Part shown: piece by piece, positions 1-64,000 of the stretch
How positions within the stretch are numbered: position 1 is the first letter of the stretch
Layout of the letters: each line of letters opens with the position of its first letter
Assembly (NCBI GenBank): GCA_009861545.1
Contig: VXME01000173.1
Coordinates: forward strand, 1 to 64,000
From: Acidobacteriota bacterium
GTDB taxonomy: Bacteria > Acidobacteriota > Vicinamibacteria > Vicinamibacterales > UBA8438
Length of the DNA: 64,000 nt
Reading direction: 5' to 3'
Notes under the pieces: generated by a model
Seen by the model: only the letters and a program-made list of their open reading frames with translations
What the model was told of the DNA's origin: nothing
Database searches by the model: none
Made by a program: the position numbers and the translations under genes

Positions 1-287
1 ATCGGGGCGTTCGTCTCGATGTCCATGAGGCCTCGCGCCTCGAAGTGGGTGACGGGGCCGCGCCGCGCGACGACGGTGACGGCGCCGGAGATCTGTTCGG
101 CGTCGATGGCGCGCTCGATCACCGCGCCGATGCGCTGCAGACGCTTCGCGGACAATCCCACGTCCTCGGGCGCCCCGGCGGGCACCTGGGCGCCGGCCGC
201 GGCGACCGCGAGCAGGGAGGCGAGGGCGAACATCGACGACAACCGGAGTACGAAACGGGCTCCGTGACGGGCAGTATCAGCGCGCAC
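1..287 (-). CDS. Serine hydrolase (beta-lactamase/CubicO type), N-terminal part
   Basis: Partial gene running off the left edge. I choose a GTG start at 287 because AAAGGAG lies at 294-300, 6 nt upstream. Translation gives a hydrophobic export signal ending near AAAGAQ, then residues resembling the N-terminus of class C beta-lactamase-like hydrolases (GLSAKRLQRIGAVIERAI, and FEARGLMDIET near the edge). The catalytic SxxK motif would lie beyond the window, so activity cannot be judged. Probably a secreted esterase or peptidase-like enzyme; the substrate is unknown. Confidence 0.7.
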   Translation of the reverse strand, partial: MRADTARHGARFVLRLSSMFALASLLAVAAAGAQVPAGAPEDVGLSAKRLQRIGAVIERAIDAEQISGAVTVVARRGPVTHFEARGLMDIETNAP

Positions 288-328
288 CGGCAACTCCTTT
301 GCTCGAGAAATGAACCGCGAGCCGTAGC

Positions 329-958
329 TTACCGCATCATCGCTGCCGACCCGGTACCGGCTCGACGAATCCGGGGTCCGAGCACGGACAGCGCCGCCGC
401 GGCGGCCACCTTGTGGTCCTTGCGCCACGGCGTTCCCGCCTCCCGGCCGAACCGGGCGATGATCGACGCGACCTCGCGCACGCCGACGCCCATGGCTTCG
501 GCCGCCAGCACCGTCGGGTCGGTCCTGCGCGGATACCGCCGGACCTCCATGCCGATCCCGGCCGCGGCCTCGGCCAGCGACTCGCGGTAGAGCATGCCGT
601 CGGCGGCATACGTCAGGGGACGCGAGCGCAGTACTTCCTCCAGCGAGTCGGGCAGGCGGTCGTACGGACTCGCGGGCAGGATCAGCACCCGGGCGCGACA
701 GCCCGCCAGCAGGGTCGAGAGCGCGGCGCGCGCGTGCTCGGCCACCGACCGCCTCACCCGGTTCACGAGGTCGATTGCCACTCCGATGTCGAGTTCCATA
801 GCCTCGTGATGGTAGGGCGCGCTCGGAAGGCCCTTGTCGATCAGCTCGACGCGCCGCCGATCGAGGAAGACGGGGACGGCGTCCCTTGCCGCGAGGGTGA
901 CGAGCTCGGCCCGCCCGTAGTGGTCGGAAGCGCCGATGACGGATTCGGCGAACGACAC
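329..958 (-). CDS. Conserved protein of unknown function, 209 aa
   Basis: GTG start at 958 shares its first base with the TAG stop of the upstream PQQ-propeller gene, so the two are probably translationally coupled. No signal peptide or membrane segment is visible. Striking conserved-looking pieces are LPSAPYHHEAMELD, ASPYDRLPDSLEEVL, GMLYRESLAEAA and a C-terminal WRKDHKVAAAAALSVL. I recall similar uncharacterised bacterial proteins with a PYHHE motif and a C-terminal DHK-AAA motif, but cannot name a function. The His, Glu and Asp residues in these motifs could be metal or catalytic ligands (inference). Confidence 0.7.
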   Translation of the reverse strand: MSFAESVIGASDHYGRAELVTLAARDAVPVFLDRRRVELIDKGLPSAPYHHEAMELDIGVAIDLVNRVRRSVAEHARAALSTLLAGCRARVLILPASPYDRLPDSLEEVLRSRPLTYAADGMLYRESLAEAAAGIGMEVRRYPRRTDPTVLAAEAMGVGVREVASIIARFGREAGTPWRKDHKVAAAAALSVLGPRIRRAGTGSAAMMR

Positions 959-2334
959 TACTCGTAGTCCGCGGCCGCCAGCGAGACGCGCACGACCTCG
1001 GCGTCGTTGCGCGCGATCACGTGCCGGTTGGCGAACGCCGGGTGCGCCCACAGGACCGGGCGATCGACGCCTCTCCAGCGACCGGAGCCGCCGCCGCGGG
1101 TACGGGTCGTGGGCGTCAGCAGGTGCGTGCGGTCGACCTCGTGGTAGCCGACGCGCGAGAAGCGGGCGATGACCAGCTCGCCCGTCTCGACGGAGATGAA
1201 CGAGCGGTCCTGGTGCCGCACGAGGTGCGAGCTCGCCCAGCGGTCCTCGGGCACGAGCCGGTCGCTCGACCACAGCCGCTCGCCGGTCGCCGCGTCCACG
1301 CCGCGCAGCTCGCCGTAGCTGTTGAGCCCGTAGATCGCGTCGCCCACCACGATGGGCGTCGACGTCATGGATCGCTGCACCGGCCGGTCGGTGCGGTTGG
1401 GGTTGGCGCCGGTCCAGACCACCCGCGCCGCCGGCCGGTCGGGGTTGAGCGCCAGCATCAGGCCGCCGTTCTCCACCTGCGTGATGAGCAGGAGGCGCCC
1501 GCTGCGGACCGGCGTGCCGATGGTCAGCCCGCTGGGGATCGGAAAGTCGTGCTCCCACCAGGTGCGGCCGGTGGCCGGGTCGAGCGAGGTGACCCCGGCC
1601 GGGTGCCAGACGATCAACTGCCGCACGCCCCCGGCGGTGGTCACGATCGGCGAGGAGTAGCCCGCTTCCACGTTCGTATCGAGTGCGCGCCACGCCTCGG
1701 CGCCCGTCGCCTTGTCGAACGCCACGACCATGGCGTCGGGCTCGCCGCCCAGCAGCGTGATCAGGAGCTCGCCCTCCACGAGCGGCGAGTGCGCGACGCC
1801 GTAGACCGGCACCGTGACGTCGTAGTCGGCCGCGGTGTCGATCTGCCAGATCAGATCGCCGCCGGCGGTGTCGAAGCACGACAGCATGCCGGCCGCCCCG
1901 AGGATGTAGACGCGGTCGCCGTCGACGGTCGGCGTGGCCCGGGGGCCGGTGGCGAACACCGGGACGATGTTGCGGTAGGTGGCCGGCCATTCGCGCGTCC
2001 AGAGGACCGCGCCGGTTTCCTCGTCGAGCGCCACGAGCCGCTCGCGGCCGTCCATCGTGCGGCTGCCCGGCGTCTCCTGGTAGTCGAGGACGAAGACGCG
2101 TCCGCCGGCGACGGCCGGTCCGGCGAAGCCGGCGCGCACCGGCGTGCGCCACTTGACGATGAGCCCGTCCTCGGCGAAGCGCTCGACGATACCGGTCTCC
2201 TGCCACACGGCGGCCCGGTCGATGCCGCGCCACTGCGGCCAGTCTTCGGCGTCGAGCACGGCGGTCGAGCAGCAGACGGCGGCGCAGGCGAGCGCCGCCG
2301 TCATCCGGAAGGGCGTACGATGGTCAGACATCAA
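958..2334 (-). CDS. Exported PQQ-like beta-propeller repeat protein, 458 aa
   Basis: An N-terminal signal segment (hydrophobic, ending near STAVLDAED) is followed by WPQWRG, the usual opening of PQQ-like/BamB-type propellers in this phylum. Repeated units with AxDxxTGxxLW spacing follow, for example ALDEETGAVLWTREW and SLDPATGRTWW. About seven or eight blades fit in 458 residues. No cytochrome c motif is present, so it may be a scaffold or binding propeller, not a quinoprotein dehydrogenase. It lies upstream of, and overlaps by one base, the unknown gene ending at 329. Confidence 0.85.
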   Translation of the reverse strand: MMSDHRTPFRMTAALACAAVCCSTAVLDAEDWPQWRGIDRAAVWQETGIVERFAEDGLIVKWRTPVRAGFAGPAVAGGRVFVLDYQETPGSRTMDGRERLVALDEETGAVLWTREWPATYRNIVPVFATGPRATPTVDGDRVYILGAAGMLSCFDTAGGDLIWQIDTAADYDVTVPVYGVAHSPLVEGELLITLLGGEPDAMVVAFDKATGAEAWRALDTNVEAGYSSPIVTTAGGVRQLIVWHPAGVTSLDPATGRTWWEHDFPIPSGLTIGTPVRSGRLLLITQVENGGLMLALNPDRPAARVVWTGANPNRTDRPVQRSMTSTPIVVGDAIYGLNSYGELRGVDAATGERLWSSDRLVPEDRWASSHLVRHQDRSFISVETGELVIARFSRVGYHEVDRTHLLTPTTRTRGGGSGRWRGVDRPVLWAHPAFANRHVIARNDAEVVRVSLAAADYE

Positions 2335-2383
2335 GGGACTCCAGATTCTCCCGGGACGAGCGCCGCGGCCATCGTCGGTCCCC

Positions 2384-3532
2384 CTACGCCAGGACCTCCT
2401 TGAACACCTCCATTGCCGCCGCCATCTCTTCCCGGCTGCCGATCGAGATTCGGCAATGCGTGGTGTGCAACGGCGGAAAGTCCCGGCCTACCAGCACCTT
2501 GCGCTCCAGGCACGCTTCGCGGAACTCCTGCGCGGGGCGCCCGATGTGGACGAAGATGTGGTTGGTGTTCGAGTCGGGCACGTCGAAGCCCATGTCGCGG
2601 AAGGCGGCGATGACGCCGTCGCGAATCTCGGCGTTCTCCTTGACTTCCTTGTCGATGTGCTCCGTGTCCTCGAACGCGGTGATCGCGGCGATCGCGCCCA
2701 GCATGTTGACGTCGCCCATGCCCCAGGCGTTGCGGATCTTGGCCAGGGTCTGCTCCTGGCCGAGGCCGTATCCGACACGCAGGCCCGCAATGCCGTGCGC
2801 CTTCGAGAAGGAACGGGTGACGAACACGCGCTCGTCCTCCAGGGCCAGGGGCACCGCGGTCTCGATGGCGCCGGGCCGGGCGTAGTTGATGTAGGCCTCG
2901 TCGACGTGAATCATGGTGTCGGGCGATTCACGCAGCACGCGGCGCACGAAGCCCTCGACGGCGCCGGGTCCGTGCACCGTGCCGGTCGGGTTGTTCGGAT
3001 TGCAGAGATAGACCAGACCGGCGCCGCGGGACGCCTCCGCCAGCGCATCGAGATCGATGGCGAGCGAGCTGTCCAGATCCACCTCGATCGTCTTGGCCCC
3101 GATCCGCCGGGCGGTGGCCAGGCTGGTCGAGTAGGTGGGCATGGGGGTCACGAAGGCCCTGGTCGCCGAGGAGAATGCCCGCGCGGACCCCTGCAGCAAG
3201 GGGGTGGAGCCGGTGGCGAGCTGCACGTTGCCGGTACCGACCTTGTAGTAGTCGGCGATGACCTCTCTCAGCTCGTTGACGTGATCGGGCGAATAGCCGC
3301 GGCCCATGCGCTTGTTGGTGTGGGCCTGAATGGCCTGGACCGTCTTCGGGCCGGGGCCGCGCGCGCTCTCGTTCTGGTTGAGCTGGATGACGCCGCCGTC
3401 ATAGACGCCGGACTTCGCGGCCTCCCGAGTCTGGGCGCTGGCCCGCTTGCCGAACGGTGACGTGCCGGTCAGGGCGCCGGCCGCGGCGCCCAGCGCGATG
3501 GTTCCTACGAATCCACGGCGTGTCGTCTTCAT
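2384..3532 (-). CDS. Tat-exported aminotransferase, histidinol-phosphate aminotransferase-like
   Basis: Starts at ATG 3532, with GGGGAGGA 8-14 nt upstream. The N-terminus KTTRRGFVG plus an Ala/Gly-rich stretch is a twin-arginine signal, cut near KRASAQ. The rest is a fold-type I PLP aminotransferase: LNQNESARGPGP, TGSTPLLQGSARAF, LCNPNNPTGTVHGPG, HVDEAYINYA and the PLP-lysine region SFSKAHGIAGLRVGYG. Overall it looks most like HisC. Tat export suggests a periplasmic role rather than histidine biosynthesis. It is 382 aa, normal for the family plus a signal. It is divergent from the quinoprotein at 3721. Confidence 0.85.
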   Translation of the reverse strand: MKTTRRGFVGTIALGAAAGALTGTSPFGKRASAQTREAAKSGVYDGGVIQLNQNESARGPGPKTVQAIQAHTNKRMGRGYSPDHVNELREVIADYYKVGTGNVQLATGSTPLLQGSARAFSSATRAFVTPMPTYSTSLATARRIGAKTIEVDLDSSLAIDLDALAEASRGAGLVYLCNPNNPTGTVHGPGAVEGFVRRVLRESPDTMIHVDEAYINYARPGAIETAVPLALEDERVFVTRSFSKAHGIAGLRVGYGLGQEQTLAKIRNAWGMGDVNMLGAIAAITAFEDTEHIDKEVKENAEIRDGVIAAFRDMGFDVPDSNTNHIFVHIGRPAQEFREACLERKVLVGRDFPPLHTTHCRISIGSREEMAAAMEVFKEVLA

Positions 3533-3664
3533 TTCGATTCCTCCCCGGGAAGCGATGGCGCCTGCTTCTTCCGCCGCCGGCCGGCGGTGAGCGCCTCGGC
3601 ACCCGCGCAAGACGCCCCCGTCCCGGTCGTGTCCGTCCGTACGATTCCAGCATTCTATAACGCC

Positions 3665-3670
3665 TATAAT
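3665..3670 (+). promoter_or_regulatory. Possible -10 box for the PQQ dehydrogenase
   Basis: A perfect TATAAT lies in the divergent gap between the Tat aminotransferase and the quinoprotein gene, about 50 nt before the ATG at 3721. No convincing -35 is present at the standard distance, so this is a weak call resting on an AT-rich box in very GC-rich DNA. Confidence 0.3.
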
Positions 3671-3720
3671 CGCGGGCCATGCGGGCGGCCCGGCGAGGTC
3701 GTTCGGAGGGAGAAGCGCCG

Positions 3721-5943
3721 ATGCCGAGACAGACACGCGCGGGACACGGCGGCGGAGCGAGTGACGGTCGGGCGCCGCGGAGGATACGACCGCTCGCCGG
3801 CGCCGCGGGTTTGGCCGCTTTCGGGCTGGCGCTCGGCATCGCTGCACCGGCCGCGGCCCAGCCCGCGGCGGGCGGCGCGTTCCTCGACGCGCAGGCCGCA
3901 AGCGGACGCACGGCCTACGGCCGCTCCTGTGCCTCCTGCCACGGCACGACGCTGCGGGGCGCGGTTCACGGGCCGGATCTGACCGGTCCGGGCTTTCTGG
4001 GCAACTGGGGATCGCAGACCGCGGCGGCGTTGTACGAGTACGTGCGGGCCGAGATGCCGCCGGGGCTCGGCGGATCGCTCCCGAGCGAAACCTACCTGAG
4101 CATCGTCGCCTACCTGCTGCAGGTGAACGGCCACGCGGCGGGACCGCGGGCGCTCACCGCGGACGCCGCCGCCATCGTCGGCGAGCCCGGCGCCGCGCCG
4201 GCAGGGGGCGCCCCCGCCACGGCGGATGCGTCCGACGCGGCGGCGGCGGACGAGCCCCGTGACGTGGACGCCGTGCCGGCGCGGCGCGCGTTCGTCAACC
4301 GCGAGGTCTCCGGCCTCACCCCGGTCACCGACGCGCTGCTCCGGAATCCGCCGGCGGAGGACTGGCTTACCTGGCGGCGCACCCGAGACAACCAGGGCTA
4401 CACGCCGCTGGACCAGATCGGGCCCGACAGCGTGGCCGGCCTGCGCTTGGCCTGGGCGCTGGCCATGCCCGAGGGCACCAACCAGACCGCGCCGCTCGTC
4501 CACGACGGGGTGATGTTCCTGGCGAGTCCCGGCAACGTCGTGCAGGCCCTCGACGCGGCCACCGGCGAGCTGTTCTGGGAGCACCGGCACCAGTATCCCG
4601 AGGACGCGGAGAGCCGGCGCGCGACCCGCAGCATCGCCCTCTACCGGGACAAGGTCTACCTGGCCACCTACGACGCGGCCATCGTCGCCCTCGACGCGCG
4701 GACGGGCGAGCCGGTCTGGCAGACCACGCGGGCCGACTACCGGAAGGGCTTCGCCCAGACGGGCGGGCCGAGCATCGCGAACGGCATCGTCGTCAGCGGC
4801 ATCAACGGCTGCGAGCGCTTCGAGGACGAAGGCTGCTTCATCACCGGCCACGACCCGGACACCGGCGAGGAGCTCTGGCGCACCTCGACCATCGCGCTGC
4901 CGGGCGACGTCAACAGCGGGACCTGGGGAGACATCCCGCCGCACCTGCGCGGCGGCGGCGACACCTGGATTCCGGGCGCCTACGATGCGGACCTCGACCT
5001 CTTCTTCATCGGCACCGCGCAGGCGAAGCCGTGGGTGGCGGCGAGCCGCGGGATGTCGACCTACAACGACGCCCTCTACACCAACTCGACGCTCGCCCTG
5101 CACCCCCGCACGGGGCAGGTCGCCTGGTACTTCCAGCACGTGCCGGGCGAGACGCTCGACCTGGACATCGTCTTCGAGCGGGTGCTGGTCGACGTCGACG
5201 ATCACAAGTGGCTGTTCACGGCCGGCAAGGACGCCATCCTCTGGAAGCTCGACCGGCGCACGGGGGCCTTCGTCGACCTGGCCGAGATGCTGCCCCAGGA
5301 CATCTTCGATTCGATCGATAGGGAGACCGGCCGCGTGAGCTACCGGCAGGACATTCGCGACGCCGGCGTCGACGACGCGGTGGATGCCTGCCCCAGCCTG
5401 TACGGCGGCCACAACTGGCAGGCGTCGGGCTACAGCCCCGAGGCGCAAGTGATCATCTATCCGCTGCACCAGGTGTGCATGACGCTGACCGGCCGTCACG
5501 TCGAGCTGGTGGAGGGGGGCGGCGGTCTCGGGGTCTCCGCCATCGAGCTCCACGAGATGCCGGGCACGAACGGCATGCTCGGACGCCTCGCCGCCTACGA
5601 CGTGCGAACGATGGAGGAGGTCTGGAGCCGCGAGCAGCGCGCCATCTTCCTGACGTCGGTCCTGACGACGGCCACCGGGCTGGCCTTCGTCGGCGACGTC
5701 GACCGCTACTTCCGCGCGCTCGACGTGGGCACCGGCCAGGTCCTCTGGGAAACGCGCCTCGGCCAGTCCGGCCACGGGTTCCCGATCTCGTACGCCGCGG
5801 GCGGCAGGCAGTACGTCGCGGTCCCGACCGGCGTCGGCATCTTCCGCGGCCTGAGCGGCGTGCTCAGCCCGGACATCTACCAGCCCCCGTCGGGGAACGG
5901 GCTCTACGTCTTCGCCCTCCCGGACCGGGCCTCGGCGCCGTAG
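3721..5943 (+). CDS. Quinoprotein dehydrogenase with N-terminal cytochrome c domain
   Basis: I start at ATG 3721 (upstream GGAGGGAGAAG) instead of the in-frame ATG at 3679. Residues 1-47 hold a basic stretch and signal ending AAPAAAQ. A cytochrome c domain follows, with heme site C70-A-S-C73-H74 and a likely Met ligand further on (AEMPPGLGG). After an Ala/Pro/Asp linker (about 150-190) comes a PQQ alcohol-dehydrogenase-type propeller, starting [21 protein letters not shown] tryptophan-docking-type repeat [15 protein letters not shown] is visible. About 740 aa. The fused heme domain would pass electrons from the periplasmic quinoprotein to the respiratory chain. Substrate unknown, probably an alcohol or sugar. 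Confidence 0.88.
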
Positions 5944-6050
5944 GGCGGCCCGCACGCGCTGCCGCGCAGGTGGCCGTCCCGGCTGCCCGCTTCGGGTTGC
6001 GACTGCTTCGCCGGGAGCCCGGTTTGCACGCCGAGCCTCGCGTCCGGGAC

Positions 6051-7340
6051 CTACCAGGCCGGCATCCGGCGATCGCGCACGTGGGACGACGTGATGCGCC
6101 CGAGGCTGGGGGTGCCGGCCTGCCGCATCACCATCCGCAGCTCACTGTCCAGGATGTCGAGCGCCGTCTCGACGCCGGGCTGCCCGAACGCGGCGAGGCC
6201 GAAGATGTAGGGGCGTCCCACGCCCACGGCCGTCGCGCCGAGGGCCAGGGCCTTGAAGATGTCGGTGCCGCGGCGGAAGCCCCCGTCGACGATGATCGGG
6301 GCGCGCCCGGCCACGCCCGCCGCCACCTCGGGCACGCACTCGACCGACGAGCGCAGGCTGTTCTCCATGCGGCCGCCGTGGTTCGAGACCCAGATGCCGT
6401 CGGCGCCGCACTCCAGCGCGAGCTCCGCGTCCTCGCGCGTGACGATGCCCTTGAGCACCACCTTCATGGAGGTGGCGTCCTTCAGCCGCTTGACGTAGTC
6501 CCAGGTGGCGATGCGTCCGTCGAGCTGCGGCGGCCCCAGCGGCGGCGTGGTCGTCATCGGCTTCCCGTCGGGGTTGATCGTCGAGCCCAGGAAGCCGGGC
6601 AGCGCGAGGCCTTGGTCGTCGGGGTTCAGCGTGTGGCAGGTGCCGCAGAACGCGCGGTCGCGGCGCCGGGCGCGCGCGTGCACGATGCGCTTGCCGCCGC
6701 CCTGGCTGTCGATGGTCCAGGCCAGCACGGGGGAGCCGGCCGCCTCGGCGCGCTTGATCATGGCCAGCGTCCGGCTCCAGTCGGGGTCGCGGTAGAGCTG
6801 GAACCAGACGGGCCCGCCGCGGGCCGCCGCAACGTCCTCGATCGGCTGGCTCGCCGCGTTCGAGAGCGTCATGATGTGCCCGCGGGTGTTGACCGCGCGG
6901 GCCACCTCCACCTCGCCGCCCCGGTGGAAGGCGCTGAGCGCGCCGCAGGGGCAGAGGAGGATCGGGGAGTGCGCGCTCGACCCGAAGAGCGACACCGACA
7001 TGTCCATGCGGCTGATGTCGACCAGGCGCCGGACGCGGAGCTGATACTGCGTGAACCCTTCCCGGTTCGCGCGGTACGTCGCCTCGTCCTCGGTGCCGCC
7101 GAGGAACGCCACGTGCCCGTAGTGCAGCTTCTCCTTGGCGACGGCCTCGAAGTCGAAGACCGTCAGCGCCTCTTCCGGCGACGCGATCAGCTCGCCAGCG
7201 GGGCCGCCCTCCCGGAACGGTTCCTGGCCGAGCGCGTGGAGGAGCTTCGGAGAGAGCGTGACGTACGGCAGGGCGGGGCTGGCGGCCAGCATCCGCAGGA
7301 ACTGACGCCGGTCGGTGTGCGGGGCGCTCGGGTTGGGCAT
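6051..7340 (-). CDS. FMN-dependent alpha-hydroxy-acid oxidase (lactate 2-monooxygenase-like), Tat-like signal
   Basis: ATG at 7340 has AAAGGAG 6 nt upstream. The N-terminus TDRRQFLRML resembles a Tat motif, with a hydrophobic run after it. The TIM-barrel flavoprotein signature is clear: VVLKGIVTREDAELALECG, WVSNHGGRMENS (active-site His and Arg), IIVDGGFRRGTDIFKAL and ALGATAVGVGRPYIFGL. At 429 aa it matches lactate oxidase/monooxygenase-type enzymes. A CGTCH-like stretch (CGTCHTLN) sits in a loop; it is probably not a heme site. It likely oxidises an L-2-hydroxy acid in the periplasm. The usual NHGGRQ is NHGGRM here, a possible change in specificity. Confidence 0.85.
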   Translation of the reverse strand: MPNPSAPHTDRRQFLRMLAASPALPYVTLSPKLLHALGQEPFREGGPAGELIASPEEALTVFDFEAVAKEKLHYGHVAFLGGTEDEATYRANREGFTQYQLRVRRLVDISRMDMSVSLFGSSAHSPILLCPCGALSAFHRGGEVEVARAVNTRGHIMTLSNAASQPIEDVAAARGGPVWFQLYRDPDWSRTLAMIKRAEAAGSPVLAWTIDSQGGGKRIVHARARRRDRAFCGTCHTLNPDDQGLALPGFLGSTINPDGKPMTTTPPLGPPQLDGRIATWDYVKRLKDATSMKVVLKGIVTREDAELALECGADGIWVSNHGGRMENSLRSSVECVPEVAAGVAGRAPIIVDGGFRRGTDIFKALALGATAVGVGRPYIFGLAAFGQPGVETALDILDSELRMVMRQAGTPSLGRITSSHVRDRRMPAW

Positions 7341-7461
7341 GTCACGCTCCTTTGGACATCGAGCCTTCACAGTATCACGCCGGATCGAACAGGACGCGGT
7401 GCCGGTGGCCAACCCGTAGCAGGCCGTCCGGGCTCCACTCGGCCGTATCGGTCGCAAGGTC

Positions 7462-8352
7462 GTGAATTGCGGTACTCTCTTGGCCGGGAGCTCGACTCCG
7501 CGTTTCGGATTCCGCAACGTGCCCACCAGACTGGTTGCCGGCTTCGGTGCCGCGCTGTGCGCCCTCGCGTTCTCGTTCTCGGGCCCGGCTGCGCTGGCCC
7601 AGGAACCCGGGGAACCTCGGGCCTACGTCAGTGTTGGAATAGCCGGTGCCTTTCCCGGAAGCGCTCGCTTCTCGGACGGCGAGGACGCCGGCCACGCCAA
7701 CCTCTACGACCGGCCGGACCTGTTCACGCAGGGGGACTTTGCCGGCGCGCCGCAGTCGCACGCCGCCGCCGGCTATCGCGTCGCATCGCGCCTGCGCACC
7801 CAACTGGAGGTCACGATGGGTTGGGCGCACCAATACCGTGGCAACGCGAACTATGACCGGTCGGGCGTCGTCCAGCCGTCCTCGGCGGAGTTCCGCGGAT
7901 GGCAGTTGTTGGCCATCGGCTTCTACGATTTACCGGCGTGGCGGTTGGGAGGGACACTGCGGGTCGAGCCGTATCTGGGCGGAGGCGCCGGCGTCACCGG
8001 CTACCGTCTGGACGACTTCCGGCAGGAGTTTCCCGAGCCCGAGAATCCGGACGGAGGCCTTCGGCGGGGGCCCGCCGCCGAGGTTCCGTACACCCGTCTG
8101 CCGCCGGGTCGCGGCCGGACCCGGACGGCGATGCTCGCGGCCGGCGTGGCACTCCCCATCACCGGCCGCGTGCGGCTCGATGTCGGCTATCGTTACACGG
8201 ATGCCGGCGCTGTCCGCACCGACCCGGGCAACATCCTCGTAGTCCGCTACGGACGCGACGGCGGGCGCCGGGAGATCGGCGTGCCCATCAACGAGACGGC
8301 CGCCGACTTCCGGATGCACACACTGCTGGCGACGCTGCGGTTCGGGCTCTGA
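7462..8352 (+). CDS. Outer-membrane beta-barrel protein
   Basis: Contains an export signal ending GPAALAQEPG and then alternating hydrophobic/polar strands typical of an 8-strand porin-like barrel: YVSVGIAGAFPGS, LQVEVTMGW-like turns, EPYLGGGAGVTGYRL and VRLDVGYRYTDAG. It ends with LLATLRFGL, an aromatic or hydrophobic C-terminus as in Bam substrates. The start is uncertain: ATG 7462 gives 296 aa, while GTG 7519 would begin right at the signal peptide. A TonB-receptor fragment follows at once, on the same strand. Function unknown; opacity or OmpA-like surface proteins are the nearest type. Confidence 0.65.
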   Translation: MNCGTLLAGSSTPRFGFRNVPTRLVAGFGAALCALAFSFSGPAALAQEPGEPRAYVSVGIAGAFPGSARFSDGEDAGHANLYDRPDLFTQGDFAGAPQSHAAAGYRVASRLRTQLEVTMGWAHQYRGNANYDRSGVVQPSSAEFRGWQLLAIGFYDLPAWRLGGTLRVEPYLGGGAGVTGYRLDDFRQEFPEPENPDGGLRRGPAAEVPYTRLPPGRGRTRTAMLAAGVALPITGRVRLDVGYRYTDAGAVRTDPGNILVVRYGRDGGRREIGVPINETAADFRMHTLLATLRFGL

Positions 8353-8397
8353 CCAGGACCGCTCGCCGGCTATCTCCTGGCGCCTTGGCGCGAGGAG

Positions 8398-9052
8398 ACG
8401 GTGGGTCCGACCGGCTCGGCATCACGAGCAACTTCACGTTGACGCCGGCGGAGATCGCCGAGGTCGTGGCCGGCGGATTCGAGGCGGCGCAGAGCGTGCG
8501 GAACTACCGCTTCTTCACCAACGCCTTTTCCACGACGTCGCAGGGCATCGACGTCGTCTCGACCTGGACGCCGCTGGCGCTGCGCGGGAACACGGTCATA
8601 AGCGCCGTGTTCAACCACACCGACACCGAGGTGACGGACAACGCCCGGGGTCTGCTCGACGGCCGGCGGCTTGCGGAGTACGCCTACGCCCTGCCGCGCA
8701 CCCGCTGGAAGGTCGGCGTCACGCAACGCGTCGGGCGGGCGAGCCTGCTCGGCCGCCTCAGCTGCTACAGCGGCTGGTACGACTACGACAGCGGACGCGG
8801 AACGGTCTTCGATTCGTCCGGCGGCCTGGAGCAGGGCTTCTTCGACGGCCGGCCGATCGTCGACCTGGAGCTGAGCCTTCCCCTCGGACAGGGAACGACG
8901 CTGGCCGTCGGGGGCCAGAACGTCTTCGATACCTACTCGCAGGTGTCCGTCATTGCCAATGCGGTCGGCGAGCAGTACAGCGAGTACATGCCGTGGGGCT
9001 ACAGCGGCGCTCTACATACTACGTGCGCATCGGTTACGACTGGGGTGGCTGA
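8398..9052 (+). pseudogene. C-terminal fragment of a TonB-dependent receptor, frameshifted
   Basis: The frame reads DRLGITSNFTLTPAEIAEVV, RNYRFFTNAFSTTSQGIDVV and VAVGGQNVFDT-like strands that align well with the C-terminal third of the intact receptor ending at 19957 (shared pattern FRFFTND-TRTQGLDLVTAWTP). No start codon or plug domain is present. Near 9012-9020 the frame breaks; shifting by one base restores YYVRIGYDWGG and the TGA at 9050-9052, matching the YYVRLGYRW end of the other receptor. This is a decayed paralog, not an expressed gene. Confidence 0.85.
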
Positions 9053-9062
9053 GGTTTCAACG

Positions 9063-9134
9063 ACACGGGCTCCGGGCTCCGCTCGCAACTCACCGGCAGA
9101 CGGTCTTGCCGTCGACGATCTGCGTCTTCGGATC
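9063..9134 (-). pseudogene. 72-bp scrap of the hsdR AlbA_2-like region
   Basis: Positions 9063-9134 are nearly identical to 38521-38593, inside the C-terminal domain of the intact hsdR (encoding around PKTQIVEGKTVCLVSCQ). One base is missing and a few are substituted. It sits between the TonB fragment and the fitA-like gene, whose stop codon lies exactly at the junction. Confidence 0.8.
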
Positions 9135-9390
9135 ACTCGGGGGCATCCCGGCCGTAGTCGCTGGATGTGAAGTCGATCGGAGCGTCGACCTCACGCGCCG
9201 GCAGATCGAAATCGACGGCATCGTCGCCGACGATGCGGCGGATCATCGCGCCGGCCGGCTCCACGTCCACGACGGCGTCGGCCAGGATGCGACGCACGGC
9301 CTCTTCCACGGACAGGCCGTCGCGCTGCGCCCGCATCTTCAGCCGCCGGAAGACCTCGCCGTCCAGACGGCGTACGCTCAAGCTCGCCAT
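9133..9390 (-). CDS. FitA/StbC-type ribbon-helix-helix antitoxin, orphan
   Basis: 85 aa. The N-terminus MASLSVRRLDGEVFRRLKMRAQ followed by GLSVEEAVRRILADAV is the classic Arc-fold ribbon-helix-helix of FitA-like antitoxins, which pair with PIN-domain (VapC/FitB) toxins. ATG at 9390 has GGAG about 7 nt upstream. The toxin would be expected directly downstream on the same strand, but that DNA is an hsdR scrap and a TonB fragment; no PIN domain is visible. It is therefore an orphan. The C-terminal toxin-binding tail ends exactly at a rearrangement junction and may be altered. Confidence 0.8.
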   Translation of the reverse strand: MASLSVRRLDGEVFRRLKMRAQRDGLSVEEAVRRILADAVVDVEPAGAMIRRIVGDDAVDFDLPAREVDAPIDFTSSDYGRDAPE

Positions 9391-9585
9391 GGTTTCGCTC
9401 CGCTGGTTCCCTTGAAAAATGCTAGCACAATCCGTCTAAGTGCTTGCAGTCGACGACGACGGCGACGCTCAAAGCCGCGGTGACCGCGCAGAACCCCGAG
9501 ATCATCGCCGACAGGCAAGATTTCGTCGCTATTCCCTGGTAGTCATGGGGAAAGCCGGCTCCTCCGATTGGCGCACCAACGTCCC
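9391..9585. other. Gap with no intact gene
   Basis: I see no complete gene. A short open stretch on the plus strand ends in AQNPEIIADRQDFVAIPW before a TAG near 9539; it could be the tail of a lost gene, but I do not recognise it. Confidence 0.4.
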
Positions 9586-9897
9586 TGACCCGGAAGATGC
9601 AGGCGCATGGACGCGAGGCCGAACTGCCGCGGCACTTCCGATGCGACGAAGGGCGACCATGGAAGAGTCCCGACCTGTTCAGAATCGCCTCGCTGACGTC
9701 TTGTACATTGAGAGTTGGATCCGGTGGACGCGGCAGGCGGTTCTGGCTGCGGGCGCCAACCGGACTGTACGAGGAGGTGTGCCCGATGGGTAGCGAGAGT
9801 CGCGACGATTCCTTCGTCGACTCGGCGGCCGCGCTCACGCTGCGGCAGCAGGTCTCGCAATGACCGAACGATCTGAAGGCCGCGCTGGCTTGAGGCT
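9586..9897 (+). repeat. Copy A of upstream dioxygenase leader region
   Basis: Matches 15064-15377 with scattered substitutions and small indels. This is the sequence ahead of the intact dioxygenase alpha gene, including the 25-codon ORF with GAGGAGG ribosome site. Confidence 0.9.
9786..9860 (+). CDS. 25-codon ORF (copy A), kinase N-terminus-like
   Basis: ATG GGT AGC after GAGGAGGTGTGCCCG. The peptide starts MGSESRDDSFVDSAAALTL and is one residue different from copy B at 15266. It resembles the first residues of the sigma-linked kinase (MGNSGRDDLVTDVADALTL). Either a truncated duplicate of that gene or a real small ORF; I favour a remnant. Confidence 0.4.
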
Positions 9898-9912
9898 GTG
9901 AGGGTGCGCAGC

Positions 9913-10672
9913 ATGGACATCGGCAGTCTGGTCTACGACCGCCCCGACCTGGGCCGATTCAAGGTGCACCGTTCCACCATGGTGTCGCGGCCCATCCACG
10001 AACTCGAGCGTCAGCGGATCTTCGACCGCTGCTGGCTCTACCTGGGACACGAGTCGGAGGTGCCTACTCCCGGCGATTACGCGCGGCGAGTGGTCGCCGA
10101 AAGGCCGCTGTTCTTCGTCCGCACCCGCGACGGCGAGGTGGCGGCGTTCCACAACACGCGAGTACCTGGCCGGGGCCGCCGAATACCTCGACATGGCCGT
10201 CACCATTCGTGTGTTCCAGCCTACCGGCCCCGCCGGCATGGACGTCACGGCGTGGGAGATGGCCCCCACCGGGGAAGCCGGCGCCAGGCTGCGCCGCCGC
10301 CTCGATTCGTTCCTGACCTTCCTGGGACCGGGCGGATTCGCCACGCCGGACGACATCGAAGCCCTGGAGTCGTGCCAGCAGGGATTCCGTTCGGGCGGCG
10401 TCGAGTGGTCGGATCTTTCCCGCGGGTTGCACCGCGAGCCGCACGCGAACGACGAGTTGCAGATGCGCTGCTTCTGGCGGCGCTGGCAGTCGCTAATTGC
10501 CGGAACACCGCACGTCGAGCAGTACGAAATGGGACTACCGCCCGGCGCGGTCCCGGAGTCTCCAACGTCATGGTGACGATGGTGGAAGGTGACGAAATCG
10601 AGGCCACCGCCGCGGTTGCCGTTTGGCGCTTTCGCGCGGGCGAATCACGGCGCCTTGAGCATCATCTTCTGA
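9913..10672 (+). pseudogene. Decayed copy of the Rieske dioxygenase alpha and beta genes
   Basis: Near-identical to 15393-17295 but with four internal deletions: the equivalents of 15639-15871 (233 nt, frameshift), 15906-16322 (417 nt), 16688-17075 (388 nt, removing the alpha/beta junction) and about 105 nt near 17165-17269. The junctions show 1-3 nt of microhomology. The first Rieske cysteine pair and the mononuclear iron ligands are lost. The alpha C-terminus (from 10193, MAVTIRVFQPTGPAG) and the beta end (up to TGA 10670-10672) survive as pieces. It cannot make an active enzyme. Confidence 0.93.
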
Positions 10673-10673
10673 G

Positions 10674-10772
10674 ATCAGCGCCGTGTTCAACCACACCGAC
10701 ACCGAGGTGACGGACCACGACAAGGGTCTGCTCGACGGCCGCCGGATCGCGGAGTACGCCTACGCCCTGCCG
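10674..10772 (+). pseudogene. 97-bp TonB-receptor scrap
   Basis: Matches 8600-8700 of the receptor fragment (encoding AVFNHTDTEVTD and GLLDGRR-AEYAYALP). It is fused directly to the end of the decayed dioxygenase copy, so a second copy of this receptor piece also took part in the rearrangement. Confidence 0.85.
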
Positions 10773-10861
10773 TGCAAATACCGTCTTGTTGTTTCATACC
10801 GAGCCGAGAAGTGCGACGGTAGGCTGAATGGCGACAGGGCAGAGCCTCGCCTTAAACAGAT

Positions 10862-11279
10862 GACGGACCAGCGCCTGCGGGTGCCCCCGTGCCCCCGCCG
10901 AACCAGCGGGCACGCGTGGCGCCTGGCACGCGAGCGTTCGACGAGGGAGTGCGAGGCCGATGTCTGCCAAGCCTGCGCTCTGGTACGGCTGACCTCGTAC
11001 CGCACGGGGCAGGTCGTGCGCTACGTGACAGCGGAGCCGATGCCGGCCGGGACCGAGCACACTTCGGGCGGAGGCGAGCTGCCCTCGGTCGCTCTGACAA
11101 CCCGGTTCCTGGTGCTGTGCCAGCACTACGGCTCCGAAACGCTCGCGGTCCACATCGTGGCCGCAGGGCGCAGTACCGGAATATCGAACCTGCCGCCAGG
11201 CGACGACTGGACGAAATGGGACAGGGAGCAGTTGCGAGCGGCCATCGACTACCTCGAACAGAAACGCAGGGGGCGGTAG
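10862..11279 (+). CDS. Hypothetical protein, doubtful
   Basis: Open frame ending in ALTTRFLVLCQHYGSETLAVHIVAAG and WDREQLRAAIDYLEQKRRGR, whose second half looks protein-like. The first half (Arg/Pro/Cys-rich) does not, and no ribosome site precedes the ATG at 10862. I do not recognise it. It could be the 3' part of a gene cut by the adjacent rearrangement. Confidence 0.3.
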
Positions 11280-11404
11280 GCAGCCGACGGTGCCGCCGTC
11301 GGGAAACGGCCTGTCGCCGGGCGCCTGCAGTTGCGGCGGCAAGGCCGACAACGAGCCCAAGCAGGCGTCCGGCGCGCCGGAACTCGGCGACGCACCGTGT
11401 TCTC

Positions 11405-14116
11405 TCAGTTGAGAATCTCGGCCAGCGCCCGCCCGAACGCGTGCGCGGTGGCCGCGCGCGCCGAGCGGGGCGACGCCAGCATCGACGCCGTGAACGCGAG
11501 CACGCGCGACGATGAGTCCGAGCCCGCCGCAAAGCCGGCGCCGGGAGCGAGGTGCCGACGCCGAATGCGCCCCGCCACCTCCTCGATGTCGCCCCCCGCG
11601 AACGGATGCTCGCCCGACACCATTTCATGCAGCATCACGCACAGCGACCAGAGGTCGTCGGCCTCGTCGGCCGCGCGGCCGGACAGCACCTCGGGCGACT
11701 GATAGGCCAACGTCCCGCCCATCGTGGCGGCGTCGTTGGCCGCGCGAGCCAAACCGAAGTCCAGCAGCTTCGGCGACCCGCCGGACGTGAACCCGACGTT
11801 GCTCGGCTTGACATCCCCGTGCAGATAGCCCGCGTCGTGCAGTGCCGCCAGGGCATCGGACAACAGGGCGGCCGCGGCGACCGCCTGCGGCGCCGGCAGC
11901 GGGCCGTGCCGCAACCGGTCCTTGAGCGTGCCGCCGGCCAGGAACTCGACGACGAGGAACGGACGGCCCCGCCAGGACTCGACGCCGTAAATCTGGACCA
12001 CCGCCGGATGTGTCACCGTCGCCATGGCCCACGCTTCCGGCTTCATTCCCATCAGCCGCGAGGCCGACATGCCCGTCAGCGTCTTGACCGCGACGTCGCG
12101 CTCGAGCCGGAGGTCGCGCGCCAGATACACTGCGCCCATTCCACCGCGGCCCAGGCGCCGGATCAGTCGATACTTGCCGGCGAGAAGCTTGGGGACCTCG
12201 GCCTCGACATACGCCGACCCGCAGTCGCAAGCCGGCGAGTCGGCGGTGTCGGTCACGGCGCGGCACACGGGGCACTCGTGCGCCGCCGCCGCCTCCCGCG
12301 GCCGGGCGCCCGGTCCGCGTGTAACGTGCAGGCGCGCGACCGCCAGCCCCGCGGCCGCCCCCAGCGCCTCGAGGAACGGCACGTCGACCGAGCGCACGAT
12401 CCGGCCGTCGAGGCGACGCCCCACCACCACGACGCCGAACAGCTCCGCGCCGGGTCCGGGCACCGGCACGATCGCATCTGCCCCGGTCTCGATCACCCAC
12501 GCCGCATCGTCAGGCGGCAGCAAGGCGAAGATCGACGTCCTGTCGCCCGGATGGACGCGCAGCGACCCGCCCGCCGTCTCCAGGATGTGCAAGATGGCCG
12601 ACGCGCGCGCCAGCGGCGCCATCTTGTCGTCCGGCGCGCGGAAGTCATCCGCTTCCGTGTCGGTGTCGGTCGTGAGCAGCAGGACGGCAGGCGCACCGCA
12701 GCCGCGCGTCGCCGTCCGGTGCACCGTTCGGTTGACCGTCGTGATCCGCCCGACCCTGGCCAACGTCGCCGCCGCGTGGGCCAGCACCGCTCTTTGGTCC
12801 GTGGTCTCCGGAAAAATCCAGGCGTCGAGACGGAGCAGGAGTTGCTCGCGGCCGACGACCAACAGCAGCATGAGCGCGAGGGCGGCTGCGAGAGACTGCG
12901 CCAGCGGATCCGCGATGACCGCCCCCACCGTACGCTCCGGACGGCTCGCCATCAGCCACCCCAGCGCCACCATTGGCGCCACGGCAGCCATGCCGAGCAG
13001 GTGGGGGCGCAGCAGCAGCCGTCGGTAGAACGCCCGGACCACCTCGCGCAGGTGCGGCACGCGCACCGCGAGCATCGCATACCAGAGCAGGACCATCCCG
13101 GGAAAACGCATCAGCCCGATCACCGTCACCGATGGCGTCCATTCATAGGTGAACAACCAGTTCTCCCCCGGCGAGAACACAGCGATCACGTCGTAGGTCA
13201 GCGCCGAGCCCACGTACAGCACAAACCCACCGCTGAACACCAGGACGCGCCTTGCCTCGTCGGCCGGCGCCGAGCGCGCGCGCAGCCCGACGACCGCGAA
13301 CGCCGCGAGCGCCGACAGATGCAGAGCAGGGATGGTCGCATCGCCGACCGGGAAGACTATCGCCGTTCCGTACCCCGCCGTCGCGAGCTCGAACGATAGA
13401 GCGAGCGCGACCCACATCGTGCAGCCGACCCCCAGGCTGACCGGCACCATGCGGCGCGTGAGGCCATCGAGCCGGGTCCGGCGGCGGATACGCGGACACT
13501 CGCGAGCGAACGCCCAGAGGAAGGCGGGCGCGAACAGGAACGGCAGTACGTAGACGTGAGCGAGCAGCTTGGCCGGCGCGGGCGCTTCCAGGGCAAACCC
13601 GTCGATCAGGTGAGGCTGAATCTCCCACACAGACGCGTACACCATGTGTAGCGGCGCCAGCGTGGCCTTCAGCAGGAAGAACCCCCCGAGCAGCCATGCC
13701 CGTTGGTCGCCGCGGCCGGCCAGCAGCAGCACGCAGGCGGTCGCGACATGCCCGAGGAACAGGGTCGTCAGGAAGACGGCAAGCTCGCCATGTGCACCTC
13801 GGTAGTCGTTCCATGTCGATGAGAGCACCAGCAGTGCCGCCGCCACGTCGAGAGCGGCGATGGCGAGCAATGCGTGGAGGACGCGGCGAACCCGGGCGCC
13901 GGCGAACGGCTCGGTGCTCGTCGGCGGCCCGCTCCGCAGCGCAGCGTCAGCGGCAGGTCGACCCGCGAAGATGGCGCCGAGGCTGCGCAGGCTGTCGAGC
14001 ACGCGACGATTGGCGGGCGTAGCGAGCCCGGCGCACCGCTCCCACTCGACCTCCTGGTCCAGCGTGAGCGCGTCGGCCACGTCGGTGACCAGATCGTCGC
14101 GACCGCTGTTACCCAT
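11405..14116 (-). CDS. Membrane Ser/Thr protein kinase linked to an ECF sigma factor (copy 1)
   Basis: I start at ATG 14116 by alignment with the paralog at 22299. Order of parts in 903 aa: a short conserved N-terminal segment (RDDLVTDVADALTLDQEVEWE); about ten membrane segments (roughly 85-430); a GAF-like cytoplasmic region (about 440-610); a zinc-ribbon-like CPVC...CDCG; and a C-terminal protein kinase (about 645-903). The kinase has a glycine loop (GRGGMGAVYLA), Lys in DVAVKTL, a catalytic loop HGDVKPSNVG (HGD rather than HRD), DFG in LLDFGLAR and YQSPEVL. It is downstream of the sigma gene at 14241 on the same strand. It probably relays a membrane or cytosolic signal, perhaps to the sigma factor (inference). 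Confidence 0.88.
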   Translation of the reverse strand: MGNSGRDDLVTDVADALTLDQEVEWERCAGLATPANRRVLDSLRSLGAIFAGRPAADAALRSGPPTSTEPFAGARVRRVLHALLAIAALDVAAALLVLSSTWNDYRGAHGELAVFLTTLFLGHVATACVLLLAGRGDQRAWLLGGFFLLKATLAPLHMVYASVWEIQPHLIDGFALEAPAPAKLLAHVYVLPFLFAPAFLWAFARECPRIRRRTRLDGLTRRMVPVSLGVGCTMWVALALSFELATAGYGTAIVFPVGDATIPALHLSALAAFAVVGLRARSAPADEARRVLVFSGGFVLYVGSALTYDVIAVFSPGENWLFTYEWTPSVTVIGLMRFPGMVLLWYAMLAVRVPHLREVVRAFYRRLLLRPHLLGMAAVAPMVALGWLMASRPERTVGAVIADPLAQSLAAALALMLLLVVGREQLLLRLDAWIFPETTDQRAVLAHAAATLARVGRITTVNRTVHRTATRGCGAPAVLLLTTDTDTEADDFRAPDDKMAPLARASAILHILETAGGSLRVHPGDRTSIFALLPPDDAAWVIETGADAIVPVPGPGAELFGVVVVGRRLDGRIVRSVDVPFLEALGAAAGLAVARLHVTRGPGARPREAAAAHECPVCRAVTDTADSPACDCGSAYVEAEVPKLLAGKYRLIRRLGRGGMGAVYLARDLRLERDVAVKTLTGMSASRLMGMKPEAWAMATVTHPAVVQIYGVESWRGRPFLVVEFLAGGTLKDRLRHGPLPAPQAVAAAALLSDALAALHDAGYLHGDVKPSNVGFTSGGSPKLLDFGLARAANDAATMGGTLAYQSPEVLSGRAADEADDLWSLCVMLHEMVSGEHPFAGGDIEEVAGRIRRRHLAPGAGFAAGSDSSSRVLAFTASMLASPRSARAATAHAFGRALAEILN

Positions 14117-14240
14117 CGCATGTTGCCTTTGTTCGGTCTGCTCGCCGGCGCGCGGCAGCACCGCGCGCCGCGTCCATCCGAATGACGGCTCTCGTGTAGA
14201 TAGGACGTCGGCGGGCGGATTCTGAACACGCGGGCTCGCG

Positions 14241-14825
14241 TTACGAATCCGCGATGGCGTTGCTCAGCCGGATCACCGCCCGCCGCAGCGCCATCCGCGC
14301 GGCGGCGGGACTGGGCAGGCGTTCGAGGAGGGCGAGTTGCTCGTCGCTGTATCCCAGCTCCCCGCGACCGACGATCAGCCGGCGCTCGCGGGCCGTCAGG
14401 CGCCCCAGGCAGTGCAGGTAGCGCTTCCAGGTCTCCTCGTCGACGAGCTGCCGGTATTGCGGCGCCGCATCGTCCGTGTACCGGACCGACGCGTCCGGCG
14501 CGATGCTGTTCCGACGACGGGCCGCGCGCCGCAACTCGTCACGGATTCGGTTCTCGACCGCGCGGCGAAGGTAGGTTCGCAACGCGCTGGCCTGTCTCGC
14601 CTCGAAGCCGCCGAGCCGCGCGAACGTCTGCCGCAACGTGTCCTGGACCAGGTCGCTCGTGTCGATGGCGCCGCGCATCCGCTGCGGCAAGCGGCCGCGA
14701 GCCCACCGCCGAAGCCACGGTGTGTACCGTTCGAGCAACGCGCCGGCCGCCGAGCGGCTCCCCGTTCTGACCCGCTCGAAGAGGCGCCGCTCGGAACTGG
14801 AACTGCTGCGGTCAGGCTCGTTCAC
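14241..14825 (-). CDS. ECF-type RNA polymerase sigma factor (copy 1)
   Basis: 194 aa, GTG start at 14825 with AGGA upstream. Region 2 is visible as LLERYTPWLRRWARGRLP and IDTSDLVQDTLRQTFARL, with RAVENRIRDELRRAARR after it. The region 4 helix-turn-helix is ARERRLIVGRGELGYSDEQLA, then a helix rich in Arg. It is the first gene of a two-gene unit with the kinase at 11405-14116 (125-nt gap). No anti-sigma gene is seen, so regulation by the kinase is plausible, as in other kinase-linked ECF groups. Its paralog is at 21728. Confidence 0.9.
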   Translation of the reverse strand: MNEPDRSSSSSERRLFERVRTGSRSAAGALLERYTPWLRRWARGRLPQRMRGAIDTSDLVQDTLRQTFARLGGFEARQASALRTYLRRAVENRIRDELRRAARRRNSIAPDASVRYTDDAAPQYRQLVDEETWKRYLHCLGRLTARERRLIVGRGELGYSDEQLALLERLPSPAAARMALRRAVIRLSNAIADS

Positions 14826-15063
14826 GGCTTCCTGAGACAGGCCGGGTTCACGGGCGCACGACCGCGGGCGGGGCGCTGCCGAACTCGGTCGGCGCCTCGA
14901 ACCCGAGCCGCGGCGCCGACATGTCGGCCGCTTCCTCTTCCTTCACGTGCATCAGGCCCGCCCTCGGTCCGATGGCCGATCACCAATCGGCCTGGTGGTG
15001 GGAAACGGGTTGCAACGATGGAGTCGTGCATCTTCACGCATGGACGTAGCGCGAATTCTACAG
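14826..15063. other. Intergenic region, no gene seen
   Basis: Between the divergent sigma gene and the copy B repeat. Open frames here are shadows. It should hold the promoters for the sigma factor and perhaps the dioxygenase operon; none is convincing by eye. Confidence 0.5.
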
Positions 15064-15377
15064 GACCCGAAAGATGCAGGGCGCATGGACGCGAGGCCGA
15101 ACCGGCGCCGGCACTCCCGATTCGACGAAGGGTGGCCATGGAAGAGTCCCGACCTGTTCAGAATCGCCTCGCTGACGTCTTGTACTATTGAGAGTTGGAT
15201 CCGGTGGACGCGGAGGGCGGTCCTGGCTGCGAGCGTCGACCGGACTGTACGAGGAGGTGTGCCCGATGGGTAGCGAGGGTCGCGACGATTCCTTCGTCGA
15301 CTCGGCGGCCGCGCTCACGCTGCGGCAGCAGGTCTCGCAATGACCGAACGATCTGAAGGCCGCGCTGGCTTGAGGCT
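15064..15377 (+). repeat. Copy B of the dioxygenase leader region
   Basis: Matches 9586-9897. It precedes the intact dioxygenase operon, so it may hold its promoter. The copies share CTTGTAC-ATTGAGAG near 15178 and the GAGGAGG ribosome site near 15251. Confidence 0.9.
15266..15343 (+). CDS. 25-codon ORF (copy B), kinase N-terminus-like
   Basis: ATG with GAGGAGG upstream encodes MGSEGRDDSFVDSAAALTL and six more residues, then TGA. It aligns with the kinase N-terminus (G-RDD-x3-D-xA-ALTL-Q-V). It lies 50 nt upstream of the dioxygenase alpha start. It may be a leader ORF or the stub of a third kinase copy. Confidence 0.4.
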   Translation: MGSEGRDDSFVDSAAALTLRQQVSQ

Positions 15378-15392
15378 GTGAGGGTGCGCAGC

Positions 15393-16727
15393 ATGGACAT
15401 CGGCAGTCTGGTCTACGACCGCCCCGACCTGGGCCGATTCAAGGTGCACCGTTCCACCATGGTGTCGCGGCCCATCCACGAACTCGAGCGTCAGCGGATC
15501 TTCGACCGCTGCTGGCTCTACCTGGGACACGAGTCGGAGGTGCCTACTCCCGGCGATTACGCGCGGCGAGTGGTCGCCGAAAGGCCGCTGTTTTTCGTCC
15601 GCACCCGCGACGGCGAGGTGGCGGCGTTCCACAACACGTGCCCCCATCGGGGCGCCCTCGTGTGCCGGACCGACCGCGGCAACGCCGAGGCGTTCCAGTG
15701 CTTCTACCACGCCTGGACCTTCGACACGTCCGGCGCTCTGACCGGACTGCCGGGTGGCGACGGGTACGGCCCGGATTTCGACCGCGGCGAAATGGGGCTG
15801 CGGTCGCCGCGCTTCGACAGCTACCGGGGCTTCGTCTTCGTCTGCTTCGACCGCGAGACCGAGCCCCTGCGCGAGTACCTGGCCGGGGCCGCCGAATACC
15901 TCGACCTGGTGGCCGACCAGGACGCCGTCGGGATGCGGGTCGTCGCCGGCTCGAACCGCTACAGCATCAAGGCCAACTGGAAGCTGCTCGCCGAGAACAG
16001 CGTCGACGGCTACCATACGCCTTTCGCCCACCGGAGCTTCTTCGACTACCTGGCCGGCGCCGGCGGGGGAAACCCGACAGCCGTCGGCGACCGCCGGGGG
16101 TTCGGTCGTTCCCTCGGCAACGGACACGGCGTGATGGAGGTCGACGCTGCCTTCGGGCGGCCGGTCGCCATGTGGCATCCGTGTTACGGCGAGGATGCCC
16201 GCGCCGAGATCGAGAGCATCAAGGACGAACTCATCGCCCGCCACGGGCTCAACAAGGCGCTTCGGATGTGCGAGAAGTCCCGCAACCTGCTGATATTCCC
16301 CAATCTGATCATCAACGACATCATGGCCGTCACCATTCGTGTGTTCCAGCCTACCGGCCCCGCCGGCATGGACGTCACGGCGTGGGAGATGGCCCCCACC
16401 GGGGAAGCCGGCGCCAGGCTGCGCCGCCGCCTCGATTCGTTCCTGACCTTCCTGGGACCGGGCGGATTCGCCACGCCGGACGACATCGAAGCCCTGGAGT
16501 CGTGCCAGCAGGGATTCCGTTCGGGCGGCGTCGAGTGGTCGGATCTTTCCCGCGGGTTGCACCGCGAGCCGCACGCGAACGACGAGTTGCAGATGCGCTG
16601 CTTCTGGCGGCGCTGGCAGTCGCTCGTTGCCGGAACACCGCACGTCGAGCAGTACGAGCAGGGACTACCGCCCGGCGCGATCCCGGAAACCGCCCCGTCC
16701 CCCGAGTCGACCAGGGGCGCGGAATAG
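15393..16727 (+). CDS. Aromatic ring-hydroxylating dioxygenase alpha subunit (Rieske)
   Basis: Start at ATG 15393 (AGGG 8 nt upstream; GTG 15378 is an alternative). The Rieske 2Fe-2S site is C83-P-H85 and C103-F-Y-H106. The catalytic domain has WKLLAENSVDGYHTPFAH with the two iron-binding histidines. About 444 aa, normal for the family. It is followed by the beta subunit 28 nt later, then a TonB receptor and a sodium symporter, which suggests uptake and oxidation of an aromatic or similar carboxylated compound. The reductase and ferredoxin are not in the window. A decayed copy lies at 9913-10672. Confidence 0.93.
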   Translation: MDIGSLVYDRPDLGRFKVHRSTMVSRPIHELERQRIFDRCWLYLGHESEVPTPGDYARRVVAERPLFFVRTRDGEVAAFHNTCPHRGALVCRTDRGNAEAFQCFYHAWTFDTSGALTGLPGGDGYGPDFDRGEMGLRSPRFDSYRGFVFVCFDRETEPLREYLAGAAEYLDLVADQDAVGMRVVAGSNRYSIKANWKLLAENSVDGYHTPFAHRSFFDYLAGAGGGNPTAVGDRRGFGRSLGNGHGVMEVDAAFGRPVAMWHPCYGEDARAEIESIKDELIARHGLNKALRMCEKSRNLLIFPNLIINDIMAVTIRVFQPTGPAGMDVTAWEMAPTGEAGARLRRRLDSFLTFLGPGGFATPDDIEALESCQQGFRSGGVEWSDLSRGLHREPHANDELQMRCFWRRWQSLVAGTPHVEQYEQGLPPGAIPETAPSPESTRGAE

Positions 16728-16754
16728 TCCGCTGGCGAGAGCAAGGAGCGGAGC

Positions 16755-17294
16755 ATGGAACCCAAGTCCACTCCGGCCCAGCCGTTCGCGGCCGGACTTC
16801 CGGGCGACGCCGCCTCGCTGCTGTTGCAGCTCGAAGTCGAGCAGTTGCTCTATCTGGAAGCGCGGCTGCTGGACGATTGGAGCTTGGACGCTTGGCTGGC
16901 GCTGTACACTCCGGACGCGCGCTATGTGGTCCCCACGACCGACCTGCCGAAGGGCGACCCGGGATCCGACCTCGTGTTCATCGACGACGACCGCGACCGG
17001 ATGGCAGCCCGGGTCGTCAGGCTGCAGGGCCGCCACGCCCACCGCGAGTACCCCTGGTCGCGCACCCGCCGGTTCGTCTCCAACGTCATGGTGACGATGG
17101 TGGAAGGTGATGAGATCGAGGCCACCGCCGCGGTTGCCGTCTGGCGCTTCCGCGCGGGCGAATCCGCTCCCTACGTCGGGCGTTACGACGTGCGCCTGCG
17201 CCGGGTGGGCGGACGCCTGCGCCTGTGCCGCAAACGCGCCGTCCTGGACCAGGAGACCCTGTCCGATCACGGCGCCTTGAGCATCATCTTCTGA
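16755..17294 (+). CDS. Ring-hydroxylating dioxygenase beta subunit
   Basis: 179 aa, ATG 16755 with AAGGAGCGGAGC before it. SnoaL/NTF2-like beta subunit: LLLQLEVEQLLYLEARLLDDW, WLALYTPDARYVVP, RRFVSNVMVTM and a C-terminal RKRAVLDQETL, all typical of BphE/BenB-type small subunits. It stabilises the alpha3beta3 enzyme and carries no metal. It is directly downstream of alpha. The distal part of this gene is duplicated in the relic at 10558-10672. Confidence 0.93.
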   Translation: MEPKSTPAQPFAAGLPGDAASLLLQLEVEQLLYLEARLLDDWSLDAWLALYTPDARYVVPTTDLPKGDPGSDLVFIDDDRDRMAARVVRLQGRHAHREYPWSRTRRFVSNVMVTMVEGDEIEATAAVAVWRFRAGESAPYVGRYDVRLRRVGGRLRLCRKRAVLDQETLSDHGALSIIF

Positions 17295-17329
17295 GAATGC
17301 ACGAGGGTCGTCGTGACCGTGGTGACCCT

Positions 17330-19957
17330 ATGGCTCTTTTTCGGCTGAAGCCGCTGTTCCTGCTGGGTCTGGCCCTGTGGTGCTACGCTCCTACGCTGGC
17401 GCAGGACCGGCAACCCGAACCCCTGCCATCGGCCAGGCAGGCCGGGCACGGCGAAACGGATCACAGGCGTGAGCCGGATTCGCCTGGCGGCCATCCCGCA
17501 CAAGACGATTCGGCGCCGGCACCGCCGCCGCAGTTCGACGAGGAGGTCGTCGTCGTCGGCAGCCGCGCGCAGCCGCGGTCGGTCACCGACTCGACCGTGC
17601 CGATCGATGTCATCCCCGCCACCGACGTGCGCCAGGGCGACTCCAATCTGGCCAACCAGTTGCGCGTGCTCCTGCCGTCCTTCCATATCAATCCGCAGGA
17701 GGACGGCGCCGCCGTCGTCCGGCCTGCGAGCCTGCGGGGTCTGGCGCCCGACCATACGCTGGTGCTCGTCAACGGGAAGCGGCGTCACCGCGGGGCGGAG
17801 ATCGCCTGGCAGGGCAGCGGCGTGGCCGACGGCGCGCAGGGACCGGACATCTCGACCATACCCGCGATCGCCTTGCGGGGAATCGAGGTGTTGCGCGACG
17901 GCGCGGCGGCCCAGTACGGCTCGGACGCCATCGCCGGCGTGCTGAATTTCCTGCTGAAGGACGACCGCGACGGCGGCAGCGTCGAATTGAGCAGCGGGAC
18001 GCATGCCGCGGGGGACGGCCGGGGATACGGCGTCGCCGCCAACACGGGCCTGCCGCTCGGCCGGACCGGCTTCGCCAACCTCAGCCTCGAGTACGGCAAC
18101 ACGGCCTCCACGGACCGGAGCGTGCAGCGGACGGACGCGGCGGGCCTCATCGCGGCCGGAAATCGTCACGTCGGCGACCCAGCCCAGCAATGGGGAGCCA
18201 CGCAAGTCGACGACGATCTCAAGCTCCTCGCCAACCTCGGCCACCTGTTCGCCAACGGCGCGCAGGCGTACGGCCACGCGAACTACGCGCGCCGGGATGT
18301 GCTCACGTTCTTCTACTACCGGAATCCCAACACGCGGAGTGGCGTGTTCAGCAACGACGGCGGCCGGACGCTGCTCGTCGGCGATGTGCTGGCCGCGCGC
18401 GGCGACGGCTCGGCGCACTGCCCCCCGGTGGCGATCACGAACAACGCGCCCGAGCCGGCTGCGCTCGCGCAGGTCTTCGACGACCCGCACTGCTTTTCTT
18501 TCCAGGAGCTGTTCCCGGGCGGGTTCGCGCCGCGATTCGGCGGTGTTGCCCGCGACGCCTCGGTGGTCGGCGGCGTACGCGGACAGCTCGCCGGCGGCGT
18601 GCTCTGGGATGCGAGCGTCACGGCGGGCGCGAACACCGCGGACTTTTCCATCCGCAACACGGTCAATGCCTCGCTCGGTCCCGCGTCGCCCACGACGTTC
18701 GATGTCGGTCTCTACGGGCAACGGGAAGTCGGTGTCAATCTCGACCTGAGCCGTGCCTTGACCGACCGGGTTCATCTCGCCGGCGGTGGCGAATGGCGCA
18801 ACGAGCAGTTCCGGATCGGCCTCGGCCAGCCGGAGTCCTGGCGCCAGGGTCCATACGCCGCCCAGGGCTTCAGCGTCGGTTCCAACGGGTGGCCGGGATT
18901 CAGCCCGATCGCCGCCGGCCGTTGGGACCGCGCCAACGCCGCCGTGTACGGCGATGTCGAGCTTCGTGGCGAGCGCAACTGGGTCGTCGGGGCGGCGGCC
19001 CGGTTCGAGCATTTCGCCGACTTCGGCGCGACCCTGAACGGCAAGCTCTCGGGCCGTGTCCCGCTCTCCGGGCGCGTCGCGTTGCGTGGCAGCCTGAGCA
19101 CGGGATTCCGGGCGCCGACCCCGGGCCAGCAGAACGCGTTCAACGTGTCCACCCAGTACGTGTTCGCGCTTCACGACCTGGTCAACAACGGCACGATTCC
19201 CTCGACCTCGGCGGTCGCCCGGTTGCGCGGCGGTCGACCCCTGACGCCCGAGCGAGCCGTCAACGTCAGCGTCGGCGCCGTGGCCGGCGGCGGCCCGTTC
19301 ACGCTGACCGCCGACTACTTCCGCATCGATCTGTCCGATCGACTGACGCTGAGCCGGCTGTTCGCGCTCGATGCCGCCGAAGTCGACCGGCTGCTGGCGG
19401 AGGGGATCACGAGCGCCCGCAATCTGGCGAACTTTCGCTTCTTCACCAACGACCTGGAAACCCGGACGCAGGGGCTCGACCTGGTCACCGCCTGGACGCC
19501 GCCGTCCCTCGGCGGGTCAACGGCGCTCAGCGTGCTCTTCAACTACACCGCTACCGCTGCCACCGACTTCAATCCGGCGCTGCTGAATCCCGACCGATTC
19601 GCCGACAGGATTCGGCTGCTGGAGGAGGCGCTGCCGAACACGCGCTGGAACGCCACGCTCGAGCAGGACGTCGGTCGCGGGACGCTGCTCGGCCGCCTGA
19701 GCTACTACGGCGGATGGTTCGACCGGCGGGACGTGCGACGCTACCGCGGCAAGCCGATCCTGGACGTCGAGGCCGCTTGGCCCATAAGCGAGGCCGTCTC
19801 GCTCACGATAGGCAGTCGGAACGTCCTGAACACCTATCCGGACGACAATCCCAACCCAGGCAGGCTCGGGAACCGCTATCCGCCCTCCACGCCATTCGGC
19901 TTCAACGGTGGGTTCTACTACGTGCGCCTTGGGTACCGGTGGCGGACGGCGGGCTGA
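17330..19957 (+). CDS. TonB-dependent outer-membrane receptor
   Basis: ATG 17330 begins a signal peptide (ALFRLKPLFLLGLALW... ending TLAQ); ATG 17297 in frame is an alternative. A TonB-box-like FDEEVVVVGSR is followed by the plug domain (DVIPATDVRQGDSNLANQL, LVLVNGKRRHRG, IEVLRDGAAAQYGSDAIAGV) and the barrel, ending YYVRLGYRWRTAG. About 875 aa, full length. It sits between the dioxygenase genes and a symporter, so it probably imports the dioxygenase substrate or a related nutrient across the outer membrane (inference). The fragment at 8398-9052 is a paralog. Confidence 0.92.
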   Translation: MALFRLKPLFLLGLALWCYAPTLAQDRQPEPLPSARQAGHGETDHRREPDSPGGHPAQDDSAPAPPPQFDEEVVVVGSRAQPRSVTDSTVPIDVIPATDVRQGDSNLANQLRVLLPSFHINPQEDGAAVVRPASLRGLAPDHTLVLVNGKRRHRGAEIAWQGSGVADGAQGPDISTIPAIALRGIEVLRDGAAAQYGSDAIAGVLNFLLKDDRDGGSVELSSGTHAAGDGRGYGVAANTGLPLGRTGFANLSLEYGNTASTDRSVQRTDAAGLIAAGNRHVGDPAQQWGATQVDDDLKLLANLGHLFANGAQAYGHANYARRDVLTFFYYRNPNTRSGVFSNDGGRTLLVGDVLAARGDGSAHCPPVAITNNAPEPAALAQVFDDPHCFSFQELFPGGFAPRFGGVARDASVVGGVRGQLAGGVLWDASVTAGANTADFSIRNTVNASLGPASPTTFDVGLYGQREVGVNLDLSRALTDRVHLAGGGEWRNEQFRIGLGQPESWRQGPYAAQGFSVGSNGWPGFSPIAAGRWDRANAAVYGDVELRGERNWVVGAAARFEHFADFGATLNGKLSGRVPLSGRVALRGSLSTGFRAPTPGQQNAFNVSTQYVFALHDLVNNGTIPSTSAVARLRGGRPLTPERAVNVSVGAVAGGGPFTLTADYFRIDLSDRLTLSRLFALDAAEVDRLLAEGITSARNLANFRFFTNDLETRTQGLDLVTAWTPPSLGGSTALSVLFNYTATAATDFNPALLNPDRFADRIRLLEEALPNTRWNATLEQDVGRGTLLGRLSYYGGWFDRRDVRRYRGKPILDVEAAWPISEAVSLTIGSRNVLNTYPDDNPNPGRLGNRYPPSTPFGFNGGFYYVRLGYRWRTAG

Positions 19958-20013
19958 AGCCCTCGAACTGTTCAAACAACCGAGACCACTTCATCCGCAG
20001 CGAGGATATCGAC

Positions 20014-21636
20014 GTGCTTGTGACTACCGTGTCGTTCCTGGGCTTCACCCTGCTGGTCGCGGTTATTTCCTATGCCTGCACGCGACGCGACCGGATGACG
20101 ACCTGGGACGCGTACTTCCTTGGAGGCCGCAGCCTGTCGGCTTGGGTCATTGCGGGCTCGCTGATGCTCACCAACCTCTCGACGGAGCACCTGATCGGTC
20201 TGAACGGGGACGCCTTCAACCACACCATCGCCGTCACCGCCTGGGAGACGACCGCGGCGATCGCGATGGTCGCGACCGCGCTCTTCTTTCTGCCCCGCTA
20301 CTTGCGCATGGGCCTGTCGACGATACCGGAGTACCTTGCCGCCCGCTACGACAGGGCCATCGGCGTGATCGCCGCGAGCGTGTTCCTGTTCTCGTACGTG
20401 CTCGCGATCCTGCCCGTTGTGCTGCTGTCCGGGGCCACCGGCATCGACAGCCTGTTCGGCTTGCAGGAGGCGTTCGGCCTGAACCAGGCGCAGGTGATCT
20501 GGCTCCTCGTCTGGGGCGTGGGAACGCTGGGCTCGCTCTACGCGATTCTCGGGGGCCTGAAGGCGGTCGCGATCTCGGACACGATCAATGGCGTCGGGTT
20601 CCTCGTGGGAGGCCTGCTGATCCCGCTGCTGGCGCTGATCCAGATCGGAAACGGGAATCCCTGGATCGGGTTGGAGACCGTGTACGTGGAGGAGCGTCCG
20701 AAGTTCGACATCACGGGCGACGAACCGGGGTCGTTCCTGCCATTCGGCGCCTTGTTCACGGGTATGGTCGTCAATCAGGTCTTCGCCTGGTGCACCGGCC
20801 AGCAGTTCATCCAGCGCGGCCTGGGAGCCAGGAGTCTCAAGGAAGGGCAGAAGGGAGTCCTGATCGCAGCGTGCTTCAAGCTGGTGGGCCCTCTCGTCGT
20901 CGTGCTGCCGGGTGTGATCGCGTACCACATGTTCAAGGACACGCTAGGGCCCGAGGACTACCTGCTGGCCTACCCCACGCTCGTGAAGGCGGTCCTGCCG
21001 GACTGGCTGACCGGCTTCTTCGCCGCGGTCATGGTCGGTGCCGTGCTGAGCACGTTCAACAGCGTGCTGAACTCGTCGGCCACGCTGTTCTGCCGCGACA
21101 TCTACGGTGCGGTCCTGCGGCCGGGCGCCTCCCAGCGCGAGTTCGTCCGTGCGGGCCGCGCGTGCAGTATCGCGCTTGCCGTGGCCGCAATGCTCGTCGC
21201 GCCGATGCTCGACACGTCGGGCAGCCTGTACAACTATCTGCAGACGATCAACGCGGCGTTCTTCGGTCCGATGCTTGCCGTGATCCTGCTCGGCATGTTC
21301 TCGGCGCGCGTCTCGGCGTTCGCGGCCAAGGCGGGCCTGGTCGGCGGCCCGGTCCTGTTCTTCCTGATGGTCTTTACGTTCGACGATCCCGTGCAGTCGT
21401 TCCTGCAGGGCGTATTGGGGACGAACGACGAAATCCACTTCCTGCATTTCCTCGCAATCGTCTTCGTGGTGGTGGTCGCGTTCATGCTGGTGTCTGCGAG
21501 ACTCCGGCCCGCCCGAAGCCGTGACGCGGAACCTGGCGCGGCACCGGTGGACATGACGCCCTGGAAGCACGCGACAGCGATGGGCGTCTTCGTGAGCGTC
21601 TGCTCGATCGGCTGCTATCTCCTGCTCGCGCAGTGA
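20014..21636 (+). CDS. Sodium:solute symporter (SSS/SLC5 family)
   Basis: GTG start at 20014 with GAGG 8 nt upstream. About 540 aa with some 13-14 hydrophobic helices. Family signatures: WDAYFLGGRSLSAWVIAGSL, TNLSTEHLIGLNG, GLKAVAISDTINGVG and a Na-site-like SSATLFCRDIY stretch. Resembles SglT-like transporters. It follows the TonB receptor by 56 nt and probably takes the same substrate across the inner membrane. Confidence 0.9.
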   Translation: MLVTTVSFLGFTLLVAVISYACTRRDRMTTWDAYFLGGRSLSAWVIAGSLMLTNLSTEHLIGLNGDAFNHTIAVTAWETTAAIAMVATALFFLPRYLRMGLSTIPEYLAARYDRAIGVIAASVFLFSYVLAILPVVLLSGATGIDSLFGLQEAFGLNQAQVIWLLVWGVGTLGSLYAILGGLKAVAISDTINGVGFLVGGLLIPLLALIQIGNGNPWIGLETVYVEERPKFDITGDEPGSFLPFGALFTGMVVNQVFAWCTGQQFIQRGLGARSLKEGQKGVLIAACFKLVGPLVVVLPGVIAYHMFKDTLGPEDYLLAYPTLVKAVLPDWLTGFFAAVMVGAVLSTFNSVLNSSATLFCRDIYGAVLRPGASQREFVRAGRACSIALAVAAMLVAPMLDTSGSLYNYLQTINAAFFGPMLAVILLGMFSARVSAFAAKAGLVGGPVLFFLMVFTFDDPVQSFLQGVLGTNDEIHFLHFLAIVFVVVVAFMLVSARLRPARSRDAEPGAAPVDMTPWKHATAMGVFVSVCSIGCYLLLAQ

Positions 21637-21727
21637 ACAGGACGTTGACGCGCCGCTGTGCGTTCTGGCTCTGCCGCAGTCGGCGCGAGACAACAACGCC
21701 GGGGCCTGCGCACGGTGAGGGAACCCG

Positions 21728-22306
21728 ATGGGCCCTGATTCCCGTGGTTCAACCTCGGAGCGGCATCTGCTGGAGCGTGCGCGTCGGGGGAGCCACCCGG
21801 CGGTCGACGTACTGTTCGAGCGGTACAGGTTGTGGCTGCGGCGCTGGGCGCGAGGCCGCCTGCCGCGCCGGGCGCGCGGGGCCGTCGACACCAGCGATCT
21901 GGTGCAAGAAACGCTGCAGCGCACGTTTGCGCACCTGACGTCGTTCAAGTCCACCCAGGCCAGGGCGTTGCGCGTCTACCTCCGGCGCGCCGTCGAGAAC
22001 CGGATCCGGGACGAGATGCGGCGCGCGACGTTCCGCCAGGGCGTCATCCTGCCGGAAGGCACGGTTCGTACCTCGGACGCCTCGAACCCGCAGCGGCAGC
22101 TCATCGACGACGAGACCTGGCGGCTTTACCTCGACGCGGTGAAGCGGCTGCCCGATCGCGACCGCCGCCTGGTGGTGGCCCGAGCCGAGCTGGGGTACAA
22201 CAGCGCGCAGCTCGCGTTCCTCGAACGGCTGTCGAGCCCGGCCGTCGCACGGGTGACCCTGCGGCGTGCGATGCTGCGGCTGAGCGCCCTGATGTCGGAT
22301 GAATGA
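21728..22306 (+). CDS. ECF-type RNA polymerase sigma factor (copy 2)
   Basis: 192 aa. ATG 21728 with GAGGG 7 nt upstream. Same layout as copy 1 (FERYRLWLRRWARGRLP, VDTSDLVQETLQRTFAHL, RAVENRIRDEMRRA, region 4 DRDRRLVVARAELGYN). It overlaps the kinase gene by 8 nt, a tighter coupling than copy 1. Together with copy 1 it brackets the dioxygenase cluster. Confidence 0.9.
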   Translation: MGPDSRGSTSERHLLERARRGSHPAVDVLFERYRLWLRRWARGRLPRRARGAVDTSDLVQETLQRTFAHLTSFKSTQARALRVYLRRAVENRIRDEMRRATFRQGVILPEGTVRTSDASNPQRQLIDDETWRLYLDAVKRLPDRDRRLVVARAELGYNSAQLAFLERLSSPAVARVTLRRAMLRLSALMSDE

Positions 22307-25031
22307 GGACGATCGCGACGACCTCGTCTCCGAGGTGGCCGATGCCGTCGCCTGGAACGAGGAGGTGGACTGGGATCGGTGTGCGAGACGTGCCGCTCCA
22401 GCCCGCCGCCGGATGCTCGACAACCTGCGCGCGCTGGCCCCGGTCTTCGCAACCGGCGACGCGGCGGGAGCCGATTCGGCGGCGTCGGTGCGGGCCGCCG
22501 AGCCTGCCGCCGGCGGATTCGTCCACCGTGCGGTGGCCGTGCTCTTCGGCATCGCCGTGCTGGAGCTGGCGGCGGCGGTCGTGCTGCTGCCCTGGCGCTG
22601 GGGCGAGTACCATCGGGCCCACGGCGACGTTGCTGTCTACGTCTCGATCCTGCTCGCCGGGCACGGCGCAAGCGCCGTCCTGCTGCTGTTCGCGGGCCGT
22701 CGCGAGCGGCGGACCTGGCTCCTCGGGGGCTACTTCCTCTTCCGGGCCACGCTGGCCCCCCTGCACATGCTCCCGGCCTTCCTGGGGCAGATGCCGCCGG
22801 CCGACCTGCTGCAGGGGGCCGTCTGGGAGATCCCGTGGCCGACCATGGCGGTGCTGCACCTGTGCGGATTGCCGCTGGCGCTGGCGATACCGCCCGCCTT
22901 CCTGTGGGCGTTCGCCAGAGAGTGCCCGCGGGTGCATCGGCGCACCCGGCTCGACGACCTGGCGCGCCGGATGGTGCCGGTCAGCGTGGCGGTCGGCGGC
23001 GCGATGTGCGCCGGGGTCGCAGCGGCGTACGTGGCGGGGCTGGTCGAGGAATCGGCGAGCGCAGCGTTGTACGGCGCGCTTCTCGAGGCGGCCATAGCCG
23101 TCTCGAACGTGCTATCGCTCGCCGCGGTGGTGGTCGTCGCGCTGCGCGCGCACACGGCGCCGGCCGCCGAGGTGCGGCGTGTCGTCCTGTTCAGCCTCGG
23201 GCTGCTGGTGTGGATGGGCATGGCGACGGCCTACGACCTCGTCGAGGTGTTCTCGCCCGGGTTTTGGCTGTCGAATTACGACTCGGGCTCGATCCTGTGG
23301 CTGATGCAGCCGATGCGCTTCCCCGGGATGGTCCTGCTCTGGTACTCGGTCCTCGCGGTGCGGGTGCCGCACCCGCGCGAGGCGGTCCGGGCGTCTTGCC
23401 GGCGGCTGCTGATGCGCCGGGGCCGACTCTGGCTGACGGCGGCGGCGTTGTGGGCGGCCCTGGGGGGGCTGGCGGCGGGGTATCGCGAGCAGACGCTGGG
23501 CGCGGTCCTGGCGGACCCGCTGGCGCAACTGGTGTTCGTGGCGGCGGCGGTCACGCTGCTGCTGCTCGCCGGCCGCGAGGAGATCGTCACCCGCCTGGAC
23601 GCATGGATCTGTCCCCAAACGGCGGACCAGCGGCGCCTGCTCGCCTCGGCCACCGCGATGCTGGGGCAGGCGGGACAGCTTGCGACCGTGGGCCGCACCG
23701 TGGCGCGAACGGTCAGGCGCGGTTCCGGCTCGCCGGCCACCCTGCTGCTGGCAGCGGGCGCCGAGACGGCCGGCCGCGGCTTCAGGACGCCGGACGCCGC
23801 GATGCCACCCCTGCCTGTCGGGTCGGCGATCGTCCACATGCTGGAGACGGCCGGCGGATCGTTGCGGGTGCATCCGAGCGACGCGACGTCGGTCTTCAAG
23901 TTGCTGCCGTTCGAGGAGGCGGCGTGGGTGGTGGAGACGGGGGCCGACGCGATCGTGTCTGTTCCCGGTCCGGGGACCGAGCTGGTCGGGATTCTCGTGG
24001 TGGGACGGCGGTTCGATGACCGGACGGTGAGACCGGTCGACGTCCCCTTCCTCGAGGCGCTCGCGGCGGCCGCCGGGCTCGCCCTGGCGCGGCTGCACCT
24101 GCTGGAGGCGCCGGCCGAGAGGCCGTCGGAGTCGCCCCCGGCGCAGGAGTGTCCGGCGTGTGGATGCGTGACCGGGTCCGATGAGCCGCCCGGCTGCGGT
24201 TGCGGGTCGGCGTACACCGAGATCAGCGCGCCGAAGCTGCTGGCGGGCAAGTACCGGCTGACGCGGCGCCTGGGGGCCGGGGGAATGGGCGCGGTCTATC
24301 TGGCACGGGACCTGCGGCTCGAGCGCGACGTCGCCGTGAAGACGCTCGCCGGCGTGTCCGTGGCCGGGCTGATGCGACTGAAGCCGGAAGCCTGGGCGAT
24401 GGCGACCGTCACGCATGCCGCGGTGGCGCAGATCCATGGCATCGAGTCGTGGCGCGGCCGGCCGGTGCTCGTCGTCGAGCACCTGGCCGGCGGCACGCTC
24501 GCCGACCGGTTGCGCCAGGGGCCGGCACCGGCGGCCGAGGCGGTCGCGATGGCCGCCGTGCTCGGCGACGCGCTCGCCGCGCTGCACCGCGCGGGGTATC
24601 TGCACGGGGACGTCAAGCCGAGCAACATCGGCTTCACAACCGACGGGTCGCCGAAGCTGCTCGATTTCGGCCTGGCCCGCGAGACCGCCGACACCGATGT
24701 GTGGGGCGGCACGCTGCGCTACATGTCGCCCGAGGTGCTCGCCGGCCGCCCGGCGGAGGAGGCCGACGACGTCTGGTCGCTGTGCGTGGTGCTGCACGAG
24801 ATGGTGTCGGGGCGGCATCCGTTCGCAGACGGCGGCAGCGCGGCCGACGTGCAGGACCGCATCGGGCGGCAGCGACTGGCTGCCGACGACTCGTTGCCGG
24901 TGGGCTCCGGGTTGCCGTCGGCCGTGCTGGCGTTGACCGCCTCGCTGCTGACAGCGCGGCGGCCGGCCCGGCCGGCGACGGCGCAAGCGTTCATCGGCGC
25001 GCTCGAGGCCATGGCCGCGGCGCAACGCTAG
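22299..25031 (+). CDS. Membrane Ser/Thr protein kinase linked to an ECF sigma factor (copy 2)
   Basis: 910 aa. Same architecture as the 11405-14116 gene: short N-terminal segment (RDDLVSEVADAVAWNEEVDWD), about ten membrane helices, GAF-like region, zinc-ribbon-like CPAC...CGCG, then a C-terminal kinase (about 650-910). Kinase motifs: GAGGMGAVYLA, DVAVKTLAG, catalytic loop LHGDVKPSNIG, LLDFGLARE, MSPEVLAGRP. The HGD instead of HRD is shared by both copies. The start overlaps the sigma stop (ATGAATGA). The membrane array could be a sensor; the ligand is unknown. Confidence 0.9.
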   Translation: MNEDDRDDLVSEVADAVAWNEEVDWDRCARRAAPARRRMLDNLRALAPVFATGDAAGADSAASVRAAEPAAGGFVHRAVAVLFGIAVLELAAAVVLLPWRWGEYHRAHGDVAVYVSILLAGHGASAVLLLFAGRRERRTWLLGGYFLFRATLAPLHMLPAFLGQMPPADLLQGAVWEIPWPTMAVLHLCGLPLALAIPPAFLWAFARECPRVHRRTRLDDLARRMVPVSVAVGGAMCAGVAAAYVAGLVEESASAALYGALLEAAIAVSNVLSLAAVVVVALRAHTAPAAEVRRVVLFSLGLLVWMGMATAYDLVEVFSPGFWLSNYDSGSILWLMQPMRFPGMVLLWYSVLAVRVPHPREAVRASCRRLLMRRGRLWLTAAALWAALGGLAAGYREQTLGAVLADPLAQLVFVAAAVTLLLLAGREEIVTRLDAWICPQTADQRRLLASATAMLGQAGQLATVGRTVARTVRRGSGSPATLLLAAGAETAGRGFRTPDAAMPPLPVGSAIVHMLETAGGSLRVHPSDATSVFKLLPFEEAAWVVETGADAIVSVPGPGTELVGILVVGRRFDDRTVRPVDVPFLEALAAAAGLALARLHLLEAPAERPSESPPAQECPACGCVTGSDEPPGCGCGSAYTEISAPKLLAGKYRLTRRLGAGGMGAVYLARDLRLERDVAVKTLAGVSVAGLMRLKPEAWAMATVTHAAVAQIHGIESWRGRPVLVVEHLAGGTLADRLRQGPAPAAEAVAMAAVLGDALAALHRAGYLHGDVKPSNIGFTTDGSPKLLDFGLARETADTDVWGGTLRYMSPEVLAGRPAEEADDVWSLCVVLHEMVSGRHPFADGGSAADVQDRIGRQRLAADDSLPVGSGLPSAVLALTASLLTARRPARPATAQAFIGALEAMAAAQR

Positions 25032-25432
25032 ATCGCCTTTCCTCCCCGTTTTTCTCTCGATCCCCTGTTTCGTTCCGAGGCGTCAGGCGTCTGTACCCCA
25101 CGGACAGACCGGTTGAAGGAACGTCCCGCCGGACGAGCGGTTGCGGGGAGCGGCCGTTCCGGAGGGCGGAGGAGACAGGGGAGAACGCTGAGCGGATGAG
25201 CGACGACAACGTGCGCGATTGCCTGGCACGGGCGCGAAACCTGAACGACAGGGACGTGCGCGAGCTGAACCCGCAAGTCGAAGCGGGTTCGGAACCACGA
25301 CGAGGCCACTGGCAACGGGAGGGCGCGCCGCGCCGCCGGCGGCCGGCGAGCGATCGCCGGCGCGACGGAGCAGCGCACGACAAGCACGGCAGGGCGCTCG
25401 CACACGACGAGCGCAACGCCACGGACCGCCGC
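25032..25432. other. Long leader or intergenic region, no gene
   Basis: About 400 nt with an open frame that is Arg/Asp-rich and unlike a real protein. I treat it as the 5' leader of the receptor. An ATG at 25196 in the same frame (weak GGGGAG) would add an 79-residue hydrophilic extension before the signal peptide, which is unlikely. Confidence 0.5.
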
Positions 25433-28400
25433 GTGCGCGCATGGGCCGCGCGGGCGGTGGTCCTATGTCTGGCGCTTGCGCCGGCCACCGCCGCCGCGCA
25501 GCAGATTGGCGGTACGGTGACCGATGCGACCGGCGCGGTCCTGCCCGGGGTGACGGTGGAGGCGCGCAGCCCCGCGCTGATCGAGCAGGTGCGGACCGCG
25601 GTCACCGACGGCAACGGCCAGTACCTGATCGTCGCCCTCGAGACCGGCGCCTACACGGTCACCTACCGCCTGCCCGGCTTCGGCGTCGTCGTGCGCGAGG
25701 GCATCGAACTGAACAGCGGCTTCGGGGCGACCGTCGACGTGCAGTTGGCGGTCGGCGAGCTTGCCGAGACGATCACCGTCTCCGAAGCCAGGCCGTTGGT
25801 GGACATCCAGAACGTCGTGCAGCGGGCGGTGATGGACCGTGAGGTCATCGACAGCATCCCGACCGGCAAGTCGCTGGCCAGCTACGGTCTGCTCGTGCCG
25901 GGCATGGTGGGGGCCGAGTCGTACGGCACGAGCCTCGCCCAGGATTCGGGCGGGCTCACGTCGCAGACCATGCAGCGGATGTCGATTCACGGCGGCTCGC
26001 GGCACGACCAGCTCCTCCACCTCAACGGGCTGGACGTCGGCGACGCCTGGACGCAGGGCGCCAGCCTGGCCTACTTCCCCGACACCAACTTCGAGGAGAT
26101 CTCGTTCGACTACTCGGCGAACGGCGCCGACGTGGAAACGGGCGGCGTCGTCGTCAACATGATCCCGCGCGAAGGCGGCAACCGGTTCAGCGGTTCGACG
26201 TTCACAATCTTCACGTTCCCGGCGCTGCACGCCGACAACCTCGATCAGGCGCTGATCGACCGCGGGCTGCCGTCGGGCACGCTGGTCGACGAGAACTGGA
26301 CCGTGTCGCCCTCGGTCGGCGGTCCGCTCGTCCGCGACCGCCTCTGGTTCTTCCTGACGCACACCCGGCAGCGCGCCGACCTGAAGGCGCCCGGCGTCTT
26401 CGAGGCCGTAGACCCGCGCGCGCTGGTCTTCGAGCCCGACCCGGCCAGACCGACCGTCGACGAGGCGCTCGTCACCGAGCAGTCGATCAACTTCACGCTC
26501 CAGCCGACGGCCAGGGACAAGTTCAAGGCGTACTGGACGAACAGCGCCACGGACCGGCCGCGCCAACTGCAGGGGCGGACGCTGGGCTCGGTCTTCATCA
26601 CGCCGGACGCGGCGGGCGCCGCCGAGGTGCGGACCAACGTCTACCAGGCGACCTGGGTGCGCCCTCACACCAACCGGCTGTTGTTCGAGGCGGGCGCATC
26701 GCGGCAACCGATTCGCCTGGTGTTCGGTCCCTCCGCCACCGCCGTCACGGAGTTGCCGGGCGTCTTCGAGGTCGCCCCGTTCCGCGCGTCCCGGAACATG
26801 TCCGGGTGGCTCTCGGGCCCGACGAGCCGGCGGAGCCCCAAGAACATCCGGTCCTACCGCGCCTCGCTGTCCTACGTCACCGGCAGCCACAACCTGAAGG
26901 TGGGCGCGACCCTGCTGCAGCAGCGGATCGCCGTGAGCGAGGAGAGCGACGCCAACTGGCTCTCGCTCTGGACCCTGCGCGGCGCGCCGTTCCGCGCGAC
27001 CTACTGGGGTACGTCGGATTCGGCGAACTACGCGAGCCCGACGCTCGGGATCTACGCGCAGGAGCAGTGGACGCGCGATCGACTGACGGTGAACGCCGGT
27101 CTGCGCTGGGACTACGTGAAGGCCGGCTATCCCGACCAGGTGCGTCCCACGAACGACTGGGTGCCGCAGACTTTCGTCATTCCGGGCGCCGTCGTCGTGT
27201 CCTGGAAGGACCTGCAGCCGCGGCTCGGGCTGGCCTACGACCTGCGGGGCGACGGCCGCACCGCCGTCAAGTTCTCCGCCAGCCGCTACGGCGCGCGGGA
27301 GTCCTCGGACTGGGCCGAGCGCGTGAATCCGGCGGTGAGCAACCGCCGGCAGGACCGGTCGTGGAACGACGGCGCGACCTGCCTCGCCGCCGCCGTGTGC
27401 ATCCCCGGCGACGGTCTGCCGCAGGGCGACCCGACCGACCCCGCGCCCAACGGCGAGCTGTTGAGCCCCAACGTCAACCTGGCGTTCGGCGAGCCCCTGA
27501 TCACGCTCGTCTACGATCCGGAATGGGCGTTCGGATGGGGCAGCCGGCGGTCGAACTGGGAGTACGCGGCGAGCTTGCAGCACGAGCTGGCCGCCGGCCT
27601 GTCGCTCGACGTCGGCTACTTCCGCCGCAATCAGGTCAACCACAGCGTACGGGACGACCGTGCGGTCGGCCTCGACGATTTCGATGTCGCCTCGGTCACG
27701 GTTCCGGCGGACCCGCGGCTGCCGGGCGGCGGCGGCGGGACGCTGCGCTTCTACGATCTGAAACCGGGCTCGGTGCGGCTTCCCGACCAGACGCAGACGA
27801 GCGCCGCCGCCTACGGCGGCGAACGGGAGACCTGGAACGGCGTGGACCTCACCCTGGGCGCCCGTCTGGCGGTGCTGCTGCTGCAGGGCGGCGTGAGCAC
27901 GGGACGGGCCTCGCTCGACTACTGCGGCGTCCAGGACGCCCTGCCGGAGCGGACGTGGCTCTACCGCGATCCGACGGACCCGTCGCAGTTCGTGGCCGGC
28001 GACGCGACCCCGCTGGAGCACTGCCGGCAGGACCACGACTGGCTGACGCAGGTCAAGCTGATCGCATCCTACGCCCTGCCGTACGGCGTTCAGGTCGCCG
28101 GGACGGTGCAGAGTCAGCCGGGACCGGAGCGCTCGGCCCTGCTGCAGTTCACCGACACCTCGCTGGGGCGCGACCTGACCAGCTACCCCGGCGGTGTGCA
28201 GTTGAACCTCGTTCCGCCCGGCTCGTTCTATGGCGAGCGGTTCAATCAGATCGACCTGCGGTTGACGAAGGTCCTGGACGTCGGCGCCGGCCGCCTGCGG
28301 GCGATGTTCGACGTCTTCAACGTGTTCAATGCGAACACGGTGACCAAGGAACAGTACGGCATGGCGTTCGCCGGCGATCCGAACTGGCTGGCGCCGCAGG

Positions 28401-28450
28401 TGATCATGCCCGGCCGATTGGGCAAGGTCGCTTTCCAGCTCGACTTCTGA
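25433..28450 (+). CDS. Oar-like TonB-dependent receptor with carboxypeptidase-regulatory domain
   Basis: I place the start at GTG 25433, immediately before the signal RAWAARAVVLCLALAPATAAAQ, though no strong ribosome site is seen (alternative ATG 25196). Next is the carboxypeptidase-regulatory-like fold (QIGGTVTDATGAVLPGVTVE), a plug-like region (MSIHGGSRHDQLLHLNGLDV, FDYSANGADVETGGVVVNMIPREGG) and a long barrel ending FQLDF. About 1005 aa, typical of Acidobacteria Oar-like proteins, which import glycans or other large nutrients or act in adhesion. Confidence 0.9.
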   Translation: MRAWAARAVVLCLALAPATAAAQQIGGTVTDATGAVLPGVTVEARSPALIEQVRTAVTDGNGQYLIVALETGAYTVTYRLPGFGVVVREGIELNSGFGATVDVQLAVGELAETITVSEARPLVDIQNVVQRAVMDREVIDSIPTGKSLASYGLLVPGMVGAESYGTSLAQDSGGLTSQTMQRMSIHGGSRHDQLLHLNGLDVGDAWTQGASLAYFPDTNFEEISFDYSANGADVETGGVVVNMIPREGGNRFSGSTFTIFTFPALHADNLDQALIDRGLPSGTLVDENWTVSPSVGGPLVRDRLWFFLTHTRQRADLKAPGVFEAVDPRALVFEPDPARPTVDEALVTEQSINFTLQPTARDKFKAYWTNSATDRPRQLQGRTLGSVFITPDAAGAAEVRTNVYQATWVRPHTNRLLFEAGASRQPIRLVFGPSATAVTELPGVFEVAPFRASRNMSGWLSGPTSRRSPKNIRSYRASLSYVTGSHNLKVGATLLQQRIAVSEESDANWLSLWTLRGAPFRATYWGTSDSANYASPTLGIYAQEQWTRDRLTVNAGLRWDYVKAGYPDQVRPTNDWVPQTFVIPGAVVVSWKDLQPRLGLAYDLRGDGRTAVKFSASRYGARESSDWAERVNPAVSNRRQDRSWNDGATCLAAAVCIPGDGLPQGDPTDPAPNGELLSPNVNLAFGEPLITLVYDPEWAFGWGSRRSNWEYAASLQHELAAGLSLDVGYFRRNQVNHSVRDDRAVGLDDFDVASVTVPADPRLPGGGGGTLRFYDLKPGSVRLPDQTQTSAAAYGGERETWNGVDLTLGARLAVLLLQGGVSTGRASLDYCGVQDALPERTWLYRDPTDPSQFVAGDATPLEHCRQDHDWLTQVKLIASYALPYGVQVAGTVQSQPGPERSALLQFTDTSLGRDLTSYPGGVQLNLVPPGSFYGERFNQIDLRLTKVLDVGAGRLRAMFDVFNVFNANTVTKEQYGMAFAGDPNWLAPQVIMPGRLGKVAFQLDF

Positions 28451-28516
28451 CTGCAGCCGGCGGCGAAACCGCGGCAGGCGGCGCGGGGAGCGGGGCCGAG
28501 GAGAGGGTTGTTCGAC

Positions 28517-28627
28517 ATGCGGCGCATCGACGTAGTGGTGCTGCTGGCCGTCGTGCTGGCGCTCCCTTGGCCCTTGCGGGGCGGGCGCCTTCTCGCTGTC
28601 GACAGGACGTCAGCGAGCCGGAGGTAG
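28517..28627 (+). pseudogene. Truncated gene: signal peptide only
   Basis: ATG 28517 with GGAGAGG 9 nt upstream encodes RRIDVVVLLAVVLALPWPL, a clean export signal, then nonsense to TAG 28625-28627. The hsdR scrap on the other strand begins at 28640. This is the start of a gene that once followed the Oar-like receptor and was cut by the restriction-locus rearrangement. Confidence 0.7.
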
Positions 28628-28639
28628 CGTCCAGGGCTC

Positions 28640-28913
28640 GTCGAAGGTCAGGCGCACGTTCTCGCGGGCGTTCACCTTGGCGCTGGCGTCGAGGCCGGCG
28701 TCTTTTTCGAGGGCCGCGCGGATTTGCTCGGGCGTGACGCGGTGCTCGGGGCCCAGGTTCAGTCCAAAGCGCTCGTTCAGCGCCTCGATGATACGCGAGA
28801 GCGCCTCCAGCTCCTCCGCAGCGCCGCCGGCGCGCGGCTTGCTCCCGGCAGGTTCAAGCGGCTCGCCGTGTCGTTCCAGCTTGATCCGGCCGCGGCTGGT
28901 CCGCTGGATGCGA
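28640..28913 (-). pseudogene. hsdR internal fragment
   Basis: Nearly identical to 39012-39288 in the intact hsdR: RGRIKLERHGEPLEPAG, IIEALNERFGLNLGPEHR and KDAGLDASAKVN. The homology starts at 28640 and stops at 28913, where a hicA tail begins on the opposite strand. Confidence 0.92.
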
Positions 28914-29008
28914 TGATCGTGCATCGACCGCATCCCGCGCCGGCAGTGGGCCGGGCGACGGTGCGCGACATCGTCGCCTTTCTCGAAGTGGCAGGAGTAA
29001 AGCCATGA
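28913..29008 (+). pseudogene. hicA toxin, C-terminal remnant
   Basis: The last 31 codons (VHRPHPAPAVGRATVRDIVAF...GVKP) match the C-terminus of HicA mRNA interferases (the P-x-H... G-T-x-R-x-I pattern). The TGA overlaps the hicB ATG (ATGA), the usual hicAB junction. The N-terminal part with the catalytic histidine is replaced by the hsdR scrap, so no active toxin is expected. Confidence 0.8.
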
Positions 29009-29337
29009 TGGAGTACAAGGGCTACGTAGCCGCCATCGAGTTCGACGACTCGGTGGACCGCCTTCACGGCCGGGTCGTCAACAGCGGCCCGTATCCCATC
29101 GCCACGTTCGAAGCGACCGACGTGGACGGGATTCGACTCGAGTTCCAGCGGTCCATCGACGAGTACCTCGCTTCGTGCAAGGAAGACGGGGTCGAACCAA
29201 GGAAGCCGTTCTCGGGCACGCTCAACCTGCGGCTTGGTCCCGACCTGCACCAACGGGCCGCCCTGTCCGCCAGCGCACGCGGCATGAGTTTGAACAGTTG
29301 GATCAAACTGGCGGTTGAGGAGAAGGCGTCGAGGTGA
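29005..29337 (+). CDS. hicB: HicB-type antitoxin
   Basis: 110 aa, ATG 29005 with AGGAG 7 nt upstream. N-terminal HicB partial RNase H-like fold (MEYKGYVAAIEFDDSVDRLHGRVVN..., TFEATDVDGIRLEFQRSIDEYL) and a C-terminal ribbon-helix-helix (SGTLNLRLGPDLHQRAALSA, MSLNSWIKLAVEE). It binds HicA and represses the operon. The partner toxin is truncated, so it is an orphan antitoxin that may still bind DNA or neutralise related toxins. Confidence 0.88.
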   Translation: MMEYKGYVAAIEFDDSVDRLHGRVVNSGPYPIATFEATDVDGIRLEFQRSIDEYLASCKEDGVEPRKPFSGTLNLRLGPDLHQRAALSASARGMSLNSWIKLAVEEKASR

Positions 29338-29471
29338 CGGCGCGGACTCCGCATCGCGGGTTCGCAACTCGCCGCTTGCATGTGACAGTTCGGTGTCACA
29401 GCACCCTTCAGGGTGGAGCGGTCCACTTCGGCCGAGACGGAGAGGCGGTAAGGAGGCGTGGTGCCGGCGTT

Positions 29472-29543
29472 TTCCGGCCTACCCCGAGTACAAGGACTCT
29501 GGCGTCGATTGGCTTCCCGAGGTCCCCGCGCACTGGGAGATGA
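29472..29543 (+). pseudogene. hsdS N-terminal scrap, inverted
   Basis: Plus-strand reading gives YPEYKDSGVDWLPEVPAHWEMK, the start of a type I specificity subunit; the intact HsdS (minus strand) has YPEYKESGDEWLGKIPAHWE. Only about 24 codons remain, inverted relative to the other pieces of this relic. Confidence 0.8.
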
Positions 29544-29668
29544 AGCCCATCTCCGCTGCCTCGCGCGGGCGGAAGAAGGTCTTCGCGCCGAGGCCTTGCG
29601 GACCTGAGCATAGCCCAGTGCGCACGAGTGGATCAAATTGACGGCACGTATACGCAGTTGCCGACATT
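29544..29668 (-). pseudogene. Scrap of AbiEi gene start and its promoter
   Basis: Matches 44931-44983 (the FFRPREA-encoding stretch) fused to 45066-45132 (the abiE promoter region, including GAGCATAGCCC and ATCAAATTGACGG). About 80 nt in between are deleted. Same orientation as the intact locus. Confidence 0.85.
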
Positions 29669-29682
29669 TCATGCCAGCAAGG

Positions 29683-30009
29683 CTATGCCCGGAACAGGCG
29701 CCGCTGCAGCAGCGCCCGCATGTCACGACGTCCGTCCGCGATCACCATCACATAAACGCCGTCGTCCATCACGCGGTAGATGATCCGGTACGGCTTGAAG
29801 AAGACTTCCCGGTACTCCCGGACTCCCAGATCCAGCAGTTCCCTCGGGTAGCTGCCGCGCTCGGGGAACGCGGACAACGCCTGGAAGGCCTCTTCCATTC
29901 GGTCCAGCACACGTTCCGTTCTACTCGGCGCGTCTCGCCGGGAGACGTAGTCGAAGATCTCTTCCAGGTCACGGGCGGCGTCATCGGTCAGCCGGACCGT
30001 GACGGGCAT
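29683..30009 (-). CDS. RelE/ParE family toxin
   Basis: 108 aa. VRLTDDAARDLEEIFDYVSRR, AFPERGSYPREL, FFKPYRIIYRVMDDGVYVMVIADGRRDM are the ParE/RelE superfamily fold with its central R-x-IY core. It follows the Phd-type antitoxin (ATG overlaps the antitoxin TGA by a few bases). ParE members poison gyrase, RelE members cleave mRNA; the longer helical hairpin suggests ParE-like (weak). Located inside the restriction relic. Confidence 0.88.
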   Translation of the reverse strand: MPVTVRLTDDAARDLEEIFDYVSRRDAPSRTERVLDRMEEAFQALSAFPERGSYPRELLDLGVREYREVFFKPYRIIYRVMDDGVYVMVIADGRRDMRALLQRRLFRA

Positions 30010-30281
30010 CAGTCAGCCTGCCGGTTCCGAAGCCGAGCAATGACTTCCGCCGCCGGCTGCGCCCGACCGGCTTCGATCTGACGATTCCCCAGCGCGAGCA
30101 TCTTGAGAAGAGCCATGCTCTCCTGCATCTGCTCATAGCTGTCGATGTCTTGCACGACGGCTTTGGCCTCGCCGTTCTGGGTCACGATCAAAGGCTCCGG
30201 CTGGTCCGCGAGCGTGCGGATGATCTCGGCCGCGTGGGCCTTCAGGTAGCTGATCGGTTTGATTCGGTCGGACAATGGCAT
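30009..30281 (-). CDS. Phd/YefM family antitoxin
   Basis: 90 aa from ATG 30281, chosen because GGGAGG lies 7 nt upstream. PISYLKAHAAEIIRTL, PLIVTQNGEAKAVVQDIDSYE is the Phd/YefM DNA-binding N-domain; the C-terminus (MALLKMLALGNRQIEAG...) should wrap the toxin. First gene of the pair with the ParE-type toxin, and the likely autorepressor. Confidence 0.88.
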   Translation of the reverse strand: MPLSDRIKPISYLKAHAAEIIRTLADQPEPLIVTQNGEAKAVVQDIDSYEQMQESMALLKMLALGNRQIEAGRAQPAAEVIARLRNRQAD

Positions 30282-30342
30282 GCTACGGCCTCCCGCAAGG
30301 ACCAAATATAGTCCCTGAACAGGTCTTCCGGCAACGCCGCGG

Positions 30343-30756
30343 GGTCACCCCGTCATCTCGCGCGGCATGGCCACGATCTCCTTCTCCACCTGCTGGATGT
30401 CAGCCTCGATCTCCCAGCGGCCGGGGCGGGCGGTACTCGTAGAAGTAGCGGTTGAAGTTGATCTCGTAGCCGACGAATCCGACCTCGCGGTCCTGCGGAT
30501 CCCGGCGCGTCGTGTCGATCCAGGCGTCGGGAACGTGCGGCTTCGCCTCGCGCGCGAAGAACGTCTCTACGGACTCTCGTAGAGGCACTTTCTCCGTGTC
30601 GCGCCGCTCCGGATCCGGCTCGGGGCGACCCTCTCGATCCCGGCAGATCTCCGCCTCGTCATTTTCTCGAAGTCGTAGCGCGACCTGTTGTAGAAGGCGA
30701 ATCCGGAGGCGCGCCGGAGCTGCGGGTCGAGGTTGTCGATCTTGCCCGCGTACTTG
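30343..30756 (-). pseudogene. hsdM relic with large internal deletion
   Basis: The two ends match the intact hsdM: the C-terminal coding part from 45139 (REGRPEPDPERRD, YEINFNRYFYEYRPPRP) and the N-terminal part around 46990-47090 (YAGKIDNLDPQLRRASGF). About 1.5 kb between them is gone and the frame is lost. Catalytic motifs (NPPY) are absent. Confidence 0.92.
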
Positions 30757-30781
30757 CGGACGATCACGACCCGCTCGCGCG

Positions 30782-30996
30782 GGCTGGCACATCCCCCGCG
30801 CACGCGGGGCGACGCTCTCGATGTCCGTGGCGGCGACGTTTACGGCTGGCACATCCCCGCGCACGCGGGGCGACGGTGTTGCCCCGTTGCCGTGGTACGA
30901 AGACGAGACCGGTTCCTCCCCGCCCGGGCGGGGAAGAACCGTAGGCTTGTGCCCCAGCAGGTCTTGCAGCACGGGTCCATCCCCGCGTGCGTGGCC
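30782..30996 (+). CRISPR. Short degenerate CRISPR array, type I-E-like repeats, no cas genes
   Basis: Four repeat-like units with hairpin cores at 30794-30809, 30855-30870, 30918-30933 and 30981-30994, spaced 61, 63 and 63 nt, as in I-E arrays (29-nt repeat, 32-nt spacer). The first two share GGCTGGCACATCCCCGCGCA; the third and fourth are degenerate (CCCCGCCCGGGCGGGG; truncated). The forward frames give the PAHAG/SPRTRGDG patterns usually seen over such arrays. Spacers are at roughly 30814-30843, 30875-30908 and 30942-30972. No cas gene is in the window. Confidence 0.75.
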
Positions 30997-31000
30997 GGCT

Positions 31001-31265
31001 GCTGCAGTGGCGGTGATCGGCGGCACTCATGCAAGCCACTACCCGGAGTCGTGCCTCGAGTTCAGCGATTACGTCGTCTTCGGGGAGGGCGACGAGACGA
31101 TCCTCGACCTGGTCGACGCCCGGTCAGGGGGCGGGACGTGGCGGATGTACCCGGCATCGCCTACCGGCGCGGCGATCGAGTCCTGCGCACAGCCGCCCGT
31201 CCGGGGCCGGAACGGTTTGACACCGTTCCCGACTTCTCGTTGATCGGCGGCTACCGGGCGGGCGC
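31001..31265 (+). pseudogene. B12-binding radical SAM protein fragment
   Basis: First frame: VAVIGGTHASHYPE...FSDYVVFGEGDETILDLVDA, the end of a cobalamin-binding domain. After a frameshift in the G-run near 31125 the next frame continues DVPGIAYRRGDRVLRTAARP and FDTVPDFSLI, the linker to the radical SAM core. No start, no CxxxCxxC cluster motif. Both ends are cut, by the CRISPR remnant and by the cytochrome gene. Confidence 0.75.
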
Positions 31266-31310
31266 GGTCCAGAGCCGGCACCACCGGGGTCGCCGCCCGG
31301 CCGCCCGCCG

Positions 31311-31784
31311 TCACTCGGCGGCGACGATCATGATCTTGTCCATCTCCGCCTTGTCCGTGGACAGCTCGTTCTCTCCCGCCGGATAGTCGCTCCGGTCGAG
31401 CAGGTAGGCCACGACGTCGGTGTACTCCTGGTCCGACAGGCGGCCCGGCTCGTCCTCGGGCATCGTCAGCTTGATCCGATTGAACAGGTCCCCCAGCCGC
31501 ACCTCGGTCCACCAGACGATGAAGTCGGCGCCGGCGAGGCTCGGCGCCATCTCGCCGCCCCGCAGGCGCTGCCCGTGGCAGGACGCGCAGTTCTGGTCGT
31601 AGACCCGCTGCCCGCGGCGCGCCTGGGCCGAGGAGAACACGCCGTCGAGGGTCGAGCTGGTGGTCTCCTGCACCGCGGCCGGGAAGGCCGCCCCGACCCC
31701 CGACGCGGTCTCGACCGCCGCGCCGCCCATGAGCACGAACGCCGACACCGCCGCCGCACCGCACACGGTCAACCACCTGCTCAT
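31311..31784 (-). CDS. Periplasmic c-type cytochrome
   Basis: 157 aa. Signal peptide (MSRWLTVCGAAAVSAFVLMG...), heme site C66-A-S-C69-H70, and a Met ligand likely in KLTMPEDEPG. ATG 31784 has AGGAGA upstream. Same small class I cytochrome type as the domain in the quinoprotein at 3721 (GQRLRGGEMAPSLAG, LSDQEYTDVVAYLL). A soluble electron carrier for a nearby periplasmic oxidoreductase. Confidence 0.9.
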   Translation of the reverse strand: MSRWLTVCGAAAVSAFVLMGGAAVETASGVGAAFPAAVQETTSSTLDGVFSSAQARRGQRVYDQNCASCHGQRLRGGEMAPSLAGADFIVWWTEVRLGDLFNRIKLTMPEDEPGRLSDQEYTDVVAYLLDRSDYPAGENELSTDKAEMDKIMIVAAE

Positions 31785-32241
31785 CCGTCGTCTCCTGTCC
31801 CTCGGGAGGCGCCGTCACGGGACGGCGAGGACTGCCCGAGGATCGGGTGCCCGGACCAGGCGCCGCGAGGGGGCCGGCGGCCCGGCTGATTCTGCCTGCT
31901 CGATATGCGCATTCTGGCATTCTCGCCTCGCCCGATCAACCCGCCCGGCCGGCCGTGGCGAAGTCCCCGCGGCATCGATGCGGCGATGCAGCCCGCCTCG
32001 CCGGTTCGCCGGCGCCCTCCGGGCGCGGTGCAGCGCGGGATTCCGCCACGGACCGCCCGCCGGCCGGCCGTGACATCGTTCCCCGCCGATGAGCACTGCC
32101 GCACGCCGCCAGTCCGCCCGCGCGCTTCAGGTTCTCTCGCTCACAAATCGGCGACGACCGAGATCGGTCCCACGGGCGAGCGGTTTGTGCGGTGGGGGTT
32201 GGTCGGGCTCTAACCGTGTGGATGCCGGGAGGATCGATGGG
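31785..32241. other. Intergenic region, no gene seen
   Basis: About 450 nt. Frames present are arginine- and proline-rich shadows. The upstream regulatory region of the cytochrome gene should lie at its left end. Confidence 0.5.
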
Positions 32242-32583
32242 TCACTTGGCCGCGGTCATTGAATTGACCTGGATCGTGTTGGTCTCGGAGTCCAGCGTGC
32301 CGACGACTGCCACTTTCTTTCCGGCAAACTCTCTTGATTTGTCCTGGTCGCTCAACCGATAGATTGCTTTGCCGTCAAACAAAACGAACGGGACGCTGTG
32401 GTCATCGACGCAAGCGATGGCGCAGGCAGCGTCGGTCGACCCCATCCGCATTCCGGAATGATCGGCTATGGGGCACTCGTCATCGGTGATCGTGCCTGAG
32501 AACGTCTGTCTGCTCTGGGCTGCAAACATCGTGGCGGAGGCAAGAAGAGCGGAGGCAAGAAGACCTGTCAGTAGATACTTCAT
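32242..32583 (-). CDS. Small exported protein, DUF5818-like
   Basis: 113 aa. Signal KYLLTGLLASALLASATMFAAQ, then QTFSGTITDDECPIADHSGM, AACAIACVDDHSVPFVLFDG and FAGKKVAVVGTLDSETNTIQV. This is an OB-like exported domain common in Acidobacteria (I recall it as DUF5818). Three conserved Cys could bind metal or form disulphides. ATG 32583 chosen at the signal peptide. Function unknown. Confidence 0.75.
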   Translation of the reverse strand: MKYLLTGLLASALLASATMFAAQSRQTFSGTITDDECPIADHSGMRMGSTDAACAIACVDDHSVPFVLFDGKAIYRLSDQDKSREFAGKKVAVVGTLDSETNTIQVNSMTAAK

Positions 32584-32622
32584 AGAGCTCACCCAAAGCG
32601 ATGTCATTCGCAACCTGCGGAA

Positions 32623-32657
32623 AATCAGGGGAAGGTGTCACACACCTTCCCCTGATT
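32623..32657. repeat. Perfect 16-bp hairpin, REP-like
   Basis: Arms AATCAGGGGAAGGTGT (32623-32638) and ACACCTTCCCCTGATT (32642-32657) with a 3-nt loop, in the gap between two convergentless, same-strand genes. There is no U-tract, so it is more like a REP/RAYT-type palindrome than an intrinsic terminator, though it could stop or stabilise transcripts. Confidence 0.75.
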
Positions 32658-32697
32658 CGTGGTCGAAAACCCCGAGGCCGAGAAACTCTCTGCCGGT

Positions 32698-33387
32698 TTA
32701 TCGGCCCGGCAACATGACGTGGGCTTCCGGCGTGCCCTCAAACATCAGCCAGGCGCCGCCCGCGTCGCGGTTGTTCGGCAGTCCGATGTCTTCCGCCATG
32801 AAGTTCGGCATGCCGATAAACGTGTGCCAGATCGCGGTGTCCTGGCTGTCGCCCCGGAGGTTATACCAGATGGACCCGACTTCGGGCAGCTCACGCGTTC
32901 CGTCTTTCCCGGCGGCCACAACCAGATCCCTAATCCCTCCGGTGCCGCTGCTCGACAAGACAGGCAAACCGGCGCGCCTGGGGTCGTCTTGCCCAAGCAA
33001 TGGCGTGGCCTTGGCCCCCATCTCCGCGAACGCTCGATTCTGCATGATGCGCGGCAGGTTGGCATCGCTGCTGGTGCACTCCACCGACCACGGCCGCTCT
33101 CCGGGAAAGCCGGTCAGGTCGTAGCAGACCATACGGCCGGGGCCGGGCCTCAAAACTTCAAACGTAAAGTCGGCAGCCGTGACGTCGTCCTCCGGACTCT
33201 TCTCCGGATTCCGAATCCACTTAACGACCGTGGCGTCCCTGGCCATGGCCGCGTTCGGAGCGGCGAGCAACGGCTTTTGGATGGGGTCATCCGTATCAAT
33301 CCGGCGCTCCTCGTAGACCTGCGCCTGCGCCGGCGCGGCCATCGCAACCGCCATTACGCCGAGTACACACAGGGAAAACCGTTTCAT
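32698..33387 (-). CDS. Exported protein of unknown function
   Basis: 229 aa, ATG 33387 with GGAGG 6 nt upstream. Signal KRFSLCVLGVMAVAMAAPAQAQ. The mature part has no motif I recognise (IQKPLLAAPNAAMARDATVV, VLRPGPGRMVCYDLTGFPG, SIWYNLRGDSQDTAIWHTFI). Two or three Cys. Gap to the downstream DUF5818-like gene holds the 16-bp hairpin. Probably a periplasmic or surface protein. Confidence 0.8.
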   Translation of the reverse strand: MKRFSLCVLGVMAVAMAAPAQAQVYEERRIDTDDPIQKPLLAAPNAAMARDATVVKWIRNPEKSPEDDVTAADFTFEVLRPGPGRMVCYDLTGFPGERPWSVECTSSDANLPRIMQNRAFAEMGAKATPLLGQDDPRRAGLPVLSSSGTGGIRDLVVAAGKDGTRELPEVGSIWYNLRGDSQDTAIWHTFIGMPNFMAEDIGLPNNRDAGGAWLMFEGTPEAHVMLPGR

Positions 33388-33460
33388 GTGAGCCCTCCAA
33401 TCGCTATGCCCCAAAATTGGGTGTTCAACAGCCAGCCTACCACGACGGCGCGTACTCTGT

Positions 33461-34729
33461 CTAGCGAATTCTTCCGCCGACTTGCAGGCCGCTCGGTACG
33501 CGCTCGGGAATCGTACGGTCGAACGAGCTGTCGCTCAGAGCAAACAAGAACTCGATCAGATCCGTGTCTTCTTCGTCGACGTTCTGCAACGCGCGAAGCC
33601 GCGGATCGAGCTCCTCGTAGCTGACGTTCGGGTTCCGGGACTCCCCGGCGATGGTGGCTTCATAGAACCCCACGACGGCGCGGAGCGTCCGGAACATGCC
33701 ATTGTGCCCGTATGGGAAGGTCAATTCGAGGTTTCGCAGCGACGGCGTGCGAAACGCATAGCTGTCGCACGCTGCTCGGGACGCTGCAGTGCGCGGCTCC
33801 TCAGGAGCTGCCGCGCAAGGAGGGTTCTGCGCGCCTCCGTCGGAGGCGGGCGTTGTGAGACCTGATGCAAGAGCGGGGTTGTCGGGCACGCCCATGACAT
33901 GCAGTTTGTAATCGGAGAACATGGGCCCGTTGTGGCACCTGATGCACCCGATCTCGTCGAAGCGCTGCATTCCCCTGACCTGTTGGTCCGTCATGGCGCT
34001 GCGGTCGCCGCGCATGTAGCGGTCGAACGGCGAGTTGTTGGCCAGCAGCGACCGCATGAACGCCGCTATCGCCCTGCCCAGGTTTTCCGCGTTGACCGGC
34101 TGTTCACTGCCGAAGGCCTCGGCGAACAGGCTCTGGTACTCGGCGTTGGCCTGGAGCTTCGCCACCACTCTCGCGACAGCCTCATCCTCCGGGTAGGTGT
34201 CCCCTCGCATTTCCTCAAACGACTTGAGCGGTTCGAGCGCCTGCGATTCGAGGCTCCTGATGCGATTGTCCCAGAACGCCGGCGCAGTCGCCGGGTCGTA
34301 GCGGCCCGATTCATCGATGCCGTTGAAAGCAACGTTCAGAACCGTCGGACTATTGCGTTTGACGAGATGCCCGTCACGCCGGAAGCGGCCCAGGCCGATG
34401 CCCGTCACGCCGGTCGACAGGTCGCGGTCATCTGAATAGGCGAATTCGGGATGATGGCACGTCGCGCAGGCTACGTCTTGGGGTCCCGACAAGAGCGGGT
34501 CCCAGAACAGCAGCCTGCCCAGCTCAACTTTTGCTGGGGTCGTCGGGTTGTATCCCGGCTCCTGCTGAGTCTCTGGCAGCGCCGACACACTGTGTTCAAC
34601 GGCACCAGCTTCTTGTCCAACGGCGCCAACTTGCATGAAAAGGAGTACGGCGACCGTAGCTGCTGCGACCAGCAGTCCGGTAGGGTGTTTCGCTCCGAAC
34701 AAAACCTCACGGAATTGGCTTCTCGTCAT
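33461..34729 (-). CDS. Di-heme cytochrome c peroxidase/MauG family
   Basis: 422 aa, ATG 34729 with AGGAGG 5 nt upstream. N-terminal hydrophobic export segment; first heme site C88-A-T-C91-H92 (CATCHHPEFAYSD), second CIRCHNGPMFSD. LGRLLFWDPLLSG and NAFSPTVLNVAFNG-like blocks are typical. Either reduces H2O2 using cytochrome electrons or performs MauG-like oxidation. It sits in a redox neighbourhood with a cytochrome c and a multicopper oxidase. Confidence 0.9.
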   Translation of the reverse strand: MTRSQFREVLFGAKHPTGLLVAAATVAVLLFMQVGAVGQEAGAVEHSVSALPETQQEPGYNPTTPAKVELGRLLFWDPLLSGPQDVACATCHHPEFAYSDDRDLSTGVTGIGLGRFRRDGHLVKRNSPTVLNVAFNGIDESGRYDPATAPAFWDNRIRSLESQALEPLKSFEEMRGDTYPEDEAVARVVAKLQANAEYQSLFAEAFGSEQPVNAENLGRAIAAFMRSLLANNSPFDRYMRGDRSAMTDQQVRGMQRFDEIGCIRCHNGPMFSDYKLHVMGVPDNPALASGLTTPASDGGAQNPPCAAAPEEPRTAASRAACDSYAFRTPSLRNLELTFPYGHNGMFRTLRAVVGFYEATIAGESRNPNVSYEELDPRLRALQNVDEEDTDLIEFLFALSDSSFDRTIPERVPSGLQVGGRIR

Positions 34730-34753
34730 TGCTGCCTCCTATCGCACGCGCTA

Positions 34754-35167
34754 CTACGATTTCTGGCTCTTCCGCAGAATCTGTGGACCCCAATCGGCAC
34801 CAACGGACCGCGTCATGCCGTTCTTGCGCCCGCCGCAGCGGCCCGGCTTCATCGGCAGGCCCGGCTGCGTGCGGTCCAGGGCCTGAATCTGGCTCTTCTC
34901 ATCCACGCGCAGCACCACGGCCTGGTCCGGCGGGTTCAGGTACGGGCCCACGATGTCGGTCAGCTTCTGGACGGACGTCGGCCGGCCGATGCCGAGTGCG
35001 GTCGCGATGCGACTGTTGGCAACGCCGTCACCGGCCATCAGCAATGCCTTGCCCTGCGACACCACGCGGTGCGGCGCTGTCGCACTGCGCGCCCACATCT
35101 CCAGCGTGCTCCTGTCTTCGGCGTCGAGCGACAGCAGTGCGGCGGGGTGCTTCATGCCCACCCGCAT
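34754..35167 (-). pseudogene. IS630-family transposase remnant
   Basis: N-terminal helix-turn-helix (MKHPAALLSLDAEDRSTLEM, ANSRIATALGIGRPT) is fused by an internal deletion to the first catalytic Asp region (LTDIVGPYLNPPDQAVV, DEKSQIQALDRTQPG). The rest of the DDE domain is missing. No clear terminal repeats. Confidence 0.88.
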
Positions 35168-35297
35168 ACTACTCAAGGCGCGGCTAACCGTCAAGCAGTC
35201 TTGGGGACACACCGCTAGACGGAAGTCTCAGCAGCTTAACGCGTGTAAGTCACTCTTATTGTTGCAGTTGTCCGGTTCTTGGGGGTGTCGGTTCTGG

Positions 35298-35459
35298 CTA
35301 CGTTCGCGGCGTCACCCCCAAGAGCTCGAAGCAGCGCTGCTGGAGTAGCGTGGGCTGTGTCTGCAGCGTGAAGGTGGCCTCGCTGTCGGCGACCTGCATC
35401 GTGTTCGCCGCCAGCGTCCCGAGGTCGGTCAGCAGCGTGCGGAAGCTGTGGACCGGCAG
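35298..35459 (-). pseudogene. Transposase C-terminal scrap (IS1634-like)
   Basis: Reading FRTLLTDLGTLAANTMQV and PTLLQQRCFELLGVTPRT, the end of a DDE transposase of the IS1634/IS4 type. Nothing upstream belongs to the same gene. Confidence 0.7.
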
Positions 35460-35492
35460 GTCACGACCAGGCCGGGCGTGTTGAAGACCGAG
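35460..35492 (-). repeat. 33-bp scrap of the nucleotidyltransferase gene at 48 kb
   Basis: Positions 35460-35492 match 48350-48382 with about two differences (core CCAGGCCGGGCGTGTTGAAG). Short, but too close to be chance in non-related DNA; it marks another rearrangement breakpoint. Confidence 0.6.
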
Positions 35493-35619
35493 CTTCCTGT
35501 CCGTCGCCTGCCTGCTGCGCAGCTGCGCGGGGATCACGGTGCCATCGCCGAGGGATCTCGTTGGCCGAAACACCGCGCCGCCGGCGGCACGAAGCCGAAG
35601 CCGATGGTACGATCCGTGG

Positions 35620-37134
35620 ATGGTGCGCAGCCGTGGCGATGGAGAAGGAAACGTACCGAGGTCGGTGTGGACGACCGCGCGCGCGTTGCTCGCCGCGCTG
35701 TCGGCACTTGCAGTGCTGGACGCGAACCCGGCCGGCGCGCAGTCGCTGCAGCCGGCGGGCTGGGACGCCGGCATGCGGATGGCGGAGGCGGTGGACCGCA
35801 ATCCCGACCCCAACGTCGTCGAGGTGGACTTCGAGGCCCGGGTGGCGACGGTCGAGATCGCGCCCGGACTGAAGGTGGACGCCTGGACCTACAACGGCAC
35901 GATTCCGGGCCCGATGATCCGGGTGAAGGTCGGCGACCGCCTGATCGTGCACTTCACGAACAACCTGTCGCGGCCGAGCACCATCCACTGGCACGGCCTG
36001 CGGGTCCCCATCGACATGGACGGCGTGCCCGGCTATTCCCAGGAACCGGTCCAGCCGGGCGGGACGTTCACCTACGACTTCGTGGTGCCGGACGCCGGCA
36101 TCTTCTGGTACCACCCGCACGTGATGTCGGCCGCGCAGGTCGGCTTCGGCCTCTACGGCGCCTTCCTGGTGGAGGACTCGACCGAGACCGAGACGATCGG
36201 CATCGCCGACGATCTCGTTCTCGTGCTCAGCGACATCGATGTCGACGACGACGGCGCGCTGCTGCCCGCCGACACCGGCGGCACGGTCGGTATGCTGTTC
36301 GGACGCGAGGGCAACCGGGTGCTGGTCAACGGCCGCCGGCTGCCGGAGCTGGTCGCGCGGTCGGGAGCGCCGCAGCGCTGGCGGGTGGTGGACGCGGCCA
36401 AGAGCCGCTACTTCAAGCTCGACCTCGGCGAGGGGCACGTCTTCCGCAAGATCGGCGGCGACGGGGGCCTGACGGAGTACTCCGAGGACCACGACTTCAT
36501 CGTGCTCGGGGCCGGGGAGCGGGCCGACGTGCTGGTGACGCCGACCGGCGAGCCGGGCGGCGAGGGACTGGTCCGTTCGCTGCTGCACGACCGCGGCTAC
36601 GGCAGCATCTTCGGGCGCGACTTCGAGAGCCTGTTCACGATCCGCTTCGCGGACGAGCCACCGTACGACTCGGGCCCGCTGCCCCGCACGAGCCGCGAGA
36701 TGGAGCCCTACGACCTCGACGGGGCGACCGGGATCGACCTGGAGCTGACCCTCCAGGAAGACCCGTACGACCGGACCTTCGCCTACGGCATCAACCACGT
36801 GCCCTTCTGGAGGGCGAAGCCGATCCTCGCCGGTCTCGGCGAGACCCAGGTCTGGAACGTGACCAACTCCACCGCGTGGTCGCATCCGCTGCACCTGCAC
36901 GGCTTTTTCTTCCTGGTCCTCGACGAGGACGGCGAGCCGGTCCGCCCGCTGGAGTGGAAGGACACGGTGGACATCCCGCACGAGCGGACGGTGCGCCTGG
37001 CGGTGCGCTTCGACGAGCGTCCGGGCACCTGGATCTTCCACTGTCACATCCTCGATCACGCCGACGGCGGCCTGCTGGGCGCGGTGCACCTCGGGCTGCC
37101 GCCGGAGGAGTTCCGAAACCTGGCCGAGCACTAG
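35620..37134 (+). CDS. Multicopper oxidase
   Basis: About 504 aa. Signal near ALLAALSALAVLDANPAGAQ. All four copper-binding motifs are present: IHWHGLR, FWYHPHV, HPLHLHGFFF and the C-terminal HCHILDHADGG. Three cupredoxin domains, laccase/CueO/ferroxidase type. The axial residue region (HADGGLL) has Leu/Gly rather than Met nearby. Start uncertain: ATG 35620 or GTG about 35668. It may oxidise Cu(I), Fe(II) or phenolics in the periplasm. Confidence 0.9.
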   Translation: MVRSRGDGEGNVPRSVWTTARALLAALSALAVLDANPAGAQSLQPAGWDAGMRMAEAVDRNPDPNVVEVDFEARVATVEIAPGLKVDAWTYNGTIPGPMIRVKVGDRLIVHFTNNLSRPSTIHWHGLRVPIDMDGVPGYSQEPVQPGGTFTYDFVVPDAGIFWYHPHVMSAAQVGFGLYGAFLVEDSTETETIGIADDLVLVLSDIDVDDDGALLPADTGGTVGMLFGREGNRVLVNGRRLPELVARSGAPQRWRVVDAAKSRYFKLDLGEGHVFRKIGGDGGLTEYSEDHDFIVLGAGERADVLVTPTGEPGGEGLVRSLLHDRGYGSIFGRDFESLFTIRFADEPPYDSGPLPRTSREMEPYDLDGATGIDLELTLQEDPYDRTFAYGINHVPFWRAKPILAGLGETQVWNVTNSTAWSHPLHLHGFFFLVLDEDGEPVRPLEWKDTVDIPHERTVRLAVRFDERPGTWIFHCHILDHADGGLLGAVHLGLPPEEFRNLAEH

Positions 37135-37564
37135 CAGCAACGGGCCTGGCACCGGGCACAGGCCGTGGCGCCGTTGCACGCCCGGAGGAGACGCGCGGTC
37201 GAGCCGGATAGCTTCGCACTGGGCTTGGTGCATCAAGAGTGTAGTGGCGCCGGTGGCGATGAAGATCCCAGGTGTTCCAGGTCGACCCCGACCACTCCAT
37301 GCCGGCCATGCAACGGCCACTGGATCGGGGTCCCGTTGCGGCGGTGATCGAGCGGGCCGCCGCGCCGGCGTGCTCTCGGCCAGGCGCGCCGCGGCGAGCA
37401 TCGTCCGCAGCGCGAGGATCGGACCAGACGGCTTGCAGAAGCGAAAGACCGCGACGGGTGGGCTTTGACAATGCGGTGGGCGGAATCCGACAGTGGAGCA
37501 GGACGATGCTGCGAAGCGAGATCGAAACGGCTCCAGGATCCGGAGCGCGTGAAGGGAGTGTGCC
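37135..37564. other. Intergenic region, no gene seen
   Basis: About 430 nt without a convincing gene on either strand. A short piece reading FQVDPDHSMPAMQ could be debris of a lost gene. Right end carries GGGAG, the ribosome site for the next gene. Confidence 0.45.
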
Positions 37565-37969
37565 GTGAGAGCCGTCAAGATCGGTGGCATCGTGCTCGTC
37601 AGCTACGTGCTGATCGTCGTCGCCTTCGAGTCCCTGATTGGCTTCTTTCAGCCCGAGGGGCCCGATACGCTGGTGTTGACCACGGTGGACGAGAATGGCG
37701 CCGCCATCGACCGCGTGCTCCAGTCGCTGCACAGCAACGGGCAGCTCTACGTAGCGGTCAATCACTGGCCCCGTGCCTGGTACCGTCGCGCCCTGGCGAA
37801 TCCCAGGGTGCAGGTGACGCGCGGCTGGGAGACGCGAAACTACATGGCCGTTCCGGTGACTGGTGACGAGTACGCGCGGGTCGCGAGCGAGTATCCACAC
37901 CCTCTCGCGTTTCTTTTCCTGACCGGCTTTCCGCCTCGCCATTTCGTGCGATTGGACGAGGCGGGCTGA
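37565..37969 (+). CDS. Nitroreductase/deazaflavin-oxidoreductase-like small protein
   Basis: 134 aa, GTG start after GGGAG. One N-terminal membrane anchor (IVLVSYVLIVVAFESLIGFF), then a split-barrel fold: LQSLHSNGQLYVAVNHWPRAWYRRALANPRVQV, as in DUF385/F420-type or nitroreductase-like proteins. The usual glycine-rich cofactor segment is hard to see, so cofactor use is uncertain. Confidence 0.65.
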   Translation: MRAVKIGGIVLVSYVLIVVAFESLIGFFQPEGPDTLVLTTVDENGAAIDRVLQSLHSNGQLYVAVNHWPRAWYRRALANPRVQVTRGWETRNYMAVPVTGDEYARVASEYPHPLAFLFLTGFPPRHFVRLDEAG

Positions 37970-37973
37970 CGGG

Positions 37974-38393
37974 GTGGGCCGCGGCTACCGGTTGTCCGCC
38001 GACCCGCTCGAGGGCGACCTGGTGGATCTGCTCAGCCCGACGCCGGGCCGCTACGGTCCCCGCGAGATGGTCGGGGTCAGCAACGCGAAGGACCCGGTCG
38101 GCGACGACCTGTTCCTGGTCAACTCGGGCCACGACTACGACCTGACCGATCCCCGGCAGCTCGAGGTCGGGCTGAAGGCGGACGTCGGCGGCCACACGGA
38201 GGTGACCGCCGCGGTGTTCGACATGGAGCGGGACGACGTGCTGGAGGCGTACGGGCCGGACAGCGTCTACACGATCGGCGGCATCCAGTCGCGGGGCGTG
38301 GAGCTGTCGATGGTGTCGCGGCCCAACGCCAACGCGTACTTCGGGGCCAGCGTCGCGTTCACGAACGCGGAGCTGGTGGCGGGGGTCTGGAAT
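37974..38393 (+). pseudogene. TonB-dependent receptor barrel fragment
   Basis: Reads GYRLSADPLEGDLVDLLSPT, LEVGLKADVGGHTEVTAAVF and GGIQSRGVELSMVSRPN: C-terminal barrel strands of a ferrisiderophore-type receptor. It ends exactly where hsdR (opposite strand) ends, at 38393, so the restriction locus truncates it. The N-terminal part is absent too. Confidence 0.85.
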
Positions 38394-41300
38394 CACTTCG
38401 ATGGGAATCGAGTGGCGACGTACTTCTTGGCATCCTCTTCACCGAGCCGCACCGAACCGGGCCCGGTTCGGACGTAGAGGTCGCCGCCGTCGGTTTTCTC
38501 CACGCCCTTCCAGCGCAGGTACACGGGATCCGGACTCCGCTGGCAGCTCACCAGGCAGACGGTCTTGCCCTCGACGATCTGCGTCTTCGGATCGATACAA
38601 GTGCCAGCGCGGTCGCCGAGACCGTTGCGCACGGCCTGGGCGAGGTGGCGCATGAACTTGTCGTCGTTGTCCAGGCGGTCGTGCTCGATGCCGAGCACCT
38701 TGCGGTCGTCGTCGACGCCGATCAGCAGGTCGCCGCCCTCGGTGTTGAGGAACGCGGCGATGGTCTTGAGCGCCGCGTGCGTCACGTGCTTGTCGTCCTT
38801 CCGGTCCTCCTGCAGGTTCCAGCGCAGGCTCGACTTGAACTCGAGCGTCTTCGACTCCTGGAGCTTCAGCAGCTCCTCGGCGCGCCGGTGCCGCCGCATG
38901 TAGTCGTCGAACAGGAGGTTCTTCAGCGCCCGGCCAAAGTCCGGGTCGTCGGTGATGCGCTTGTAGAGGTCGAAGTTGGTCTCGACGATCTCCTGGATCT
39001 TGTCCTCGACCTTGGGGTCGAAGGTCAGGCGCACGTTCTCGCGGGTGTTCACCTTGGCGCTGGCGTCGAGGCCGGCGTCCTTTTCGAGGGCCGCGCGGAT
39101 CTGCTCCAGCGTGACGCGGTGCTCGGGGCCCAGGTTCAGCCCGAAGCGCTCGTTCAGCGCCTCGATGATCCGTGAGAGCGCCTCCAGCTCCTCTGCGCCG
39201 CCGCCGGCGCGTGGCTTGCTCCCGGCAGGTTCGAGCGGCTCGCCGTGTCGTTCCAGCTTGATCCGGCCGCGGCTGGTCCGCTGGATGCGAAACGACTCCA
39301 TGTCGATGTTCTGCTGGACCTCTCGCGGCAGCTCGTCCTTGTCGGCCGGCAGCAGGCGCCGCAGGTGCCGGGCGAAGACGTAGAGCTTTTCCAGGTCGGG
39401 GTCGGCGAACGTCAGCACCTGGGAGAGGAACGAGTACAAGCGCACGTAGTCGGTGAGCTGGCCGCGAAAGTCGCCCGCCTCGTCGGGATCGAGGTCGACG
39501 AAGCGCTGGCGCGCCGGTTCCAGCGCCGCGTAGAGCCGATCCTGGTTCGCCCTGGGGTCGAAGTAGACGCGTGCGAACGATTCGACGTCGTCCGCCGTGA
39601 ACACGCCGAAGTCGAGCAGCCGGCCCTGGACCTCGTAGAGCAGGTTGGGGTCGGTCTCCTCCGAGAGCAGGGTGGTTTCGTAGTACGGCTCGAAGGCCTT
39701 CTTGATCTCGTCGGCCTCGTTGGCGAAGTCGAGCACCATCGTGCCCTGCTTGCCGGGGTGCGTACGGTTCAGGCGCGAGAGCGTCTGCACGGCGTTGACG
39801 CCGCCGAGCTTCTTGTCCACGTACATGGTGTGCAGCAGCGGCTGGTCGAAGCCGGTCTGGAACTTGCTGGCGACCACCAGGAAGCGGTACTCGGGTTTCT
39901 CGAACTCGGCTGCCGTCTGCCGGTCGCTGATGACGCGGTCCTGCCCGGCCGAGTTCATGCCCGACTCGGTATAGGACTCGCCGCCGTCCTTCACGGTGCC
40001 GGAGAAGGCGACGAGCGCCTTCCAGAAATGGCCCTTCTCGGCGAGGTAGCCGTCCAGGGCGATCTTGGTGCGGACGGCATGGAGGCGCGAGCGGGTGACG
40101 ATCATCGCCTTGGCCCGCCCGCCGATCCCGGTCGCGACCTGCGCGGCGAAGTGCTCCACGCAGACGGCGACCTTCTCGCCGATGGCGTGGGGGTGCAGCT
40201 CGACGAACGACTTCAGCAGGTGCTCGGCCTTGCGCTTGTCGTATCGAGGGTCGTCCTCGATCGTCTTCAGCAGGCGCCAGTACGCCTTGTAGGTGGCGTA
40301 GCTGGCGAGCACGTCGAGGATGAACCCTTCCTCGATCGCCTGGCGCATGGTGTAGCGGTGGAAGGGCTCGAACTTTCCGTCGGGCCGCTTGCTGCCGAAC
40401 AGCTCCAGGGTCTTGGGCTTCGGGGTGGCCGTGAAGGCGAACGTCGACAGGTTCGGCAGCCGCCCGCGGCTGCGGATCTCCTCCAGGACCCGCTCGTCGA
40501 TCTCCTCCTCCGGGGTCCGGGCGCCCGCTTCCTCCTGCGCGGCCTCCTCCAGGTTCCCCGCCGCGAGGACGGCCTTGAGGCTCTTCGTGCTCTCGCCGGA
40601 CTGCGACGAGTGCGCCTCGTCCACGATGACGGCGAAGCGCTTGCCGGGAAGCTCGCCGATCTGCTCGGCGATGACGGGGAACTTCTGCAGCGTGGTGACG
40701 ATGATGGTCCGGCCCGCCTCGAGCGCCTCGCGGAGTTGGCGCGAGGTGTGGTCGATGTTCTCGACCACGCCGAGGGTCTGCTCGAACTGGCGGATGGTGC
40801 GCTGGAGCTGACGGTCGAGCACGCGCCGGTCGGTCACCACGACCACCGAGTCGAAGACGCGCCGGTCGTCGGCATCGTGCAGCACCGAGAGCCGGTGGGC
40901 GAGCCAGGCGATGGTGAAGCTCTTGCCGCTGCCCGCGGAGTGCTGGATCAGGTAGCGCTGCCCCGTGCCGTGGTCGCGCGCGTGGCCGACGAGCCGGCGC
41001 ACGCAGTCGAGCTGCTGGTAGCGGGGGAAGATCAGGAAGCGCTTGCCGGTCTTGCGCCCGCGGTCGTCCTCGGCCTCGACCTCGTGGATGAACTGGCGGA
41101 CGAGGTCGAGCACGCTGTCGCGGGCCCAGATGCGTTCCCACAGGTAGTCGGTGGGGAAGCCCGTGCGGGTGGGCGGGACCGGCGGGTTCCCCGCGCCGCC
41201 GAAGCGCCCCTGGTTGAACGGCAGAAAGCGGGTCTTCGGCCCGGAGAGCGCCGTCGTCACGAACACCTGCTCCGGGTCCACGGCGAAGTGGGCGAGGCAA

Positions 41301-41929
41301 CGCCCGTAGCCGAAGAGCGGCTCGCGCGGGTCGCGGTCGTTCCGGTACTGCCGGATGGCATCCTGGACGTCCTGGCCGTTGAGCAGGTTCTTGAGCTCGG
41401 CCGTGAAGATGGGGATGCCGTTCAGGAACAGCGCGAGATCGAGGCTCTGGTCGGTCTTCTCGCTGAAGCGGAGCTGGCGTACCACGGCGAAGAGGTTGGC
41501 CGCGTGCAGGCGCTGCAACTCCTCGTTCAGTCCGCTGGCCGGCCGGAAGTACGCCAGCCGGAACTTGCAGCCCGAATCCTTGACGCCGTTGCGCAGCACG
41601 TCGAGCGCGCCCCGCCGGGCGATTTCGCGCGAGAGGTAGCCAAGAAAGCGCGGCTTGATGTCGGCGCCGTGGTGTTGCTTGAGCTTCTCCCATTCCTTCG
41701 GTTGGGTGGCCAGCAGGAAGTCGACGACGTCGGCCGGAAGTAGGCAGAGCGCGCGGTCGTAGTCCTCCGGCCGGCGTTTGCGGTAGCCGCCGGGCAACGG
41801 GTCGTCGCCGTATGACGGTGGCGACTCCCGTACCGACTTCGCGCCGCCGCGAAAGGCGTCGGGGCCGTGGCGGAGCAGCGCGGCTTCGATCGCGTCCTCG
41901 AAGGCCCGCTCTGAGACCTCGGGAGTCAT
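38393..41929 (-). CDS. hsdR: Type I restriction endonuclease subunit R with C-terminal AlbA_2-like domain
   Basis: 1178 aa from ATG 41929 (GGAGAG upstream). N-terminal nuclease PD-(D/E)xK region: GIPIFTAELKNLLNGQ. Helicase: Walker A HSAGSGKSFT, DEAH in IVDEAHSSQSG, FAFTATPKPKTLELFG, and VASKFQTGFDQPLLHTMYVD plus SRLNRTHPGKQG for motifs V-VI. After the helical region, residues about 1024-1178 (ESKTLEFKSSLRWNL..., TEGGDLLIGVDDDRKVLGIE) form an AlbA_2/Schlafen-like domain. It acts with HsdM and HsdS to translocate and cut unmodified DNA. Last gene of the operon. Confidence 0.93.
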   Translation of the reverse strand: MTPEVSERAFEDAIEAALLRHGPDAFRGGAKSVRESPPSYGDDPLPGGYRKRRPEDYDRALCLLPADVVDFLLATQPKEWEKLKQHHGADIKPRFLGYLSREIARRGALDVLRNGVKDSGCKFRLAYFRPASGLNEELQRLHAANLFAVVRQLRFSEKTDQSLDLALFLNGIPIFTAELKNLLNGQDVQDAIRQYRNDRDPREPLFGYGRCLAHFAVDPEQVFVTTALSGPKTRFLPFNQGRFGGAGNPPVPPTRTGFPTDYLWERIWARDSVLDLVRQFIHEVEAEDDRGRKTGKRFLIFPRYQQLDCVRRLVGHARDHGTGQRYLIQHSAGSGKSFTIAWLAHRLSVLHDADDRRVFDSVVVVTDRRVLDRQLQRTIRQFEQTLGVVENIDHTSRQLREALEAGRTIIVTTLQKFPVIAEQIGELPGKRFAVIVDEAHSSQSGESTKSLKAVLAAGNLEEAAQEEAGARTPEEEIDERVLEEIRSRGRLPNLSTFAFTATPKPKTLELFGSKRPDGKFEPFHRYTMRQAIEEGFILDVLASYATYKAYWRLLKTIEDDPRYDKRKAEHLLKSFVELHPHAIGEKVAVCVEHFAAQVATGIGGRAKAMIVTRSRLHAVRTKIALDGYLAEKGHFWKALVAFSGTVKDGGESYTESGMNSAGQDRVISDRQTAAEFEKPEYRFLVVASKFQTGFDQPLLHTMYVDKKLGGVNAVQTLSRLNRTHPGKQGTMVLDFANEADEIKKAFEPYYETTLLSEETDPNLLYEVQGRLLDFGVFTADDVESFARVYFDPRANQDRLYAALEPARQRFVDLDPDEAGDFRGQLTDYVRLYSFLSQVLTFADPDLEKLYVFARHLRRLLPADKDELPREVQQNIDMESFRIQRTSRGRIKLERHGEPLEPAGSKPRAGGGAEELEALSRIIEALNERFGLNLGPEHRVTLEQIRAALEKDAGLDASAKVNTRENVRLTFDPKVEDKIQEIVETNFDLYKRITDDPDFGRALKNLLFDDYMRRHRRAEELLKLQESKTLEFKSSLRWNLQEDRKDDKHVTHAALKTIAAFLNTEGGDLLIGVDDDRKVLGIEHDRLDNDDKFMRHLAQAVRNGLGDRAGTCIDPKTQIVEGKTVCLVSCQRSPDPVYLRWKGVEKTDGGDLYVRTGPGSVRLGEEDAKKYVATRFPSK

Positions 41930-42089
41930 GCCGGTCTCTCCGCGTCCAGAAGGCGCCTGGGCTGGGGTGTCATAGCCCGATGCCACAGCGTGTCACAGTT
42001 CGTTGTCAGGGTGTCACAGCTCCGTTGCCTCGGAATCCACGTGAGATCGGCCGTCATCGCGTGCGTGACCGTGAAGCCCGGCTCGACGC

Positions 42090-43448
42090 TCAATGAGGCA
42101 CCCCCTCGCACACGTCGATCTTGCCGGTGACCGCAGCGGAAATGAGGCCGGTGCGGAACTCTTTGAGGAGCCGGATTCCTCTGAGCGTTGCTTCGCACAA
42201 GCGATCGAGCTGAGCTACATGTTCATCCAGGTAGGTCGCGACTATCTTCTGCTCTTGCAAAGGGACCAGTGGCAATGGAACTCGCCTGAAGTTCGCGAAG
42301 CGCAGGGCCTGTCCGTCCCGTACCAGGTCGGAAGTGCTCTGAAGGGCTTGAACGTATGTCGCCGACTTGAGTACATAAGAGAAATAGCCGCTATCGACTC
42401 GGTCAGATGGGCGCACTATTACGTAGGCGGAACTTATGCAACCTCGGTAATTCGAGTACTCAAGGCCGCCTTGGAAACTGCGCATGCTTATTACGAAGTC
42501 GTTCGGTTCAACGTGTTTGAGTATATCGGTTCCGGTAACAACCTGTACCACGCTTCGCCCTTCAAGTTCCACAAACTTGCGTTGCGGAATCACCCCGTGC
42601 TGCTGGGAAGCGGTCAGTTGCTGGTCATCGGCTAGTGCGCTTTCTTTCCGATGCGTGAACAACATATTGCTTCCAACAACATCCCAATGCGCCGGGATCT
42701 CGCCCAGCCACTCGATGCCGGAGTCCTTCATAGGGACGTTCGCGTCGAGGCCTCCGGTGGCGGCGCGGGTAATGAGGGCAGTGCGCTTTTCCTGAAGCAG
42801 CTCGATCAGCCGCTCCTTCGTCACCACGAGCGCATCGATCTTCGCCGTCTCGCGGTCGAGGAAGGCAACGATGGCGCGTTGTTCGGGGAGACCGGGCACA
42901 GGATGACAGAAATCGCGAATGAAGTCGTCTGAGATGCGCCTCTGGCCGCCTGCCCCGTACATCGAAGCGGTACCGATGCTGCGGAAATGGTCGCTGAAAG
43001 TCAGGTAGAGGAGGAAGCGAGGATCTACAAGGAATGAGGCTCGAAGGACGTGTAGCTCAGTCGTTCCGAAGCCGACACCGTTGCACAGGCCGGTCGCCAG
43101 GGCGCCCTTACCGTTCTCGAAACACGGGGTGATCTTGGCGACAATGACATCCCCGTTGCGGAAATACGTATAACCATCGACAACGGCCGAGAGTGGCTTC
43201 GTCGAAACGAGATCGATGCCACCGTATTCGCGGACAGCTTCCATTGGTACGAACGAAACCTCGGTCTCGGGATCGAGATCGGTTACCTCGCTCTTGGTGA
43301 TGGTCGTTCCGACGACAAAGCGAAGTCGTTTCGCCTCCCAATGCGCCGGGATTTTGCCCAGCCACTCGTCGCCAGACTCCTTGTACTCGGGGTAACCCCG
43401 AAGACGCCAGCGCCGCACCCCTTCGCCCCTGTCGGTCAACTCACTCAC
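42090..43448 (-). CDS. hsdS: Type I specificity subunit S
   Basis: 452 aa, GTG start at 43448 overlapping the AbiEii-type gene by 8 nt. Two target recognition domains separated by conserved helices: TRD1 after YPEYKESGDEWLGKIPAHWE, central repeat EQRAIVAFLDRETAKIDALV, TRD2 after DSGIEWLGEIPAHWDVV, second helix EQKIVATYLDEHVAQLD. It sets the DNA sequence recognised by the complex. The second half (about 42180-42640) is visibly lower in GC, a sign of TRD exchange. Confidence 0.93.
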   Translation of the reverse strand: MSELTDRGEGVRRWRLRGYPEYKESGDEWLGKIPAHWEAKRLRFVVGTTITKSEVTDLDPETEVSFVPMEAVREYGGIDLVSTKPLSAVVDGYTYFRNGDVIVAKITPCFENGKGALATGLCNGVGFGTTELHVLRASFLVDPRFLLYLTFSDHFRSIGTASMYGAGGQRRISDDFIRDFCHPVPGLPEQRAIVAFLDRETAKIDALVVTKERLIELLQEKRTALITRAATGGLDANVPMKDSGIEWLGEIPAHWDVVGSNMLFTHRKESALADDQQLTASQQHGVIPQRKFVELEGRSVVQVVTGTDILKHVEPNDFVISMRSFQGGLEYSNYRGCISSAYVIVRPSDRVDSGYFSYVLKSATYVQALQSTSDLVRDGQALRFANFRRVPLPLVPLQEQKIVATYLDEHVAQLDRLCEATLRGIRLLKEFRTGLISAAVTGKIDVCEGVPH

Positions 43449-44412
43449 CGCCGTGGTCTTGGGTCCGAGCCTGAACCCCTGGCCGCCACAGCCCCCCGGG
43501 CGGCCAAGTCTGCGCGAAAGGACGCTCTTCGATCAGACTGTCGCAGATCGGCCCCAGGAACCGGCGCAGTTCCTCGCCTGCATCCTCCAGACGATCCGGC
43601 CCGTCGATGCCGCTCGCGATCTGCCGTCGCAGCTCGCGCCAGCGTTGCCCGCGCGCGGGGGACTCGTGTTCGTCGTAGTAGCCGGCGCGTAGCGCGGTCG
43701 GCCGCCCGCCCGCGAGCGACGTCCCGCGGTGGCGGAATGCCTCGGCGATGGCGGTGCGCAGGGCGTCGCCGTCGAACGCGAAGCGGCGCGCGAGACAGGC
43801 GACGTCCCAGAGGTCCTTCACGCGCGAGTTCGCATCGCCCAGACTGGCCATCGCGTGAAACTTCTCGGCGACCATCGTGTCGCGCGGGTACGTCCAGAGG
43901 CGGGGGGCGGGCAGGTCGAGGAGCGTAGGATAGTCCTCCTGCCTGCGCCCGAGCGTGAGGACGTCGCCGAAGCCGATGTCGATCGGAACCGCGAGCCGGA
44001 CCCGGCCGAGGCCGCCCCGGATACGGACCCGGAAGCCGCCGTTCGGCTGATCGATGCGGATGCTCGTGATCGCGATCGTCGCGGGGTCGAAGACGACGCC
44101 GTCCTCTTGACAGGGAACGCCGCAGACGTCCCGCAGGGCGGTGCGAATGGCGGCCTCGTCGCGGGCGCCGCGGGCCAGGAAGTCGATATCCCGGGTGGGC
44201 CGCAGCTCCTGCCCGGCCCACACGCGGAGGAGAGCCGCGCCCTTCAGGGTGAATCGGTCCGCCTCGTCCGATGCGGAGAGGCGATAGAGGAAACGCTCGA
44301 CCGCGTAGCGCTGGAGGACGCCCTCGAAGCGAAGTCGCTGCTCGCGGGCGAGGTTCAGCAGGCGCTGGCGGACGGACGCGGGTACGTCCCGGATGGCCTG
44401 TCGGGGAGTCAT
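43441..44412 (-). CDS. AbiEii/AbiGii-type nucleotidyltransferase toxin
   Basis: 323 aa, ATG overlapping the AbiEi-type stop (ATGA, 4 nt). Nucleotidyltransferase core: FTLKGAALLRVWAG, RPTRDIDFLA (D-x-D pair), then TIAITSIRID, YPRDTMVAEKFHAM and DANSRVKDLWDVACL. AbiEii-type toxins transfer nucleotides to targets such as tRNA ends and cause growth arrest. Placed between hsdM and hsdS in one operon. Confidence 0.9.
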   Translation of the reverse strand: MTPRQAIRDVPASVRQRLLNLAREQRLRFEGVLQRYAVERFLYRLSASDEADRFTLKGAALLRVWAGQELRPTRDIDFLARGARDEAAIRTALRDVCGVPCQEDGVVFDPATIAITSIRIDQPNGGFRVRIRGGLGRVRLAVPIDIGFGDVLTLGRRQEDYPTLLDLPAPRLWTYPRDTMVAEKFHAMASLGDANSRVKDLWDVACLARRFAFDGDALRTAIAEAFRHRGTSLAGGRPTALRAGYYDEHESPARGQRWRELRRQIASGIDGPDRLEDAGEELRRFLGPICDSLIEERPFAQTWPPGGLWRPGVQARTQDHGGE

Positions 44413-44987
44413 GCCGTCAGCGCTTCGAGCACCGGGCCGACGAGTGACTTCGCGCGGCACACTTCGGCAGCCCGCCAGATCTGGTCGACGCTCGCCTTGC
44501 GGTCGTCCAGGGCGTCGCGCAGCGCCTCGATCGCGACGTCCTTGCCGACCAGCCGCCGGAAGCGGAAACAGTCGACGACGGTGCGGGCCGGGCTCGTGAT
44601 GCGGACGGGCACTCCTTCGAAGGTCGTGTTCACGACGCCGTAGCGAAGCGCGGCGCCGGAGAAGCGCACCACCCGGATCGGCAGCCCGGACACGCGGGGC
44701 GTGCGGGCCTTGTGCGGAATGGCGATCCACTCCTGCCACGGAAGTTGTGTGGTGAGTTCGTGGACGCTCAGAGCGGAAAGCAGACAGACAATGGCGCCCG
44801 GAACGCGGGCGCAGACGGCGGCCAGGGTGTAGTGCTCGGTCGGTTCGGCTTCCGCGACGCGATAGAGACCGCGCGCCACACGCTCGACGGATCCGTCGTC
44901 GACCAGGCGCCGAAGCGTACGGGAGTCGACGCCCATCGCGGCGGCTTCGCGCGGGCGGAAGAAGGTCTTCGTGCCGAGGCTACGCAT
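44409..44987 (-). CDS. AbiEi-type antitoxin
   Basis: 192 aa from ATG 44987 (an upstream ATG at 45131 lies inside the promoter and is less likely). N-terminal winged-helix: FFRPREAAAMGVDSRTLRRL, VERVARGLYRVAEAEP. Middle and C-terminal parts (TLAAVCARVPGAIVCLLSALS, PARTVVDCFRFR, EALRDALDDRKAS) match AbiEi families. It would bind the promoter at 45021-45132 and neutralise the nucleotidyltransferase. Confidence 0.88.
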   Translation of the reverse strand: MRSLGTKTFFRPREAAAMGVDSRTLRRLVDDGSVERVARGLYRVAEAEPTEHYTLAAVCARVPGAIVCLLSALSVHELTTQLPWQEWIAIPHKARTPRVSGLPIRVVRFSGAALRYGVVNTTFEGVPVRITSPARTVVDCFRFRRLVGKDVAIEALRDALDDRKASVDQIWRAAEVCRAKSLVGPVLEALTA

Positions 44988-45020
44988 GGCGAAGGTGCTC
45001 GACCGGGGCTGATATCCGAA

Positions 45021-45132
45021 AATGTCGGCAGATACAGGCGGTTGTCGATCTTTCGGGGCGGACACGCCCCGAGCATAGCCCGGTGCGCTGGAGGAATCAA
45101 ATTGACGGCACGTACTCTTAACTGCCGACATT
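45021..45132 (-). promoter_or_regulatory. abiE promoter with flanking inverted repeat
   Basis: An 11-bp inverted repeat, AATGTCGGCAG (45021-45031) and CTGCCGACATT (45122-45132), brackets a promoter on the minus strand: TTGATT (complement of 45095-45100), 17 nt, TATGCT (complement of 45072-45077). This layout suits AbiEi autorepression. The right arm and the promoter are preserved in the relic at 29600-29668. Confidence 0.6.
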
Positions 45133-45140
45133 AAGGGACG

Positions 45141-47252
45141 TCACTCCGTCATCTCCCGTAGCATGGCCACGATCTCCTTCTCCACCTGCTGGATGTCGGC
45201 TTCGATCTCCTCCAGCGGGCGAGGCGGGCGGTACTCGTAGAAGTAGCGGTTGAAGTTGATCTCGTAGCCGACGAGCCCGACCTCGCCGTCCTGCGGATCC
45301 CGGCGCGTCGTGTCGATCCAGGCGTCGGGAACGTGCGGCTTCACCTCGCGCGCGAAAAACGCCTCTACGGACTCTCGTAGAGGCACGTTCTCCCTGTCGC
45401 GCCGCTCCGGATCCGGCTCGGGGCGACCCTCCCGGTCCCGGCAGATCTCCGCCTCGTCATTGCGCTGGGACAGGGCCGAGAGGATGGCTTTCTTGATGGG
45501 CGCGGCGAGCTTGAGCTCCGCCGCTCCGGCCGCCTGAGAGAGTGCCGCCTCGAAATCCGCCCGGTCCAGAAACAGCTTATCCGGAAGCCGCGCAACCAGG
45601 GCTCGGATGGCGTCCTGCTGCTCCCGGCCCGCCGCCTCGTCCCGGACCCTGGCCTCGCCCCGCTTGCGCGACACGGCGAGGTTGACGAAGGCACGCTCAT
45701 CGTCGAGCCGCGCGATCCGTTCGGGACTGGCCTGGAAGTCGAGCCGGAGCGGCCGTTCGACGGTGATCTTGCGGAAGCCGAAGTGCGTGGTGGGGTAGAC
45801 GCGGCTGACGATGGTCTCGCGCTCCTCGCCGTCCCGCTCGACCTTGCGGGTGGCGCCGTCCTGGAAGTCGGCCAGCAGCCGCAGGACGTCCTGCTTCCGC
45901 TCGAACGGCACCTCGCGGCGCTTGGCGCCGAGGCTCTTGCGCAGCAGGACCCAGAACGAGGTGGCGTTGACGAGTTGGACCATGCCGCGCCGCTCCGCCC
46001 GCTTGCGGTTCGTCAGCACCCAGACGTAGGTGGCGATGCCCGTGTTGTAGAAGAGCTGCTCGGGCAGGGCGATCAGCGCTTCGAGCAGGTCGTTCTCGAG
46101 GATCCAGCGGCGTATCTCGCTTTCGCCGCTGCCGGCGTCGCCGGTAAACAGCGGCGAGCCGTTCATGATGATCGCCACCCGCGAGCCGCCCCGGCCCGAG
46201 TCCTTGACGTGGGCCAGCATGTGCTGCAGGAACAGGAGCTGGCCGTCGCTGATCCGCGGCAGCCCCGGACCGAAGCGCCCCGCCGCGCCCCGGTCGTGCT
46301 CGGCGCGCACCGCGTCCTGGTCGCGCTTCCAGTCCTTGCCGTAGGGCGGATTGGCGATCAGGTAGTCGAAGCCGGTCCCGCCGTGCCGGTCGTTCGACAG
46401 CGTGCTCCCGAACAGGACGTTCTCGGCGTCGCGGCCGTCCGCCGACTTCATGAAGAGGTCGGACTTGCAGATGGCGAAGGTCTCCGGGTTGACCTCCTGG
46501 CCGAAGAGGTGGATGTCGGCGTCGGGGTTCATTGCCTCGCCGCGGCGCTCGCCGTCGCGCGTCTCGCCGGCGGTGAGGTGCTCCTTGGCGATGGTGAGCA
46601 TGCCGCCCGAGCCGCAGCACGGGTCGTAGACGCTGAGCACGACCCCCCTGGTGCGCAGCCGTTCCTCGTCGCCGGCCAGCAGCAGGTCGACCATCAGGTG
46701 GACGACGTCACGGGGCGTGAAGTGCTCGCCGGGGTTTTCGTTGAGCGCCTCGTTGAACTTGCGGATGAGCTCCTCGAAGATCGTGCCCATCGCGGCGTTG
46801 TCGACCGCGTCGGGGTGGAGGTTCACCTGCGGGTCGCCGAACCGTTGCACGACCTGGAACAGGAGCCCCGACTCGTCGAGCTTGGAGATGGTGTTGTCGA
46901 AGTCGAACTTCTCGAGCACCTCGCGCATGTTGGGGCTGAACCCGGCGATGTAGTTGCGCAGGTTCTGGGCGATGTGGGGGGCATCAGCCAGCAGCTTCTC
47001 GAAGTCGTAGCGTGACGTGTTGTAGAACGCGAAGCCGGAGGCGCGCCGGAGCTGCGGGTCGAGATTGTCGATCTTGCCCGCGTACTTGGCCTGGACCTCC
47101 AGTACGCTTCGCTTGGTTGGGGCCAGCACGCAGTCGAGCCGCCGCAGCACGGTGAGCGGCAGGATGACGTCCTGGTACTTGCCCCGCTTGAAGGTGTCGC
47201 GGATCAAGTCCGCCACGCCCCAGATGAAGCTGACGATCTGGCTGTGGTTCAT
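45141..47252 (-). CDS. hsdM: Type I DNA methyltransferase subunit M
   Basis: 703 aa. N-terminal HsdM domain (FIWGVADLIRDTFKRGKYQD, FAFYNTSRYDFEKLL); SAM motif I VYDPCCGSGGMLTIAKEHL; catalytic NPPY in LIANPPYGKDW (N6-adenine type). ATG at 47252 with a weak ribosome site. About 110 C-terminal residues include EINFNRYFYEYRPPRPLEEI. First gene of the operon hsdM-abiEi-abiEii-hsdS-hsdR. Longer than many HsdM because of the C-terminal extension. Confidence 0.93.
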   Translation of the reverse strand: MNHSQIVSFIWGVADLIRDTFKRGKYQDVILPLTVLRRLDCVLAPTKRSVLEVQAKYAGKIDNLDPQLRRASGFAFYNTSRYDFEKLLADAPHIAQNLRNYIAGFSPNMREVLEKFDFDNTISKLDESGLLFQVVQRFGDPQVNLHPDAVDNAAMGTIFEELIRKFNEALNENPGEHFTPRDVVHLMVDLLLAGDEERLRTRGVVLSVYDPCCGSGGMLTIAKEHLTAGETRDGERRGEAMNPDADIHLFGQEVNPETFAICKSDLFMKSADGRDAENVLFGSTLSNDRHGGTGFDYLIANPPYGKDWKRDQDAVRAEHDRGAAGRFGPGLPRISDGQLLFLQHMLAHVKDSGRGGSRVAIIMNGSPLFTGDAGSGESEIRRWILENDLLEALIALPEQLFYNTGIATYVWVLTNRKRAERRGMVQLVNATSFWVLLRKSLGAKRREVPFERKQDVLRLLADFQDGATRKVERDGEERETIVSRVYPTTHFGFRKITVERPLRLDFQASPERIARLDDERAFVNLAVSRKRGEARVRDEAAGREQQDAIRALVARLPDKLFLDRADFEAALSQAAGAAELKLAAPIKKAILSALSQRNDEAEICRDREGRPEPDPERRDRENVPLRESVEAFFAREVKPHVPDAWIDTTRRDPQDGEVGLVGYEINFNRYFYEYRPPRPLEEIEADIQQVEKEIVAMLREMTE

Positions 47253-47288
47253 GTCGGGTCCGTTCCGAAATCGGATCGCCGGGCGCGG

Positions 47289-47693
47289 TCAGTCGTCGGT
47301 GATCTCGGCTTCGAGGATCACGGCAGCCTCTCTGCCGCCGAACGTCGAGGAGAAGACGGTCATGCCGGCGAAGTTGTACTCGGGCGGGGCCTCGTTCATC
47401 TCGCGCTGCATCGTTCCGGTCCGGTTCGTCGCGAGCAGGATGTAGCGGAAACGGCGACCCTCCGGGTCGAGCGTCATGATGACGACCGCTTCGCGACCGC
47501 CGAAGGCGGTCTCGCCGCCCTGGGTGCCGGCGAAACGGTAGCCGCGCGCTCCGGCCTCGTTCAACTCGTCCTGCATGGTCCCTGTGCGGTTGGTCGCGAG
47601 AAGCAGGTACTTCTCCGGCTGCTGAGCCAGCGCGGATGGTGCCAGGACGAGCAGGGTCACGGTGATTGCGATCGTCGCTTGGAGCTTGCGCAA
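47289..47693 (-). CDS. Exported protein with tandem duplicated domain
   Basis: 134 aa, TTG start at 47693 (AAGGAAACCCC before it). Signal RKLQATIAITVTLLVLAPSALAQQ. The mature part is two copies of one unit: YLLLATNRTGTMQDELNEAG...ETAFGGREAVVIM and YILLATNRTGTMQREMNEAP...SSTFGGREAAVIL. Probably two beta-alpha-beta folds side by side. Function unknown. It precedes hsdM on the same strand by 36 nt but is likely unrelated. Confidence 0.8.
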   Translation of the reverse strand: MRKLQATIAITVTLLVLAPSALAQQPEKYLLLATNRTGTMQDELNEAGARGYRFAGTQGGETAFGGREAVVIMTLDPEGRRFRYILLATNRTGTMQREMNEAPPEYNFAGMTVFSSTFGGREAAVILEAEITDD

Positions 47694-48018
47694 GGGGTTT
47701 CCTTCCTATTCAGGGAAGCACGTTCTACGGAGCCGTCGACGCCGTGCAGTCAATCTGCCCGCCTTCAATGCCGTGCGCGGAGCAACTTGGGAGCGTCGGA
47801 GACGTTCGGAGAGGATCCTAACGGACGTGCCGGGCGGCGGTCCGTGCCGTGGTCAAGGACTTCGTTCCCGGTACTCCCGCTCCGGGCGTCGACGCGTCAG
47901 CAGTTCCAGGAAACTTGGCTGATCGGGCCGCCCGTACCGAAGCCGTTCGTCTCGGTCCAGGATCGCCAGGCACCTCGTTCGGGTCCAGCAGCCCCGCTCG
48001 GCCGCCTCGACCTGGAAG

Positions 48019-48067
48019 GCTGGAGCCGGCGAGCGGACTCGAACCGCTGACCTGCTGATTGCGAATC
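48019..48067 (-). repeat. attachment-like copy of the tRNA-Thr 3' half
   Basis: Identical to 51738-51786 for 42 nt, then one mismatch and six more matches. It contains the tRNA 3' end, T-arm and anticodon-arm part, in the same orientation. This geometry is that of an att site left by site-specific integration at a tRNA gene. Confidence 0.85.
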
Positions 48068-48133
48068 CTGATGTAGCCTGTCCAACCACGTCCGGAGGTC
48101 AGCGTACGCGACTTCGGCGGGCGATTCGCTCAT
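48068..48133 (-). pseudogene. Gene start truncated at the att-like repeat
   Basis: ATG 48133 overlaps the stop of the nucleotidyltransferase gene (ATGA) and reads SESPAEVAYADLRTWLDRLH, then runs into the tRNA repeat. The third gene of a small operon was cut at the island end. I do not recognise the family. Confidence 0.55.
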
Positions 48134-48672
48134 CGCCGGTTCCTCACCCTCTCGTCGACGATCTTCGACACGAGTTCCCGTCGCCGCGCGTCGACGGTGG
48201 CCGTGTGCGGCAGCACCGTCCGGTACATTTCCAATGCCTGATCGGCGCTCGTGATCTCCAGTTGGTCGATCAAGACGCCGATGTCGTCCTCGTCGCTATT
48301 CCGGGCGGCGTCGATCTTCATCGCCAGCATGTGCTCCGCCGATGCGCCAGTCACGGCCAGGCCGGGCGTGTTGAAGACCGTGCGCGCCCGATCGTCCTTG
48401 GCCGGCGGCATGAACAGTCTGGCGTTCTCGTTGAGCCAGTTCGGGTCCAGATTCTCCTCTTCCGCTATCTCTTCGGCTGCGGCCAGCACCGCGTCCTTCG
48501 CGTACTCGATCCGAGCGTCGACGTCACGGGTTGTCCGCTCCCGACCGTAGCCGACGATCATCGCGCTGCCGCCGACGATGTAGAGCTGGCCCCGAATTCC
48601 GCGTGCGGCCAGCCTCGCCGAGAGCGTCTCGAACAGCTTCATGATGCGGTTGCGATCCAGGGACCCACTCAT
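48130..48672 (-). CDS. Nucleotidyltransferase-fold protein (DUF6036-like)
   Basis: 180 aa from ATG 48672 (ATG 48693 is possible). Nucleotidyltransferase core LYIVGGSAMIVGYGRERTTRDVDARI with the D-x-D pair, then GASAEHMLAMKIDAARNSDEDDI. It resembles DUF6036-type proteins found in toxin-antitoxin-like pairs. Downstream of the gene at 48.5-49.1 kb on the same strand. Located inside the tRNA-Thr island. Confidence 0.75.
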   Translation of the reverse strand: MSGSLDRNRIMKLFETLSARLAARGIRGQLYIVGGSAMIVGYGRERTTRDVDARIEYAKDAVLAAAEEIAEEENLDPNWLNENARLFMPPAKDDRARTVFNTPGLAVTGASAEHMLAMKIDAARNSDEDDIGVLIDQLEITSADQALEMYRTVLPHTATVDARRRELVSKIVDERVRNRR

Positions 48673-49090
48673 GTCGCTCACCCCCCCGGGCATCGAGGCA
48701 TCTCGGATCCGGCACCGCGCCGTGACGGATGAACGCTGCGGGCGCGAACGCGATCGCCTCCTTCACCATGGTCGGCGTCGTGGGCAGGATCCAGGTGATC
48801 TCCAGGAACCGCTCGGCTTCCTCCAGCCACGCTGGCGGCTGTTGCTGGTGGAGTTCGCACAGGTGCTCTACGGTCGCGGCCAGGAGCGCATCCCATCGGG
48901 TATCCGTAGTCGGGGGCCTCTGGTTCAGCACTTTCTGCTGTTTTTCTCGCCCGAGCGACCGGAAGTTCCGGGGCAGGTCGTGCAGGATCGCCCGGGTGAG
49001 GTCTGCGTCGGTCCACCCGGCGCGTATCGCGTCGGTGTAGTCGCTGAGTGCGACCCGGGCGGGCTCGCGCGGGTGTCGTGCCGCGTCCAT
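48524..49090 (-). CDS. Hypothetical protein next to the nucleotidyltransferase
   Basis: From ATG 49090 (or ATG 49132). Real-looking part: DYTDAIRAGWTDADLTRAIL, PAWLEEAERFLEITWILPTT, IRHGAVPDPRCLDARGGE. From about 48690 on, the frame overlaps the downstream gene and becomes Arg-rich, so the true end or a frameshift probably lies near 48690. Together with the next gene it may form a toxin-antitoxin-like pair (inference). Family not recognised. Confidence 0.5.
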   Translation of the reverse strand: MDAARHPREPARVALSDYTDAIRAGWTDADLTRAILHDLPRNFRSLGREKQQKVLNQRPPTTDTRWDALLAATVEHLCELHQQQPPAWLEEAERFLEITWILPTTPTMVKEAIAFAPAAFIRHGAVPDPRCLDARGGERHEWVPGSQPHHEAVRDALGEAGRTRNSGPALHRRRQRDDRRLRSGADNP

Positions 49091-49132
49091 CGTGGTCTGG
49101 TCCGCTCTCAACGTTTCCAGCCTACGGCTCAA

Positions 49133-49689
49133 CTTCGCCGCCGGTCAATGTGCGGCGAGCGTGCTCCAAGACACCGTGTCCGGGGTTGCGTTCGAGAACG
49201 CAAGCCCAACCGGCGAGCCAGGGCTGAGCGGCGACTAGGCATGGAAACGCGGCACGACCATGTCGCGGCCCACAGCAGCCGGTCCGACGTGGTGCTCGAC
49301 GCAAGAAGCGGGCATCCCCGGCATGCGGCACCTCGCGTTCAAGCGTAGCGACATCGCCCACGGCCGGGCCGGTCCGCGGGAAAGCCGCTCGCTCGGATCT
49401 GTGGGGGCGAAAGCCGAATGGCTGAGCTTACCCGACCATCCCCCGCGAGCGAGGCGGGCCGGTACCAGATCACGCACGTACCGGCGCCCGTGCGTTCTCG
49501 AGACCGTCGCATGGGACTTCGCGAGCCGGTGCTGCCGCGCTACGAGCGGATCTGTAGCCCATGATAGACTATGCCAAAGTGCAAGAGCTCGGGAATGCAA
49601 GGAATCGGATGACACCATCATCAGGATTTCAGGCCTACGCCTGTCAAATTGTCCAAGGGTGTTCTAAACCGAGATAGAGGAGCTACGCA
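49133..49689. other. Gap without a gene; start of AT-rich DNA
   Basis: About 550 nt with shadow frames only. The base composition shifts from GC-rich to AT-richer near 49555. The right end carries GAGGAG, the ribosome site for the next gene. Confidence 0.5.
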
Positions 49690-51090
49690 ATGGACGGGGA
49701 CACCTCGGTTGGTTCGGATGAAGAATCTACTGGGTCCACGCCTGTGTCCAGCAGCGACACTGTATCCAAGAACCGGGAGGCGGCTAGTCGCCTGATCGAA
49801 AAGGAGATTGACGGCCTAGTTGGACATCTTGATAGTCTCGGAGGGACCCTCCCATTCCTAATGGCGGCATTGGACGCTATAAGGGCGGGCGAGCGGGAGA
49901 AGCGGGATAAGTACGAAACAGACAACGCAATGGCCGTAGAGGAAACGGAAACCAAACGAACAGTTACGTTAACTGTAGAAGCTTTTGCGCCGTACAAGCG
50001 GTTGATAAAGCATCTCCAAACCGCTAGTCGCGCGACTGTCTTGCTTCCGGAGATCTTTGTTGTCGCGCTAGTCAGTCAGTACGACGCTTTCTTGGGCGGA
50101 CTCGTGCGTGCGTTGATGAAGGGTAGGCCGGAGATCGTTAATGCAAGCGGCCGTAAGATGCCGTTTTCGCAACTTGTTGGCTTTGAATCCATAGAAGCTG
50201 CGCGCGACGCAATAATATATGAGGAAGTGGAGGCGCTGCTGAGGAAGAGTCACGACGAGCAGTTTTCCTGGCTTGAGTCGACGTTCAAATTGAAGCTTAG
50301 GGAGGGGCTCCAGCAATGGCCCGATTTTGTTGAGCTAACAGAACGTCGAAACTTGTTTGTTCACGCGAGGGGTATTGTGTCTCGTCAGTATCTTGACGTG
50401 TGCCGTCGGCACAGGGTGCGCGTGGGCGAGGAAATGAAGCTCGGAAAGAAACTTCATGTTACGCCGGAGTACTTTGCTAATGCGCACGGCTGCGTGCTTG
50501 AGATCGGTGTGATGCTCGGCCAAGTTCTTTGGAGGAAGATGCTTCCGGACTCCTTGCTTGATGCGGATAAGCACCTGAATCGTGTTTGTTATGAGCTCTT
50601 GGAAGAACGTCGTTACGATTTGGCGGCGACTCTCCTGGACTTTGCTGCCTGCACTTTCAAAAAAAAGTTCGGGTCTGAAGAGTACCGACGCATGATGGTT
50701 GTCAATCGGGCGCAGGCATACAAATGGCTCAAGCAGGGTGGCAAGTGCGAGAAAATTATGCAATCAGAGGACTGGAGTGCATCGCAGGACTCGTTTAGGC
50801 TGGCCGACGCGGTCCTGAAAGACGACATCGAGGCCACAACGCAGATGATGAGACGTATCGGAGCGACAGATGAAGTTGTCACAAAGGAGTCGTATCGCGA
50901 CTGGCCGCTGTTTCGCGAGGTCCGTAAGCAAGAGGAATTTCGGAAAGCGTATCGAGAAATATTTGGCGAACCACTCGAGAGAGTCGAAGTGAAGGCTGGG
51001 GGCGACGGAGACGAAGACTGGCAGAACGGAACGCTGGCCGAGGAGGATGCGCCCGACAACGGGAAAGCGTCGCAGGGTCCGATTCACTGA
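49690..51090 (+). CDS. HEPN-like protein on a tRNA island, AT-rich
   Basis: 466 aa, ATG 49690 with GAGGAG 7 nt upstream. Not exported. An acidic Ser-rich start (1-25) is followed by helices (40-110), LLPEIFVVALVSQYDAFLGG (119-138) and WPDFVELTERRNLFVHARG. R220-x4-H225 fits the HEPN RNase motif R-x4-6-H, and the flanking helices fit a RiboL-PSP-HEPN-like fold. The C-terminal half is helical and TPR-like (LLEERRYDLAATLLDFAACT). Roughly 50% GC versus about 68% around it, so recently acquired. It may be a stand-alone anti-phage or abortive-infection RNase (inference). Confidence 0.7.
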   Translation: MDGDTSVGSDEESTGSTPVSSSDTVSKNREAASRLIEKEIDGLVGHLDSLGGTLPFLMAALDAIRAGEREKRDKYETDNAMAVEETETKRTVTLTVEAFAPYKRLIKHLQTASRATVLLPEIFVVALVSQYDAFLGGLVRALMKGRPEIVNASGRKMPFSQLVGFESIEAARDAIIYEEVEALLRKSHDEQFSWLESTFKLKLREGLQQWPDFVELTERRNLFVHARGIVSRQYLDVCRRHRVRVGEEMKLGKKLHVTPEYFANAHGCVLEIGVMLGQVLWRKMLPDSLLDADKHLNRVCYELLEERRYDLAATLLDFAACTFKKKFGSEEYRRMMVVNRAQAYKWLKQGGKCEKIMQSEDWSASQDSFRLADAVLKDDIEATTQMMRRIGATDEVVTKESYRDWPLFREVRKQEEFRKAYREIFGEPLERVEVKAGGDGDEDWQNGTLAEEDAPDNGKASQGPIH

Positions 51091-51737
51091 CGGTGGGCAT
51101 CGCAGTTGCCAACGGTGCAACGCATCGAAGCCGGAATCATCCAGGATTCGGTTCAGCCCGGTCGAAAGCAAAAAAGCGCCCGTGGCTCGTTGGCGGTTCC
51201 GCCGTGTCCACCGACACCGATCCGCGACTTTCGCCACAGCGTTCAGCCTGCGGTTGGAGACACGAACGCCGAGATCGCGCCGGTGGTGCCGACTCGGTCG
51301 TGGGGTGCGATCCGAGCGCCACCATGACCTTCCGGACGCCGGTGGCCCGGGTTCAGGTTCGACGAGGCACGCGCCCATCTGCGCCGCCCGGTACAGGTGC
51401 CGCCGGCTGGGTGGCTTTCGGGTCGTCGGCGGGGCCGAGGCGGTCGGCACCATGCGCAACGGGCACCTGAACCCATGCCAGCACGAGCTCGAGGGACTTC
51501 GGAGTCGACGGGTTCGAGCCGTCGACTGTCGTTCGGGCTCGAGCCGCCTCTCGTCGCCGGCCTCCACCTGATGATCGGTCGGGGGATGTCGTCGTCAGTG
51601 AGCCCTGGATGCCAGAAGGCGACTGTGCCGCGCCGCCACAGGATCGGGATCTGCACCCTATGTGCACCCTACGCGAGCAGGGGCCGCGACCGTAGCGTTC
51701 GGCGCGCGCCCGCAAATAACTGAAAAAAAGGAGAAAA
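51091..51737. other. Island tail with no convincing gene
   Basis: About 640 nt between the HEPN-like gene and the tRNA. Overlapping frames on both strands look like shadows. No integrase is seen. Confidence 0.5.
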
Positions 51738-51739
51738 GC

Positions 51740-51815
51740 TGGAGCCGGCGAGCGGACTCGAACCGCTGACCTGCTGATTACGAATCAGCTGCTCTACCAA
51801 CTGAGCTACGCCGGC
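51740..51815 (-). tRNA. tRNA-Thr (anticodon CGT)
   Basis: Reverse strand gives a full cloverleaf: acceptor GCCGGCG/CGCCGGC, D-loop AGCTCAGTTGGTAGAGC, anticodon stem CTGATTCGTAATCAG with CGT (reads ACG), T-arm GGTTCGAGTCC, and encoded CCA. The 3' side is followed by an island and a second partial copy at 48019. Confidence 0.95.
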
Positions 51816-51931
51816 TTCTCCTGCGCGAGGAGGAGGGTCGGAGCGCCGCTCGCTGCTGCGCGCCAACCGAAAATGTTAGCACAAGGCCAGGCCGCGCCGG
51901 CCGCCGAGCGCGGCTCGAAGCCGGCGCCGGC

Positions 51932-52327
51932 TCAGCCGGCGGTCGAGCGCCGCTCGAAGAGGACCCGCCCCTCGTCCGACAGCAGCACCCACAGGCCATA
52001 GCCCCCGAGCGCCGTGCCGAAGGGGAAGTTGAGCAGGTGCAGCAGCGACAGCACGACGGTCAGCATGCGCGCCCACGGCCGGTACGTCATCAGGCCGAAG
52101 CCGGCGGCGATGCCCGGCACCGACAGGGTCAACACGATCATCGTCAGCACCGTGCCGACGATGCCCACTATGGGGACGGCAATCCAGGCGTCGGGATCCG
52201 ACGCGGCGCCGAGGCCGATCAGGCCCGCTGCGCCGCCGAAGATGAGCAGGATCGCGAGCGCGGCGACCAGGCCGATGGCGCCGAACGCGATGTGGAAGGC
52301 GCCGAGAATCGTCACATGTCGTTCCAT
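51932..52327 (-). CDS. Small multi-pass membrane protein
   Basis: 131 aa, ATG 52327 with GTGGAG 6 nt upstream. Four membrane segments: [58 protein letters not shown] and [14 protein letters not shown]. No catalytic motif. Divergent from uvrA. Function unknown. Confidence 0.75.
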
Positions 52328-52475
52328 GGATGGCTCCACCGTGAGCGTCATTGCCAGCGCGCGGCGCAGACTCCTAGAATAGCCTGTTGCCGTCGCCGCG
52401 CCGGGCGTCGCCGTGGCGGTCGTCTCGTCCGTCGAGCCCCGGGCGCGCGGCGCGTGCCGCGGCGGGGTCGCCACC

Positions 52476-55430
52476 ATGCGCATGCCGGAGCCGAACCGCC
52501 AGCAGCCCGTCGGGCAGATCGTCATCCGGGGCGCCCGCACCCACAACCTCAAGAACATCGACCTGACGCTCCCGCAGGAGCGGCTGATCATCGTCACCGG
52601 CGTGAGCGGCTCGGGGAAGTCGTCGCTGGCCTTCGACACGGTCTACGCGGAGGGACAGCGGCGCTACGTGGAGTCGCTGTCGGCCTACGCCCGGCAGTTC
52701 CTCGAGCGGATGGAGAAGCCGGACGTCGACCGCATCGAGGGCATCTGCCCCGCCATCGCGATCCGCCAGAAGAACAGCGTGCGGAACCCGCGTTCGACGG
52801 TCGGCACGACGACGGAGATCTACGACTACCTGCGGCTGCTCTTTGCGCGGGTCGGCCGTACGATCTGCCGCGGCTGCGGCGTGGAGGTGACGCGCGAGAC
52901 GCCGGAGGCGGTGGCCGGCAGGCTCGCGGCCCTGCCGGACGGGACGCGGCTGCTGGTCGGCTTCGTCCACGCCGTGGACGGGGCGGCGCGAGTCCGCGCG
53001 GCGGGCGACGGGGCGTCCGCGGCTGCCGGCGGCGCGGATCCGGTCGCGGCGACCGGTGGCCCGGGCGCGGCCGCGGCGACCGATGTTCCGGACCCGGCTG
53101 CGGCGGCCGCTGACGCGAGCGCGGTCGCGGCGGCGCTCGACGGCCTCCGTCGCAAGGGATTCGGACGGCTCCACGTGGACGGCCGCGCGGTCTCGTTCGA
53201 CGATCTCGACCCGGAGGCGCTGGCCGGCAGCGACGCGCTGCAGGTCGTGGTGGACCGCATCCGGACCGCGGCGGCGGCGCGGCCCCGGTTGACCGAGGCG
53301 ATCGAGACCGCGTATCAGGAGGGGGGCGGAAACGCGTTCGCAGTGGAGGTGGGCGGCGCCGAGCCGGCGCGCCACGAGTTCAGCGAGCGCTTCGAGTGCC
53401 GCCCCTGCGGAATCGCTTACGAGGAGCCGCAGCCGACGCTATTCTCCTTCAACAGCCCGTTCGGGGCGTGTCCGACCTGCCACGGCTTCGGTAACGTGAT
53501 CGAGCTCGACATGCGTCTGGTCGTGCCCGACGAGACGAAGTCGATCGCGCAGGGCGCCGTCGAGCCGTGGACCAAGCCGCACTACCGCTCGCATCTGGCC
53601 GACCTGAAGCGGGCCGCCCGCCGCCGCGACATTCGGATGACGGTCCCGTGGTCGGAGCTCTCGGACGAGGAGCGGCGCTTCGTGATCGAGGGGGACGGCG
53701 CCGGTTACGACGGTATCCGGGGCTTCTTCAGCGCGCTGGAGCGCAAGAAGTACAAGGTGCACGTGCGGGTGTTCCTGAGCCGCTACCGCGGTTACCGCGC
53801 CTGTGCGGACTGCGGCGGCACGCGCCTGCGGCGCGAGGCCCGCGACGTGCGGGTCGGCGGCCGGACGATTGACGAAATCGCGGGGTTCACGGTGGCGGCG
53901 GCGTGCCGGTTCTTCGAGGACCTGACGCTGTCGGCGAAGGAGACCGCCATCGCCGAGCGGGTGATCCGCGAGATCCGGCGGCGGGTCGGGTTCCTGAGCG
54001 GCGTCGGCCTCGACTATCTGACGCTCGACCGGCTGTCGTCGACCCTCTCCGGCGGCGAGGCGCAGCGGATCAACCTGGCGACCTCGCTCGGATCGTCCCT
54101 CGTAGGCACGCTGTACGTGCTCGACGAGCCGTCCATCGGGCTGCATCCCCGCGACAACGAGCGGCTGATTCGCATCCTCGGGCAGCTCCGCGACCAGGGG
54201 AACACGGTGCTGGTGGTGGAGCACGACGCCGACATGATCCGCGCCAGCGACTACGTGGTCGATCTCGGCCTCGGCGCCGGCACGCGCGGCGGCCGCGTGG
54301 TGTATGCCGGCGGGCTCGACGGCCTGTCGCGCGAGACGACGTCGCTGACCGCGAAGTACCTGCGCGGAGACCTGGCCATCCCGATCCCGGCGTCGCGCCG
54401 CCGGCGGCTGCCGAACAGCCAGGCCCTGCGGGTGCGCGGCGCGGCCGAGCACAACCTGAAGGGCATCGACGTCGAGATCCCGCTGAACATGCTGACCTGC
54501 GTGACCGGCGTCAGCGGCTCGGGCAAGTCGACGCTGGTGCACGACGTGATGTATGCCGCGGTCAAGCGCGCGAAAGGGGCCTGGGAGAAGCGCGTCGGCG
54601 CCCACGACGGGATCGACGGTGTGGAGCTGCTGAACGACGTCGTGCTCGTCGACCAGACCCCGATCGGCCGCACCCCCCGCTCGAATCCGGTGACCTACCT
54701 CAAGGCCTTCGATCCCATCCGGGAGCTGTTCGCGGCCACGAGGGCAGCGCGGGCGCGCGGGTTCTCCCCGAGCCACTTCTCGTTCAACGTGCCCGGCGGG
54801 CGCTGCGACGCGTGCGAGGGGGAGGGGGAGGTCCGCGTGGAGATGCAGTTCCTGGCGGACGTGTTCATGCCGTGCGAGCAGTGCGACGGCAAGCGGTTCA
54901 AGCCGCAGGTGCTGGAGGTGACCTGGCGCGGGCTGCGGGTGGACGAGGTGCTGGACCTGACGGCGCGCGAGGCCCTGCAGTTCTTCGGCTCGTCGCCCAA
55001 GGTGGTCCGCAAGCTGAAGGTGCTGGACGAGATCGGCCTCGGGTATCTCCGCCTCGGCCAGCCGGCCACGACCCTTTCGGGGGGCGAGGCGCAACGCATC
55101 AAGATCGCGGCGCACCTGTCGACGCGCCACGGCGATCGCTCGCTGTACATCTTCGACGAGCCGACCACCGGCCTGCACTTCGACGACATCTCCAAGCTGC
55201 TGGCCGCGTTCTCGAGGCTGGTCGACGCCGGGCACACCCTGCTCGTCATCGAGCACAATCTGGACGTCATCAAGACCGCGGACTGGATTGTCGATCTGGG
55301 CCCCGAGGGGGGCGAGGCGGGGGGCGAGGTCGTCGTGGCCGGACCGCCGGAGCGGGTGGCGGAGCATGCCGGGTCGCACACCGGGCGCTACCTGCGCGAG
55401 GTGCTGGCCGCCCTGCGCGCCCCCGCCTGA
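52476..55430 (+). CDS. uvrA: Excinuclease ABC subunit A
   Basis: 984 aa. Two ABC ATPase modules with Walker [15 protein letters not shown] and [14 protein letters not shown] and ABC signatures [10 protein letters not shown] / [10 protein letters not shown]. Zinc modules CRPC...CPTC and CDAC...CEQC are present. UvrB-binding region carries an extra Ala/Gly/Pro-rich stretch of about 45 residues (near 180-225), absent from many UvrA. It recognises DNA damage and loads UvrB. uvrC is downstream at 58194, uvrB is not in the window. Start at ATG 52476 is approximate. Confidence 0.95.
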
Positions 55431-55440
55431 CGGGACGACC

Positions 55441-56052
55441 GTGGGCAACGCGGACCGCCTGCCGCGATCGTTCTACCGCGGGCCGCCGCTCGAGGTGGCC
55501 CGCGCGCTGCTCGGCAAGGTGGTCGTGCACCGCGGCCGGGGCGGCCCCGCGGCCGGCAGGATCGTCGAGGTCGAGGCCTACGGCGGGGAGGACGATCCGG
55601 CGTGTCACGCCGCGGCCGGCCTGACGCCGCGCAACGCGCCGCTCTACGGGCCGCCCGGCTACGCCTACGTCTATCTGAATTACGGCATCCACTACCTGCT
55701 GAACGCCGTGACCGGGCCGGCGGGGTTCCCGGCCGCGGTCCTCATTCGCGCCCTCAGCCCCCTGGAGGGCCTCGACGGGATGCGCCGCCGGCGGTCGGGG
55801 CGGCGGGGCGCGGCGCCGCCGCCCGACGAGGCGCTCTGCCGGGGGCCGGGCAACCTGACGCGGGCGCTCGGGGTCACGCTGCGGCAGAACCGGTTGGACC
55901 TGTGCGGCCCGCGCCTGTTCGTCGAGGATCGCGGATTGCCGGTGGGGCCGGTCCGCTGGGGGCCGCGCATCGGGATCACGGTCGGGACCGGGCGCCGGTG
56001 GCGGGGTTGCCTGGCCGATTCCGCGGCGGTTTCGCGGGGCGGGCCGCCTTGA
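55441..56052 (+). CDS. DNA-3-methyladenine glycosylase (AAG/MPG type)
   Basis: 203 aa, GTG 55441 right after uvrA (10 nt). Family signatures: ARALLGKVVVHR, IVEVEAYGGEDDPACHA, GYAYVYLNYGIHYLLN and CRGPGNLTRALGVT. Base-excision enzyme for alkylated purines. Together with uvrA and uvrC it makes a DNA-repair neighbourhood. Confidence 0.93.
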   Translation: MGNADRLPRSFYRGPPLEVARALLGKVVVHRGRGGPAAGRIVEVEAYGGEDDPACHAAAGLTPRNAPLYGPPGYAYVYLNYGIHYLLNAVTGPAGFPAAVLIRALSPLEGLDGMRRRRSGRRGAAPPPDEALCRGPGNLTRALGVTLRQNRLDLCGPRLFVEDRGLPVGPVRWGPRIGITVGTGRRWRGCLADSAAVSRGGPP

Positions 56053-56113
56053 GATTCGGCCCGCCGGCGTCTTGGACCGCGCCGGGCCGCTGTAGTACCA
56101 TCTGCGGCCGCAT

Positions 56114-56677
56114 ATGGAGTCCATTCAGGCCACCCGAATCCGCAAGGGCATGTTGATCAAGATGAACGCGACGCTGTACCGCGTTCTCGAGTTCAACCAC
56201 GTCACGCCCGGCAAGGGCCGCGCGTTCGTGCAGACGCGGATGCGCAGCGTCGTCGCCGGCACCCAGACCGATCACAAGTTCGCTTCCGGCGATTTCGTCG
56301 AGCGCGCGGTGCTCGACACGCGCAAGATGCAGTATCTCTACGCCGACGGCGAGGGGTATCACTTCATGGACACCGAGTCCTACGAGCAGGTGCATCTGAC
56401 CGGGGAGACGCTCGGCGACGCGGTCAGCTACCTGCTGCCGGACGCGACCATCACCGTGGAGTTCTTCGAGGGCTCGCCGGTCGGGATCGAGCTGCCCCTG
56501 ACGGTCGACCTGGCGGTCGAGGAGACCGCGCCCGCGATCAAGGGCGCCACGGCGAGCGCGCAGCTCAAGCCGGCGCGGCTCGAGACCGGCCTGGTGGTGC
56601 AGGTCCCGCCCTTCGTCAGCAACGGCGACAGGGTCCGTGTGAACACCGACACCGGCGAGTATCTCTCGCGCGCCTGA
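56114..56677 (+). CDS. efp: Translation elongation factor P
   Basis: 187 aa. N-terminal KOW domain with the modified-residue tip TPGKGRAFVQ (Lys in place of Arg), and C-terminal OB domains: SNGDRVRVNTDTGEYLSRA is the typical end. It relieves ribosome stalling at poly-proline. A Lys-type tip normally needs EpmA/B; those genes are not in view. Full length. Confidence 0.95.
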   Translation: MESIQATRIRKGMLIKMNATLYRVLEFNHVTPGKGRAFVQTRMRSVVAGTQTDHKFASGDFVERAVLDTRKMQYLYADGEGYHFMDTESYEQVHLTGETLGDAVSYLLPDATITVEFFEGSPVGIELPLTVDLAVEETAPAIKGATASAQLKPARLETGLVVQVPPFVSNGDRVRVNTDTGEYLSRA

Positions 56678-56690
56678 CCGGAGGGGAGAC

Positions 56691-57251
56691 ATCGACGTTC
56701 CCCGAGCGGTCGGCGTCGCGCTGTTCGCGCTGGGCGTCGGCTTTCTCGTCGCCAACCTGCGCATCCTCGGACAGTTCGTCCTCTATCGCCGGCTGCGCGC
56801 ATCGGCCCTGTTGACCTGGCCGAGCGAGAAACCGCCGTTGTACGGCTGGCTGCTGGCCCTCGGCGTCGTGGCCGGCGTGCTCGTCTTCATCAAGCTGGTG
56901 GTGCAGCAGCAGCCGCCGCAACGGGCGTTCGGCGAGGGAATGATGCTGCTCTACTACGCCTACGCGGTGCCGTTGCGGGTGCGCATCGGGCGGGGGCTGT
57001 ACGCCGGCGGCATCTGGTCGGACAGCGGCTACGTGCCGTACTCCAAGATCGGCGGCCTGAGCTGGCGCGAGGAGTCCACGATCACGCTGGTCATCATCTA
57101 CCGGCTGCGCAGCCTCGCCCGGCGGCTCACCGTGCCGCAGGCCCACTACGGCGAGGTGCGCCGGCTGCTGCGGGACAAGATCGCCGCTCACGACATCCAC
57201 TTCACCGGCAAGACGCTCGACCTGGGGGGCGACCAGCGCGACGTGGTATGA
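56691..57251 (+). CDS. Membrane protein, DUF5673-like, possible ATC start
   Basis: The only ATG/GTG/TTG in frame after efp is TTG 56811, which would drop the first membrane helix. The conserved-looking frame continues upstream: IDVPRAVGVALFALGVGFLVANLRIL. GGAGG at 56680-56684 is 6 nt before ATC 56691, so an ATC start is possible. Two membrane helices, then a cytoplasmic domain (SKIGGLSWREESTITLVIIY, VPQAHYGEVRRLLRDKIAAH) of DUF5673 type. Same strand as efp. Confidence 0.6.
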   Translation: MDVPRAVGVALFALGVGFLVANLRILGQFVLYRRLRASALLTWPSEKPPLYGWLLALGVVAGVLVFIKLVVQQQPPQRAFGEGMMLLYYAYAVPLRVRIGRGLYAGGIWSDSGYVPYSKIGGLSWREESTITLVIIYRLRSLARRLTVPQAHYGEVRRLLRDKIAAHDIHFTGKTLDLGGDQRDVV

Positions 57252-57345
57252 GCCGCGCGCCGGGCGTCTGCGCCGTAGCGTCATGGAGAGGAGAGATGGG
57301 CGGGAGCGCCAAGCCGGCGAGGCGTTTCGGCGCGCTCTCGGGGCG

Positions 57346-57549
57346 CTATTGCAGCAGGGCGGCCAGGATGCCGATCAGGCCGGGTCCGCTCGCCACCGGG
57401 TCGCCCAGCCACCCCGGCGGGGTGAGCCAGATGAACGCCAGGATGGCGATGACCATCAGGTCGTACTGCCAGGTCGCGCGCTCGAAGGTCCAGTAGAGCG
57501 CGTGCCAGACCATCCGGAGCGGCAGGGTCATCACCCGCGACACGCTCAT
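57346..57549 (-). CDS. Small membrane protein
   Basis: 67 aa, ATG 57549 overlapping the stop of the phosphatidyltransferase gene (ATGA). One membrane helix (YDLMVIAILAFIWLTPPGW). It is coupled to the lipid-synthesis gene and may assist it (inference). Confidence 0.6.
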   Translation of the reverse strand: MSVSRVMTLPLRMVWHALYWTFERATWQYDLMVIAILAFIWLTPPGWLGDPVASGPGLIGILAALLQ

Positions 57550-58148
57550 GCCGGCAGCTCCCGGTTGTCCGAGCGCACCGCTCGCCACGTGAAGTAGATG
57601 CGGTCGAGCACGGTCAGCACCGACAGCACCAGGATGACCCACAGGACGGCGGCCATGCGGTTGGTGAACGCCCCGATCATGAACAGCACGATCCGCTCCG
57701 GCCGCTCCATGAAGCCGACCTTGCAGAGGGGGATGATCGACTCGGCCCGCGCCCGCGTGTAGCTGGTCATCACCGAGAAGGTGAGCGTGAGGGCCGCGAT
57801 CAGGACGTAGTCCGGACGCTCGAGCGTGGCGTAGAGGTAGATGAGGCCGGTCAGGATGAACAGGTCCGAGAACCGGTCCATGACCGAGTCCCAGAAGCCG
57901 CCGAAGCGGGAGCTCAGCTTCAGCTCGTCGGCCACCTTGCCGTCGATGAAGTCGAAGATGTTCGCCACCAGCATGATCCAGCCGGCGAGGCCGAAGCGGC
58001 CCGTGGCCAGCGCCCAGCCGGCGGCCCCGTTGATGATGACGCCGGTCAGCGTCAGCACGTTCGGGTGAATCCGAAGCGCTACGCACAACGCGATGATGGC
58101 GCGGAGCGGTAACAGGCAGGCGCGCCCAATGGCGCCGGTGAACGTCAT
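57546..58148 (-). CDS. CDP-alcohol phosphatidyltransferase
   Basis: 200 aa, several membrane helices. The CDP-alcohol motif is D-x2-D-G-x2-A-[D]-x8-G-x3-D-x3-D, running from DFIDGKVAD to the following RF-GGFWDSVMD; the usual Arg after Ala is replaced by Asp. Other parts fit (NVLTLTGVIINGAAGWAL). Transfers a phosphatidyl group to an unknown alcohol. Divergent from uvrC. Confidence 0.88.
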   Translation of the reverse strand: MTFTGAIGRACLLPLRAIIALCVALRIHPNVLTLTGVIINGAAGWALATGRFGLAGWIMLVANIFDFIDGKVADELKLSSRFGGFWDSVMDRFSDLFILTGLIYLYATLERPDYVLIAALTLTFSVMTSYTRARAESIIPLCKVGFMERPERIVLFMIGAFTNRMAAVLWVILVLSVLTVLDRIYFTWRAVRSDNRELPA

Positions 58149-58193
58149 CGATGCTCGTCAGGTGATCGGCCCGGCCCTATATTCTAGAGGCGG

Positions 58194-60098
58194 ATGGCGA
58201 TTCGGGATCTGCGGGACGCGATCGCCCGGCTGCCGGAGCAGCCTGGAGTCTACCTGTACTTCAACGGTCGTGGGGAGACGATCTACGTGGGGCGCGCGCG
58301 CGCCCTGCGCGACCGGGTCCGCAGCTACCTGGGCGCGTACGGCAGCAGCCCGAAGACCGACGCGCTGCTCGACGAGGCGGCCCGGCTGGAGGTGATCGTC
58401 ACCGATTCGCTGGTCGAGGCGCTGGCTCTCGAGAACAACCTCATCAAGGCGCGATCGCCGCGCTACAACATTCTCCTGCGGGACGACAAGAACTACCCCT
58501 ATCTGCAGCTCACCACCGCCGAGGCGTTCCCGCGCGTCCTGGTGGCGCGGCAGGTGGCGCGCGACGGCAACGTCTACGCCGGTCCGTTCATGCCGGCGGC
58601 CTTCGCCCGCAAGACGATGTCGCTGACGCACCGGCTGTTCGGGATCCGCTCGTGCAACGAGGTGATTACCGGGCAGCGGGACCGGCCGTGCCTGGAGTAC
58701 GACATCAAGCGCTGCGTCGCGCCCTGCGTGTCCGAGGTCTGCAGCCAGGAGCAGTACGCCGAATCGGTCGAGCAGACGCGGCTGTTCCTGGAGGGGCGCA
58801 CCGACGAGGTCGTCGGCAGCCTGCGGCGGCAGATGCAGGAGGCGTCCGACGGCGAGCGCTACGAGCGCGCGGCGCAGTGCCGGGACGCGATGCGCACGGT
58901 CGAGACGCTGCGCGACCGGCAGCAGAAGATGGCGACGAGCCGGCTCGGCGACCGGGACGCCTTCGGCGTGAAGCTGGGGCCGGACGGCGGGGTGATCCAG
59001 ATCTTCCAGATGCGCCGCGGCCGGGTCGTGGAGCGGGTCGAGCTGGTGGCCGATGACGTGCAGGCGGCGACCGAGAGCGAGCGCGACCTGGTGCAGGCGG
59101 CGGTGCAGCAATTCTACGCGGCGCACGACGTGCCGCCCGAGGTGCACGTGCCGGTCGAGGTGGAGGAGCGCGAGGAGGTGGAGCGCTGGCTCTCCCTGCG
59201 CGCGGGGCGCCGCGTGAAGCTGCACGTGCCCAAGCGCGGCGACACCCGCGGCCTGCTGGACCTGGCGACGCGCAACGCCGGGCTGGCCTACGACTCGCGC
59301 TACAGCGAGGACGCCCGGGTCCACGCCGGGGCGCTCGAGGAGCTGCAGCGCGTGCTGGACCTGCCGGCGGCGCCGCACCGGGTCGAGTGCTTCGACATCT
59401 CGACGGTGCAGGGCCGCGAGACCGTCGGCTCGCTGGTCGTCTGCGAGGACGGGCGGATGCAGCGCGGCGAGTACCGCAAGTTCCGGGTGCAGGGACTCGG
59501 TGCGGCCCGCGGGCGGGGCCGGCGGAAGGCCGCGGCCCGCTCCCGCCCCGCGGACTCAGCGGCGCCGGCGCGGGAGCCCCGCGCCAGGCCGGACGACTTC
59601 GCGGCGATGGAGGAGGTCGTCCTGCGGCGCTACCGCCGGTTGCTGGAGGAGGGCGGACCGTTCCCGGATCTGGTGGTCGTCGACGGCGGCAAGGGCCAGT
59701 TGACGTCGGCGTACCGCGCCTTCGAGACGCTCGGCCTGGGCAATCTCGTCGCCGTGGGCATCGCCAAGCGCGACGAGGAGCTGTTCACGCGCGGGGCGTC
59801 CGAGCCGATTCGCCTGCCGAAGACCAGCCCCGCCCTGCACCTGGTCCAGCGCGCGCGCGACGAGGCGCACCGGTTCGCGGTGACGTACCACCGGCGGGCG
59901 CGCAGGATGCGCGATTTCGAATCCGAGCTCGACCTCATCCCCGGGATCGGCGCGCGCCGGCGGCGGGCGTTGCTGGAACGGTTCGGGAGCCTCGCGAACG
60001 TGCGCCGCGCCTCACGCGAGGATCTGCTGCCGGTGATCGGCCCCAGGCTCGCCGCCGCCGTCCTCGATCATTTCGCGCGGCTGCCCGTCAAGACCTGA
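58194..60098 (+). CDS. uvrC: Excinuclease ABC subunit C
   Basis: 634 aa. GIY-YIG nuclease domain (PEQPGVYLYF, TIYVGRARALRDRVRSYL), UVR motif region (DRYERAAQ-like YERAAQCRDAMRTVE), Cys-rich CVAPCVSEVCSQEQY, the RNase H-like 5' nuclease (CFDISTVQGRETVGSLVV, LVVVDGGKGQL) and the C-terminal HhH tail (LIPGIGARRRRALLERFGSL). It makes both incisions in nucleotide excision repair. AGAGG precedes the ATG by 3 nt; a TATATT -10-like box lies at 58179. Confidence 0.95.
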   Translation: MAIRDLRDAIARLPEQPGVYLYFNGRGETIYVGRARALRDRVRSYLGAYGSSPKTDALLDEAARLEVIVTDSLVEALALENNLIKARSPRYNILLRDDKNYPYLQLTTAEAFPRVLVARQVARDGNVYAGPFMPAAFARKTMSLTHRLFGIRSCNEVITGQRDRPCLEYDIKRCVAPCVSEVCSQEQYAESVEQTRLFLEGRTDEVVGSLRRQMQEASDGERYERAAQCRDAMRTVETLRDRQQKMATSRLGDRDAFGVKLGPDGGVIQIFQMRRGRVVERVELVADDVQAATESERDLVQAAVQQFYAAHDVPPEVHVPVEVEEREEVERWLSLRAGRRVKLHVPKRGDTRGLLDLATRNAGLAYDSRYSEDARVHAGALEELQRVLDLPAAPHRVECFDISTVQGRETVGSLVVCEDGRMQRGEYRKFRVQGLGAARGRGRRKAAARSRPADSAAPAREPRARPDDFAAMEEVVLRRYRRLLEEGGPFPDLVVVDGGKGQLTSAYRAFETLGLGNLVAVGIAKRDEELFTRGASEPIRLPKTSPALHLVQRARDEAHRFAVTYHRRARRMRDFESELDLIPGIGARRRRALLERFGSLANVRRASREDLLPVIGPRLAAAVLDHFARLPVKT

Positions 60099-60308
60099 TC
60101 CCGTACGTGCGGACGCCGGCTCCCGGCCCGTCCGGTCGCGTCGAGTCGAGGCGGGGCGGGGCTTGCCCGCCCGCCGGCCCTGCCGTATGCTGATAGCCGG
60201 TGTTCGATACCGGCCCCGCGATCATCTGTTTCCTACCGGTTCTCTTTCTCTCCCCGGCGTTCGGCGGCCGGCGCGCGCCCGGGCCGCGTTTCGCGATCCG
60301 TTCCGCAG

Positions 60309-61325
60309 ATGGCCGATAGAGCGAAGCCGCGCGTCGTTTCCGGGATGCGCCCGACGGGCAGGCTGCACCTGGGGCATCTGGCCGGCGCCCTCGGCAAGTG
60401 GGCGGATCTGCAGGCCGACTACGACTGCATGTACTTCGTCGCGGACTGGCACGCCCTGACCAGCGAGTTCGCCGACACGTCGGGACTGACCGGTTACGCG
60501 TACGACAACGTCGCCGACTGGATCGCGGCCGGCGTCGATCCGGAGCAGAGCACGCTGTTCGTGCAGTCGCTGGTGCCGGAGCACGCGGAGCTGTACCTGC
60601 TGCTGCAGATGGTGGTGCCGATTCCCTGGCTCGAGCGGGTGCCGACCTACAAGGAGCAGATCGACCAGTTGGCGGAGCGCGACCTGTCGTCGATAGGCTT
60701 CCTGGGCTATCCGCTGCTGCAGACCGCCGACGTCATCATCTACGACGCGCGGTACGTTCCCGTCGGCGATGACCAGGTGCCGCACCTGGAGCTGTCGCGC
60801 GAGGCGGTGCGCCGCTTTCACCAGTTTTTCGGGGAGGTCTTCGTCGAGCCGCAGCCCCTGCTGACGCACTTCCCGCGCCTGCCGGGCCTCGACAACCGCA
60901 AGATGTCGAAGAGCTATGCGAACACCATCGACATGGCGGACGACGCGAAGACGGTGCGCAAGAAGGTGATGCGCATGTTCACGGATCCGAAGCGCGTCCG
61001 GGCCGACATCCCCGGCACGGTCGAGGGCAACCCGGTGTTCATCTACCACGACGCCTTCAACCCCGACACCGCCCAGGTGGACGACTTCAAGGCGCGCTAT
61101 CGGGCGGGCACGGTCGGCGACGTCGAGGTGAAGGTGGCCCTGGCCGACGCGATCAACGCGCGCCTGGATCCGTTGCGGGAGCGGCGGGCCGAGATTCTGG
61201 CCCGGCCCGGCCGGATTCGTGAGATCCTGCAGGACGGCTCCGCACGCGCCCGGACGACGGCCCGCGACACGATGGAGCGGGTGCGCGACGCGGTGGGGCT
61301 GCGGTACGGCGCGGGGCAGGGGTGA
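60309..61325 (+). CDS. trpS: Tryptophan--tRNA ligase
   Basis: 338 aa. Class I signature HLGH at 20-23 and KMSKS in DNRKMSKSYANT. MRPTGRLHLGHLAGAL and PVGDDQVPHLELSREAVRRF are typical of bacterial TrpRS. Normal length. Upstream gap 60099-60308 (210 nt) holds no gene I can see. Confidence 0.95.
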   Translation: MADRAKPRVVSGMRPTGRLHLGHLAGALGKWADLQADYDCMYFVADWHALTSEFADTSGLTGYAYDNVADWIAAGVDPEQSTLFVQSLVPEHAELYLLLQMVVPIPWLERVPTYKEQIDQLAERDLSSIGFLGYPLLQTADVIIYDARYVPVGDDQVPHLELSREAVRRFHQFFGEVFVEPQPLLTHFPRLPGLDNRKMSKSYANTIDMADDAKTVRKKVMRMFTDPKRVRADIPGTVEGNPVFIYHDAFNPDTAQVDDFKARYRAGTVGDVEVKVALADAINARLDPLRERRAEILARPGRIREILQDGSARARTTARDTMERVRDAVGLRYGAGQG

Positions 61326-61344
61326 GGAAGCGGGGTCGACCCAC

Positions 61345-62226
61345 ATGGCCGAACGCGACGCGCACTTGACGGACGCGGCGGTCGCCGGCGCCGATCCGGA
61401 CGCGCCGCCCGGCTTCGAGTCGATTCTGCCGGACTACCCGGTCCGGCTCACCAACTTCGAAGGGCCCCTCGACCTGCTGATTCACCTCATCAAGAAGAAC
61501 GAGGTGGACGTCTACGACATTCCCATCGCGCTGATCTCGCAGCAGTACCTGGAGTACCTGGATCTGATGCGGGAGATCAACCTGGACGTGGCCGGCGAGT
61601 TCCTGGTGATGGCGGCGACGCTGATCCACATCAAGTCGCGGATGCTCGTTCCGCGCGTGGAGGCCGGGGCGGAGGCCGACGCGGAGGAGGAGGATCCCCG
61701 CGAGGCGCTGGTGCAGCGCCTGCTCGAACACCAGCGGTTCAAGGCCGCGGCGGAGATGCTGCACGAGTGCGAGACGGTGCGCAGCGCGCAGTGGACGCGC
61801 CCCGACGAACGGGTCGACGAGATTGCCGGCGCCCCGTTCGAGCGCGAGCTCGAGGTCGATCTGTTCAGCCTGCTCCAGGCCTTCCAGGCGGTCCTGGCGC
61901 GGTCGCGGGACCGGCGGAACAGCGTGCCCCTGCCGGCGGACTTGATCTCAATCGAGGCCCGCATGGAGGACATGCTGGGCCGGCTGGCGCAGGGCGGCCC
62001 ATGCGGATTCGACGACCTGTTCGCCGACGTGTCGTCCCGGCAGGAGATCATCGTGACGTTTCTCGCTACGCTGGAACTGATCCGGACCCGGTTGATTCGC
62101 GTGCTCCAGGCCCGTGTCTGCGGGCCGATTCGGATCTACCTGAGCGAGCCGGCGGCCGCGCCGGCGGCAGAGGCGGTGTCCGGCGGCACGGACTCGAACG
62201 ATGACGTCGGGGAGGAGCCGGGGTGA
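61345..62226 (+). CDS. scpA: Segregation and condensation protein A (ScpA)
   Basis: 293 aa. FEGPLDLLIHLIKKNEVDVYDIPIA... is the hallmark N-terminus; YLEYLDLMREINLDVAGEFLVMA and a C-terminal winged helix follow. Kleisin subunit of the SMC condensin; it bridges Smc heads with ScpB. Followed by scpB with a 4-nt overlap. Confidence 0.93.
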   Translation: MAERDAHLTDAAVAGADPDAPPGFESILPDYPVRLTNFEGPLDLLIHLIKKNEVDVYDIPIALISQQYLEYLDLMREINLDVAGEFLVMAATLIHIKSRMLVPRVEAGAEADAEEEDPREALVQRLLEHQRFKAAAEMLHECETVRSAQWTRPDERVDEIAGAPFERELEVDLFSLLQAFQAVLARSRDRRNSVPLPADLISIEARMEDMLGRLAQGGPCGFDDLFADVSSRQEIIVTFLATLELIRTRLIRVLQARVCGPIRIYLSEPAAAPAAEAVSGGTDSNDDVGEEPG

Positions 62227-62870
62227 TCGACGCGCTGGCCGATCTGAAAGCGACCATCGAGGCATTGATATTCGCGTCGCCGGACCCGCTGACGCTGAAG
62301 ATCCTGCTGAAGACGCTCGACGACGAGCCGCGCGAGCACGTCGAGGAGGCGCTGGCCGCGCTTCGCCGGGACTGGGACGACAGGCCGGGCGGCCTGCAAC
62401 TGGTCGAGGTGGCCGGCGGCTATCAGATCGTCACCCGGCCGGAGTTGCACGACCGCGTGCGGCGGCTGTTCCACGAGCATTCCAGCCAGCGCCTCTCGGT
62501 ACAGGCGCTCGAGACGCTGGCCGTCATCGCCTACCGCCAGCCGGTCACCGGACCGGAGATCGCCGAGATTCGGGGCGTCAACACCTCGGGAGTCATCGGT
62601 ACGCTGGTGGACCGGCGCCTGGTCAAGGTGGTCGGACGCAAGGCGGTGATCGGCCGGCCGTTCCTCTACGCCACCACCCGCGAGTTTCTCGATCGCTTCG
62701 GGTTGAAGGACCTGACCGATCTGCCGAAGGTGGAGGACATGGCCGAGGCGTTGGGGATGGAGGTGCCGCCGGCCCTCGCCGCCGACGATCCGCGGGACGC
62801 GGCGCTGCCCTTCGAGCCGCCGCCCGGGAGCGTCGCGGGGCCGGGCGCCGGCGCCGGGAAGGTCCACTGA
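62223..62870 (+). CDS. scpB: Segregation and condensation protein B (ScpB)
   Basis: 215 aa, GTG start overlapping the scpA stop (GTGA). Two winged-helix domains: IEALIFASPDPLTLKILL, ALAALRRDWDDRPGGLQL, LSVQALETLAVIAYRQPVTG, VIGTLVDRRLVKVVGRK. Partner of ScpA and Smc. Confidence 0.93.
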   Translation: MIDALADLKATIEALIFASPDPLTLKILLKTLDDEPREHVEEALAALRRDWDDRPGGLQLVEVAGGYQIVTRPELHDRVRRLFHEHSSQRLSVQALETLAVIAYRQPVTGPEIAEIRGVNTSGVIGTLVDRRLVKVVGRKAVIGRPFLYATTREFLDRFGLKDLTDLPKVEDMAEALGMEVPPALAADDPRDAALPFEPPPGSVAGPGAGAGKVH

Positions 62871-62885
62871 GTCCCCGCACCCGGC

Positions 62886-63701
62886 ATGTCTGCTGCTGAA
62901 CCGATGGTCGAGCCGGCGGTCCCTCTCGCGGGGCTCGTGCGACTGCAGAAGCTGCTGTCGGCGGCCGGGGTCGCCTCCCGGCGGGCGGCCGAGCAGCTCA
63001 TCGCGGACGGCCGCGTGACGGTGAACGGACGGACCGTGCGGGAGCAGGGCACGCGCGCGGACCCGGCGCGGGACGACGTGCGCGTCGACGGGCGGCGGAT
63101 CGCGCGGGAGGTGCGGCGCCGGTACGTCGTGCTGCACAAGCCGCGCGGCTACGTCACCACGCGGAGCGATCCCCACCGGCGGAAGACGGTACTGGATCTG
63201 GTCCCCGACGTGCGGGAGTACGTCTATCCGGTGGGCCGGCTCGACTACGAGTCCGAGGGGCTGCTGCTGTTGACCAACGACGGGGCGCTGGCCGCCGTTC
63301 TGACACATCCGCGCCACGGGGTCGCCCGCGTCTACGAAGCGACCGTGCGCGGCGTTCCGAGCGTCGCGAGGCTGCGCCGCCTCGCCGCCGGGGTCGAGAT
63401 CGACGGCCGCCCGACCGCGCCCGCCGAGGTGCGGATGCTGCGCGGCGGCGCGCCGGGGCGGACCGCCGAGGCGCGCGTACGCATCGTGATCCGCGAAGGA
63501 CGCAACCGGCAGGTCCGCCGCATGTTCGACGCGATCGGACATCCGGTGCGGCGGCTGCGCCGGACGCGCCTGGGTCCCATCAGCCTGCGCGGGCTGCGGC
63601 CCGGCGCGGCGCGTGAGCTGACGCCGGCCGAGGTCGGCGCGCTGCGCCGCGCGGCGCGGCCCGCATCGCCGGGGACGGCATTGGAACAGGGGCGGGCATG
63701 A
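62886..63701 (+). CDS. 23S rRNA pseudouridine synthase (RluB/RsuA type)
   Basis: 271 aa. N-terminal S4 domain (LQKLLSAAGVASRRAAEQLI, VTVNGRTV) and RsuA-type catalytic domain (HKPRGYVTTRSD, GRLDYESEGLLLLTNDG with the catalytic Asp, EGRNRQVRRMFDAIGHPV). Overlaps the following kinase gene by 4 nt. Confidence 0.92.
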   Translation: MSAAEPMVEPAVPLAGLVRLQKLLSAAGVASRRAAEQLIADGRVTVNGRTVREQGTRADPARDDVRVDGRRIAREVRRRYVVLHKPRGYVTTRSDPHRRKTVLDLVPDVREYVYPVGRLDYESEGLLLLTNDGALAAVLTHPRHGVARVYEATVRGVPSVARLRRLAAGVEIDGRPTAPAEVRMLRGGAPGRTAEARVRIVIREGRNRQVRRMFDAIGHPVRRLRRTRLGPISLRGLRPGAARELTPAEVGALRRAARPASPGTALEQGRA

Positions 63702-64000
63702 GCGCCCCGGACGTCATCGCCATCGACGGGCCGTCCGGCGCCGGAAAGGGCACGGTGGCGCGGGCCGTGGCGCAGGCGCTCGACTGCCGCCACATCGACA
63801 CCGGGGCGATGTACCGGGCCGTCGCCTGGCGGACCCTCCAACAGGGCGGGGCGCTCGACGACGAGCCGGCCGTCGCCGCGGTCGCCGCCGGTGCGGACTT
63901 CGACCTGGACGGGACACGCGTCGCCATCGACGGGCACGACGTCAGCCGGACGATCCGCACCCCGGAGATGGACGTCGCGGCGGCCGCCGTGGCGAGGCTG
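63698..64000 (+). CDS. cmk: Cytidylate kinase, N-terminal part
   Basis: Partial gene at the right edge. ATG 63698 overlaps the rlu stop (ATGA). P-loop IDGPSGAGKGTVARAVAQAL and IDTGAMYRAVAWRTLQ identify CMP kinase. The rest lies beyond the window. Confidence 0.93.
   Translation, partial: MSAPDVIAIDGPSGAGKGTVARAVAQALDCRHIDTGAMYRAVAWRTLQQGGALDDEPAVAAVAAGADFDLDGTRVAIDGHDVSRTIRTPEMDVAAAAVARL

Follow-up and report, generated by a model that had tools for sequence, protein, structure and literature searches.

An Acidobacteriota tRNA-island gene for a candidate self-contained HEPN RNase with a TPR-like half, from an unnamed and mobile protein family

A tRNA island of an Acidobacteriota bacterium (contig VXME01000173.1) carries a gene for a predicted HEPN-TPR protein, which we read, with a probability of about two in three, as an abortive-infection HEPN RNase that is self-contained, has a TPR-like sensor and would stay latent until phage infection. 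Directly supported are the gene, its family, the conservation of its motif, its predicted fold, its mobility, the absence of a conserved partner and the repeated siting of homologs in defence hotspots. By its predicted activity, this widespread, unnamed family would join the HEPN immune RNases. It would be a small case with neither ATPase nor partner, so that sensing and killing would need to be coupled inside one chain, and as P4 satellites of E. coli carry a homolog, the prediction is open to direct test in a common laboratory strain. In the following, the window is the whole stretch of DNA that was analysed, the first 64,000 nucleotides of the contig.

The gene lies at 49690-51090 on the forward strand and is an intact ORF of 466 aa with an ATG start. 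Its leader (49671-49689, forward strand) holds a good ribosome site, AGAGGAG, some 7 nt upstream of the start codon, as had been noted in a preliminary description of this DNA. The same description had put the GC content at about 50%; low GC relative to the surroundings (65-72%) was found, while the figure itself was slightly low, the ORF having 53.7%. GC3 was 0.61, compared with 0.93-0.94 for hsdM, hsdR and uvrA. In the AlphaFold2 model of the protein (pLDDT 89.5, pTM 0.85) a long N-terminal helical hairpin was followed by the predicted HEPN domain and by a C-terminal TPR-like array. The N-terminal half was all-helical, with R220 and H225 at the end of one helix.

Sequence and model together make it likely that the domain around R220 and H225 is a HEPN domain. 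HEPN domains have been defined (PMC3710099) by an Rx4-6H motif that closes helix 3 and whose arginine is followed by a polar residue (N, D or H), by an acidic residue of helix 2 that usually belongs to Ex3[K/R], and by an insert separating helices 2 and 3. The predicted core (residues 96-284, 49975-50541, forward strand) was delimited by AlphaFold2 secondary structure, by comparison with Anantharaman 2013 and by hhalign alignment to RiboL-PSP HEPN. Its helices comprised residues 96-145, 168-184, 210-225 and 259-284, with an insert helix at 188-199. Helix 210-225 ended at H225 of the motif R220-N-L-F-V-H225 (50347-50364, forward strand), the next major helix being 259-284, and N221 provided the polar residue after the arginine. 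E181-x3-R185 (50230-50244, forward strand), located in or at the end of helix 168-184, provided the acidic residue of helix 2. The preliminary description had pointed to R220-x4-H225 as a HEPN RNase pattern with helical flanks, and had counted the lack of a HEPN bundle, or of conservation of R and H in homologs, against itself. The motif was found at these positions, the model had the expected HEPN helices with the motif ending the third, and R, N and H were kept in every homolog covering the site. E or D occupied position 181 in 72 of 74 homologs and R185 was present in 70 of 74, the Rx4H segment being the most conserved part of the protein in the homolog alignment. The homolog set is biased, most members having been collected with the peptide ERRNLFVH, and motif identity among most homologs is therefore partly circular. 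Members reached otherwise carried ERRNLLVH, ERRNLFTH, IRNLLVH or LRNIIVH, in which R, N and H were constant and other letters varied. Judged by these alignments, R220-x4-H225 is not a chance match.

Alignment with hhalign to RiboL-PSP HEPN was co-linear and in register at Rx4H. With seven template sequences the score was 34.0, compared with at most 22.9 for 60 block-shuffled controls and at most 19.8 for 14 decoy families; with 12 template sequences it was 28.5 and 100 shuffles reached up to 27.4, a margin near the best shuffles. HEPN matches in Pfam were few and weak among 58 members (best RiboL-PSP, 2.2e-4, and Cthe_2314, 6.7e-3), and the PADLOC model RTasHEPN gave weak matches in 21 of the 58. 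The window protein alone showed only weak matches to Pfam, NCBIfam and PADLOC, the best being RTasHEPN (E 0.0044), and no match in a sequence search of solved structures. Fold searches (Foldseek/VIA) with the whole model and with the excised core had no solved HEPN domain among the matches listed. TPR proteins dominated the matches of the whole model, and in the viral structure set the excised core matched an uncharacterised siphophage protein (TM 0.67). The absence of a HEPN chain from the listed matches would fit a helical domain that is not HEPN and an Rx4H match that is coincidental, an explanation made very unlikely by the placement of the helices, the second motif, the insert and the hhalign alignment in register at Rx4H.

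The best profile similarity found was to RiboL-PSP-HEPN (PF18735) and related HEPN domains of the AbiD/AbiF type, with co-linear helices and Rx4H in register. Known RiboL-PSP-HEPN members, however, are solo or fused to endoRNase L-PSP, whereas the HEPN-TPR family adds the long N-terminal hairpin and the TPR-like half, and the window protein had no PF18735 match. With RTasHEPN of PADLOC the family shares the weak profile match around Rx4H, but the HEPN-TPR protein is about three times the length of that model, and a conserved reverse transcriptase was not observed among the neighbouring genes. The genome of the window also encodes a second, separate RiboL-PSP-type HEPN protein (L090, G000:C42:88215-88661).

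The C-terminal half (residues 286-425, 50545-50964, forward strand) was predicted to form a solenoid of helical hairpins with TPR geometry, and many TPR proteins were among its structure matches. It matched the TPR chaperone YscY (DALI-scale Z 10.8, rmsd 2.1, 89 residues) and FAN1 (Z 10.2, rmsd 2.0, 81 residues), values below the Z of 13 under which matches between helical repeats can reflect a common arrangement. The predicted structure is in this respect consistent with the preliminary description, which had called this half TPR-like. N339 and P406 were invariant and W405, F408, R412 and F417 near-invariant in this half, which suggests a specific surface, and a role of the TPR-like half in sensing may be proposed. 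HEPN and TPR are also joined in one protein in LA2681 HEPN (PF18733); in the members fetched, however, the HEPN domain is C-terminal and follows the repeats, whereas it precedes the TPR-like half in the window family. No similarity to LA2681 was detected with hhalign, the LA2681 profile being built from very few sequences; PF18733 had no match over its cut-off in the window protein and was absent among the families listed for the 58 members.

More than 80 homologs were found in total. A single-sequence search returned close relatives only on cyanobacterial plasmids, together with a short HEPN-only relative from Parageobacillus, and neither the first scan of genome contigs with the single protein nor the first viral scan gave a match. 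A four-row alignment used as query yielded 72 loci in representative genomes, and further members were found on ten viral contigs and in five E. coli genomes. Most members had about 410-540 aa and shared the full length, while several copies were broken. Prevalence was low and patchy (2 of 193 genomes of the class, 2 of 396 in a sample of the phylum and 3 of 349 in a sample of one Bacteroidota order). A tree of 68 sequences showed 16 phyla intermixed, with 23 label changes where the minimum is 15. Transfer across phyla is the simplest reading of this tree, and paralogy or mis-binned contigs might possibly have contributed to the intermixing. No family for the HEPN-TPR protein was found over the cut-off in Pfam (2025), NCBIfam or PHROGs, PADLOC 2.0 gave weak HEPN matches only, and a literature search with accession numbers found no paper. 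The family is thus unnamed in Pfam, NCBIfam and PHROGs, while HEPN defence RNases and HEPN-TPR fusions are already known kinds of protein. Two prophage homologs (L131, 7791-9058, and L132, 4663-5930) were split at the same place into two ORFs with a 4-bp overlap, which is either a two-subunit form that arose naturally or a frameshift common to both. One member (L048) had an extra C-terminal stretch (residues 413-493) matching the PADLOC candidate PDC-S34 (E 1.6e-14), hinting at a module in common. PDC-S34 was rejected as a label for the family, the match being confined to this stretch of a single member.

Across about 16 bacterial phyla, homologs were carried by phages, phage satellites, plasmids and tRNA islands. 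The E. coli homolog (WP_126316185.1) was the sole gene between the integrase and psu of a P4 satellite. It overlapped the end of the integrase gene by 4 bp, and the adjoining psu-delta-sid was 98.8% identical to P4. The int-psu interval of P4 is a reservoir of antiviral systems, including uncharacterised HEPN-domain systems (Rousset et al. 2022, PMC9122126), and we did not find the HEPN-TPR family among those that the main text of that paper describes. The E. coli homolog resembles this cargo in occupying the same slot as a single gene, but the family was carried by only 5 of 5,426 complete E. coli genomes; the window gene for its part lies in a tRNA island rather than in a P4 element. Homologs in Erwinia and on an IMG/VR viral contig (L129) occupied the same slot of P4-like elements. 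Over its final 47 bp, the Erwinia gene (L063) was about 91% identical to DNA that carries no annotation and occurs in dozens of E. coli genomes. Another homolog (L130) was located near an integrase, and a further one (L128) near both a GmrSD-type gene and an integrase.

In prophages (L125/L126 and L131/L132) the homolog stood beside phage repressors. This placement would also suit a protein that has the HEPN fold without RNase activity and serves phages and satellites as an RNA- or protein-binding regulator or as a decoy, and some HEPN families are indeed non-catalytic (PMC3710099). As the catalytic set of R, N and H together with Ex3R falls within the most conserved part of the protein, we regard such a role as unlikely.

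Many chromosomal homologs were found among ordinary metabolic genes, and N6-methylase genes occurred within 10 kb of the homolog in 2 of 21 genomes by hand count, a weak enrichment. Because of this, the case for a defence function is built on the association with phages, satellites and restriction genes. The preliminary description had proposed a stand-alone defence effector and had suggested counting how often homologs sit in defence islands. It was context that favoured defence (the int-psu slot of P4, immunity regions of prophages, restriction operons and the tRNA hotspot), rather than a general enrichment. The stand-alone character was supported, as clustering of neighbours in about 70 loci revealed no conserved partner; only the helicase of the Nostoc-type loci recurred, in four related loci.

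Since no conserved partner was found, latency must have its source in the protein or in some factor of the host, and an autoinhibited HEPN RNase released via its TPR-like half is the most economical model. The HEPN domain would act as a metal-independent RNase through R220, N221 and H225, aided by E181 and R185, and would be kept latent by the rest of the polypeptide. Either a product of the phage or a change brought about by infection would act on the TPR-like part, whereupon HEPN domains would become active by pairing, a dimer being the usual form of HEPN RNases. RNA of the host or of the phage would then be cut, translation would stop and the phage would not be propagated. In this scheme we infer the RNase activity, the dimer, the autoinhibition, the trigger, the target RNA and the protection. 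A more far-reaching version is put forward tentatively, with odds somewhat against it: the protein might be a complete innate immune receptor in one chain, whose TPR-like array binds a conserved phage component directly and thereby frees the HEPN RNase, and the unit might be exchanged in about 16 phyla between phages, P4-like satellites, plasmids and tRNA islands, as a weapon that mobile elements use against one another.

A silencer could also be supplied by an associated restriction system, from which a phage anti-restriction protein would release the HEPN protein, as in a PrrC-like guard; an arrangement of this kind has been proposed for HEPN proteins linked to restriction-modification (RM) by Anantharaman 2013 (PMC3710099). 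In the window, a type I RM operon on the reverse strand (38393-47252) lies 2.4 kb from the HEPN-TPR gene, and the preliminary description had rightly placed the gene close to an RM/AbiE operon. Its hsdM (45141-47252), AbiEi (44409-45131) and AbiEii (within 43441-44739) were identified by Pfam and PADLOC, and hsdS (42090-43448) and hsdR (38393-41986) from sequence. HsdR adjoined, or was two genes away from, the homologs of Crinalium and Aquisalimonas, and in Synechococcus HsdM was two genes away. In Nostoc relatives the homolog was located in a tight operon, with 2-bp gaps or overlaps, between an Eco57I/TaqI-type methyltransferase followed by a small gene and a PLD-SNF2 helicase. Yet the RM partners differ in kind, the RM operon of the window is outside the 3.6-kb insert that contains the HEPN-TPR gene, and P4 satellites, prophages and most chromosomal loci have no RM beside the gene, so that a guard of this type appears rather improbable. 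The PrrC and RloC anticodon nucleases likewise join a HEPN RNase to a sensing part, and PrrC accompanies type I RM, but both sense via an ABC ATPase, whereas the HEPN-TPR protein has no ATPase domain. The compact cyanobacterial operon (L003, 2482-10912; L004, 7163-14547), composed of the Eco57I/TaqI-type methyltransferase, a 184-aa protein, HEPN-TPR and the PLD-SNF2 helicase, has the look of a separate, restriction-like system. In the window, the AbiEi and AbiEii genes were embedded between hsdM and hsdS, and the hsdR product seemed, when read by eye, to have a C-terminal Schlafen/AlbA-like stretch.

The mobility of the HEPN-TPR gene is also evident in the window. A tRNA-Thr (CGT; 51740-51815, reverse strand, ARAGORN) forms the island insertion site, and its 3' end is directly repeated, exactly over 25 bp and at 96% over 52 bp, with a tRNA-proximal copy (51735-51786) and a distal copy (48016-48067) that marks an att-like island boundary. 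In the sister genome G183, the flanks matching 47912-47991 and 51598-51888 of the window (blastn) are only 5 bp apart, and the 3.6 kb at 47992-51597, which G183 lacks, is therefore an insert. The tRNA island of the preliminary description was thus recovered together with an empty site. In another sister genome (G185) the same place was taken by about 12.4 kb of other DNA, in which transposases and a gene for GmrSD restriction (PF03235, PF07510) were found. No integrase was seen in the 3.6-kb insert. Besides the HEPN-TPR gene it contains a DUF6036 (AbiEii-like) nucleotidyltransferase gene (48130-48693, reverse strand, Pfam E 1.6e-7), which accounts for the toxin-like neighbours noted earlier. 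Both genes being within the insert, this nucleotidyltransferase might modify and silence the HEPN protein, as in a HEPN-MNT toxin-antitoxin pair. The two genes are, however, divergent and 1 kb apart, and among the neighbours of homologs, where no partner was conserved, neither the nucleotidyltransferase nor the ORF preceding it had a relative. Silencing by this enzyme is hardly credible, and the pairing was rejected for want of a conserved adjacent gene for an MNT-type antitoxin.

The DUF6036 gene is preceded by an overlapping ORF of 202 aa that belongs to no family (48130-49132 for both, reverse strand), and the two are a possible toxin-antitoxin pair within the insert. The window also contains a 34-bp direct repeat (94%) at 35460-35493 and 48350-48383. 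The tRNA-Thr end with up to 200 bp of adjoining sequence (51529-51787) recurred at sites lacking an intact tRNA, both elsewhere in this genome and in the sister genome G185 (L112, L113, L114, L118), suggesting a family of elements with a common end.
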